DNA from: Caldisericum exile
GTDB lineage: Bacteria; Caldisericota; Caldisericia; Caldisericales; Caldisericaceae
Length of the DNA stretch: 42,610 nucleotides
Reading direction: 5' to 3'
Assembly: GCA_020722505.1 (NCBI GenBank)
Contig: DYKR01000003.1
Location: 8,556 to 51,165, forward strand
Position 1 is the stretch's first letter; every line of letters begins with the position of its first letter. Below the pieces are notes generated by a model. It saw only the letters and a program-made list of their open reading frames with translations, was not told the DNA's origin and did not search any database. This document shows positions 1 through 42,610 of this stretch, one piece after another. Both the position numbers and the translations under genes were made by a program.

Positions 1-2395
1 TCTCTTGCCTACAAGTCAAAAGCCCCAAATTCTCCTGCATCATGTGACGCATAACCCTCTTCACGGTTCTCCATACAATCGCATCATGATAAAATATCCA
101 CTGAACATCAAACGGACGATAAAGCACAGGCAAAATATATTTATAAAGATTGGCATCGGGTATAGATTGAAGCGAATTCCATGCCTTTCTGATGCTCCAC
201 CCTTTCTTCTTGTTTATTTGGAAAAATGTGTGTAGGTCTTCATCTGAAAGTTTGCTATTTTTAAAATTCAATATTCTACTCTCAAGTGCTTTTTTATCCC
301 TATCAATCACAAAATTGTCTCTTGCAGTTACAATTCCCGTACTATTAACAGGAAAAATATCCGTTATCTTCAGGAACTTATCATAATCCTCTAAAAGTTC
401 TTCGTTTCTTGGCACAAAAAGATAAAATTCTGATTTCGGCGCAAGTTGCTTCCACTCGGTTGTTTTAATGTCATTTGATAAGAGATACTCATATTTTTCT
501 TCTCTCAGGCCCCACACCTCAGAGTGATAAACCTTGCTATCTTTTTCATCCTTTTTCTTTATGAAGAATGCAATAGCAACTCCTTGCCTAATATCAAAAA
601 CGTTTTCATCTTTACTGCCATCGGGGCATCTTTCTTTTTTCAAACTATTTCCGTGCAAATCCAAAATATAAATTTCATTAAAGGTCTTCATTAACGATTG
701 GCGCATTCCCCTAAAGGTGGGGTTGTCAAGATAACTATGATTGGTAATAAAGCCTAACACTCCCTCACCTGTCTTATTTATTTTCCACTGGGCAAAGCGG
801 ATAAACTTAACATAGTCATCTTGAAGCCATTTTGGATTTCTCTCGTTTAATGATTTTCCATTAAACTCATAATAACTTTGAACTCCATCAACATCTTCTT
901 TAAGGAGTTTCTCTATCCAATCACTATTGTTTGAAGATATTCCAGAATAGGGTGGATTCCCCATTATCACAAGAATAGGAAATTCTAACTTGACTTTCCC
1001 TGCGCTCTTTGACTCTTCCGAAATAGAAGTCATTATTGGTATATCCGAAACACCAATCTCACTCATTTCAAGAGTGTTTGTAAGATAATACTTTATCCTT
1101 TCATCTGAGGAAAGTTCATAACCGTAATCTTTTAACAAGAAAGAAAGCCTTATATGCCCTATTACATAAGGTGCCATCATAAGCTCGAAGGCATAGAAAT
1201 CTTCAAGAATATGGTTTTTAATAAAGCCTTTTAGATTTCCCTCGCCATACTTTTCTTTAAATTCATCGACTGCTATTTTTATCGCCTCCTCCAAAAATGA
1301 GAGCGTGCCACCTGCAGGATCAAGCACAGTAACTTTTTTATCGGATAGCCCATCGCTTATGCCAAACTTTTCTTTAAGAATTGTGTTTAAAGAGCGCGTT
1401 ATATAAGAAACAACAGGATGTGGTGTATAGTAAACTCCGCGCCTTTCTCTTTCTTCAGGGTCATACTCGAAGAGGAAATTTTCGTAAAAATAGATAACAG
1501 GGTCTTCCCCCTTTTTCTCAATTTTGTATTTCTCAAAAATATCATTTATGTTGACATTCTTAAGAAGATAGGCAATATCGTCAATAATCCACTCCATCTG
1601 TTCGGGGATATCCTCAAGAGAGATAATTCTAAAAATATCCCTTAAAATTCCAAAGGTCTTAGGAATTACATAAAATGCCTCACGTCTATTAAACTCGTTT
1701 TTACTACGCATCCTTGCAGTAAACAGTCCATAAGTAAGGGTTTGCGCATATAGGTCACAAAAATCATCTCTATCAATGCCCGTAATTAAATATTTCTCAA
1801 AACTTTCATAAAGCCCTTGCAAAAATTTCTCACCCTCATTGAGTTGTGAAAATACAACCCACTTAAGCATCTTTGTTTTGTCTGCAAGCAACTTTGCGAT
1901 TTCTTCGGGAGTGAAAGTTTGAGGCAGTGCAAAGGAGAAGAATTTACTAAAGAAATTCTTAATCTCTTTCTCTTTTGACCTTGCAACTTGTGTTACATTT
2001 AAGGTAAGTAAGTCATAAGGACGAATAATTTCAATTTTATCAACAAGGGCCCCATCTCTATAAAGTCTAAATTCAAGAAGATTAGTCAAAAGCAAATTAG
2101 GGAATGCCTTACGATATCTGTCAAGTTGCTCGCTTCTTTCTACTTTGTTGAGATCATCTTTTGAAATATCTTTAACCTCTATATAACCTATGATTTCATC
2201 TTTGCCTTTCCAGATTTTAATGTCTGGGTTGCCTGCTTCGGTTTGTTTCGGGAGGATGCGCACATCGATATCAAAGTTTAAGTGCTTTTTTGAAAAATTT
2301 AAAAGGAAATCTTTGAGTATAGAGTAAAAACTCTCCTCTCTTGTATCGCCTTTATCATAAATTTTTTTAATTTCCCTAAGGTAACTCTCAACCAC
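1..2395 (-). CDS. Single-chain type IIG/ISP-like restriction-modification enzyme (3' end outside window)
   Basis: Reading from a GTG at 2395, the frame stays open for 798 codons to the window edge; an in-frame TGA lies two codons upstream, so this is the furthest possible start. No clear ribosome site is seen. Near residue 60 there is a PD-(D/E)XK-like nuclease pattern (NPDIKIW, then GYIEVKD). Around residues 359-366 is a SAM-binding motif I variant, DPAGGTLS (1298-1321), followed by NPPYSG (about 944-958), the catalytic motif IV of N6-adenine methyltransferases. The last 200 residues (NSTGIVTARDNF, YRPFDVQWIFYH) resemble the type ISP specificity domain. No helicase fits between nuclease and methylase, so it looks like a fused endonuclease-methylase that cuts and modifies the same site. 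Family assignment is from motifs; the recognition site is unknown. Confidence 0.8.
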   Translation of the reverse strand, partial: MVESYLREIKKIYDKGDTREESFYSILKDFLLNFSKKHLNFDIDVRILPKQTEAGNPDIKIWKGKDEIIGYIEVKDISKDDLNKVERSEQLDRYRKAFPNLLLTNLLEFRLYRDGALVDKIEIIRPYDLLTLNVTQVARSKEKEIKNFFSKFFSFALPQTFTPEEIAKLLADKTKMLKWVVFSQLNEGEKFLQGLYESFEKYLITGIDRDDFCDLYAQTLTYGLFTARMRSKNEFNRREAFYVIPKTFGILRDIFRIISLEDIPEQMEWIIDDIAYLLKNVNINDIFEKYKIEKKGEDPVIYFYENFLFEYDPEERERRGVYYTPHPVVSYITRSLNTILKEKFGISDGLSDKKVTVLDPAGGTLSFLEEAIKIAVDEFKEKYGEGNLKGFIKNHILEDFYAFELMMAPYVIGHIRLSFLLKDYGYELSSDERIKYYLTNTLEMSEIGVSDIPIMTSISEESKSAGKVKLEFPILVIMGNPPYSGISSNNSDWIEKLLKEDVDGVQSYYEFNGKSLNERNPKWLQDDYVKFIRFAQWKINKTGEGVLGFITNHSYLDNPTFRGMRQSLMKTFNEIYILDLHGNSLKKERCPDGSKDENVFDIRQGVAIAFFIKKKDEKDSKVYHSEVWGLREEKYEYLLSNDIKTTEWKQLAPKSEFYLFVPRNEELLEDYDKFLKITDIFPVNSTGIVTARDNFVIDRDKKALESRILNFKNSKLSDEDLHTFFQINKKKGWSIRKAWNSLQSIPDANLYKYILPVLYRPFDVQWIFYHDAIVWRTVKRVMRHMMQENLGLLTCRQE

Positions 2396-3080
2396 GTTTC
2401 AATTTTACATTAAATTAGATAAAAACAAAATAGTTTTATAAAAATTTGAGCCTTTTTAGTTCTATTTTTCTTTAATGAAGCCAAAAGAACTGTTGAAGGC
2501 ATGCAGTAAAAAGGATAAAAATACAGAAAGCCGATAAGAAAATACCCAAAGACCTTTTCTTAACCAAAAATAATTTTGTATGGCATACTCTATACTCGGT
2601 CATCCTGAGGAACGGTAGCGACGAAGGATCTAATATTTGAGCGTGAAACATATCCCCCTCAAGACTCCCCCTGAATAACAACAAACATAAAGGATGAGAT
2701 TCCTCGCTTACACTCGGAATGACGGAGTAATAGTAAAAGGAACCTCCTCAAGGCTCCCCTAGGTAAAAAACAACCTCCTCAAAACTCTCCCAAATACAAT
2801 AAAAAGGATAAGGAAGATCATATTAATGCTTTTTTTCTGTCGTTTTGTGGTTTTGGGGGAGTATCGAGGGGGCTTTTGCCCCTCGAATGTAAGATTCTTC
2901 CTCGCTTAATTCGTTTGCTCGTCGGAATGACACCGTGAAGGCAAACAGCGCCTCGTCAGAATGACGGCTGATCTTCGCACTTGCTTATGTAAGGAAAAGA
3001 TTACAGAATGACACTCTACACTCAGTTATCGCACAGAAATACAATTGCGAAGGAGTAAAAATAAACAACGCAACAAAAAC
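2396..3080. repeat. Non-coding gap with degenerate dispersed repeats
   Basis: This 685-base stretch has no convincing gene. It contains several imperfect copies of a unit built around TCATTCCGA...GCGAAGGATCTT or its complement: 2598-2632, 2691-2724, 2888-2945, 2951-2979 and a poor one near 3004. A second motif, CCTCAAGACTCCCC-like, occurs near 2655, 2745 and 2772. A perfect 7-bp inverted repeat (CGAGGGG / CCCCTCG, 7-nt loop) sits at 2865-2885. The 23 bases at 2923-2945 recur at 23506-23528 on the other strand with one mismatch. A 70-codon ORF on the minus strand crosses the repeats and is probably not a gene. Confidence 0.6.
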
Positions 3081-4205
3081 CTACTTTTTTAAATACACTC
3101 TTTTTATTCTTTTATTAAGTCTTGTAAGGATTTCATAGGGAATGGTTAAGGCTCTTTGTGAGAATTCTTCAAGTGTTATTGCCTTATCACCTTGAGAGCC
3201 AAAAATTACAACCTCATTCCCTGGATGTATATAAGGAAACCCAGTAACGTCAATCATTAGCATATCCATTGTAATTGTGCCAACAATCCTTGCAAACTGC
3301 CCTTTTACAAGCACATAACCAGTATTGGAAAGATTTCTTGGCACTCCATCTGCATACCCAATGGGAACAGTTGCAATAGTCTTATCACCATCAGTTATAT
3401 AAGTTCTACCATAACTAATCGCTTCACCTTTTTTATAATGCGATACCTTTATAATCCTTGTTTTTAAAGAAACTGCTTTAGAAAAATCGTTTGGCAAAGC
3501 CAAATTTATATTTGGAGACACGCCGTAAAGGAGTATGCCAGGTCTTAGGGCATCGTAATAAGCCTCCCTAAAATTTAAAATAGTAGCACTATTTGCAGCA
3601 TGCACAAGAGGTGGTTTAATTTTCCTATTTTGTAAACCGTTTAAAAGTGTATTAAACTTTTTAATTTGAAATTCTGTGTATTCTTTACTACTATCTGCGC
3701 TTGAAAAATGCGTGTATATACCTTCTATGAAAACATTTCTAAAGGAGGATAATTCTTCAAAAATGGACATTACCTCATTAGGGTCTACTCCAAGTCGATG
3801 CATTCCTGTGTCTACTTTCAAATGTATATAAAGGGGGGTATCTAACTTATACTCCTTTAACCTTTTTATAAAATCTTTATCAAAAAGTGTTATCCGAATG
3901 TCATTAACTGCTGCAACTTCTAAGTTTCTTGTATCAACATAACCCAAAACAAGAATTGGGTTTTTAATACCACCCTCTCTTAACTCAAGGGCTTCTTCCA
4001 TTGAGGCAACGGCGAAGGCAAAAGCCGAGTGTTTTTCTAACTCCCTTGCGATTTCTTTTGCCCCAAGACCGTATGCATCTGCCTTAACAACACAGATCAC
4101 CCTATTAGTAGGCGTTAAATTCTTTATTGCTTCAAAGTTATTCTTTATACTTTCAAGATTAATTTCAACCCATGTGGGTCGATTCATTTCAATTTCATCA
4201 ACCAT
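3081..4205 (-). CDS. alr: Alanine racemase
   Basis: PLP-dependent racemase converting L-alanine to D-alanine for peptidoglycan synthesis in the cytoplasm; 374 aa, the usual family length. The PLP-binding lysine is K41 in VVKADAYGLG, and the second-subunit tyrosine region is AISYGRTY followed by VPIGYADG. The start is placed at ATG 4205 because AAAGGAGA lies four to five bases upstream; the frame extends eight codons further, but that start has no ribosome site. It is divergent from surE, with only 51 bases between the two starts, full of TATAAT-like boxes on both strands. Its 3' side faces the repeat-rich gap. Confidence 0.95.
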   Translation of the reverse strand: MVDEIEMNRPTWVEINLESIKNNFEAIKNLTPTNRVICVVKADAYGLGAKEIARELEKHSAFAFAVASMEEALELREGGIKNPILVLGYVDTRNLEVAAVNDIRITLFDKDFIKRLKEYKLDTPLYIHLKVDTGMHRLGVDPNEVMSIFEELSSFRNVFIEGIYTHFSSADSSKEYTEFQIKKFNTLLNGLQNRKIKPPLVHAANSATILNFREAYYDALRPGILLYGVSPNINLALPNDFSKAVSLKTRIIKVSHYKKGEAISYGRTYITDGDKTIATVPIGYADGVPRNLSNTGYVLVKGQFARIVGTITMDMLMIDVTGFPYIHPGNEVVIFGSQGDKAITLEEFSQRALTIPYEILTRLNKRIKRVYLKK

Positions 4206-4244
4206 AAAATTCTCCTTTGAAAATATCAATTATTATTATATCAT

Positions 4245-4250
4245 TATAAT
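4245..4250 (+). promoter_or_regulatory. -10 box placing the surE transcript start at or next to its ATG
   Basis: A perfect TATAAT ends six bases before the surE ATG (4257), where a transcription start would normally fall. There is no purine-rich ribosome site between them. This suggests a leaderless surE mRNA. No good -35 is visible at 17 bp, so the call is tentative; TATAAT-like sequences also serve the divergent alr. Confidence 0.4.
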
Positions 4251-4256
4251 ATAACT

Positions 4257-5015
4257 ATGAACATTTTGCTTACAAACGATGATAGTATTGAATCTGAAGG
4301 CTTAAAGGCGCTTGGAAAAGAACTCTCAACTATTGGGAGGGTTTTTGTAGTTGCACCACAGAAACCTCAAAGTGCAGGCAGTCATGCTACAACTCTCCAT
4401 AAGCCTTTGAGAGCAGAAAAATTCCCGCTAAACATTGGAGAAATATCATCCTTTAGAGTTTCTGGAACTCCTTCCGACTGTGTTCTTCTTGGAATTGACC
4501 TTCTTATAAAAGAGACTGTTGATATAGTTGTATCGGGCATAAATAAAGGTCCAAACCTTGGCGACGATGTAATTTATTCAGGAACTGTAGCTGGAGCAAG
4601 GGAAGGTGCGATAAACAATAAACTATCTTTTGCAATCTCTGTAAATGATTTTGAAAACCCCGATTTTATTTACATTAGTAAACTATCCGTTAAAATTATC
4701 GATGCACTAATAAAGGTTATTGAAAGAAAAAATTTATACTTTAACATAAATTTTCCAAACTTAAGGAAAACAACCATTAAAGGAGTAAAGTTTGCAAGAC
4801 TTGCAAGAAGAAGATACAAGAACAGAATTACAGTTGGTAAAGACCCTTTCCAAAAGGAATTCTATTGGATCGGGGGAACCTTAGACGATCCATTAGAAGA
4901 TGAGACAGATTCAAAATACGTAGAGGAAGGATTTATAGCCATTACACCACTTCTTATAGACCAAACAAATTTCGATGTTTTAAATGAACTCAAAAATTTT
5001 GAAATAAAAATTTAA
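4257..5015 (+). CDS. surE: 5'/3'-nucleotidase SurE
   Basis: Metal-dependent survival-protein phosphatase that dephosphorylates nucleoside 5'- and 3'-monophosphates; 252 aa, full length. The N-terminus MNILLTNDD carries the metal-binding aspartates D8 and D9, and the other conserved loops are SGTPSDC (with the S/T-rich metal site) and VSGINKGPNLGDDVIYSGTV. No Shine-Dalgarno precedes the ATG and a TATAAT box lies only six bases upstream, so it may be translated from a leaderless transcript. It converges with the M24 peptidase gene; two small AT-rich inverted repeats (5030-5046 and 5053-5067) lie between the two 3' ends. Confidence 0.95.
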   Translation: MNILLTNDDSIESEGLKALGKELSTIGRVFVVAPQKPQSAGSHATTLHKPLRAEKFPLNIGEISSFRVSGTPSDCVLLGIDLLIKETVDIVVSGINKGPNLGDDVIYSGTVAGAREGAINNKLSFAISVNDFENPDFIYISKLSVKIIDALIKVIERKNLYFNINFPNLRKTTIKGVKFARLARRRYKNRITVGKDPFQKEFYWIGGTLDDPLEDETDSKYVEEGFIAITPLLIDQTNFDVLNELKNFEIKI

Positions 5016-5029
5016 AAAAATTATACAAG

Positions 5030-5067
5030 AGGTTTCTAAAAAACCTACAAGTCTTTTAAGTTAAAAG
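5030..5067. terminator. Possible weak bidirectional terminator between surE and the M24 peptidase
   Basis: Two small inverted repeats lie in the 61-base convergent gap: AGGTTT/AAACCT around a 5-base loop (5030-5046) and the near-perfect AT palindrome CTTTTAA-G-TTAAAAG (5053-5067). Stem strength is low and the T tracts are short, so termination is plausible from position rather than demonstrated. Confidence 0.3.
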
Positions 5068-5076
5068 CGTTTTACA

Positions 5077-6132
5077 CTAAACTACAATTATATCGTGAGG
5101 TAAATCGATTAGGTTTTCAATTGAATCTTCTTTAATTATTACCGTGTCCTCAAGCCTTAAACCAAACCTACCTTCAAAATAGACACCTGGCTCAATAGTA
5201 ATGACCATGTTCTCTTGAAGAATATAAGGAGAGTTTGCATTTACATAGGGAAGTTCGTGTATCTCTAAGCCTACCCCATGTCCAAGACCGTGTTTAAAGT
5301 ATTCTCCAAGACCATTATTAGCAATATAATCCCGAACAAGTTTATCAAGTTCTGAAGCCTTTAAGCCCGCTTTTGCTTTTTCTCTTCCGAGTTTTTGGGC
5401 ATTTTCAATTACGGAATATGCCTTTTTAACTTCGCTATCAACATCACCTATGGAAACAACCCTTGTTGTATCTGATGCAAAACCTTCAAAAAATACACCA
5501 AAATCAAAAACAATGGGAACATGTTCTTTTATGGTATTCAAAGATGCAACACCATGCGGAAGTGAGCCTCTTTCTCCTGAAGCAACAATTGTAGTAAAAG
5601 AGGGCTTTTCACCACCATATTTTTTAAAACGGTATTCCAACTCAGAAGCAATATCCGTTTCAGTAATACCTGGTTTAAGAAGTTTAATGGTATCTAAAAA
5701 AGCCGAAGTAGATATAGAACATGCTTTTCTAATTTTTTCAAGTTCTTCGTCTGTTTTAACCATCCTTATTTCTTCAACAAAATTTGTTAATGGGGCAATG
5801 ACCAAAAAACCTAAATTTTTAAGCGCTCTGTAAGTATGAAGGTTAATTTTGTATTCCTCTACACCCAAAAAGTGAACTTTGTGTTTTAAGAGAACATTCT
5901 TTACGTTAGATGCAATATCTCCTGCGTATTCTATTATTTTAACATCTTTTGTTACTTCCTTATTTGCCTGTTCGGTAAAGCGGGAATCAACAAAAAGGTA
6001 AATTTCCGGTGGCACAACAACTGCAAATCCTTCTTCTCCTGTGAAATTTGTAAGATACCTCACGTTTTCAATTTTACTAACAAAAAAGGCACCTAAATTA
6101 AACTCTTCTATCTTTTCAAAAATCTTTTCCAT
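5077..6132 (-). CDS. M24 family Xaa-Pro aminopeptidase / dipeptidase
   Basis: Cytoplasmic metallopeptidase of the pita-bread fold that removes residues N-terminal to proline; 351 aa, normal for PepP/PepQ-type bacterial enzymes. The five metal ligands are visible in order: D in VFDFG, D in SDTTRV, H in HGLGHGVGLEIHELPY, E in TIEPGVY and E in LRLEDTV. The N-terminal third is the creatinase-like domain. The start is ATG 6132, preceded by AAGGAGG at good spacing; an earlier in-frame start at 6150 lacks this. Start and upstream gene end lie 11 bases apart, so it appears to be the last gene of the pilus operon; a direct role in pili is not implied. PepP versus PepQ cannot be decided by eye. Confidence 0.9.
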   Translation of the reverse strand: MEKIFEKIEEFNLGAFFVSKIENVRYLTNFTGEEGFAVVVPPEIYLFVDSRFTEQANKEVTKDVKIIEYAGDIASNVKNVLLKHKVHFLGVEEYKINLHTYRALKNLGFLVIAPLTNFVEEIRMVKTDEELEKIRKACSISTSAFLDTIKLLKPGITETDIASELEYRFKKYGGEKPSFTTIVASGERGSLPHGVASLNTIKEHVPIVFDFGVFFEGFASDTTRVVSIGDVDSEVKKAYSVIENAQKLGREKAKAGLKASELDKLVRDYIANNGLGEYFKHGLGHGVGLEIHELPYVNANSPYILQENMVITIEPGVYFEGRFGLRLEDTVIIKEDSIENLIDLPHDIIVV

Positions 6133-6142
6133 CACAACCTCC

Positions 6143-6412
6143 TTAGTCAAATGGGTTTTGTCTGCCTAAATCGGTGGGCTGTGGTTCAAGTGATGGCACA
6201 GGGACTTTTCTTATCTGGATCTGTTCGTCGATGAATTCAACATTTCCTCTCTTAACTTGTGGTAAACTTACATTTGTAACTTTTTCAATCTTAAATATAT
6301 AAGGTAATGCTGCATTCCAGGCAAAGAAAATAAAAAGAAGCACAAGGATAATAATAATCGTTTCCTTTGAAATTTTAAATTTTACAGGCTTTTTTTGCTT
6401 TTTATCGTCCAT
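6143..6412 (-). CDS. Small single-pass membrane protein, PilP/GspC-like tail
   Basis: An 89-aa protein with a lysine-rich cytoplasmic N-terminus, one membrane helix (about residues 17-38) and a short extracytoplasmic tail ending in GRQNPFD. A GR-x-(D/N)PF motif is typical of PilP and GspC-type inner-membrane partners of type IV pilus and type II secretion systems, and the gene directly follows pilO. ATG 6412 is preferred because AGGAA lies nine bases upstream; the GTG at 6421, overlapping the pilO stop as GTGA, is possible but too close to that site. It is far shorter than classical PilP (about 170 aa) and lacks the secretin-binding beta domain. I infer a minimal pilus alignment protein. Confidence 0.65.
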   Translation of the reverse strand: MDDKKQKKPVKFKISKETIIIILVLLFIFFAWNAALPYIFKIEKVTNVSLPQVKRGNVEFIDEQIQIRKVPVPSLEPQPTDLGRQNPFD

Positions 6413-6417
6413 TTTAA

Positions 6418-7002
6418 TCACTTCCTTTGGGAAAGATTTATACTACCGTTTATCGAAACTATATACTTTGTAGTCGAAGTTTGACCTGTTTCGACGGTTT
6501 TTAAAATATCAACTCTTAAAAAAGAAATTATCTCGGGGTAGTTATTTTTCAGCATGCTTAAAAATTTTGTAACATTCTCGTATTTTGATCCCTCGTATTT
6601 TAAATCAAAGACTGCAACATTTTGGGCAGCACCTTTAGTATCTCCTTGAAAAGTTAGCGAAACAATGGAACCGCCGCTACCCTTTGCTAAAGAAACAAAC
6701 TGAAGAGAGAAAAGAAATTCATCCTTTGTTTCTGGAAGAATATTTTTTAGTTCTACAAGCCTGTCGTTATACAAATTGATCTCATTTTCAAGAGAAGTAA
6801 GCCTTTCCTGAGCAAGCAATAAAAGGTTTAGTTTTTCTTCCGCTTTTAAAATCTGGCCGTTAAGTCCTTTAATTTCCTCAATCTTAGGTGCAACTATATA
6901 GAAGTAAAAAGCAACTGCAATCAATACAAAAACAATTACTGCTGCAACAATCTTTGTGCTAACATTTAAACTCAATGGCTTATTTGCTATGTTGTCTTTC
7001 AT
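6418..7002 (-). CDS. pilO: Type IV pilus inner-membrane protein PilO
   Basis: Bitopic alignment-subcomplex protein that pairs with PilN; 194 aa, family-like length. It has a short basic N-terminus, one membrane helix (about residues 17-39), a coiled coil rich in Leu/Glu (ILKAEEKLNLLLLAQERLTS onward) and a C-terminal ferredoxin-like domain. Sequence identity in this family is weak, so the call rests on architecture and on lying directly after pilM and pilN. ATG 7002 overlaps the pilN stop as ATGA, implying coupled translation; an in-frame ATG 18 bases earlier is less likely. Confidence 0.8.
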   Translation of the reverse strand: MKDNIANKPLSLNVSTKIVAAVIVFVLIAVAFYFYIVAPKIEEIKGLNGQILKAEEKLNLLLLAQERLTSLENEINLYNDRLVELKNILPETKDEFLFSLQFVSLAKGSGGSIVSLTFQGDTKGAAQNVAVFDLKYEGSKYENVTKFLSMLKNNYPEIISFLRVDILKTVETGQTSTTKYIVSINGSINLSQRK

Positions 7003-7583
7003 TTTCCCATCCCTTTCCATTTAAAAGAAATGCTAAATGTAACATAGTTGGGGCTATTAGGAAGCGGAACATAAGGCACATCATAATTATCTACTTTAAT
7101 ATCTGATAGATTAGGATTCATCGAAAGTCCTCTTACTGTCCAAGCAAGATGCTGTAAGTCTTTTGTATGTCCTGTAATTTTAACAACATTATCCACCGAA
7201 TCTAAATTAACGTTTTCGATAACAGTTTCTTTCGGAATGGAAATTGCAATATCGTTAAGTAAATTATTTACATCGATTTGTGAATTCACCAGTTTTTCAA
7301 TTGTAGTCTCATAGTAAAAAACACTTTCTCCAAGTTTATTTCTTAGGTTAAGTGTATCTTCGACCTTTTTCAAAGAAGCAATACGAATATTTAGTTCATT
7401 TAGATAATTTGTTTTAGTGTATACTTGGTAGTAAATACCAGCGTAGATAACAAAGAGAGCAATTAGAAAGGTTATACCAATTTTAATAATAGTTTGCGTC
7501 TCTCTGTCTAAAGGTTTCTTAATCTTCCTCTTATGGGGGAGAAGATTAATATCAATCTCATAAATATCAAGTTGGTTTGCCAT
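6999..7583 (-). CDS. pilN: Type IV pilus inner-membrane protein PilN
   Basis: Fimbrial assembly protein of the PilN family, 194 aa. The N-terminal cytoplasmic stretch contains INLLPHKRK, matching the INLLP motif by which PilN docks on PilM. One membrane helix follows (about residues 30-49), then a coiled coil (LNELNIRIASLKKVEDTLN) and an alpha/beta periplasmic-type domain. GAGGAG lies four to seven bases before the ATG, overlapping the pilM 3' end. Adjacent to pilM and pilO in the canonical order. Confidence 0.88.
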   Translation of the reverse strand: MANQLDIYEIDINLLPHKRKIKKPLDRETQTIIKIGITFLIALFVIYAGIYYQVYTKTNYLNELNIRIASLKKVEDTLNLRNKLGESVFYYETTIEKLVNSQIDVNNLLNDIAISIPKETVIENVNLDSVDNVVKITGHTKDLQHLAWTVRGLSMNPNLSDIKVDNYDVPYVPLPNSPNYVTFSISFKWKGMGK

Positions 7584-7584
7584 A

Positions 7585-8697
7585 TTAGCTCCTCACTTTC
7601 ATCTTTTTCTCAACTTTTTTAACTTGATGCTCTTTTAACGCAAGACCTGTAGCAGTTGCAAACATGGGTGCCATTTCATACATATATTCTCTTGTAAACA
7701 GATTAGGGTCGTATTTTGCAATATCAGCAAAAAGCCTATTCACAACGGTAGGATAATTAGTTTCAGCTTCAAGGTATTTATCAATATTTTTCAAATTGGC
7801 AGTTCCACCTTCTAATATCACTGTCACCTCACTTATTTTATTATCATTATATTTTGCAAAATAATAACTGATGGAACGTTTTAACTCCAAAGAAAGTTCT
7901 TTTAAATCCTCTAAAACTGAATTGAAAATCTCGGAATTCGTGTCCAGTAAATCAAGGTCTTTCTTCTTTTTTTCTTCGGCTTCTTTAAAGTCTAAACCGA
8001 AATAGTAAGATATTTTCTCGGTTAACTTTTTTCCTCCCCACGGAATGATTCTTGAGAATCTCACCAATCCTTTATCAACCAAATTAATAGTTGTGTAGTT
8101 ATGGCCAAGATTCACAACGGCAAGAATTCTATTTTTACCCATTGCAACTTCACCCAAAAAACGGAACAGTCTTAAAATAGAAAATGCTTCAACTTCAATA
8201 GAGACAAGTTCAAGACCTAAACTTTTAAAAAGTTCTATTGTAGTTTGAACTGCATCCATGGGAGCTGCGGCAAACAAAATGTGTAGTTTTTCTTGATTGC
8301 CATCCTTTACCTTACTCAATATCTGATAATCAAAAGACATCTGGTCTATTTGTGCTGGAAGAATTTTATCAACTTCCCATTTAATAGCTTCATGCAACTC
8401 ATGAGGAGGAAGATCATCCATAATGAGCTCTCTTACGGTTACCAGTTTACCTGAAGCAGAAGTGACAACCCTATTACCGATAAAAGAATAATAAGAAAGC
8501 AAATTTTGTAATGCATCTTTAACTTCAGACATTTTTTCAATTCTACCTTCTACAATTGCGCCTTCAGGTAAATCGAGTAATCCAAAGTTTACGAGTTTTA
8601 AACTATCTCCTTTTCTTTCAAACTGCGCCATCTTTATAAAACCGGAGCCCAAATCAACTCCGATAATTGGCATTTTATTTTTGCTAAATAGTCCCAT
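7585..8697 (-). CDS. pilM: Type IV pilus assembly ATPase-like protein PilM
   Basis: Actin-fold cytoplasmic component that binds the PilN N-terminus and links the pilus motor to the inner-membrane ring; 370 aa. The phosphate-1 motif is IGVDLGSGFIKM near residue 12, the interior strand VNLGHNYTTINLV near residue 200, and ILEGGTANLKNI near residue 295 matches the adenosine motif of the FtsA/PilM superfamily. GGAGGT stands six bases before the ATG. Next gene pilN begins two bases after its stop. Confidence 0.92.
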   Translation of the reverse strand: MGLFSKNKMPIIGVDLGSGFIKMAQFERKGDSLKLVNFGLLDLPEGAIVEGRIEKMSEVKDALQNLLSYYSFIGNRVVTSASGKLVTVRELIMDDLPPHELHEAIKWEVDKILPAQIDQMSFDYQILSKVKDGNQEKLHILFAAAPMDAVQTTIELFKSLGLELVSIEVEAFSILRLFRFLGEVAMGKNRILAVVNLGHNYTTINLVDKGLVRFSRIIPWGGKKLTEKISYYFGLDFKEAEEKKKKDLDLLDTNSEIFNSVLEDLKELSLELKRSISYYFAKYNDNKISEVTVILEGGTANLKNIDKYLEAETNYPTVVNRLFADIAKYDPNLFTREYMYEMAPMFATATGLALKEHQVKKVEKKMKVRS

Positions 8698-8711
8698 TTG
8701 CTACCTCCAAT

Positions 8712-9503
8712 TTAAAATAATTGCAGATAAAAGCTAACTAATTTACCACCCAAAAATACCGAAACAATTGCGCCTAAAGCAAGATATGGCACGAAGGGTA
8801 TCTGAGTTTTACCATCCTTTTTTTCAAAAAGCATAATAAGAATACCAACAAGAGAACCAAAAATAAAAGAAAGAATAAAAGAAACAATCGATAGTTTCAA
8901 TCCTAAAAATGCTCCTATCATTATCCCAGCGGTTAAATCCCCTTCACCCATTCCTCCTTCTTTGTAGAATAGTTTTGAGATAAGAATAATGAGAACAAAC
9001 AGAACGCCGTAAAAAATTGCTCCAAAAATTGCTTCCCTAAAGCCAATAGTAAAAAAAGAGAAGGCTAAACCAACAAAAATAGAAGGAATAACTATTGCAT
9101 CGTAGACATAACCAGTATTCAAGTCAATCATCGCAATAACAATAAGAATGCAAGCAAAGATAATATATTTCAATAAATCTAAAGAGAAGCCAAACTTTAA
9201 GAACAAAAGAGCGGTTGTAATACCTGTGATAGCCTCAATAAGTGGATAAATAATCGAAATTTTTTCATTACAGTACCTGCATCTACCCTTTAAATAGATA
9301 TAACTAAAAATTGGAATTAAATCTGAGGCTACCAATTTATGCCCACAATGCGGGCAGTGCGATGGGGGATACACTATTGATTCACCTTTTGGGAGTCTAT
9401 AGATTACAACATTTAGAAAGGAGCCTAGTGTAGCGCCTAAGGCAAAGAAAACTGCTGAGAAAAAAATTCTATAATAATCAACTATCAAAATGAGATTTCT
9501 CAT
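8712..9503 (-). CDS. pilD: Prepilin peptidase / N-methyltransferase PilD
   Basis: Polytopic membrane aspartyl protease that cleaves type IV prepilin leaders and methylates the new N-terminus; 263 aa with about eight hydrophobic segments. The cytoplasmic zinc loop has two CxxC pairs (CPHCGHK, then CRYCNEK). The catalytic aspartates are in MIDLNTGYVYD and in GGMGEGDLTAG, the GxGD signature. It heads the pilus operon, 14 bases before pilM. A TATAAT box ends six bases before the ATG with no ribosome site, so the transcript may be leaderless. No prepilin gene lies in this window. Confidence 0.93.
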   Translation of the reverse strand: MRNLILIVDYYRIFFSAVFFALGATLGSFLNVVIYRLPKGESIVYPPSHCPHCGHKLVASDLIPIFSYIYLKGRCRYCNEKISIIYPLIEAITGITTALLFLKFGFSLDLLKYIIFACILIVIAMIDLNTGYVYDAIVIPSIFVGLAFSFFTIGFREAIFGAIFYGVLFVLIILISKLFYKEGGMGEGDLTAGIMIGAFLGLKLSIVSFILSFIFGSLVGILIMLFEKKDGKTQIPFVPYLALGAIVSVFLGGKLVSFYLQLF

Positions 9504-9509
9504 AACTTA

Positions 9510-9553
9510 ATTATACAAAAAATTTTTTTGAAGCAAATAAAAATAAATATAAT
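9510..9553. promoter_or_regulatory. Divergent promoter region of pilD and the DUF1614 gene
   Basis: On the minus strand TATAAT occupies 9510-9515, six bases from the pilD ATG, with TTGCTT at 9531-9536 as a candidate -35 at a short 15-bp spacing. On the plus strand TATAAT occupies 9548-9553, about 25 bases before the next ATG, with no clear -35. An A/T-run hairpin-like stretch lies between them. Confidence 0.4.
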
Positions 9554-9577
9554 GTAAAAACACAATGGGGGTGAAAA

Positions 9578-10285
9578 ATGAAAAAAGATTATTTTTACTT
9601 TCCGCTACAATTACCTTTTATCATTATGCTTATTATCCTATTCTTGCTTCTTTATCCTTTATTTATACTCATCTTTGCTGGAGGTATCGTAGAGGCTTTT
9701 GCAAGATTAGGTTTTAGTCCAGTTGTTGGAACACTACTTTTCTTGATATCAATCTTAGGAAGTGCAATAAATATACCTCTCTTTGAAATGAAATCAAAAA
9801 ATTATGCCCTTGTAGAAAAAATTGTCTATTTCTACGGTGTTGCATACAAAATTCCCCAATATGAAGAAGAAAAAACCCTTGTTACTATAAATTTAGGTGG
9901 AGCAATCATTCCTTCTTTAATCTCTATCTATGAATTTTTTAGATTATTGACTTATAACAACATTTACCCAGCAGTTGCTTCAATAATTGGGATAATTGTT
10001 GTTTCCGTAGTTATCCACTTGTTTGCAAAACCAGTAAAAGGGGTAGGTATAGCAGTGCCATTTTTTATTCCGCCTATTATAACTGCAATAGTTGCTCTTT
10101 TACTTTCAAGACAATACGCACCTTCGATTGCATATATTTCAGGAACCATTGGGACCTTGATAGGCGCTGATTTACTCAACCTTAAAAGGATTAACGAATT
10201 AGAAGCACCAGTTGTAAGTATTGGCGGAGCAGGCACATTTGATGGTGTATTTTTAACTGGTATTATTTCTACACTTCTTGCATAA
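9578..10285 (+). CDS. DUF1614 family integral membrane protein
   Basis: 235 aa with about seven hydrophobic segments and a PQYEEEKTLVTINLGGAIIP segment between helices. The C-terminal signature with SIGGAGTFDGVFLTGI and an upstream IGADLLNL matches what I recall of DUF1614, a family of unknown function in archaea and thermophilic bacteria. The ATG is preceded by GGGGTGA and a TATAAT box. It stands alone between the divergent pilD and a separate promoter for ccdA. No reaction can be assigned; conserved Gly/Asp pairs inside membrane segments hint at a transporter or membrane protease-like fold, but that is guesswork. Confidence 0.65.
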   Translation: MKKDYFYFPLQLPFIIMLIILFLLLYPLFILIFAGGIVEAFARLGFSPVVGTLLFLISILGSAINIPLFEMKSKNYALVEKIVYFYGVAYKIPQYEEEKTLVTINLGGAIIPSLISIYEFFRLLTYNNIYPAVASIIGIIVVSVVIHLFAKPVKGVGIAVPFFIPPIITAIVALLLSRQYAPSIAYISGTIGTLIGADLLNLKRINELEAPVVSIGGAGTFDGVFLTGIISTLLA

Positions 10286-10324
10286 ACAAGGATTATTTTA
10301 ATTATTTTAGTTGGTAATTTAAAT

Positions 10325-10353
10325 TTGTCAAAATTACGTTATTCAGGTAAAAT
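10325..10353 (+). promoter_or_regulatory. Sigma70-type promoter for the ccdA-rbfA-nrnA-sppA operon
   Basis: TTGTCA at 10325-10330 and TAAAAT at 10348-10353 are separated by exactly 17 bases, a near-consensus arrangement. The expected start lies about 35 bases before the ccdA ATG (10394), leaving room for the GGAGGT ribosome site. This is the clearest promoter in the window. Confidence 0.65.
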
Positions 10354-10393
10354 ACCTTTATAACGAATCTTAAAAACTGCAATGGAGGTTAAT

Positions 10394-11323
10394 ATGGGAG
10401 TAAGTAGCGCTGAACTATTTCAAGCAACATTGGCTGGAATTGTTTCATTTATTTCTCCTTGTGTTTTGCCTTTGATACCTGCATACATTTCCTACATAAC
10501 AGGAGAAACACTCACCAACATGAAGGAAGGAAAAGTTTCTTCTACAAAACTTCTTGTAAACTCAATTGCTTTCATGCTTGGCTTTTCCGTAGTTTTTATT
10601 ATTATGGGAGCTTCTGCAACTTTTATAGGAAAGTTTCTCTCAAGAAATAAACTATTATTTGAAGCTATTGCTGGCACAATAATCATTCTGTTTGGATTGC
10701 ATACAGCAAACATAATCAATTTCAGATTTCTAAGTTATGAAAAAAAGTTAAAAGTTGATACCAAAACCCCAAGTATCTTTAAGGCTTTTATTCTCGGTTT
10801 TGCTTTTAGTTTTGGTTGGACTCCCTGTGTAGGGCCAATCTTAGGCACAATACTAATTCAAGCAAGCACACATGAAACAGTAGTCCAAGGAATAATACTC
10901 TTAGTAGCATACTCATTGGGTATGGGTATTCCCTTTATCCTCACAGCACTTGCCATAAATAAATTCTTTGAAGTATTTGCATCTCTTAGAAAGTTCTTTG
11001 GACAAATCGAAATGTTTTCAGGACTTCTCATTATAGGCGTAGGACTTGCTCTCGTTTTTCATATTGGATTACACTCTAACTACCTAATTGGCATTGTACT
11101 TGCTACAACTGGCTTTACGATACTATCAACACAAAAGATAACAATCTCAACTATTTTAGGTATTGTATCTATTTTTGCATCTATTCTAATAACTTCAGAA
11201 ATAAAATTCTTAGAAAACAGCTATTTAAACAAAACTCTTATCGCTTTTGTTATTTTTCTCATTGCAAGTATAATTTCAATGTGGAAGGTAGGCAATAAAA
11301 ATGAGCGAAGTGAGAAAACATAA
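10394..11323 (+). CDS. ccdA: CcdA-type thiol-disulfide electron carrier
   Basis: Membrane protein that passes electrons from cytoplasmic thioredoxin to extracytoplasmic thiol proteins. Two redox cysteines sit in the family motifs FISPCVLPLIPAY and GWTPCVGPILGTIL, in helices 1 and 4. It is 309 aa, longer than the usual 220-240 aa, with two or three extra membrane helices after the core six. ATG 10394 is chosen over 10382 because GGAGGT ends four bases upstream; the upstream ATG overlaps that site. It overlaps rbfA by 23 bases and no thioredoxin partner is adjacent, so its client may be the TlpA-like protein at 25220 or cytochrome maturation; neither is shown. Confidence 0.9.
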   Translation: MGVSSAELFQATLAGIVSFISPCVLPLIPAYISYITGETLTNMKEGKVSSTKLLVNSIAFMLGFSVVFIIMGASATFIGKFLSRNKLLFEAIAGTIIILFGLHTANIINFRFLSYEKKLKVDTKTPSIFKAFILGFAFSFGWTPCVGPILGTILIQASTHETVVQGIILLVAYSLGMGIPFILTALAINKFFEVFASLRKFFGQIEMFSGLLIIGVGLALVFHIGLHSNYLIGIVLATTGFTILSTQKITISTILGIVSIFASILITSEIKFLENSYLNKTLIAFVIFLIASIISMWKVGNKNERSEKT

Positions 11324-11669
11324 AGTAGAGTCAGCAATTTTAAGAGAGGTATCAAACTACATACACACTCTTGATGATCCTCTACTTAATCATATAACAA
11401 TTACTTATGTAAGTGTTTCAGATGACCTAAGGTATGCAAAAGTTTACTACACTATTTTAGGACATGAAAACGAGGAAGAAGAAATTGAAACAAGGTTGAT
11501 TAAAGTAACACGAAGTATACAAAGAGATGTTGCAAAACGCTTAAAGAATATGAAATTCGTTCCGCTTTTAACTTTCCTTTTTGACACATCAATTCAAAAG
11601 GGAAATAAAGTGCTTAAGATTCTTAACGAAGTTGAAAAGGAATTAAAAGAAAAAGGTGAAGATGAATAG
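11301..11669 (+). CDS. rbfA: Ribosome-binding factor A
   Basis: 30S maturation factor of KH-like fold needed for 16S 5'-end processing; 122 aa. Family features seen are the N-terminal KVESAILREVSNYI helix, the DPLLNHITITYVSVSDDLRYAKVYYTI strand pair (residues about 26-52) and VPLLTFLFDTSIQKGNKV near the end. GGAAGGTAGG precedes the ATG inside the ccdA 3' end. It is immediately followed by nrnA, the common rbfA-nrnA order in low-GC bacteria. Confidence 0.93.
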   Translation: MSEVRKHKVESAILREVSNYIHTLDDPLLNHITITYVSVSDDLRYAKVYYTILGHENEEEEIETRLIKVTRSIQRDVAKRLKNMKFVPLLTFLFDTSIQKGNKVLKILNEVEKELKEKGEDE

Positions 11670-12615
11670 TATCAAAAAAATTACAGAGAATTTAAAGTCA
11701 AACAATTCTTTTCTCTTAACAACACACGTAAACGCAGATGGAGATGGTATTGGGTCTATTCTTGGCTTAGGAGGATCTCTTGAACTTTTAGGGAAGAAGG
11801 TATTCTATTTTGTGCCAGAGCCAGTGCCTTTACACTTCTCATTTTTAAACAATTTTGAAAAAATTAATAAAGGCATTAAAGACTTAAACGAAGTAGATGT
11901 AATATTAGTTTTAGATGCACCAAACATTGAACGTATTGAAAGATTCAATATAAATGCAATTAAGCACAAATTGGTTATGCGTATTGATCACCACAAAGAT
12001 AAAAGCGATAATTCTGAATTCAACTATGTAAAAATAGATTATCCTTCTACAACTTGCATTGTTTGGAAAATCTTAAAATACGGTAAATTTCCAATAAATA
12101 AAGAGATATCGGATAGTCTTTACACTGGCCTTCTTACCGATACCGGATCTTTTAGGTTCAACAACACAAACAAAGTTGCTTTTTCTACTGCAAAAGAACT
12201 TGTTGAAAATGGAGCAAATCCATACCATATTGCAGGAATGGTTTACGAAATGGAGACATTAACTCACCTCAAATTACTTGGTTTATCACTAATGCGTATG
12301 GAAATAATTGAGAAATTGGGGTTTTCATACATAACACAGGAAGACATGAAAAATTTAGGTGCTTCAGATGAAGATACTGAGGGAGTTATTGATTACTTAA
12401 GAAAGGAAAAAGATTGTGAAGCTGTCCTCTTTTTAAAAGAACTTAAAGAAGGCGGCTGGAAGGGGAGTTTAAGAAGTAAAAACCATGTGGATGTAAGAAC
12501 TATTGCTGAAAAATTTGGCGGGGGTGGGCATAAAGAGGCCGCAGGCTTTAAGGCAAACTTAAGCAAAGAAGAAATTTTAAAAATAGTCTTGGGATGGTTA
12601 AAAAATGAAATTTAA
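11662..12615 (+). CDS. nrnA: DHH-DHHA1 phosphoesterase NrnA (nanoRNase / pAp phosphatase)
   Basis: Mn-dependent exonuclease that degrades 2-5 nt RNAs and hydrolyses 3'-phosphoadenosine 5'-phosphate; 317 aa. DHH motifs run in order: THVNADGDGIGS (motif I, with an ADGDG variant of the usual PDxDA), LVLDAPN, RIDHHKD (the DHH triad), DTGSFRF and C-terminal KFGGGGHKEAAGF of DHHA1. ATG 11662 follows AAAGGTGA and overlaps rbfA by eight bases; an ATG two codons upstream also exists. Overlaps sppA by 11 bases. Confidence 0.92.
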   Translation: MNSIKKITENLKSNNSFLLTTHVNADGDGIGSILGLGGSLELLGKKVFYFVPEPVPLHFSFLNNFEKINKGIKDLNEVDVILVLDAPNIERIERFNINAIKHKLVMRIDHHKDKSDNSEFNYVKIDYPSTTCIVWKILKYGKFPINKEISDSLYTGLLTDTGSFRFNNTNKVAFSTAKELVENGANPYHIAGMVYEMETLTHLKLLGLSLMRMEIIEKLGFSYITQEDMKNLGASDEDTEGVIDYLRKEKDCEAVLFLKELKEGGWKGSLRSKNHVDVRTIAEKFGGGGHKEAAGFKANLSKEEILKIVLGWLKNEI

Positions 12616-13474
12616 GAAGCTATTTTTAGATATTTTGATCTTTGCAATTTTAATAACAATCATATTAGTTGGTTTTAATTTTAAAAATATTTCTAAAAAA
12701 GAAGATAACAATATTGCAATAATTCACCTTAACGGAGTAGTTGGCGGAGTTGATCAAAACTCATTTAATAAAAACGATATTTCGAAAATCCTTAACGAAG
12801 TAAAAAGTATAAACCCCAAAGGAATTATTCTTGCGATTTCAAGCCCAGGAGGAAGTGTATACGAAAGCGACGCTATTTATGAAACACTCCTTAATTTTAA
12901 AAAAGAAAACGGATTAAAAATCTACACATCAATGGGTGAAGAATGCGCTTCTGGTGGCTATTATATTGCAATGTCTTCGGATAAAATTTTTGCGGAACCT
13001 ACTACTATCACCGGAAGTATTGGAGTTATCTTAAATATAGTTAACTACGAAGAATTACTTAATAAAATTGGTATAAACATAAAAACAATAAAAAGTGGGA
13101 AGTTTAAAGATATAGGTTCCCCTTATAGAACCATGTCAGATGAAGAAAAAAAGATATTAGAAAGCATCATTAATGAATTTTACGAAAGATTTTTAAACAT
13201 TGTTAGTGTTAATAGAAAAATACCCGTTAACGATCTAAGACCACTTGCCCAAGGACAAATTTACACGGGTAAGCAAGCACTTTCGTTAGGACTTGTTAAT
13301 GGACTTGGAAACTTATCCGATGTAATAGAAACAATGAAAAAAGACCTCAATCTAAAAGATGTGCATACTGTAGAATTTCAAGTAAAAAGAAATTTTGTTG
13401 AAATGCTATTTGGAAACATACAATTGTTTATTCAAATTGTAGAAAAACCAATTCAGTACAATTTTTCATATTAG
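12605..13474 (+). CDS. sppA: Signal peptide peptidase SppA (S49 family)
   Basis: Membrane-anchored serine protease that clears cleaved signal peptides; 289 aa, the short single-domain form typical of Gram-positive-type and thermophilic bacteria. An N-terminal membrane anchor spans about residues 5-24. The nucleophile is S116 in ECASGGYYIA, and the general-base lysine is in SGKFKDIGSPYR (K168 most likely). SSPGGSVYES before it forms the substrate cleft. The start overlaps the end of nrnA; the ribosome site (GGGATGG) is weak, so translation is probably coupled. Confidence 0.93.
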   Translation: MKFKKLFLDILIFAILITIILVGFNFKNISKKEDNNIAIIHLNGVVGGVDQNSFNKNDISKILNEVKSINPKGIILAISSPGGSVYESDAIYETLLNFKKENGLKIYTSMGEECASGGYYIAMSSDKIFAEPTTITGSIGVILNIVNYEELLNKIGINIKTIKSGKFKDIGSPYRTMSDEEKKILESIINEFYERFLNIVSVNRKIPVNDLRPLAQGQIYTGKQALSLGLVNGLGNLSDVIETMKKDLNLKDVHTVEFQVKRNFVEMLFGNIQLFIQIVEKPIQYNFSY

Positions 13475-13483
13475 GAGACGGCG

Positions 13484-14056
13484 ATGTTTGAATTCATAGT
13501 TAAAGTTATAAAAGCACCTAAAAAAACCTTTAAAGAAGAGATTCCTAATTTTACATTTGTTATGTTTCTTATTTTTGCGGGTTTAGTAAACTACCTTTAT
13601 GTGGAGAGTTTCCTTAGATTCGGATTAAAAAATTTCTTAAATTTATACAAGCAAATCATTCCAAATATTGACGATTTTATTAATACTTTCTCGATTGATC
13701 CAGTAAAACTCTTACTGTTCTCAATCATAATACCGGTGATATTTTTATTCCTCACTACAGCCATTTACGAAATGGGTGCTCAATTATTCTTTAAAAAACA
13801 AAACGGCATAAAACTAATGAAGAATTTGGCATTTGCTTCTGTCCCGATGGTTTTTGCAAGATTACTTTACTCAATATCTATGATTTTTAACGTCAATTTC
13901 TTAACTTTAATAAATTTTGTGTTTTTAATCTGGGAAGTCTTACTCTTTATCCTTGCTATTTCTGAGACATATGAAATCGATAAAACTAAAGCAGTTCTTA
14001 TTTACTTTTTACCACTAATATTAATTGTTGTTTCTTTATTCCCTCTATTTATATAA
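13484..14056 (+). CDS. Yip1-domain-like membrane protein
   Basis: 190 aa with about five hydrophobic segments. The N-terminus FEFIVKVIKAPKKTFKEE resembles the amphipathic lead-in with a conserved Pro found in Yip1 (PF04893) proteins, followed by helices and a loop (QLFFKKQNGIKLMKN) leading to FASVPMVFARLLY, also characteristic. AGGAGAC precedes the ATG. It sits nine bases after sppA and two bases before uvrD. Biological role of bacterial Yip1 proteins is unknown. Family assignment is moderate because it rests on composition and the short motifs only. Confidence 0.6.
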   Translation: MFEFIVKVIKAPKKTFKEEIPNFTFVMFLIFAGLVNYLYVESFLRFGLKNFLNLYKQIIPNIDDFINTFSIDPVKLLLFSIIIPVIFLFLTTAIYEMGAQLFFKKQNGIKLMKNLAFASVPMVFARLLYSISMIFNVNFLTLINFVFLIWEVLLFILAISETYEIDKTKAVLIYFLPLILIVVSLFPLFI

Positions 14057-14058
14057 CG

Positions 14059-16143
14059 ATGAAGGAAAATTATCTTTTAGACTTAAACGAAGCACAAAGA
14101 GAAGCAGTTTTATACATTGACGGACCACTTCTTGTTTATGCAGGTGCCGGCTCAGGAAAAACAAAGGTGATAACGTATAAAATTGCATACCTGATTGATG
14201 GGGTAGCATACCTTCCTTCACAGATCCTTGCAGTTACCTTTACAAATAAAGCAGCTCAAGAGATGAAGGAAAGGACAGAAAGACTCATTGGTAGAGATAT
14301 AAAAGACCTCTATATTGGAACATTTCACTCAATTTGTGCAAGGATCCTTAGAAAAGAAATTAAACTTTTAGGATACAGCGAAAATTTTAATATTTTAGAC
14401 GAGGAAGATTCACAAAATATTATTAAAGATATTTTAAAAGAGCTCAACATAGACACGAAGTATGTAAACCCATCCACTGTTAAAGATTACATATCAAAAG
14501 CAAAAACAAACTTAATAGATGAGAAAAATTTTTCAAAGCACTCTGGTGATTATTTTGAAGAAATAGTCGCAAAAGTTTATACAAAGTATCAAAAAACACT
14601 AAAAGAGAACAACAGTCTTGACTTTGACGATTTAATAATATTTACGATTAACATATTTAAAGAATTTAAAGAAGTCCTCTACTACTACCAAACAAAATTC
14701 AAACATATACTCGTAGATGAGTATCAAGATGTAAACAAAATGCAGTACGAATTCCTTAAACTACTTTTCTTAAAAGATAGAAAATTTACCTTAGTAGGTG
14801 ATGATGACCAGAGTATTTACTCATTTAGGGGGGCAAGTGTCGAGTTTATAGATAAAATTTACGAAGATTTTAAAGAATTAAAAACAATAAAACTTGAAAA
14901 GAACTATCGATCACCACAAGAAATCCTTGATGTTGCAAATAGACTTATTAAATTCAACAAGAGGCGAAGCGAAAAAGAATTATATTCTTCGATCAACAAA
15001 GACGATGCAGTTAATTTTTACGAAGGGTTAGATGAAATTGATGAAGCTCGATTTGTAATTAACAAGATTAAAGAGTTAAAAGAAAAAAGAAGTTATAGGG
15101 ATTTTGCCATCCTCTACAGGACAAATTTTCAATCAAGGACCTTTGAAGAATACCTCATTGGAAACGGTATTCCTTACCAAGTAATTGGTGGCCAAAAATT
15201 CTATTCAAGAGCAGAGATTAAAGATATCATTGCCTATCTTTCCCTCATTAACAATCCAGACGATAATATCAGTTTTAAACGTATTGTAAACACTCCTCAA
15301 AGACACGTAGGAGAAAAAACTTTTAGTGAAATAAACAGAGTTGCTTCAAACAAGAATATACCGCTTTTTAAAGCATTAGAAGAATACCTTAAAGAAAAAG
15401 ACTCGAAGTCATTGAAAGAATTTTTTGAATTAATAAATAATTTGCATTCTAATAAGGACACAACCCCACTTCCTGCTCTTGTTGAAGATATAATATCAAA
15501 AATAAGGTATTACGATTATTTAGAAGCAACTTATAAAGAAAACGCAGAAGAGCGAATAGAAAACATAAAGGAATTTTTAAATATGGTTGCAGGTTTTACA
15601 AAAGAAACCGAAGAAGCAACACTTACTAATTTACTTACCCAAATTTCTCTTATCACAAGTATTGATGAAGCAAAAGATGAAGATAGAGTAACCCTAATGA
15701 CACTTCATGCTGCAAAAGGCCTTGAATTCCCAGTTGTGTTTTTAGTTGGTCTTGAAGAAGGTTTACTTCCCCATTTTAGATCTCTTGATAGTTCATCGGA
15801 TATTGAGGAAGAAAGAAGGCTCTGCTACGTAGGAATAACTCGTGCTAAAGAAAAGCTATTCATAACACTTGCCGAAAGGCGGACAAAGTTTGGAAGCTTG
15901 GTTCTTACAAAACAATCGAGGTTTATATCAGAAATGCAAATTTTTATATACAATAAAGAGAACGAAACTAAAAAAGTGGTAAACATTAACAAAGGTGATA
16001 CGGTAATGCATAGAATTTGGGGGCTTGGAAAAGTAATTGATATAGTTTACGATGCAGATGTGCCTTATGCAACAATAGAATTCTTAAAAATTGGAATTAA
16101 AAACCTTGATTTAAGATACGCACCGATTGAAAGGGTAAAATGA
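14059..16143 (+). CDS. pcrA: UvrD/PcrA-type superfamily 1 DNA helicase
   Basis: ATP-dependent 3'-5' helicase in nucleotide excision and replication repair; 694 aa. Walker A is AGAGSGKT (residues 28-35), with FTNKAAQEMKER next, DEYQDVNKMQYE as Walker B, GDDDQSIYSFRGA as motif III, LEKNYRSPQ as IV, LMTLHAAKGLEFPVVF as V and CYVGITRAKE as VI. The end has a small Tudor/CarD-like fold (GDTVMHRIWGLGKVI), the RNA-polymerase-contact element of PcrA. No ribosome site is seen before the ATG, which lies two bases after the previous stop, suggesting coupling. Its stop overlaps the next start as ATGA. Confidence 0.95.
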   Translation: MKENYLLDLNEAQREAVLYIDGPLLVYAGAGSGKTKVITYKIAYLIDGVAYLPSQILAVTFTNKAAQEMKERTERLIGRDIKDLYIGTFHSICARILRKEIKLLGYSENFNILDEEDSQNIIKDILKELNIDTKYVNPSTVKDYISKAKTNLIDEKNFSKHSGDYFEEIVAKVYTKYQKTLKENNSLDFDDLIIFTINIFKEFKEVLYYYQTKFKHILVDEYQDVNKMQYEFLKLLFLKDRKFTLVGDDDQSIYSFRGASVEFIDKIYEDFKELKTIKLEKNYRSPQEILDVANRLIKFNKRRSEKELYSSINKDDAVNFYEGLDEIDEARFVINKIKELKEKRSYRDFAILYRTNFQSRTFEEYLIGNGIPYQVIGGQKFYSRAEIKDIIAYLSLINNPDDNISFKRIVNTPQRHVGEKTFSEINRVASNKNIPLFKALEEYLKEKDSKSLKEFFELINNLHSNKDTTPLPALVEDIISKIRYYDYLEATYKENAEERIENIKEFLNMVAGFTKETEEATLTNLLTQISLITSIDEAKDEDRVTLMTLHAAKGLEFPVVFLVGLEEGLLPHFRSLDSSSDIEEERRLCYVGITRAKEKLFITLAERRTKFGSLVLTKQSRFISEMQIFIYNKENETKKVVNINKGDTVMHRIWGLGKVIDIVYDADVPYATIEFLKIGIKNLDLRYAPIERVK

Positions 16144-16532
16144 GCTATAATAATTGTTTTGTTTGTGGCAAAAACAACCCAAAGGGACTTAAATTAGATA
16201 TTAAAAAAATTGGCGATATAGCAACGGCAGAGTTTACACTTGGCAACAATTACGAAGGATACCCGAATATCATTCATGGGGGCATCCTTGCCTCGATCCT
16301 CGATGATGTTATGGCAAATACCAAATTTCTTGATGGATTTATAGTTTACACTGTTGAATTAAATGTAAAATACCTCAAGCATTGTAAAGTTGGAGAACCA
16401 CTTATTGCTGTAGGCTATCCTGTTAGCATAGTTCATAACATGCTCATAACAAAAGGAGAAATAAAAGATCCGCAGGGAATTGTAAGAGTAGAAGGCAATG
16501 GAAAATACTTCATTAAGGGGGTGTTCAAATAA
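16140..16532 (+). CDS. PaaI-type hotdog-fold thioesterase
   Basis: 130-aa single-domain acyl-CoA thioesterase-like protein. The N-terminus NCFVCGKNNPKGL is typical of a subgroup of PaaI-like proteins, and the hotdog helix motif IHGGILASILDDVMA (about residues 45-60) carries the HGG and Asp that hold the thioester. Substrate unknown. ATGA overlap with the helicase gene upstream and a one-base overlap (TAATG) with the small gene downstream show one transcript. Confidence 0.8.
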   Translation: MSYNNCFVCGKNNPKGLKLDIKKIGDIATAEFTLGNNYEGYPNIIHGGILASILDDVMANTKFLDGFIVYTVELNVKYLKHCKVGEPLIAVGYPVSIVHNMLITKGEIKDPQGIVRVEGNGKYFIKGVFK

Positions 16533-16699
16533 TGAAGACATTTTTTGTTGTTGTTATCATTATATGGATCCTTTCGGGAATAATTACAAATATTCTTCTA
16601 AGAAAAGAAAAATTACCACCTCTTTTTAGAGTGCTACTTTTTCTTGAGGGTTTTATAGGTTTATTATTCTATTTGATGTTCAAAGGAGCAGGAAACTAA
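16532..16699 (+). CDS. 55-aa two-helix membrane protein
   Basis: A short frame of 55 codons not included in typical ORF length cut-offs. Translation starts MKTFFVVVIIIWILSG and has two hydrophobic segments (about residues 3-20 and 34-50) joined by a basic loop with RKEKLPPLF. GGGGGTG lies about nine bases before the ATG, the start overlaps the thioesterase stop as TAATG, and the stop is one base before the PBP1A ATG, so spacing fits a real gene exactly. The family is not recognised. Possible roles near a penicillin-binding protein are only positional. Confidence 0.65.
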   Translation: MKTFFVVVIIIWILSGIITNILLRKEKLPPLFRVLLFLEGFIGLLFYLMFKGAGN

Positions 16700-16700
16700 T

Positions 16701-19133
16701 ATGGAAGAAATAACAAAAAGCAACAGAAAAAAGAAAAGATCAGTTTTTAAAGCCTTTATTTTAACTATAATCTCAACAGTTGCAATTATTGTGATTGTCG
16801 GGGGTATCCTTTTTGGTATCTACATTAGTAAAGCAAAACAAGAACTTCCAGATATCGAAATGTATTCATTATCACCAGAACAAGCATCCCAAATTTTTGA
16901 TTACAAAGGACAACTTATAACAAACGTCTATGCAACAGAAAATAGAATTTACGTTAGTTTAAAAGATATTTCACCAATTGCCGTAAAAGCAGTCCTTGCG
17001 CAGGAAGATAAAAGATTCTACGAACACGGAGCATTAGATTACAAAGGTATTGTAAGGGCAATCTTCGTCACAATAACAAGTGGAGGTCAAAGAATAGAAG
17101 GGGCAAGCACAATAACACAACAACTTGCAAGAACAATGTTTCTTTCTCTTGAAAGAACCATTGACAGAAAAATAAAGGAAGCCATTCTTGCAATAGAATT
17201 AGAAAAAAGATTTACCAAGGACCAGATTCTTGAAATGTATCTCAACCAGATTTATTTTGGATCTGGTGCATACGGCATAGAACAAGCATCGTTAACATAC
17301 TTTGGAAAACATGCTAAAGACCTTGATCTTGCTGGGTCTGCGATGTTAGCAGGTGTTATACAAGCTCCATCTGAATACAATCCCTATGCAAACTTTGAAT
17401 ACGCAAAACTTGCCCAAAAAGAAGTATTAGACAAAATGTTGTCGTATGGAATTATTACCCAGGAAGAGTATAATAAAGCAATTTCTGAGGAAATAAAATT
17501 ATCGAATAAAACAATTGAAAAAGATAATATGGGATATGTTATTGATTACGTAAAAGACTTTGTTGCAAATAAATTTGGAAGAACCATGCTCTACGCAGGT
17601 GGCTTAAAAATCTACACAACCATAATACCAGAGTTACAGAAGGCAGCAACACAAGCAATTGATAAAGTTCTAACAAAGGCAGAAAACGATGGAGTATTTC
17701 CTAAGAACAAAAAAGATTCAAAAGGGGTAATTCAACCTCAGGCAGCTCTTACTGCAGTCGATGCAAACACTGGGGCAATACTTGCAATGGTTGGGGGAAG
17801 GGACTACGACAACACAAAATTCAATAGGACGGTTGCACTAAAACAACCTGGTTCTTCTTTTAAAATATTTGACTATACTACAGCAATACTGTATGGATCT
17901 TTAACTCCTTCGGATATAATTCTATCCGAAAACTACTCGGTTCACAACTGGACGCCTCACGAATGGGAAGGTAAATATTTTGGTTATCTAAGCGTAAGAG
18001 AAGCATTAAACCAATCTTCAAATGTCTGCGCTGTAAAAACAGCCTTAACTGTAGGACTTGACAGAGTAATACTAACTGCAAGAAAATTTGGTATAACTAC
18101 ACCTCTTCAACCATTCCCCTCTATTGCAATTGGAAGTTTTGAAATAAAACAACTTGAAATGGCAAACGCCTATGCAACTTTAGGAAACGGTGGTATATAC
18201 CATGAACCTTACATAGTTAGTAAAATTGTCTCTTCGGATGGAAGAATCCTCTACGAGCATAAAGACGATTCATACAGAGCTATCCCAGAAGATGTTGCAT
18301 ACATAATGAACAATATCTTTAGCTACGTAATGGCACATAAGGTAAACGCAAAGATCACAGGATTACCATCTGGTGGAAAGACAGGTAGCACAGATAACTG
18401 GAAAGATGCGTGGTTTGATGGATATACACCAAATATTTCTGTAAGCGTATGGGTTGGTCCAGATTCTGAAGAAGTAACCTTTCCTGACGTTTTCAATGCA
18501 GGTGCAAGATTCCCTGCAATGATATGGAAAAAATTCATGTATACTGCAATGAATTACTTTCCAAAAAATGATTTTCCAAAACCTTCTAATTTGACTTTAT
18601 TTAACGCATATAACAATACGGGATACCTAACAAAATTACCATCCGATGGGAAAAACATTATTAAATACGCATATCACGATGGTTTTGTTCCCCCTTACGA
18701 TATAAGAGATATAGGATTTGTTACAGTGAGAGTTGTTAAAGATTCAGGTTTACTTGCTCCCCCAAGCTGTCCTATTGACCTAACCGAGGAGAGAACTTAC
18801 ATAAAAGGAACAGAACCTACCGAGTATGACCCACGTTATCCACTAAATACTCAAAATATTACAATACTTACAGATAAAGATAGTTACATAGTTGGTGAAC
18901 CGATAACAATAACTGTTGACGTAAGTTCGTTTGATTTGAATAACAACAAATTCGACTTAATTGTTGATGGAATACCAATAACAAATCTTACATCGACTCA
19001 ATACGGAGTATTTAAATATTCACTACTTGCTTTAAAGATTGGCACTGTAAAAGTTGAAGCATACTTAAGAGATCCACTCGGTAATACTATTGCGTATGGT
19101 GCAAAAGAAATTGAAGTAAAACAAACACCATAA
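16701..19133 (+). CDS. Bifunctional penicillin-binding protein 1A (GT51 + transpeptidase)
   Basis: Class A PBP that polymerises lipid II and crosslinks peptides outside the membrane; 810 aa. One membrane helix (about residues 17-42) precedes the GT51 domain, with catalytic E102 in [11 protein letters not shown] and [12 protein letters not shown] at 133-144. The transpeptidase holds S385-S-F-K388 (SxxK), SSN at 439-441 and KTG at 560-562. After about residue 720 there is an Ig-like or Fn3-like tail ending in IEVKQTP, a common addition in monoderm-type PBPs. A region with [17 protein letters not shown] before it matches the PBP1A linker that often carries a cysteine pair. Start supported by AAAGGAG upstream. 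Confidence 0.95.
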
Positions 19134-19147
19134 TAAGGAGATGGCAT

Positions 19148-20422
19148 ATGTTAGACCCAAATTTAATAAGATCAAACCCCGAAAAGGTTAAAAAAGGTAT
19201 AGCAAGTAAAGGTGCAGATCCAACGTTGGTTGACCAATTCCTTGAGATAGATAAAAAAAGAAGAGAGGTTATTGTAACTGTTGATGACCTAAGGCATAAA
19301 AGAAAAGAACTTTCCCAAACAATTGGAAAACTAATAAAAGAATCAAAAAATCCCGAGGAAATTAAAGAAGAAGTAAGAAAAATTGGAGATTTAATAAGTG
19401 AAAAAGAAAAAGAACTTGAAGTTCTTAACAAAGAATTTGAAGAAATACTTTTAAGCATACCCAACCTACCACATGAATCAGTGCCAGTAGGAAAAGATGA
19501 AACAGAAAACGTTGTATTGAGAAAAGAAGGTTCAATTAGAGAATTTAAATTTAAGCCAAAACCCCATTGGGAAATTGGAGAATATCTTGATATTATAGAT
19601 TTTAAAAGGGCAACAAAAATCTCTGGTTCAAGATTCTATGTGTTAAAAGGTTTAGGAGCAAAACTTGAAAGAGCACTTATATCTTTTATGATTGACTTCC
19701 ATGTAGAGAAACACGGATACAAAGAAATTTTTCCACCTGTGCTTATTAATAGGGCATCTATGATTGGCACTGGGCAACTTCCAAAATTTGCTGAAGATAT
19801 GTACAAGATAGAAGGAGAAGATCTCTACCTTGATCCAACAGCAGAAGTGCCTGTAACAAATCTACATAGGGATGAAATTCTTTCTGAAGACGACCTTCCT
19901 ATAAAATATGTTGCATACACTCCTTGTTTTAGAAAGGAAGCAGGGGCAGCAGGAAAAGATACAAGAGGAATAATAAGAGTTCACCAGTTTAATAAAGTTG
20001 AAATGGTAAGATTCACAAAGAGCGAAGACTCATATGAACACCTATACGAATTACTTGATAATGCAGAGGATATATTAAGAGCGCTAAAACTTCCTTATCA
20101 AATCAAGATGATGTGCACAGGAGATTTGGGCTTTACGGCAGCAATGAAGTTTGACCCAGAAGTATACATGCCAGCACAAGAAAAATATGTAGAGATATCT
20201 TCCGTAAGTAATTTTGAAGATTTTCAGGCAAGAAGAGCAAACATAAGATACAGAACTAAAACAAATGAGTTAAAATATGTCCATACATTAAATGGCTCTG
20301 GGCTTGCAGTTGGAAGAACGATGGCTGCAATACTTGAGAATTACCAAAATGAAGATGGAAGTGTTTCAGTCCCAGAGGTATTGCAAAAATATATAGGAAT
20401 TGATAAAATAGTAAAGGCATAA
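19148..20422 (+). CDS. serS: Seryl-tRNA synthetase
   Basis: Class II synthetase charging tRNASer; 424 aa, standard bacterial length. The N-terminal antiparallel coiled coil (about residues 30-105) is the arm that grips the long variable loop of tRNASer. Motif 2 is [20 protein letters not shown] with FNKVEM after it, and motif 3 contains [24 protein letters not shown] precedes the ATG. Its own substrate tRNASer(TGA) gene starts eight bases after the stop. Confidence 0.97.
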
Positions 20423-20430
20423 AAAAAGCC

Positions 20431-20517
20431 GGAGGGGTGGCCGAGTGGACGATGGCACCGCACTTGAAATGCGGCAGACGATGAGTCTCGTAGGTTCGAA
20501 TCCTATCCCCTCCGCCA
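20431..20517 (+). tRNA. tRNA-Ser(TGA)
   Basis: Acceptor stem GGAGGGG pairs with CCCCTCC, the D-arm GGCCGAGTGG is present, the anticodon stem CCGCA/TGCGG encloses loop CTTGAAA with anticodon TGA at 20465-20467, and there is a long variable arm (ACGA..TCGT) and a T-loop GGTTCGAATCC. CCA is encoded. The class II long variable arm agrees with serine. It sits between serS and the next gene, whose ATG is ten bases past the CCA. Confidence 0.97.
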
Positions 20518-20527
20518 TCTTTGGAAA

Positions 20528-21718
20528 ATGTTTATAGATTCATTAGAAGAAATAAAAGAAAATTCAACTTTAGAAGGTTTAATTACACCCATCTATGACG
20601 GTCTTAATATTTCAAATATAGGGAGTTTAATATTAGACAATTTTCATATAGAGAATAATTTTGAAAAACTAAAACCATTTAAAGATCTTACAATTCCTAA
20701 AAAAAATAAAGTCTTACTTTTACTGATTGATGCTCTGGGGTATAACCTACTTAACTTTGCACTCAATAAATCAAAAATATCTACGTTAAAACATATTTTA
20801 GATAAAGGTATGTTTACTGTGCTTACCTCAACATTTCCTTCCACAACCTCCACTGCACTTCCATCAATCTATTCAGTTAGTGATCCTTCAATACATGGAG
20901 TAATGGGCTTTAGATTCTATGCAAAAGAATTTGGCAACATAATAAATCCTCTTTTCCAAACTTTATCAGTTAACAAAAACTGTTCCATCAAATATGAACC
21001 AAATTGGCTTATTCCCATAAAAACACTTTTTGAAATATTAAAAGATAACAATATCCCTAATTTTTCGATAGTTAGATCAGACTACCTGCAAAGTGCTTTC
21101 GATAAGGCAGTATACAGAGGTAGTGAAGAAATAGGATATTTAACTTACTCGGATATGATAGAACAAGTTAAGAGTTTACTTACACTTGATGTTGCCTTTA
21201 TAAATGTTTACCTGTGGAGTATAGATGCTTTATCCCATAGATTTGGTCCATTTTCTAAGGTGGTCCTAAATGAATTAGAAATCATCGACTTCCTTTTGGG
21301 AGAAATCTTAAAGGAAGTTGATGATGATACACTTCTTCTAATTACAGCAGATCACGGACAAATAGATACAACTAATAATGAGGTTATAGAATTAGAAGGA
21401 TTTGAAGAATCTAAAAGTATCATCTTCCCAATAACGGATGTTAGAGCTCCTTATATTACATTAAAAGAAAGCGCTTTAAAGAATACACTTGGTGCATTAA
21501 CAAATATTAAAGTTTTAACGAAAGAAGAGGCGTTCAATTTAAACTTATTTGGTAAGAAGAGAATTTTTGAAGAAAGAGTTGGTGATCTTGTAATCGTCAT
21601 TAAAGACGGGAGTGCAATTTCATACCTTTCAGATAAAAAAGAATTGGAACTAATCGGAAAACACGGAAACCTCACAAGTGACGAAATGCTTGTGCCGTTT
21701 ATTCTCTATTATAAATAG
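20528..21718 (+). CDS. Alkaline-phosphatase-superfamily phosphodiesterase / nucleotide pyrophosphatase-like protein
   Basis: 396 aa. Superfamily metal ligands and nucleophile can be traced: D in LLIDALGYN, Thr in STFPSTTSTALPSIYS, D and H in SIDALSHRFGP, D and H in TADHGQID and H in GKHGN. This is the type I phosphodiesterase (PF01663) order. There is no signal peptide, so it is predicted to be cytoplasmic. The ATG lies ten bases after the tRNASer CCA with TTTGGAAA as its only weak ribosome site. Its 3' end overlaps that of the convergent EamA gene by 20 bases. Natural substrate is unknown. Confidence 0.8.
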   Translation: MFIDSLEEIKENSTLEGLITPIYDGLNISNIGSLILDNFHIENNFEKLKPFKDLTIPKKNKVLLLLIDALGYNLLNFALNKSKISTLKHILDKGMFTVLTSTFPSTTSTALPSIYSVSDPSIHGVMGFRFYAKEFGNIINPLFQTLSVNKNCSIKYEPNWLIPIKTLFEILKDNNIPNFSIVRSDYLQSAFDKAVYRGSEEIGYLTYSDMIEQVKSLLTLDVAFINVYLWSIDALSHRFGPFSKVVLNELEIIDFLLGEILKEVDDDTLLLITADHGQIDTTNNEVIELEGFEESKSIIFPITDVRAPYITLKESALKNTLGALTNIKVLTKEEAFNLNLFGKKRIFEERVGDLVIVIKDGSAISYLSDKKELELIGKHGNLTSDEMLVPFILYYK

Positions 21719-22562
21719 CAATAATTACCATAGAAGCAATAATAAGAAAAGCTCCTATTATTCCTTTTAAGTTCAAAACTTCTCTAAAAATAATAAAAGA
21801 AAACAAATAGGCAAAAACAGGTTCAAGCACAAATATAAGAGACGCTTCAGTTGAATCAATGTATCTTAAAGAAACTGATTCTGCTTGGAGTGCTAAAAAG
21901 CTTGCAAAGATACCAAGAAAGGCAACTGATAAAATCAAAGTTAAATTTAGTAAAACTGGAGGATTAAAAACCACAAAAGGTATTGTAAATAAAAAGGCAA
22001 CTAAAATTTCAAAAGAAGTTACAAAAAGAGGTTCTATGTTTTTAACTAACAATTCTAATAAGACTATTTGAAAGGCAAATGTAACTGCACATAAAAGTGT
22101 CAACAAATCTCCAATATTTTAAACTTGCAAGGCTTCTTAGATCAATATTGGAAAGAAAAAGCAAATCGATTAAAGAAAGGATTAATGAAATAATATAATG
22201 CAATTTTATGCGTTCTTTTAAGAAAAGTGTTGCAAGTATGGGAGTAAATACAATGTAAAGCCCTGTTATAAAGGCGCTTTTAGTAGGAGTAGTATAACGT
22301 AGTCCTACAGTTTGAAATACAAAAGCAATATATAAAGAAAGTCCTAATAAAGAAAGATGAAAAACATTTTTTCAATTTTTAAGGTATTTTCTTCCTCTAA
22401 ATACAAAAATATACCTATTAAAGAGGCAAATAAGAACCTTAAAAATAAAAGTTGAAATTCACTCAAGTAATTAAGAATATACTTAACAAGAGGGAATGTT
22501 ATACCCCAAATCAATGTAGCAATTATTAGAAACATTAACGCTAAAACTTTTCTAATTGCCAT
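21699..22562 (-). pseudogene. EamA/DMT family transporter, interrupted by two frameshifts
   Basis: Three consecutive reading-frame pieces together make one ten-helix EamA permease. Piece 1 (22562 to about 22370) begins MAIRKVLALM with IWGITFPLVKY. Piece 2 (about 22370-22118) reads GLSLYIAFVFQTVGLRYTT and FITGLYIVFTPILA, classic EamA text. Piece 3 (about 22118-21699) contains LLCAVTFAFQ and DSTEASLIFVLEPVFAYL. The first shift coincides with a six-T run at 22367-22372; the second is near 22118, where AAAATATTGGAG appears in place of an expected AAAATTGGAG. No other damage is seen, so it is either a recent pseudogene or an assembly error. AAGGGA precedes the start. Confidence 0.8.
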
Positions 22563-22577
22563 TGTATAAATCCCTTT

Positions 22578-23303
22578 TCAAGCAAGCATTTTTGTTAACA
22601 TCAGTGCATTGTCAACTGCATATCCAAAAAAATCGTTATTAAAATAAACGTAAACAGAATAACCTTTAGCACATAATTCCATGATGTAAGATTTCCAAGA
22701 CTCAAGCTCTTCTTTAGAATAGGAAGATGCGTAAAGTTCTTTTGGACCGTGTAATCTTATATAAACAATACTTGATGTTTCAGTCTTTAAAAAAGGATAG
22801 TTATCGCCATGGGTAATTACAAAAGCAACATTAAATTCTTTTAAGATACTAAAGGTAAAATCATTGAGCCAAGTTTTATGCCTAAATTCAATTGCAAATG
22901 AAAATTCTTTAGGAAGCTTTACAAAAAAATCTTTAAGAAGTTCTGTATCAAACTTTAAAGAAGGTGGTAGTTGAATTAAAATTACTCCCAAATTATCTTT
23001 AACAAAAGAAACACTTTCGAAAAATTTACTCAACTCATCTTCAACGTTTTTCAATCTCTTCATATGGGTGATAATTCTTGGCATTTTTAAACTTACTTTA
23101 AAATCTTCTTTTAGCTTGTTTTTAAGAGATTTCATTGTGCTAGGCTTTGGCATATGATAAAAAGTTGAATTTATCTCAACTGTATTAAAAAATTGTTGAT
23201 AATACAAAAGAAAGTCTTTACTATTTATTTCTGGAGGATAAAATTTACCTATCCAACCAGAATAAAAATACCCAGAAGTTCCTATGTAAATTCTCTTTTC
23301 CAT
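22578..23303 (-). CDS. DUF72 family protein
   Basis: 241 aa, TIM-barrel-like family with no settled function. Family text seen: YIGTSGYFYSGWIGKFYPP at the start, YYQQFFNTVEINSTFYHMP, FKVSLKMPRIITHMKRL, ILIQLPPSLKF, FAIEFRHKTWL and YIRLHGPKELYASSYS, with VYVYFNNDFFGYAVDNA at the end. The start is set at ATG 23303, where family members begin; AGGAG is 13 bases upstream. The frame extends 19 codons further without support. It is followed by EamA 15 bases later. Confidence 0.88.
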   Translation of the reverse strand: MEKRIYIGTSGYFYSGWIGKFYPPEINSKDFLLYYQQFFNTVEINSTFYHMPKPSTMKSLKNKLKEDFKVSLKMPRIITHMKRLKNVEDELSKFFESVSFVKDNLGVILIQLPPSLKFDTELLKDFFVKLPKEFSFAIEFRHKTWLNDFTFSILKEFNVAFVITHGDNYPFLKTETSSIVYIRLHGPKELYASSYSKEELESWKSYIMELCAKGYSVYVYFNNDFFGYAVDNALMLTKMLA

Positions 23304-23360
23304 AATATTAACATTGCTCCTAATAAAATAAGCAAAACTATCTAAAAAATATAATAACAC

Positions 23361-23563
23361 ATATTTATTGTAGAGGATAGAAGGATATATTCAGGAAATG
23401 ATACAAGATCTAAGAAGAAGCACACTTTGGACATTCTAAAGGAACATCTGTCCAATCGGTCATTCCGAGCACTTAAGGTCCCTATGCCATTATAACGAAG
23501 TGTATTTTGCCTTTACGGTGTCATTCCGATTTAAGCGAAGGATCTTGCTTTTAAAAGGATTTT
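23361..23563. repeat. Intergenic copies of the dispersed TCATTCCGA repeat
   Basis: This gap carries GGTCATTCCGAGCACTTAAGG (around 23457-23477) and a longer unit GGTGTCATTCCGATTTAAG followed by CGAAGGATCTTGC (23518-23550). The 23 bases at 23506-23528 equal 2923-2945 in opposite orientation with one mismatch. No coding frame is evident. Confidence 0.55.
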
Positions 23564-24907
23564 TTAAAGTATTACAAGAGTTGCAATGTCTGCAACATTT
23601 GTGCCTGTTGGACCTGTAATAATGGCATCTTTTAATATATTAAAGAACGTAAAAGAGTCGTTTCTATTTAAGAAATCATCAACATCAAGATTAAGTTTGT
23701 TTGCTCTTTTTAAAGTTTCTGAATCTGCAATAGCACCACAAGCAGGACTTACGCCATCAATTCCATCTGTTCCGATTGAGGAGAAAACAAATCGAGTTCC
23801 TTTAAGTAGCTTTGCCATATGCAAGGTTAACTCAGAATTCCTCCCTCCAATACCTTTGCCTTTTACAATGACAGTTGTCTCTCCACCAAAAACGACGGCA
23901 ACAGGCTTATTAAGAGAAATTTCACCTTTTGATACTGATTTACCGATACCTGCCATCACCTTTGCAACCTCAGAAGCAAGACCTTCAATAGAAGAACCAA
24001 GAAAAAATACAGTGTATCCACTCTCTTCAAAATACTTTTTAAGAACTTTTAATGCAATAGAATTGCTTGCTACAAGAACATTCTGGAAATTTGCTTCAAT
24101 TTTTTCGTTTTCCTTAAGAGTCTCTTCAATCAAACCATCAATACCCTTTTTAAATATTAAGGGAACATCATCAAATTCGTCTAATAAATTGTATTTTTCA
24201 AGAACTCTATAGGCATCCAAAAAGGTGGATGAATCAAAATATGTTGGCCCTGAAGCAATTACATCTAAAGGGTCAGATACAACATCAGAAATGATAAGAG
24301 AAACTACCGTGCCCTTTATTCTTTTGAGAAGTTTTCCTCCTTTAATCTTTGATAGATGTTTCCTTACTGCATTTAATTCGTTAATATTTGCTCCTCTTTT
24401 AAGTAACTCTTTAGTTAGGTTTTGCAATCTTTCAAGAGAAATAAAAGATGATTCAACTAAAGCAGAACCACCACCCGAAATAAGAACAAAAGTTAAATCA
24501 TTAAAGTCAGTAGAATCAGCAATTTTTAAAATTTCTTCACCTGCTTTAAAACTATTCTCATCGGGTATGGGATGCCCTCCTTTTATATACTTAACAACCT
24601 TATGAATAAAGTTATTTTCTTCTACCCCTACAACAATACCTTCATCTACATCGACAACTGATAAAATTGCTTCTGCCATTTTTATGCTTGCTTTTCCAAA
24701 GGCAATAAGTCTAATTTTTTTAAAAGCATTTAAATCGTAGTTCTTACCATCTAAATTCAAGAAAGAACCCTTGACCTTCAAAGTATTTATTACACTTTTG
24801 TAGGGGTTAACAGCCTCTAAAGTTAACTCAAAGCCTGACAGGACGTCTTTACGAACCTCATTTAAAGATTGATCCTCTGAATTTAAAAGGTTTTCTATTT
24901 TTATCAC
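23564..24907 (-). CDS. Glycerate 2-kinase (MOFRL family)
   Basis: ATP-dependent kinase giving 2-phosphoglycerate, feeding lower glycolysis from glycerate; 447 aa. The N-terminal DUF4147 domain has LIAFGKASIKMAEA and GGHPIPDENSF (residues about 68-125) and the LISGGGSALVESSF loop; the C-terminal MOFRL domain has VVFGGETTVIVKGKGIGGRN and FSSIGTDGIDGVSPACGAIAD, ending GPTGTNVADIATLVIL. Start is GTG 24907 preceded by AGGAGG at six bases. On its own strand a TATAAT box lies at 24930-24935 with TTGCCT at 24955-24960 (19-bp spacing). Confidence 0.92.
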   Translation of the reverse strand: MIKIENLLNSEDQSLNEVRKDVLSGFELTLEAVNPYKSVINTLKVKGSFLNLDGKNYDLNAFKKIRLIAFGKASIKMAEAILSVVDVDEGIVVGVEENNFIHKVVKYIKGGHPIPDENSFKAGEEILKIADSTDFNDLTFVLISGGGSALVESSFISLERLQNLTKELLKRGANINELNAVRKHLSKIKGGKLLKRIKGTVVSLIISDVVSDPLDVIASGPTYFDSSTFLDAYRVLEKYNLLDEFDDVPLIFKKGIDGLIEETLKENEKIEANFQNVLVASNSIALKVLKKYFEESGYTVFFLGSSIEGLASEVAKVMAGIGKSVSKGEISLNKPVAVVFGGETTVIVKGKGIGGRNSELTLHMAKLLKGTRFVFSSIGTDGIDGVSPACGAIADSETLKRANKLNLDVDDFLNRNDSFTFFNILKDAIITGPTGTNVADIATLVIL

Positions 24908-25219
24908 ATAAACCTCCTATCGTATATTTATTATAATAGTCATTTTGTAATTTAAGGCAATAAAAACACACTTTTACAAAAAATGCTTAGATATTCAACC
25001 CAGGAGCTTGTTAAAAAATTCATAAACAATTTTTAATGCTTTTAAAAGAAATTCTCAAAGTTAAATTTGTAACTTTAAAACCATTAGAAGTATAATGATT
25101 TATGAATAAAACTAAAAAATAGTGCATATATTTGTGAATTTAAAAACAATTTGCTTTTATTTTTCACTTAAAAGTGATAAAATAGATTAAAGATAATTTG
25201 GATGAATAGGAGCGTAAAA
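24908..25219. promoter_or_regulatory. Divergent control region of glycerate kinase and the redox cluster
   Basis: About 310 bases without a gene. The left end holds the glycerate kinase promoter. A 7-bp inverted repeat AAAGTTA/TAACTTT with 6-nt loop lies at 25057-25076. Near the right end is the palindrome TCACTTAAAAGTGA (25164-25177), abutting an extended -10 (TGATAAAAT, 25175-25183), a position fitting an operator. An imperfect direct repeat (ACAATTT..GCTTTTA) occurs around 25026-25043 and 25146-25159. All are pattern observations. Confidence 0.4.
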
Positions 25220-26302
25220 ATGGCAAGGTCAAAAACTAAAAAACAAAAAGAAAAAGAAATTGAAGAAAGAAAAAGAAAGCAATTTTTTGTCAAAGTTTTA
25301 ATTGCTTCAGTAATATTTGTATTGCTATTAACGGGCTTTTTTCTAATAAGACTAAGCCAAAAAAGAGCCACAATAAGTAAATATGCAACAGTCATTAGTA
25401 AAGAGGAAGTAAGGGAAAAAACTTTAGGCTTTAAAACATTAGTAACAAACCCACGCGTGCTTACTGACCCCTTACGGTTTGCCGATAATTTTGCCGCAGA
25501 AGACCTCCAAGATGAAAATGGAAAAGTTGTTGCACACGAAGCAATAATAATAATTGACAATCCTTCTTATAACTTAGATAAAGAAAATATTCCTTCAAAT
25601 GCTTCTATTCTACTTATTGTTGATACTAATCTCAATGTTCTTTCTATAACTCCATTTAACCCCACATACTTTGATTTAGGGATAGAATTTGATAAATACT
25701 TTGAATCTTACAAGCAAAAGAATGCCGAATTAATAATTAAACAAGTAGATGGCATTAACGTAGGGGACAGTAATACTGCGTTAGTTATTAAAAACAAAGT
25801 AAGAGAATCCTTAAGTCTTTTTTATATTGAGAAATACGGATTACAAAAATTCTCTTCCTTACAGGGAGGCGGATACATATTTGCAGAAAGAGGAGTAAAA
25901 GTGAATCCACTTTCTTTAAAAGATGTAAACGGAGTCACGTATAACCTTGATGAATTTAGAAATTATAAGTTAGTGATCATCGCAGGCAATCCTGATTGTG
26001 GTTCTTGTGTATCAAGTGTTTCAGAATTAGGTAAGGTCTTTAAGCAACAAGACTTATCCGATGTAAAATTTATAGTGCTTTCCTTTGGAGATACAAAAGA
26101 AGCTCTTGAGAAATTAACCAATGTTCTTCCTGACGGAACTATTGGAGTTATAGATAACAATAGAGAGATTGCAACACAACTTAAATTAAACATTTCACCA
26201 TACATTGCCCTTGTTGATAAAGATTTAACACTATACTTTAGAGGACCTGCAGAACCAAACAAAGATACGTTAGAGAATATAAAAGAATTTTTAACACATT
26301 AA
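25220..26302 (+). CDS. Membrane-anchored thioredoxin-fold protein with FMN-bind-like middle domain
   Basis: 360 aa. A strongly basic/acidic N-terminus (to residue 21) and one membrane helix (about 22-44) anchor it with the bulk outside. Residues about 100-205 (ILLIVDTNLNVLSITPFNP, then KQVDGINVGDSNTALVIKNKV) recall the FMN-bind fold of NosR/RnfG, but the usual SGAT flavin threonine is absent. From about 230 a TlpA/redoxin domain follows with active site NPDCGSC (C260, C263), cis-Pro region NISPYIALVDKD and a C-terminal helix. ATG 25220 has AATAGGAG upstream; an in-frame ATG six codons earlier lacks a ribosome site. First gene of the three-gene redox cluster. Confidence 0.75.
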   Translation: MARSKTKKQKEKEIEERKRKQFFVKVLIASVIFVLLLTGFFLIRLSQKRATISKYATVISKEEVREKTLGFKTLVTNPRVLTDPLRFADNFAAEDLQDENGKVVAHEAIIIIDNPSYNLDKENIPSNASILLIVDTNLNVLSITPFNPTYFDLGIEFDKYFESYKQKNAELIIKQVDGINVGDSNTALVIKNKVRESLSLFYIEKYGLQKFSSLQGGGYIFAERGVKVNPLSLKDVNGVTYNLDEFRNYKLVIIAGNPDCGSCVSSVSELGKVFKQQDLSDVKFIVLSFGDTKEALEKLTNVLPDGTIGVIDNNREIATQLKLNISPYIALVDKDLTLYFRGPAEPNKDTLENIKEFLTH

Positions 26303-26311
26303 GGAGGAGTT

Positions 26312-28345
26312 ATGAAAAAATTACTGTCGTTAGCAATTTTATTAGTTATGCTTTTTAGTTTAATCCATACCCTAAAAGCACAAACATCTGTTTCTAATGT
26401 AAGCGTTAATGTCAACCCAAGTTATAGGAATACTTATGCAGAATACAGAATAACCTTCACAATCAATAAGGAATTAAAAACAGGAGTTGATTATATATTC
26501 ATCCAATTTCCAAAAGAGTGTTCTATTCCATGCACATCATGTGCTTACGCACACTGTGTTGGTTGTTTTAAAATTAACGACACAAATGCATCAGGAGCAG
26601 GAACGGTAGAAAACTACAAGAATGCAATATACTTGCGAGTGCCAATAAATATTCCTGCAGGAAATCAAGTAGAAGTATCCATTTCACAATCAGCAAATTT
26701 CAGAAATCCGTATCTTCCTGGTAAATACAAAATTGAGGTTTGGACTTCCCAGGAAGTAGAACATGTAGCCTCAAACGAATTCGATATCACTTCAACAAAG
26801 ATTAGTAATCTTACTGTTTCCGTAGATCCTGAATTCACAAACTCAAAAACATCTATTTCTATAAATTTCACTACAGGCAACTTGGGTGATATTCCAAATG
26901 GAAAATTTATCTACATCAAATTTCCAAGCGAATTTACACTTCCGCAAATAGCAAAAAAAGAATTTATTTCTATAAATTCACTTGTTCCACTTGAAGCAAA
27001 AATTGATAGCACTAAACTTGCTCTTCAAATTGCAAGTTCTATTGGAAGAAACAGAAATATTACAATAAAAATTTATCCATCTTTCGGTATTATAACACCA
27101 CAAAAAAAGGGAATCTATACCTTTAGCGTTTCAACTGATACAGAAGTTGAATTGGTAAGCGCCCAAGTTGAAATAAGAGAAAGGGATTTTGTGAGAACAC
27201 TAATTCAAACAGACCCAATTGAACATAACGGAATTAACGGTTTCTTTATCTCACCTATAACTATAAGCCTCTTTGGAGAAACTAACACACAAGAGAAAGT
27301 AACCACATTTTACAAAATAAACAATGGCGAATACAAGCTCTATGAAAAACCATTTAACTTATCCGAAGGGGTCTATTATGTATCCTTTTATAGCAAAACA
27401 GATACACTTACAGAGGATGTAAAAACTAGTATTTTCAAGATTGATCTAACTCCAGCTGTAATCTCTTTAGATTGTAATGACCTTACCTACACCGCAGGAT
27501 CGACTTTTGTAATTTCAGGCAAAATTTCTGAGCCATCTGAACAATCATTCCTATTCATAAACGGATTAATGGTAAATGTAAACAACAATCTTTCATTTGT
27601 AAAAATTGTTCCATTAGAAATTGGCGAGAATAAATTTGTAATTAAAGTAACTGATACAGCTGGCAACAAAACAACCAAGGAAATAAAAATTATACTTGAT
27701 ACTACAATTCCTGTTTTAGACATTGAGACCCCAGTAAATTTTCAAGAATGGACAAAAGAAGCAATCTCTGTAAAAGGAAGTGTGTCTCCCCAAAATTGTG
27801 ATGTTTATGTAAATAACGAAAAAGCTGTAGTTAATGAGAATGGAGAATTTAATTTTGAATACATACCAAAAACTAATAACTCCTTACTACCTGTTAATAT
27901 AATAGCTATTTATCCATTCACAAAAACAAGTGTCGAAAAAAAACTCATCGTCTATTATATGCCACCGCCTACTAAAATTGTTTTGACAATTGGAAAAAAG
28001 GAAATCACAGTTAACAATAATTCTTACACCATGGACGTTGCACCTTTTATTGATAAAAATAGCGGAAGAACTCTTGTTCCTATAAGATTTATTTCTGAAT
28101 TTTTAGGATTTGATGTAGGTTGGAACGAGATTATAAAAACTGTCACAATAAAAAACTCTTCGAAAACAATTTTACTTACCATAGGCAAGAAAACAGCATT
28201 AATTAATGGAGTTGAATATGAGCTTGAAACTCCACCCGTAATTATTAATTCTAGAACTTTTGTTCCTCTAAGATTCATAGGTGAAGCATTTGGGTATAAA
28301 GTAAATTGGGATGAAAAAACAAAATCAATTACGATTATAAAATAG
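26312..28345 (+). CDS. Secreted multidomain protein with five-cysteine cluster and copper-amine-oxidase-N stalk repeats
   Basis: 677 aa, with a signal peptide (residues 1-23, cut after LKA). Two related beta-sandwich repeats follow: residues about 25-165 and 166-290, each with FIQFPKE/YIKFPSE and a G-rich ending. Only the first has a cysteine cluster: C70, C74, C77, C82, C85 (C-x3-C-x2-C-x4-C-x2-C). Residues about 290-385 and 385-550 are Ig-like. The last 120 residues are two copper-amine-oxidase-N-type repeats, each with LTIGKK, T/RTLVPIRFI or TFVPLRFI and W-x-E/D-x-x-K-T. These are common surface-anchoring stalk modules and do not bind copper by themselves. AAGGAGG precedes the ATG. Exact function unknown. 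Confidence 0.7.
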   Translation: MKKLLSLAILLVMLFSLIHTLKAQTSVSNVSVNVNPSYRNTYAEYRITFTINKELKTGVDYIFIQFPKECSIPCTSCAYAHCVGCFKINDTNASGAGTVENYKNAIYLRVPINIPAGNQVEVSISQSANFRNPYLPGKYKIEVWTSQEVEHVASNEFDITSTKISNLTVSVDPEFTNSKTSISINFTTGNLGDIPNGKFIYIKFPSEFTLPQIAKKEFISINSLVPLEAKIDSTKLALQIASSIGRNRNITIKIYPSFGIITPQKKGIYTFSVSTDTEVELVSAQVEIRERDFVRTLIQTDPIEHNGINGFFISPITISLFGETNTQEKVTTFYKINNGEYKLYEKPFNLSEGVYYVSFYSKTDTLTEDVKTSIFKIDLTPAVISLDCNDLTYTAGSTFVISGKISEPSEQSFLFINGLMVNVNNNLSFVKIVPLEIGENKFVIKVTDTAGNKTTKEIKIILDTTIPVLDIETPVNFQEWTKEAISVKGSVSPQNCDVYVNNEKAVVNENGEFNFEYIPKTNNSLLPVNIIAIYPFTKTSVEKKLIVYYMPPPTKIVLTIGKKEITVNNNSYTMDVAPFIDKNSGRTLVPIRFISEFLGFDVGWNEIIKTVTIKNSSKTILLTIGKKTALINGVEYELETPPVIINSRTFVPLRFIGEAFGYKVNWDEKTKSITIIK

Positions 28346-28358
28346 CATGGCAAATATT

Positions 28359-29522
28359 ATGAAAAAGATTTTTATACTAATTTTTGTTGCATTATTCATT
28401 ATACCACTTACAAAAGTAAACGCTGCTACCAATGTAAAAGTTGTGTTCTTTTCTACTCCTGGATGTTCCGAGTGTGCACTTACCCGTAATTATCTTGAGA
28501 GTTTAAAAGAAGTCTATCCACAAATAGAAATAATTGAATACTCAGTTTCAGAAAACAAGAATAAAGAACTTCTTTCTCAACTTGGTAATAAATACGGACT
28601 TAAAGAAAATCAAATCAATGTAACCCCTGCAGTATTTATAGGCGAAAAAGCTTTTGTCCGCGAAGAGACTTTCCACAATTTAGACAAAATTATAGAAAAT
28701 TTCAACCCAGAAGAAAACGCTTTTCTTGAAAAAGCACTCCAAGAAAATACAGAAAATTCACAACTTGTAGAGATGTTTAAGAAATTTGGAGTATTAACCG
28801 TAGTTAGCGCTGGTTTAATAGATGGCTATAATCCATGTGCTATTACTGTTCTAATATTCTTTATTTCACTTTTAACCTTGAAAGGTAAATCCAAAAAAGA
28901 AATGCTTTTAGTGGGGGTCTCTTTTATACTTGGTATTGGAGTCTCATACCTTTTACTTGGCATTGGGCTTTTTCAAATAATTGCTAAGTGGAAATATTTT
29001 GACTTTATATCACGCTGGGTTTATCTTGTAACAGCACTAATAACATTTATACTTGTTGTTTTAACATTCTCAGATTACTTCAAAGCCAAAAAGGGAAACA
29101 CAAAAAATATGACTCTTCAACTCTCTTACGCAGAAAAAAAGTCAATCCATACGTTGCTAAGAAAACGTATAACCGCACTTGAGTCCTTATCTGCATTTCT
29201 TATTGCTTTTCCTGTTTCAATTGTTGAATTCTCATGCACAGGGCAAACGTATCTACCAACAATCGTCTATATTTTTAGTATGGAAAACTTGGAAGCAAAA
29301 GCACTTGTTTATCTTATCTTATATAACTTTATGTTCATTGTCCCTTTGGTAGTTATTACAGTTTTTGCTTATAAAGGTGCAACTTCAGAAAGAATTACTA
29401 CTTGGTTTAGAAAAAATATTGCAACTATAAAGCTTTTTACGGGAATAATTTTTTTACTACTTTTTACGTATCTACTCGTTAAAACACTTTCTCTTTTTGG
29501 GTTAATAAACCCGATAATATAG
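28359..29522 (+). CDS. Secreted thioredoxin/glutaredoxin domain fused to CcdA-like electron carrier
   Basis: 387 aa from ATG 28359. Residues 1-22 are a signal-anchor ending VNA; residues about 25-110 are a thioredoxin-type fold with FFSTPGCSECA (C36, C39) and TPAVFIGEKAF as the cis-Pro loop. Residues about 140-387 form six membrane helices with the two CcdA-type cysteine motifs DGYNPCAITVL and VEFSCTGQTYLP. Architecture is like a simplified DsbD/ScsB. An ATG four codons earlier (28347) is possible; neither has a good ribosome site, so start is uncertain. Starts 13 bases past the 677-aa gene, so coupling is likely. Confidence 0.8.
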   Translation: MKKIFILIFVALFIIPLTKVNAATNVKVVFFSTPGCSECALTRNYLESLKEVYPQIEIIEYSVSENKNKELLSQLGNKYGLKENQINVTPAVFIGEKAFVREETFHNLDKIIENFNPEENAFLEKALQENTENSQLVEMFKKFGVLTVVSAGLIDGYNPCAITVLIFFISLLTLKGKSKKEMLLVGVSFILGIGVSYLLLGIGLFQIIAKWKYFDFISRWVYLVTALITFILVVLTFSDYFKAKKGNTKNMTLQLSYAEKKSIHTLLRKRITALESLSAFLIAFPVSIVEFSCTGQTYLPTIVYIFSMENLEAKALVYLILYNFMFIVPLVVITVFAYKGATSERITTWFRKNIATIKLFTGIIFLLLFTYLLVKTLSLFGLINPII

Positions 29523-29550
29523 TAGAAAAGGTATTCCATCCATAAAAAGG

Positions 29551-29784
29551 TAAGAAATGCTCTTCTTTATTTCAAAATCTTAAAGAAAAAATTAAACAAG
29601 AAACGAGCAATTTTGAATTTCTTTCCAAAATATCCACTTTTAAGAAAACGTAAAGATTCTCATAGAAATACTTTCAGGTTATGAAAATAAAATTTTTAAA
29701 GAGTTAAAAGGAATTCGCTATTCTAATGAATTACATGCAACAATAAATTGTATTGATTTTTTGCAAAAAAAATATACAATATAA
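29551..29784 (+). pseudogene. Remnant of a broken gene upstream of pdxS
   Basis: Two adjacent frame pieces have coding-like composition but no start codon. Piece A (29551 to about 29650) reads SSLFQNLKEKIKQETSNFEF and then LSKISTFKK; piece B (about 29650-29784) reads NVKILIEILSGYENKIFKEL, then [20 protein letters not shown], ending TAA. Joining them needs one indel near an AAAA run at 29646-29649. The VKILIEIL..KIFKEL..FLQKK layout vaguely resembles a small winged-helix regulator, but I do not recognise a family. It may instead be chance open sequence or leader for pdxS. Confidence 0.35.
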
Positions 29785-29803
29785 AGGTTATGGAGGTATA
29801 AAA

Positions 29804-30691
29804 ATGGTGAGGATTTTTGGGAGTACCCAACTGAAAAGAGGTCTTGCTCAAATGCTAAAAGGCGGGGTAATAATGGATGTTACCTCAGTTGAGCAAGCAA
29901 AAATCGCTGAAGCCGCTGGTGCAGTGGCTGTAATGGCATTGGAGAAAATCCCTGCAGATATAAGAGCACAAGGTGGGGTCGCAAGAATGGCAGATCCAGC
30001 ACTTGTTAAACAAATAATGAATGCAGTTTCAATACCTGTTATGGCAAAAGTGAGAATTGGGCATTTCGTTGAGGCACAAATACTTGAAGCAATAGGCATC
30101 GATTTCGTAGATGAAAGTGAAGTGCTCACCCCAGCAGACGAAACACACCATATTGACAAATGGAATTTCAAAATCCCATTTGTATGCGGTGCAAGGAATT
30201 TAGGAGAGGCATTAAGGAGAATCTCAGAGGGAGCCGCAATGATAAGAACTAAAGGTGAGCCAGGAACAGGGAATATTGTTGAAGCAGTTAGACATATAAG
30301 ATTAGTAATGGATGAAATTAGAAAAATTCAAAACATGAGTGAAGAAGAACTTTACGTAGAAGCAAAAGAAATAGGAGCCCCAATTGAACTTGTTAGGGAA
30401 GTAAAACAACTTGGAAGATTACCTGTAGTTAACTTTGCTGCAGGTGGAATTGCAACTCCCGCTGATGCTGCCCTTATGATGCAGTTAGGTGCTGATGGTG
30501 TGTTTGTAGGTTCTGGTATCTTTAAGTCATCCAATCCAAGAAAAAGAGCCGAAGCGATAGTAGCAGCAACAACATATTTTGATGATCCAAAAATTCTTGC
30601 AAAAGTTTCCGAAGACCTTGGAGAAGAAATGAAAGGTTTAGACATTAGAGATCTTACAGAAAAAGACTTAATGCAGGTAAGGAGTGAATAA
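29804..30691 (+). CDS. pdxS: Pyridoxal 5'-phosphate synthase subunit PdxS
   Basis: TIM-barrel synthase that makes PLP from ribose 5-phosphate, glyceraldehyde 3-phosphate and ammonia; 295 aa. The two catalytic lysines are in [20 protein letters not shown] and [27 protein letters not shown] and [15 protein letters not shown] are conserved. ATG 29804 follows TGGAGGTATAAAA; the frame runs 17 codons further upstream into the gene remnant but without support. Eight-base spacing pattern with pdxT forms the deoxyxylulose-independent vitamin B6 pathway. Confidence 0.97.
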
Positions 30692-30692
30692 C

Positions 30693-31268
30693 ATGAAAAT
30701 AGGAGTATTAGCTTTACAAGGAGCAGTATCAGAACATGTGAGCATGCTTAAAACCCTTGGAGTCGATGCAATTCCTGTCAAAAGTAAAAAAGATTTTGAT
30801 AACATCAACGGTTTAATTATACCTGGTGGTGAAAGCACCACAATGGGAAGAATCATAACAAAGTTTAACCTTGATGAAGTTTTAAAGGAAAAAATTGAAA
30901 ATGGATTTCCTGTATACGGAACATGCGCTGGGATGATACTTTTAGCTAAAAGAATTGAAAATTACGAGCAGTTTTCATTAGATGTTTTAGATATTACAGT
31001 TGTAAGAAATGCCTTCGGAAGGCAAACGGATAGTATGGAGATCGATTTAGATGTGAAAGGTTTAGATACTCCTTTCCATGCAATCTTTATAAGAGCCCCC
31101 GTTGCAAAAGACCTTGGAAAGGATGTATTTTCTCTTGCAGAAGTTGAAGAAGGGTCAGTTTTTGTTAGACAAAATAATATTTTTGCATCAGCCTTTCATC
31201 CAGAGTTAGGAAAAGATCCAAGAATACATAAAATTTTTATAGAATACATTAACAAATCTAAAATTTAG
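30693..31268 (+). CDS. pdxT: Pyridoxal 5'-phosphate synthase glutaminase subunit PdxT
   Basis: Glutamine amidotransferase supplying ammonia to PdxS; 191 aa. The nucleophilic cysteine is in YGTCAGMILLA, and His-Glu in AFHPELGKD. The N-terminal MKIGVLALQGAVSEH and IIPGGESTTMGR are family hallmarks. ATG 30693 with AAGGAG nine bases upstream is chosen over GTG 30684, which overlaps the pdxS end. The start is one base after the pdxS stop. Confidence 0.97.
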   Translation: MKIGVLALQGAVSEHVSMLKTLGVDAIPVKSKKDFDNINGLIIPGGESTTMGRIITKFNLDEVLKEKIENGFPVYGTCAGMILLAKRIENYEQFSLDVLDITVVRNAFGRQTDSMEIDLDVKGLDTPFHAIFIRAPVAKDLGKDVFSLAEVEEGSVFVRQNNIFASAFHPELGKDPRIHKIFIEYINKSKI

Positions 31269-31277
31269 GAGGTAACA

Positions 31278-32042
31278 ATGTCAGGACATTCTAAATGGCA
31301 TAATATTCAAGCAAGGAAAAGTGTTCAAGACGCTAAAAGAGGTAGACTATTCACAAAATTAACCAAGGAACTCATCATTGCGGCAAGAAACGGTGGAGGA
31401 AACCCAGACACCAACTCAAGATTGAGAAACGCAATTGAAAAGGCAAAAAGCCTCGGCATGCCAATGGACAATATCAAAAAGGCAATCATGAGAGGAACTG
31501 GAGAACTCCCCGGTGTCTCATACGAAGAATACACCTACGAAGCATACGGACCAGGGGGAACTGCTTTTATAATTAAAATCTCAACAGACAACAAAAACAG
31601 AACTATTGCAGAACTAAGAAAAATTTTCTCTAACTACGGTGGTGGTCTTGCAGAAAATGGTGCTGTATCATGGAACTTTGAAACAAAAGGACAGATAGAA
31701 TTGGAAGATACCCAAGGTTTAAGTTTTGATGATCTTTTTATGGTCATAGCTGAAGTAGAAGCAGAGGATCTTAAAGAAGAAGATGGTGCCTTTACCGTTT
31801 ATACAGCAGCACAGGATCTTGATAAAGTGCAAACTGCACTTGAAGAAAAAGGGTTCAAAATCAAAGAATCAGGTCTTGTTATGATTCCAAAGAATCTTGT
31901 AAAAGTAACCGGAGACGATGCAATAAGGGTAGTCAAATTATCGGATGAACTCGAAAACCACGACGACGTTCAAGACTACTTTACAAATTACGATATTGAT
32001 GAAGAAGAACTTAAAGAAATAGCTGAAAAAATTGGTTCATAA
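31278..32042 (+). CDS. yebC: YebC/PmpR family protein (translation-linked, formerly called transcriptional regulator)
   Basis: 254 aa, full length. Begins MSGHSKWHNIQARKSVQDAK, followed by AKRGRLFTKLTKELIIAAR, and AYGPGGTAFIIKISTDNKNR, all signature stretches. YebC family members bind DNA or, in recent work on relatives, ribosomes stalled at prolines. TTAGGAGGTAACA precedes the ATG. It comes just before ruvC, the widespread yebC-ruvCAB order. Confidence 0.95.
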   Translation: MSGHSKWHNIQARKSVQDAKRGRLFTKLTKELIIAARNGGGNPDTNSRLRNAIEKAKSLGMPMDNIKKAIMRGTGELPGVSYEEYTYEAYGPGGTAFIIKISTDNKNRTIAELRKIFSNYGGGLAENGAVSWNFETKGQIELEDTQGLSFDDLFMVIAEVEAEDLKEEDGAFTVYTAAQDLDKVQTALEEKGFKIKESGLVMIPKNLVKVTGDDAIRVVKLSDELENHDDVQDYFTNYDIDEEELKEIAEKIGS

Positions 32043-32547
32043 AGATACTCTGTTTTCGGTCATTGGCATTGACCCAGGTATTGCAACAACAGGCTTTGCA
32101 ATTCTTAAAAAAGATAAGGATAACATTACAGTATTAAAATACGGCACAATTGAGACTGCTAAAGGTATTCATTTAGGAAAGCGCCTTAAGACTATTTACT
32201 TATCTATTAAAAATATTTTAGAGGAATACCCTGTTGATTTTGTTGCAATAGAAAAAATATTTTTTAATACAAACCTAAAAACGGTTGTAAGCGTTAGTGA
32301 AGCAAGAGGAATCATTCTTTTAGCCGCAGAAGAATACGGCAAAAAAGTTTACGAGTATACACCACTTGAAGCTAAAAAAAATATTTTAGGCAATGGTAGA
32401 GCAACCAAACAAGAAATACAAATATCTCTAAAACAAATCCTAAACTTAGAAAAGATTCCAAAGCCTGATGATGCAGCAGATGCAATTGCAATTGCATTAT
32501 GCCATATTTATTCTTATAATTATCTTGTAGAGGCAGAAGATGATTAG
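32032..32547 (+). CDS. ruvC: Holliday junction resolvase RuvC
   Basis: Metal-dependent endonuclease that cuts Holliday junctions with RuvAB; 171 aa. Acidic residues of the RNase H fold: D in VIGIDPGIATTG, E in FVAIEKIFFN, and DD/D in KPDDAADAIAIALCH. Start is the TTG at 32032, overlapping yebC by 11 bases; the ribosome site is weak and no ATG or GTG lies between it and the IGIDPG strand. The stop overlaps ruvA by eight bases. Confidence 0.93.
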   Translation: MVHKDTLFSVIGIDPGIATTGFAILKKDKDNITVLKYGTIETAKGIHLGKRLKTIYLSIKNILEEYPVDFVAIEKIFFNTNLKTVVSVSEARGIILLAAEEYGKKVYEYTPLEAKKNILGNGRATKQEIQISLKQILNLEKIPKPDDAADAIAIALCHIYSYNYLVEAEDD

Positions 32548-33094
32548 ACTTCTTAAAGGCACAATAATGGAAAAAGGGGATAGTTCAATTATTTTGGAAG
32601 TGAATAATATTGGATTTGAAATATTTGTTGACGATACTGACAAATACGAAATTGGGAAAACTTACACGCTTTACGTTTTTGAAGACTTAAAAGAGAAAGA
32701 ATTTAATCTTTTTGGGTTTGTAGGCAAAGAGGAATTTGATTTGTTCTCACTCATTGTTGAAAAAATTAAAGGTGTAGGCGTTAAAACGGCAATTAATATT
32801 TTTCACTATATGAATATCGAAGAAATTAAAAAATCCATAAAAGAAAGTGACTATAAACCTTTTCTAAAAGTAAAAGGACTTGGAGAAAAAACAGCAAAAA
32901 GAATTGTTTTAGAACTAAGTGGTGCCCTAAAAGATGAAAAGCCGTTGGATGAAAAATTGAAAACAGTCTATGATTCACTTATATCTCTTGGTTTTGAAAA
33001 AGAAAAGATAAAAGATGTTCTTAAAATTATAGATGCAAATGGGTCTATAGAAGATATTACAAAAGAGGCAATTAAAAAACTAACAAATGCATAA
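32540..33094 (+). CDS. ruvA: Holliday junction branch-migration protein RuvA
   Basis: Tetrameric junction-binding protein; 184 aa. An N-terminal OB fold (MIRLLKGTIMEKGDSSIILE), helix-hairpin-helix sites KIKGVGVKTAINIF and FLKVKGLGEKTAKRIVLEL (about residues 75-125) and a C-terminal three-helix domain (LKTVYDSLISLGFEKEKIKD) that binds RuvB. AGAGGC precedes the ATG. Overlaps ruvC by eight and ruvB by eight bases. Confidence 0.95.
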   Translation: MIRLLKGTIMEKGDSSIILEVNNIGFEIFVDDTDKYEIGKTYTLYVFEDLKEKEFNLFGFVGKEEFDLFSLIVEKIKGVGVKTAINIFHYMNIEEIKKSIKESDYKPFLKVKGLGEKTAKRIVLELSGALKDEKPLDEKLKTVYDSLISLGFEKEKIKDVLKIIDANGSIEDITKEAIKKLTNA

Positions 33095-34046
33095 GAATAT
33101 TAGACCAAAATCCTTAGAGGAATTCATAGGGCAGGATAAAATAATCAATAGTTTAAAGATAGCAATACAGGCATCAAAAACAAGGAACGACCATTTGGAC
33201 CATATCCTCTTTTATGGACCACCTGGTTTAGGCAAAACGACACTTGCTAAAATTATTGCAGATGAGATTGGTGTGTCTCTTAAATATACAACAGGACCGT
33301 CAATTGAAAAAGTAGGTGATCTTGCTGGTATCCTTGTAAACCTTTCCCCAAATGATATCCTCTTTATTGATGAGATTCATAGAATTCCAAAACCTGTAGA
33401 AGAAGTTTTATACTCTGCAATGGAAGATTTTAAATTACCAATCGTATCAGGATCAAAAAGAAGTGCCCATACAATCACAATTAACTTGCAACCTTTTACA
33501 TTAATAGGAGCAACAACACGTTTTGGAATGCTTTCCCCACCTTTAAGAGATCGATTTGGTATCATTTTCCATCTTGAACTTTATTCAGAGGAAGAAATTA
33601 AAAAAATAGTTTTAAGAGCATCTTCCATACTTGAAATTGATATAGATGAAGAAAGTGCCTATGAAATAGGTTTAAGGGCAAGAGGAACCCCAAGAATTGC
33701 AATACAACTTTTAAAAAGGGTAAGAGACTTTTCACTTACACAAAGGAACAAAATAATTGATAAAGAAATAACACTCAAGGCATTTGAAAGCCTTAATATA
33801 GATAAAAACGGCTTAAATGAAATAGATAGAAAGTATTTAAAAACTCTCTCTGAGAATTTTAACAGTGGACCTGCAGGTATAGAAGCAATTGCAACATCAA
33901 TGGGAGAAGATAAAGGCACAATAGAAGAAATCGTGGAGCCATACCTTATAAAGATTAATTTTATCGTAAGAACACCAAAAGGGAGAATTTTAACACAATC
34001 CGCAAAAGAATACCTCAACATAAAAGAAAAAGATACACTATTTTAA
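33087..34046 (+). CDS. ruvB: Holliday junction branch-migration ATPase RuvB
   Basis: Hexameric AAA+ motor; 319 aa, at the short end of the family because the N-terminus starts directly at IRPKSLEEFIGQDK. Walker A is GPPGLGKTTLAK, Walker B is LFIDEIHRI, sensor 1 is IGATTRFGML, arginine finger PPLRDRFG, and the winged-helix end has GPAGIEAIATSMGEDKGTIE. No ribosome site before the ATG; translation probably relies on coupling with ruvA. Forms a complete ruvCAB set. Confidence 0.96.
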   Translation: MHKNIRPKSLEEFIGQDKIINSLKIAIQASKTRNDHLDHILFYGPPGLGKTTLAKIIADEIGVSLKYTTGPSIEKVGDLAGILVNLSPNDILFIDEIHRIPKPVEEVLYSAMEDFKLPIVSGSKRSAHTITINLQPFTLIGATTRFGMLSPPLRDRFGIIFHLELYSEEEIKKIVLRASSILEIDIDEESAYEIGLRARGTPRIAIQLLKRVRDFSLTQRNKIIDKEITLKAFESLNIDKNGLNEIDRKYLKTLSENFNSGPAGIEAIATSMGEDKGTIEEIVEPYLIKINFIVRTPKGRILTQSAKEYLNIKEKDTLF

Positions 34047-34055
34047 AAAAGGAAT

Positions 34056-34061
34056 TATAAT
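34056..34061 (+). promoter_or_regulatory. Possible -10 box for the glycogen operon
   Basis: TATAAT at 34056-34061 lies 23 bases before the glgC ATG, within the short gap after ruvB. A -35 hexamer is not convincing, so the call is weak; readthrough from ruvB is equally possible. Confidence 0.3.
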
Positions 34062-34084
34062 TAATAATTAAAAAAGGGGTATAT

Positions 34085-35341
34085 ATGCAAATAGAAAAAG
34101 ATGTTTTTGCGTATGTTCTTGCAGGTGGAAAAGGGGAAAGACTTTATCCACTTACAAAGAAAAGAGCAAAACCTGCTGTGCCTTTTGGTGGAAAATTTAG
34201 AATAATTGATTTTGTTCTAAGCAATTGTGTAAATTCAGGAATTAAAAGAATTGCTGTTGCAACACAATACAAAGCCTGGTCGTTAAGAAGACACATTGCC
34301 CTTGGATGGAATTTTCTCAATGTCCGATTTAACGAATACATAGTGGATGTCCCTCCTCAACAGATTGAAGGAGAGAAATGGTATCTTGGGACAGCAGATG
34401 CCGTTTTTCAAAATCTTTACTTTATTGAGCAAGAAAAACCAAAAATTGTTTTAGTGCTTTCTTCAGACCATATATATAAAATGGATTATAGAGATCTCAT
34501 TAAAACACATATTGAAAACGACGCAGATATAACGCTCTCAGCCTTGGTAATAGATAAAGAGTTGTCAAGTAGCTTTGGGATAATTGAAGCAGATCCAAAC
34601 GGAAAAATAACCAACTTTAAAGAAAAACCGAACAATCCACCAGTGCTAAAGGATAACCCTAACAAATGCCTTGCCTCAATGGGTATTTATATTTTTAAAC
34701 CAGAGGTTCTTGTAGAACTACTCATACACGATGCAGAAGTTAAAACATCTTCACATGATTTTGGAAAAGACATAATTCCATATGCAATACATCACGGTTA
34801 TAATGTGTATGTTCATAAATTTATTAATAAAGATGGCAGTTTTGGCTATTGGCAAGATGTTGGAACTATAAATGCTTTTTATCTTGCAAATATGGATATC
34901 CTTTCACCAAACCCTAAAATCGATTTATTTGATAGAAGTTGGCCTATTTACACGAATTCAAGGCAATTCCCTCCTTGTAAAATCACAGAAGCGTATGAGA
35001 ATGGAGAACTCATTGAAAGTAAAGTCGAAAATTCAATAATTGGTGAAGGTTCAATTATAAGTGGCGCTCAGGTAAAAAACTCTATACTGTTCTATAATGT
35101 GAAAGTAAAAGCAGGAAGTGAAATTGAAGATTCTATTATTTTCCCGGGTGTTAGGATTGGAAAAAACGTAAAAATTAAAAAAGCAATGATCGACAAAAAT
35201 GTAAACATACCTGATAATATAAAAATTGGTTATGATTTAGAATTCGATAAAAAATACTTCTACGTTACGCAAAGCAATATTGTTGTTATTGAGAGGGATT
35301 TTGTCTTTCCAAAGAAATTTTATGAAGAAGAGGGAGGTTAA
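34085..35341 (+). CDS. glgC: Glucose-1-phosphate adenylyltransferase
   Basis: Makes ADP-glucose, the committed step of bacterial glycogen synthesis; 418 aa. Nucleotidyltransferase P-loop is VLAGGKGERLYPLTKKRAKP, followed by FGGKFRIIDFVLSN; substrate loop GTADAVFQN; VLSSDHIYKMDY carries the catalytic Asp; GYWQDVGTINAF is the sugar-phosphate site. The C-terminal left-handed beta helix follows (SIIGEGSIISGAQVKNSI). AAGGGGTATAT precedes ATG. Its stop is three bases before the DUF4912 gene. Confidence 0.96.
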   Translation: MQIEKDVFAYVLAGGKGERLYPLTKKRAKPAVPFGGKFRIIDFVLSNCVNSGIKRIAVATQYKAWSLRRHIALGWNFLNVRFNEYIVDVPPQQIEGEKWYLGTADAVFQNLYFIEQEKPKIVLVLSSDHIYKMDYRDLIKTHIENDADITLSALVIDKELSSSFGIIEADPNGKITNFKEKPNNPPVLKDNPNKCLASMGIYIFKPEVLVELLIHDAEVKTSSHDFGKDIIPYAIHHGYNVYVHKFINKDGSFGYWQDVGTINAFYLANMDILSPNPKIDLFDRSWPIYTNSRQFPPCKITEAYENGELIESKVENSIIGEGSIISGAQVKNSILFYNVKVKAGSEIEDSIIFPGVRIGKNVKIKKAMIDKNVNIPDNIKIGYDLEFDKKYFYVTQSNIVVIERDFVFPKKFYEEEGG

Positions 35342-35344
35342 CAC

Positions 35345-35953
35345 ATGAAAAAAACTGAAAACTTAAATAAACTAACAAGGAAAGAGCTTTTAAACATTGC
35401 GAAAGTTTTAGGTATTAAGAAAAGAACTAAGATGAAAAAAGAGGAAATAATTAAAGCTATTAAAAATACAAGAAAAGCAATCGAAGAAATTAAAAAATTA
35501 GAAGACGAACTTAAAAAGAAAGTTGAAAAAACAAATGAAGAGCATCTCATTGCTCTTGCAAAAGAACCAGAATACGTATTTGTAAATTGGGAAACAGAAA
35601 AGGTTGGAGAAGGAGTAATTAGAGTTTTAGAAAATAACGTAGAAAAATTTTCTATCCCTGTTAATTTAAAAGAGGGGAAAAGTTATATCAAAGTAGAAGA
35701 AGATAAAGAAGTAAAGGTAGAATTGGGAACAATAGATAAAAAAGGAAAATTTAAAAAGTTATTAGACTCAAATAAGGTAATAGTCCCAACTTCTAAACAA
35801 ACTTTTGGCTCGCCAACTTTTAGAAATCTGGATTCTCTTAAAAAGGCAAGGGAAGGAAAAGTCAAACAAGAAGAGATGAGTAAATACATAGAGCAAGAAG
35901 AAAAAACAAGAAAAGAGTTAAAATACTTAAAGTACGGGAAGGAAGAGAAATGA
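35345..35953 (+). CDS. DUF4912 protein with N-terminal SAP/Rho-like helices
   Basis: 202 aa, very rich in Lys and Glu. Residues about 8-50 (LTRKELLNIAKVLGIKKRTK, then MKKEEIIKAI) form a SAP/Rho-N-like helix-extended-helix. Residues about 70-165 match DUF4912 with ALAKEPEYVFVNWETEK and NSYIK-like strand text. Members lie next to GH57 glucan enzymes in thermophiles, and it is inserted here between glgC and the branching enzyme. GGAGG is in the glgC end. Ends as ATGA with the next gene. The function is unknown; an RNA- or glucan-associated role can be argued, not shown. Confidence 0.7.
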   Translation: MKKTENLNKLTRKELLNIAKVLGIKKRTKMKKEEIIKAIKNTRKAIEEIKKLEDELKKKVEKTNEEHLIALAKEPEYVFVNWETEKVGEGVIRVLENNVEKFSIPVNLKEGKSYIKVEEDKEVKVELGTIDKKGKFKKLLDSNKVIVPTSKQTFGSPTFRNLDSLKKAREGKVKQEEMSKYIEQEEKTRKELKYLKYGKEEK

Positions 35954-37527
35954 AAGGCTATCTTGCAATAGTTTTACATACACACTTACCCTTTGTAAAA
36001 CATCCAGAAGAAGAATTTTTTATGGAGGAAAACTGGCTTTACGAAGCAATCATCGAAAGCTACCTTCCTTTGCTTTATAACTTCTACAAATTAAGAGACG
36101 AAGGAGTTAATTTTCATCTTACGATGTCTTTAACACCTCCTCTTACAAATATGCTCCTTGACAAACTATTAATGGGTAGATTTGAAAGATTTGTAAACTT
36201 AAGAATTCAACTCATTAAAGACCTTTTAAAGGAAAAAAATGGAAAAGAAAAAGAAAACTTACTTTTTTATAAAGATAGATTCGAAAGCCTATACAATTTC
36301 TACAAGAACACTCTCAAAGGTAATGTTATAAATGGATTTAGGGAACTACAAGACCAGGGATTTTTAGAAATTATTACATGCACTGCAACCCATGAGATTC
36401 TTCCCATTGAAGTGCACGATAAAATCAAAGAAGTACAGGTAGAAGTTGGGGTTTTAAACTACAAAAATGTGTTTGGAAAAAATCCAAAAGGTATTTGGCT
36501 TGGTGAATGTGCATACACTCCACCTCTAGACGAAATTCTTGCAAAATATGGAATAGAATACACCATTCTTGATGCGCATGGACTAATTTTTGCAAAACCA
36601 AAGGCGTTCTATGGGATCTCAGCACCTATTGTAAGTGAATCAACCGTTGCATTTTTTGGAAGAGACCCTGAGGCATCAAAACAAGTATGGAGTGCACAAG
36701 AAGGATACCCAGGAGATTTTAACTACAGAGAATTTTACAAAGATATAGTCTACGATATAGATGAAAGGCAAGTAAGAAAATACATCCATCCAGGTTCATT
36801 AAGGTTTGACTCAGGAATAAAAATCCATAAAATTACAGGAAAAGTTGGACTTCATGAAAAAGAATTATACGATAGGAAAAAGGCAATGGAAATGGTTGAA
36901 ATCCATGCAGGAAACTACATGTTTAACAGAGAAAAACAAATTGAATACCTTGCTAACATTATGGATAGAAAACCTATTATCGTTGCACCGTTTGATACTG
37001 AACTTTTCGGTCATTGGTGGTTTGAAGGTCCAGAGTTTTTAAGTGAACTCTTTAGAAAAATAGATAAATACTCATCTGTAATAAAAACAACAACACTTTC
37101 AAAGTATCTTGAGGAATATGATACTTACCAAGTTGCTGAACCAGCTATATCTTCTTGGGGAGATGGAGGATATTTCAAAGTTTGGTTAAATGACAAAACC
37201 GATTGGATATACCCACATCTATACACAATCGGAAAAAGGATGATTAAGATTGCAAATAAAATTGACAAACCTAAAAATGATCTGCAAAAAAGGGCTTTAA
37301 ATATGCTTGCAAGAGAACTACTTCTTGCGGAAAGTTCAGATTGGGCGTTTCTTATAACAGTTGGAACCGCAATAAACTACGCAACTGAAAGAGAAAATTT
37401 TCATATTAACGCATTTAACAAACTTTACAACGAAATTTTAAATGACAATATAGACGAAAAATTTTTAACATTCCTAGAAAATAGAGACAGTATTTTTAAT
37501 TTCTTAAACTATACAATTTTTAGATAG
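35950..37527 (+). CDS. GH57 1,4-alpha-glucan branching enzyme
   Basis: Introduces alpha-1,6 branches in glycogen by a double-displacement mechanism; 525 aa, typical for the GH57 branching type. The N-terminus GYLAIVLHTHLPFVKHPE is motif 1, nucleophile E186 is in GIWLGECAYTPP, acid/base D349 is in VAPFDTELFGHWWFEGP, and the C-terminal helical region with ARELLLAESSDWAFLI follows. ATGA overlap with the DUF4912 gene. A glycogen synthase gene is not in the window. Confidence 0.92.
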   Translation: MKGYLAIVLHTHLPFVKHPEEEFFMEENWLYEAIIESYLPLLYNFYKLRDEGVNFHLTMSLTPPLTNMLLDKLLMGRFERFVNLRIQLIKDLLKEKNGKEKENLLFYKDRFESLYNFYKNTLKGNVINGFRELQDQGFLEIITCTATHEILPIEVHDKIKEVQVEVGVLNYKNVFGKNPKGIWLGECAYTPPLDEILAKYGIEYTILDAHGLIFAKPKAFYGISAPIVSESTVAFFGRDPEASKQVWSAQEGYPGDFNYREFYKDIVYDIDERQVRKYIHPGSLRFDSGIKIHKITGKVGLHEKELYDRKKAMEMVEIHAGNYMFNREKQIEYLANIMDRKPIIVAPFDTELFGHWWFEGPEFLSELFRKIDKYSSVIKTTTLSKYLEEYDTYQVAEPAISSWGDGGYFKVWLNDKTDWIYPHLYTIGKRMIKIANKIDKPKNDLQKRALNMLARELLLAESSDWAFLITVGTAINYATERENFHINAFNKLYNEILNDNIDEKFLTFLENRDSIFNFLNYTIFR

Positions 37528-37544
37528 GAGGTTCATAGAATACC

Positions 37545-38102
37545 ATGCTCACAAGAGAAGAAAGTCTTAAACTGCTTAAAGAGCATGTGCATGATGAGAA
37601 TCTCATTAAACACATGCTTGCAACCGAAGCCATTATGAGAGCCCTTGCAAAAAAGTTTAACGAGGATGAGGAAAAATGGGGTATCGCAGGTTTACTGCAC
37701 GACATCGATTACGAACAAACCAAGGATAACCCAGAACTTCACAGTAAAATTGGAGCAGAAATCCTAAAGAATCTTGGTTTTGAGGAAGATATAGTCCACG
37801 CTGTTCTTGCACACAATGAAAGGCACGGAGTTGAAAGAGCAAGTCTTCTTGATAAAGCCTTATGGGTAAGTGACCCCGTTACAGGTTTTATAATAGCAGT
37901 TGCCTTAGTCCGCCCAGACAAAAAATTAGCCTCAGTTGAATTAAGCTCAATGAAGAAAAAATTCAAAGAGAAAAGTTTTGCAGCTGGTGCAGATAGAGAT
38001 CAGATAAAAGCATGCGAAACTGATTTAGGAATTCCACTTGGTGAATTTCTCATGCTTTCTCTTGAAGCTTTAAAAGGCATAAGCACTGATTTGGGATTAT
38101 GA
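37545..38102 (+). CDS. HD-domain metal-dependent phosphohydrolase
   Basis: 185 aa single HD fold. Metal ligands appear in order: H in IKHMLATEAIM, HD in GLLHDIDYEQ, H in AHNERHG and D in LWVSDPVTGF. Such HDIG-type proteins act on nucleotides or small phosphates; substrate unknown. GGAGG lies 15 bases upstream of the ATG at a slightly long spacing. ATGA overlap with the NIF3-like gene. Confidence 0.85.
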   Translation: MLTREESLKLLKEHVHDENLIKHMLATEAIMRALAKKFNEDEEKWGIAGLLHDIDYEQTKDNPELHSKIGAEILKNLGFEEDIVHAVLAHNERHGVERASLLDKALWVSDPVTGFIIAVALVRPDKKLASVELSSMKKKFKEKSFAAGADRDQIKACETDLGIPLGEFLMLSLEALKGISTDLGL

Positions 38103-39184
38103 AGCTTAGAGAATTATATTCTATATTGAATGAAATAGCACCGTTTTTTCTTCAAGAGGAATACGATAATTCTGGTTTACAGTTTGGAGATTTGGATTCT
38201 GAAATAACAAAGATACTTTTGACTACCGATCTAACACAAGACACAGTTTTAGAAGCTAAAGAAAATAATGCTAATACAATGATTACCCATCACCCCATCA
38301 TGTTTAAACCAATAAAATCAATTGAAAAAAAGAAAAAACCAGCTTTGTTTAAGGCTATTACCAACGGTATAAACATTATTAGCTTTCATACAAATTTTGA
38401 TTTGGCAGAGGGTGGCCTCAATGACTACTTTTTAAAAATTCTTGGCCTTAAAAAAATTAAACCAATTGTTGAAAGTAGAGAAAAAATTTATAAAATCGTT
38501 ACCTTTGTGCCCGAAGAATACGTAGATACAGTTAGAGATGCCCTATTTGAAGCAAACTGCGGGAACATAGGAAAATACGACAGATGTTCTTTCGTAAGCA
38601 AGGGTATAGGCACCTTTAGACCACTTGAAGGCAGTAATCCATTTATAGGAACACAAAACAAAGAAGAACATGTAAATGAAGTTAGGGTAGAGGTTATTGT
38701 AAAAGAAAGAGATTTAAATAAGGCACTTACTGAATTAAAAAAAGCCCATCCATACGAAGAGCCTGCAATAGATGTGTTCAGGACCATTTTTCATAAGAAC
38801 TATGGAATTGGAGCAATCTCAATTCTTGATAGACCACTCAATTTAAAAGAATTTATAGAAACGTTTAAACGCCTTACATACACAAAATATGTAAGAGTAA
38901 TAGGAGATATAAATAAAGAAATTAATAAGATTGCAGTATGCACAGGTGGATGTAGTTCTCTTATAGATTCTATACCAGAAGACGTTGATTTATTTATAAC
39001 AGGGGATATCACTTACCATACCGCACTTACGATGTTAGAAAAAGGCATTACAACTTTAGATGTAGAACATTTTGAAACAGAAAAATTCTTTAAAGAGGCA
39101 TTAAAAGAAAAACTTGACCGATACAATTTAACAATTGATGTTATTGTTTCCAAAAAAGAAAAATCACCTTTTTTACTACTTTAA
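38099..39184 (+). CDS. NIF3-like / YbgI-YqfO family dinuclear-metal protein
   Basis: 361 aa. The N-terminal half has EEYDNSGLQFGD, LLTTDLTQDTVLEA, MITHHPIMFKPIKSI and FHTNFDLAEGG; the C-terminal half has CTGGCSSLIDSIPEDVDLFI and GDITYHTALTMLEKGI, with LDVEHFETEKFF. A CutA/PII-like insert (about residues 125-235; YKIVTFVPEEYVDTVRDAL) marks the long YqfO form. Metal ligands include HH, D and H..E. Often annotated as GTP cyclohydrolase 1 type 2, which is not well supported. Followed by a hairpin. Confidence 0.88.
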   Translation: MKLRELYSILNEIAPFFLQEEYDNSGLQFGDLDSEITKILLTTDLTQDTVLEAKENNANTMITHHPIMFKPIKSIEKKKKPALFKAITNGINIISFHTNFDLAEGGLNDYFLKILGLKKIKPIVESREKIYKIVTFVPEEYVDTVRDALFEANCGNIGKYDRCSFVSKGIGTFRPLEGSNPFIGTQNKEEHVNEVRVEVIVKERDLNKALTELKKAHPYEEPAIDVFRTIFHKNYGIGAISILDRPLNLKEFIETFKRLTYTKYVRVIGDINKEINKIAVCTGGCSSLIDSIPEDVDLFITGDITYHTALTMLEKGITTLDVEHFETEKFFKEALKEKLDRYNLTIDVIVSKKEKSPFLLL

Positions 39185-39220
39185 ACTTATAAAGGCCCGG
39201 TTATCTGGGCCTCTATAAGT
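39185..39220. terminator. Bidirectional terminator hairpin between NIF3-like gene and rplL
   Basis: Long near-perfect inverted repeat: ACTTATA (39185-39191), A, AGGCCC, an 8-base loop, GGGCCT, C, TATAAGT. Only one A/C mismatch breaks the stem of 13 pairs. It lies in the 54-base convergent gap, with CAATCTTTT on the right side serving the plus direction. Confidence 0.75.
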
Positions 39221-39238
39221 CAATCTTTTAAAAAACAA

Positions 39239-39622
39239 CTACTTTAATTCTATTTTTGCTCCTGCTTCTTCGAACTTCTTCTTTAATTCTTCAGCGTCTT
39301 TCTTTGGAAGAGCCTCTTTAATCTTCTGTGGCTCTTTTTCTGCTGCTTCAACTAAATCCTTTGATTCTTTAAGTCCTAATCCAAGGCTTTCTCTTACCAC
39401 TTTAATAACATTGATCTTCTTTTGGGCATCAAAACCAACAAGAACTACGTCAAATTCTGTTTTTTCTTCTTGTGCTGCTTGTGGAGCTGCCCCACCCATT
39501 GGCATCGCTGCCATTGGAACTGCTGCCGTTACACCAAACTTCTCTTCGAGTGCTTTCACAAGCTCTGAAAGCTCTAATACACTCATTTTTTCAATTGCTT
39601 CAATAATTTCTTCTTTTGTCAT
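39239..39622 (-). CDS. rplL: Ribosomal protein L7/L12
   Basis: Stalk protein contacting GTPase factors; 127 aa. The N-terminal dimerisation helix is [21 protein letters not shown], followed by a short Ala/Pro/Gly-Met hinge ([20 protein letters not shown]) and the C-terminal globular domain ([35 protein letters not shown]). GGAGG precedes the ATG. Last gene of the rplJL unit. Confidence 0.98.
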
Positions 39623-39641
39623 GATAACCTCCTAAAATAAT

Positions 39642-40187
39642 TTATGCTGCTAAACTTTCTTTTTTATCTTTAATTTGGTTTAAAACAGTAACCAAATCTC
39701 TCTGTGGTTTTGAGAGCACTGTTACAAGTCTTTGAATTGGTGAATTTATAAGATAGAGTAATTTTCCAACAATAACAGGTTTTGGTGGAAGTTTCGATAG
39801 CTCAACAAGTTCTTTACCTGTAAGATACTTACCTTCAACAAAACCTCCCTTTAATTCAAAAAGTGGAGTTTCATCTCCTGATTTTGCTTCAACAAATTTT
39901 TTTGCAAGTTCAGTTGAATCGATAGAAGAAATAACAAGAGCGACATTACTTTTGAAGACATTGTCGCCAACAGAAATACCCAATTCTTTACATGCGAGCT
40001 TTAAAAGATTGTTTTTAACAACTCGATAGTATATATAGGCTTCCTCACTTTTAAAGCTTTTTCTTAGAGCAGTAATTTCATTTGCTTTAATACTCTTGAA
40101 ATCTACAAACATTACATTATCACTACTAATTTTTGCAAGCTGCCCTTTAATTTCATCAAGGACTTTTCTTTTTTCCTCTCGCTTCAT
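39642..40187 (-). CDS. rplJ: Ribosomal protein L10
   Basis: 181 aa. Binds 23S rRNA near the L11 site and carries L12 dimers. Family stretches seen: NVMFVDFKSIKANEITALRK, YRVVKNNLLKLA, LKGGFVEGKYL and LSKLPPKPVIVGKLLYLINS, with a C-terminal helix for L12 (LVTVLNQIKDKKES). AAGGAGG precedes the ATG, and an L10 leader lies just upstream. Confidence 0.97.
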   Translation of the reverse strand: MKREEKRKVLDEIKGQLAKISSDNVMFVDFKSIKANEITALRKSFKSEEAYIYYRVVKNNLLKLACKELGISVGDNVFKSNVALVISSIDSTELAKKFVEAKSGDETPLFELKGGFVEGKYLTGKELVELSKLPPKPVIVGKLLYLINSPIQRLVTVLSKPQRDLVTVLNQIKDKKESLAA

Positions 40188-40195
40188 AAAGCCTC

Positions 40196-40312
40196 CTTCA
40201 AATTAAAAACCCGGTTGATTGCCAACCGGGGTAAAGAGGTAACATGCAACTTTCCTTTTAACCTCGGTTGGCAAATTTAAGGGAATTAGATCCCACCAAC
40301 TGTCTTCGGTTT
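40196..40312 (-). promoter_or_regulatory. L10 leader with attenuator for rplJ-rplL
   Basis: On the minus strand the region reads ACCGAAGACAGTTGGTGGG near its 5' end, the known bacterial L10-binding core. Next comes TTGCCAACCG (complement of 40265-40274), which pairs perfectly over 10 bp with CGGTTGGCAA (complement of 40219-40228). That segment can alternatively form the terminator hairpin at 40210-40230. A -10-like TATAAT (40313-40318) just upstream suggests a separate promoter. Inference: free L10(L12) bound to the leader tips the balance to termination. Confidence 0.75.
40205..40230 (-). terminator. Intrinsic terminator (attenuator) before rplJ
   Basis: On the minus strand CCCGGTTG, loop GCAAT, then CAACCGGG, followed directly by TTTTT. 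This 8-bp GC-rich stem with U tract is a textbook terminator, located 18-43 bases before the rplJ ATG. Confidence 0.8.
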
Positions 40313-40326
40313 ATTATAAAAAATAA

Positions 40327-41025
40327 CTAAGCCTTCAATAGCTCGTTTACATTCACCTTAACTGCAGGTGACATCGTAAGCGAAAGATAAACCTTCTTAA
40401 TAAACTGGCCACGAACTGAAGCAGGTCTGGATTTAACAACTGCAGAATTAAAAGCTAACAAATTTTCTTTCAATTGGTCAGCTGTAAAAGATGATTTACC
40501 AATTACCGAATGTAATACACCTGTTTTATCAACTCTAAACTCAATTTTGCCAGCCTTAAACTCCTTCACGGCATTGTAGATATCCATAGTTACAGTGCCA
40601 GATTTCGGGCTTGGCATGAGTTTTCTTGGTCCCAATATTTTAGCAATCCTACCAAGCGGTCTCATCATATCAGGGGTGGCAAGAGCAACATCAAAATCTA
40701 AAAAACCTTCTTTTTCAATTTTTTGAATTAGATCTTCCCCGCCTACATAATCGGCATTGGCTTCTTTAGCCTCTTGAGCTTTATCCGCTGTTGCAAAAAC
40801 AAGCACTCTTACACTCTTGCCAGTGCCGTGAGGAAGGGTAATAACTCCTCTAATGTTTTGATCAGCTTGTTTTGGATCGACATTCAATGCATAGGTAACT
40901 TCCACAGATTCATCGAATTTTACGCTTTTTAAATTTTTCACAGTATTAATTGCTTCATCAATAGAATAAGCCTTTGCTTTATCAACTTTCTTCAATAACT
41001 CTAAATACCTTTTTCCTCTTTTCAC
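40327..41025 (-). CDS. rplA: Ribosomal protein L1
   Basis: 232 aa, full length. Family text: KRGKRYLELLKKVDKAKAYS, VEVTYALNVDPKQADQNIRG, LPHGTGKSVRVLVFA, LGPRKLMPSPKSGTVT and IEFRVDKTGVLHSVIGK. Start is GTG 41025, with AAGGAGG upstream. It forms the L1 stalk and in many bacteria feeds back on rplKA mRNA; no such leader element was traced here. Confidence 0.97.
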   Translation of the reverse strand: MKRGKRYLELLKKVDKAKAYSIDEAINTVKNLKSVKFDESVEVTYALNVDPKQADQNIRGVITLPHGTGKSVRVLVFATADKAQEAKEANADYVGGEDLIQKIEKEGFLDFDVALATPDMMRPLGRIAKILGPRKLMPSPKSGTVTMDIYNAVKEFKAGKIEFRVDKTGVLHSVIGKSSFTADQLKENLLAFNSAVVKSRPASVRGQFIKKVYLSLTMSPAVKVNVNELLKA

Positions 41026-41070
41026 GTAAACCTCCTTGTGGTTAACGACCTAAGTCTCCCACAAACCTTC

Positions 41071-41505
41071 CTATCCTTCAATTACAGTAACACCCATATT
41101 TTTTGCAGTGCCTTCTATTATACGCGCTGCTGCATCGAGATCTGTGGTGTTAAGGTCTTTAAATTTTAATTTTGCAATCTCCAATAGTTGCGATCTTTTT
41201 ATAGTGCCAACTTTCTTCTTATTAGGTTCTGAAGAACCTTTCTCAATCTTAATAGCCTTTTTAATCAAAAAGGAAGCAGGCGAAGATTTAAGGACAAAAT
41301 CAAAACTCTTGTCCTCATACACATTTATTATAACAGGAACAACATTACCCTCCATTGATTGCGTTGCTGCATTAAACCTCTTGCAAAAATCCATTATGTT
41401 TATTCCTTTAGGGCCTAACGCAGTGCCCACAGGAGGTGCTGGTGTTGCCTTACCTGCTTCAAGTTGAAGTTTTACAATACCTACTAATTTTTTCTTCTTT
41501 GCCAT
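41071..41505 (-). CDS. rplK: Ribosomal protein L11
   Basis: 144 aa; GTPase-centre protein. [20 protein letters not shown] and [14 protein letters not shown] are the conserved N-terminal domain with the proline-rich helix, and the C-terminal rRNA-binding domain holds [14 protein letters not shown] and [25 protein letters not shown] precedes the ATG. It starts 11 bases after nusG. Confidence 0.98.
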
Positions 41506-41516
41506 ACAAACTCACC

Positions 41517-42062
41517 TCATACTTTCTGAATATGCTCACTTTTTAATTCGACAGGCATTTCTCTTCCAAACATCTTTAAAACAACTCTTGCAATGCCTTT
41601 GGATTCATCAATTGCTTCAACAACACCTTCCATATCTTTGAAAGGTCCTACTAAAATTTTCACCCTATCATTCACATCAAAGTGAAGTTTTTCTTTTGCT
41701 CTTTCTTCGGTTACCCTTTCTTTTACAATCTTTTCAATTTCTTCTTCAGAAATAGGAGTAGGCTTTCCTGTAGGACCTACAAAACCCAAAACGCCAGGTG
41801 TATTTCTTACAACATACCAAGATTCATCTGTTAAAATCATTTTTACAAATATATAACCAGGAAAAACTTTAACTGGTTTAATTTTTCTTTTACCTTTCTT
41901 ATCGATAAAACTATAGTAATCAGAAGGCAGAAGAATTTCTAAAATCTTATCCTCTAAACCATAACCACGAATACGATTTTTTAGTTCCTCAATAACCTTC
42001 TGCTCTTTTCCAGAGTAAGTATGCACAAGGTACCAACGGGGCACCTTAACGTTTTCATCCAT
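41517..42062 (-). CDS. nusG: Transcription factor NusG
   Basis: 181 aa. NGN domain with WYLVHTYSGKEQKVIEEL and KVFPGYIFVKMILTDESWYV, VRNTPGVLGFVG; KOW domain with KILVGPFKDMEGVVEAIDES. Binds RNA polymerase and links it to ribosome or Rho. The start is ATG 42062, which lies one base after the secE stop. No large insertion in the NGN-KOW linker. Confidence 0.97.
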   Translation of the reverse strand: MDENVKVPRWYLVHTYSGKEQKVIEELKNRIRGYGLEDKILEILLPSDYYSFIDKKGKRKIKPVKVFPGYIFVKMILTDESWYVVRNTPGVLGFVGPTGKPTPISEEEIEKIVKERVTEERAKEKLHFDVNDRVKILVGPFKDMEGVVEAIDESKGIARVVLKMFGREMPVELKSEHIQKV

Positions 42063-42063
42063 A

Positions 42064-42312
42064 TTATTTCAAAATCACCTTCAAAAGTTGGGCAAAGCCA
42101 AAATCCCACACTCCAATATACACTGTCCAGAATACAAGAAAAGCAATTACAACACTAGAATCTTGGATAAGTTCTTTTCTAGTAGGCCATTTAACCTTAT
42201 GCCTTAACTCAACCCATACACCTTTTAGAAAATCTTTAAAAGATGTTTTTGGAAGTTTTACTGTTGTCGGTGTAGTTGTTTTAACTGTTTTAACGCTTGC
42301 CTTATCTTTCAT
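42064..42312 (-). CDS. secE: Preprotein translocase subunit SecE
   Basis: 82 aa. Single C-terminal membrane helix (VVIAFLVFWTVYIGVWDFGF) after the conserved amphipathic helix WVELRHKVKWPTRKELIQDS. ATG 42312 is chosen because the longer frame to 42348 would run into tRNATrp. The 5' end lies six bases after the tRNA 3' CCA, with no ribosome site. Confidence 0.95.
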   Translation of the reverse strand: MKDKASVKTVKTTTPTTVKLPKTSFKDFLKGVWVELRHKVKWPTRKELIQDSSVVIAFLVFWTVYIGVWDFGFAQLLKVILK

Positions 42313-42318
42313 TTCTAC

Positions 42319-42392
<74 letters not shown>

Positions 42393-42394
<2 letters not shown>

Positions 42395-42545
42395 ATGCCT
42401 TTACCTCCTTATGCAAAGTATGTTTTTTACAAAACTTACAATACTTCTTCAACTGTAATTTTTCCTTGTTTTCTTTCTTATTTATTGTGGTTGCATAATT
42501 TCTTCTTTTACATTCTGTGCATTCAAGTAAGATAATATCTCTCAT
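42393..42545 (-). CDS. rpmG: Ribosomal protein L33
   Basis: 50 aa, too short for most ORF cut-offs. It starts [17 protein letters not shown] and ends HKEVKA, with two Cys pairs (CTEC and CKFC), the zinc-binding form. AGAGGG is upstream at about 12 bases. The final TAG codon shares its A and G with the 5' end of tRNATrp. Located between tuf and tRNATrp, as in many thermophiles. Confidence 0.93.
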
Positions 42546-42562
42546 TGTTATCAAAACCCTCT

Positions 42563-42610
42563 CTATTCAATAACCTTTGTAATAACTCCAGCACCTACTG
42601 TTCTTCCACC
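42563..42610 (-). CDS. tuf: Elongation factor Tu, C-terminal 15 residues
   Basis: Only the last codons lie in the window: [15 protein letters not shown] then TAG, which is the well-known EF-Tu C-terminus. It precedes rpmG by 17 bases, in the standard tuf-rpmG-trnW-secE order. The start lies beyond the right edge of the window. Confidence 0.93.

Follow-up and report, generated by a model that had tools for sequence, protein, structure and literature searches.

In a stretch of 42,610 nucleotides (the window), taken from a metagenome-assembled genome of the heat-loving Caldisericum (phylum Caldisericota; 0.69 Mb, 57% complete), three neighbouring genes, here called A, B and C, encode a membrane-anchored thioredoxin-like protein, a secreted surface protein and a thioredoxin domain fused to a membrane carrier. 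We consider it moderately likely that they make up one operon whose products relay electrons reductively, from thiol to thiol, through the cytoplasmic membrane, leading from protein C, together with protein A, to protein B. We infer the direction of the relay, the order of its steps, transcription as a single operon and the role of B as acceptor from the gene linkage, four invariant cysteine pairs, the predicted folds, the signal and transmembrane segments, the restriction of an Ig-borne cysteine pair to B-type proteins and the lack of genes for cytochrome c assembly in those A-C lineages that were tested for them.

Gene order and its conservation in Caldisericota

As the initial annotation had described, the three genes are consecutive and co-directional, and their open reading frames, strands and coordinates were confirmed (Table 1). 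A and B are separated by 9 bases and B and C by 13; the gaps are again 9 and 13 in genome G012, whose 90%-identical orthologues support the starts chosen for A, B and C. A scan for promoters and terminators gave no signal above that of shuffled sequences. Between C and pdxS, the window has about 230 bases (29523–29752) with no open reading frame of 60 amino acids, and the same interval in G012 holds two open reading frames, of 133 and 149 amino acids (L092 7339–8300). Elsewhere in the window are a standard CcdA gene (PF02683, E 5e-18; 10382–11323, forward strand), located immediately 5' of rbfA, genes for tRNA-Ser(tga) (20431–20517, forward strand) and tRNA-Trp(cca) (42319–42394, reverse strand), and a ribosomal protein L10 leader (40194–40327, reverse strand).

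Table 1. Genes A, B and C and their principal features, in window coordinates
Feature	Position	Strand	Remarks
Gene A, membrane-anchored TlpA/ResA-like thioredoxin protein, 360 aa	25220..26302	+	Start backed by orthologue in G012; alternative start 25202
A middle domain (residues 74–206), FMN_bind-like, without flavinylation motif	25439..25837	+	Profile comparison
A active site C260-G-S-C263	25997..26008	+	Both cysteines invariant in 30/30 homologues
Gene B, secreted multi-Ig surface protein, 677 aa	26312..28345	+	Start backed by orthologue in G012
B cysteine pair C74/C77, first Ig-like domain	26531..26542	+	CxxC; CxC in other genera
B C-terminal pair of Cu_amine_oxidN1 (PF07833) domains, probable cell-envelope anchor	27968..28342	+	Pfam, E 3e-47
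Gene C, N-terminal thioredoxin domain fused to CcdA-like six-TM carrier, 387 aa	28359..29522	+	Alternative start 28347
C thioredoxin motif CSEC	28464..28475	+	CxxC invariant in 28/28 C homologues
C first membrane cysteine C164 (numbering from 28347; NPCA motif)	28836..28838	+	Invariant in 27/27
C second membrane cysteine C297 (numbering from 28347; CTGQ motif)	29235..29237	+	Invariant in 27/27

The three families were searched for in 54 genomes of the phylum, in which f1 designates the Caldisericum family, the window's own, f3 designates Cryosericum and its relatives, and f2 is a third family. A, B and C are consecutive in 16 of the 18 f1 genomes. In one of the two exceptions, G011, the contig ends at gene C, and A and B would be expected beyond it; the other, G015 (77% complete), contains none of the three. 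When the 16 genomes are compared pairwise, A, B and C occupy the same positions in 120 of 120 pairs. Among the flanking genes from -6 to +6, the upstream gene at -2 is common to 37 of 78 pairs and all others are shared by at most 12 of 36 to 105 pairs. This -2 gene of the f1 relatives, which encodes 162 amino acids, was rejected as a fourth member: by sequence it resembles an adenosine-specific kinase, and it is not found beside the triad in the window's genus. In several f1 genomes there is an overlap of 4 bases between B and C, which would fit translational coupling. The neighbourhood comparison proposed in the initial annotation shows very strong linkage of the three genes in the Caldisericum family, where neither scattered genes nor B orthologues lacking the cysteines were encountered.

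In f2, genes A and C adjoin and B is missing. In f3, A and C overlap or abut, and the B-type protein is encoded about 12 kb from them in G027, G036 and G037, within the same run of surface-protein genes. Since A and C are paired without B in f2, these two genes are the core, with B as a lineage-specific partner. A propeller-type protein is a possible fourth member in some lineages. In G009, which we take to be C. exile AZM16c01, a 547-residue protein of this type, with a Cu_amine_oxidN1 anchor, is encoded 13 bases 5' of A (L093 6730–8373, forward strand), and homologues (E 1e-14 to 1e-19) are located directly 3' of C in f3 (L113 4069–5847, L114 15328–17268 and L116 11435–13363). Two cysteines are conserved in all six propeller-type proteins compared; in the window, no such gene adjoins the triad. 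As both B and the propeller-type protein carry conserved cysteine pairs and are encoded near A and C, two different surface proteins seem to associate with the A-C core. In f5 and f6, the A homologue is grouped with an aminotransferase and a propeller-like protein, and in four genomes of these families (L121, L123, L279 and L281) its neighbour is a surface protein of about 780 residues, consisting of an N-terminal thioredoxin domain (WCxxC), Ig repeats and a Cu_amine_oxidN1 anchor. The proposal of a closed relay of three proteins agrees with the linkage in f1, but is too narrow for the f2 arrangement, for the distant B of f3 and for the propeller-type protein, with its cysteine pair, that is added in C. 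exile and Cryosericum.

Domain structure and conserved cysteines

Protein A has a single transmembrane segment (residues 25–43), a middle domain and, at its C-terminus, a redoxin domain (PF08534, E 1.5e-6). The one hydrophobic segment and the C260-G-S-C263 motif bear out its earlier description as a membrane-anchored, TlpA-like protein. The AlphaFold2 model of A has a pLDDT of 89 (structure predictions were built from 11–18 sequences), and the top Foldseek matches of its thioredoxin domain are ResA, CcmG, TlpA and pneumococcal Etrx1 (4hqs), with target-normalised TM-scores of about 0.6–0.78. Proline 327, at the cis-Pro position, is invariant in A4. By its predicted fold, CxxC motif, conserved proline and membrane anchor, A is a TlpA/ResA-type protein, for which reductase activity is predicted. 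Searches with its sequence gave no significant relatives in the PDB and no matches among plasmids.

When the middle domain of A is compared with the FMN_bind profile (PF04205) by hhalign, a probability of 79.5 and a score of 37.3 are obtained, with shuffled sequences scoring at most 15.8 and real decoys at most 18.6; Pfam hmmscan gives no FMN_bind match for this domain. The [ST]GATx[ST] flavinylation motif is absent from every aligned A homologue, making a covalently bound flavin on A unlikely, and this candidate was set aside. In protein A, what looks like an FMN_bind fold without the flavinylation motif is fused to a TlpA-type thioredoxin domain.

Protein B consists of a signal-like N-terminus, a chain of Ig-like domains and two C-terminal Cu_amine_oxidN1 domains, which, despite their name, are most likely an envelope anchor. 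These are the only Pfam domain types found in B, and no Msr domain is among them. Its AlphaFold2 model (pLDDT 88) shows Ig-like beta-sandwiches, and many of the structural matches are multi-Ig or Ig-like repeat proteins. The initial annotation had described a secreted protein of 677 residues with a five-cysteine cluster. The length, the signal-like N-terminus and the cysteines at positions 70, 74, 77, 82 and 85 are all present, but conservation is confined to C74 (17 of 17 sequences) and C77 (16 of 17), with C70 found in 2 of 17, C82 in 6 and C85 in 7, ruling out the cluster as one unit. The spacing of the pair varies between CxxC and CxC, and the seventeenth sequence, a paralogue from G014, has a shifted CxC. 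Apart from the nearest relative, B orthologues are about 40–47% identical to the B of the window, and the pair is present in all f1 orthologues; its retention at this level of identity points to strong selection on C74/C77. A histidine is located near the pair in most f1 sequences (PCTSCAYAHC, PCSCPHNWH).

With a profile of the first Ig domain of B, 345 distinct homologous domains were collected from all fetched loci, 23 of which have CxC or CxxC at the site of the pair; these counts depend on the loci fetched, a large but incomplete sample, and a first round had given 22 of 202. All 23 belong to B-type proteins, 16 from f1, two being the G014 paralogues and five from f3 (G027, G028, G031, G036 and G037), while among the domains fetched from f2 and f4 to f6 none has the pair. 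Families f1 and f3 are the two that have both C and a B-type protein, with G031 (80% complete) having the cysteine-bearing Ig domain and no detected C. In G014 (L125), one surface-protein cluster contains both another A-like gene and paralogues resembling B that have CxC motifs (PCNC, PCPC).

Protein C starts with a signal-like segment, followed by a thioredoxin-like domain, facing outward and bearing the CSEC motif, and by six transmembrane segments with two invariant cysteines. The earlier assignment as a thioredoxin-CcdA fusion holds for this layout, but likeness to CcdA rests on weaker evidence: C does not match PF02683 (CcdA/DsbD_TM) in Pfam, and one homologue (L150) matches DsbD_2 (PF13386) weakly, below the cut-off. 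When C is aligned to the separate CcdA of these genomes, about 205 columns can be aligned with the membrane cysteines in register, in a statistically weak match (hhalign probability 7%, P 0.005); in CcdA itself, the six-TM core has its two membrane cysteines in transmembrane segments one and four. A PDB sequence search with C gave no significant relatives, and relatives of C were found in 466 encoding stretches in genome contigs, indicating a widespread thioredoxin-CcdA fusion family. C belongs to the same family as the fusions of Chloroflexota, deltaproteobacteria, WOR-3 and others; those outside Caldisericota are mostly longer, with one or two further N-terminal CxxC motifs, a role that the separate gene A may fill in Caldisericum. 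In the fusions outside Caldisericota (L145–L206), the extra N-terminal CxxC often reads CPHC, which suggests that several thioredoxin domains follow one another within a single polypeptide. These extra motifs look DsbA/Grx-like, and a Rosetta-stone fusion of A to C was rejected.

Proposed electron path and alternative explanations

In the relay that we propose, a cytoplasmic thioredoxin would deliver electrons to the two membrane cysteines of C, from where they would pass to the CSEC motif of C's own outward thioredoxin domain and then to the CGSC motif of the membrane-anchored A. Protein A, or C directly, would reduce C74/C77 on the first Ig domain of B, and whatever B does in the envelope would involve this pair being held reduced or cycling. 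Exactly one ordinary CcdA besides C is encoded in every f1 genome tested, so other donors exist, and the triad provides a second conduit that is probably dedicated. VKOR was looked for as an oxidative partner and none was found; molybdopterin enzymes, considered as a possible sign of respiration, number one in most genomes and were not taken as evidence. Counting against the relay are the existence of these other donors, the missed DsbD_TM match of C, the weakness of its alignment to CcdA, the f2 genomes where A and C are found without B or a cysteine-bearing Ig domain, and the variable spacing of the pair in B. As f2 keeps A and C without B, B would not be a universal client.

Protein B could instead be a folding client, with A and C acting as a general envelope reductase or isomerase and C74/C77 as a structural disulfide that needs them for correct formation. 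The occurrence of A and C without B in f2 would fit this, as would the nature of B as a long Ig surface protein and the second pair, C82/C85, which makes mispairing possible in some species. However, a CxC or CxxC pair on one loop is unusual as a structural disulfide, most B orthologues have few other cysteines and thus little to isomerise, and the 322 other surveyed Ig domains of the family manage without the pair; we regard this explanation as unlikely, though with an appreciable chance of being right. The histidine near the pair raises the prospect of a metal site, for which A and C would keep the thiols reduced. That histidine, however, is missing in G008 and G007, the Cryosericum sequences (PCTPCNQK, PCSPCNPL) do not have it at the corresponding position, and no further conserved ligand is seen, so that metal binding seems distinctly less probable than a folding role.

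The change of partner from family to family (B in f1, the propeller-type protein in f3 and C. exile, the thioredoxin-Ig protein in f5 and f6) might mean that A and C serve several unrelated envelope proteins, B being tied to them by co-regulation or history only. Yet all of these partners carry a conserved cysteine pair or a thioredoxin domain and the B pair is found in f1 and f3 only, and we think it improbable, more so than a metal site. CcdA and TlpA/ResA are also the classic set for cytochrome c maturation, in which case B would be an unrelated passenger; in f6, a CcsA/CcmF-type assembly gene is divergently placed beside the A-homologue set, and both f6 genomes tested contain a PF01578 (Cytochrom_C_asm) protein. 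Against this, PF01578 was found in none of nine f1–f3 genomes, each at least 94% complete, and linkage to B is absolute in f1. With no cytochrome c assembly genes in the A-C lineages tested, maturation of cytochrome c is excluded as far as these genomes go, and we give it very little credence overall.

A bolder version of the proposed relay may also be formulated, in which the Ig-borne CxxC/CxC of B would have evolved independently as a redox centre and the operon would use thiol exchange to send electrons out to the cell surface. There B, with the linked propeller-type protein in C. exile and Cryosericum, would pass them to an acceptor outside the cell, for instance sulfur compounds or other proteins of the envelope, and the whole would serve as a surface electron conduit built on cysteines and not as a housekeeping reductase. 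We rate this as quite unlikely, between the folding client and the metal site in probability.

Comparison with known systems

Taken literally, the statement of the initial annotation that no named system has this exact triad is correct, but the same plan of CcdA, thioredoxin and surface protein underlies the pneumococcal ccdA1-etrx1-msrAB2 operon, whose three genes encode a relay established by experiment (PMC3914529). Its CcdA membrane carrier would correspond to the CcdA-like C, its surface thioredoxin of TlpA/ResA fold to A, and its surface-exposed acceptor with cysteines to B. The pneumococcal acceptor is a methionine sulfoxide reductase, whereas B has no Msr domain; furthermore, the carrier in Caldisericum has an extra thioredoxin domain joined to its N-terminus, and A includes an FMN_bind-like domain besides its thioredoxin domain.

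The same three building blocks also make up DsbD, as an Ig domain (nDsbD), a CcdA-like transmembrane domain and a thioredoxin domain (cDsbD). In DsbD they are joined in one protein, whereas in Caldisericum they are split over separate proteins, with the thioredoxin N-terminal to the carrier in C. The Ig-fold thiol acceptor nDsbD has its cysteines, C103 and C109, on opposite hairpin strands (PMC7347389), while the CxC/CxxC pair of B is on one loop, and we note the likeness without claiming homology. DsbD-type flavinylation clusters, containing ApbE, DUF3570, thioredoxin-like proteins and DUF4266 with CXC (PMC8238504), have in common with the triad a membrane thiol carrier, a thioredoxin and a secreted CXC protein, and also an FMN-related domain if the FMN_bind likeness of A is real. 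However, A lacks the flavinylation motif, ApbE is encoded elsewhere in the genome, and B is a large Ig protein and not DUF4266. With CcdA-ResA/TlpA cytochrome c maturation, the triad shares a CcdA-like carrier and a protein of ResA/TlpA fold, but not the cytochrome c assembly protein, which was not found in the f1–f3 genomes tested.

Among the described envelope thiol relays that we considered, the end points are cytochrome assembly, disulfide isomerases and Msr enzymes. If true, a relay ending in a cysteine pair that was added to one Ig domain of a surface protein would put such relays to a new use, and this in a deep-branching phylum, among lineages with no detectable cytochrome c assembly genes. 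The pair singles out one defined protein within a large family of surface proteins that is otherwise anonymous, and A, B and C make up a small, testable protein set. The module is a variant of the known plan of CcdA, thioredoxin and surface acceptor and no new category, while its surface end, the Ig-borne cysteine pair, looks new.
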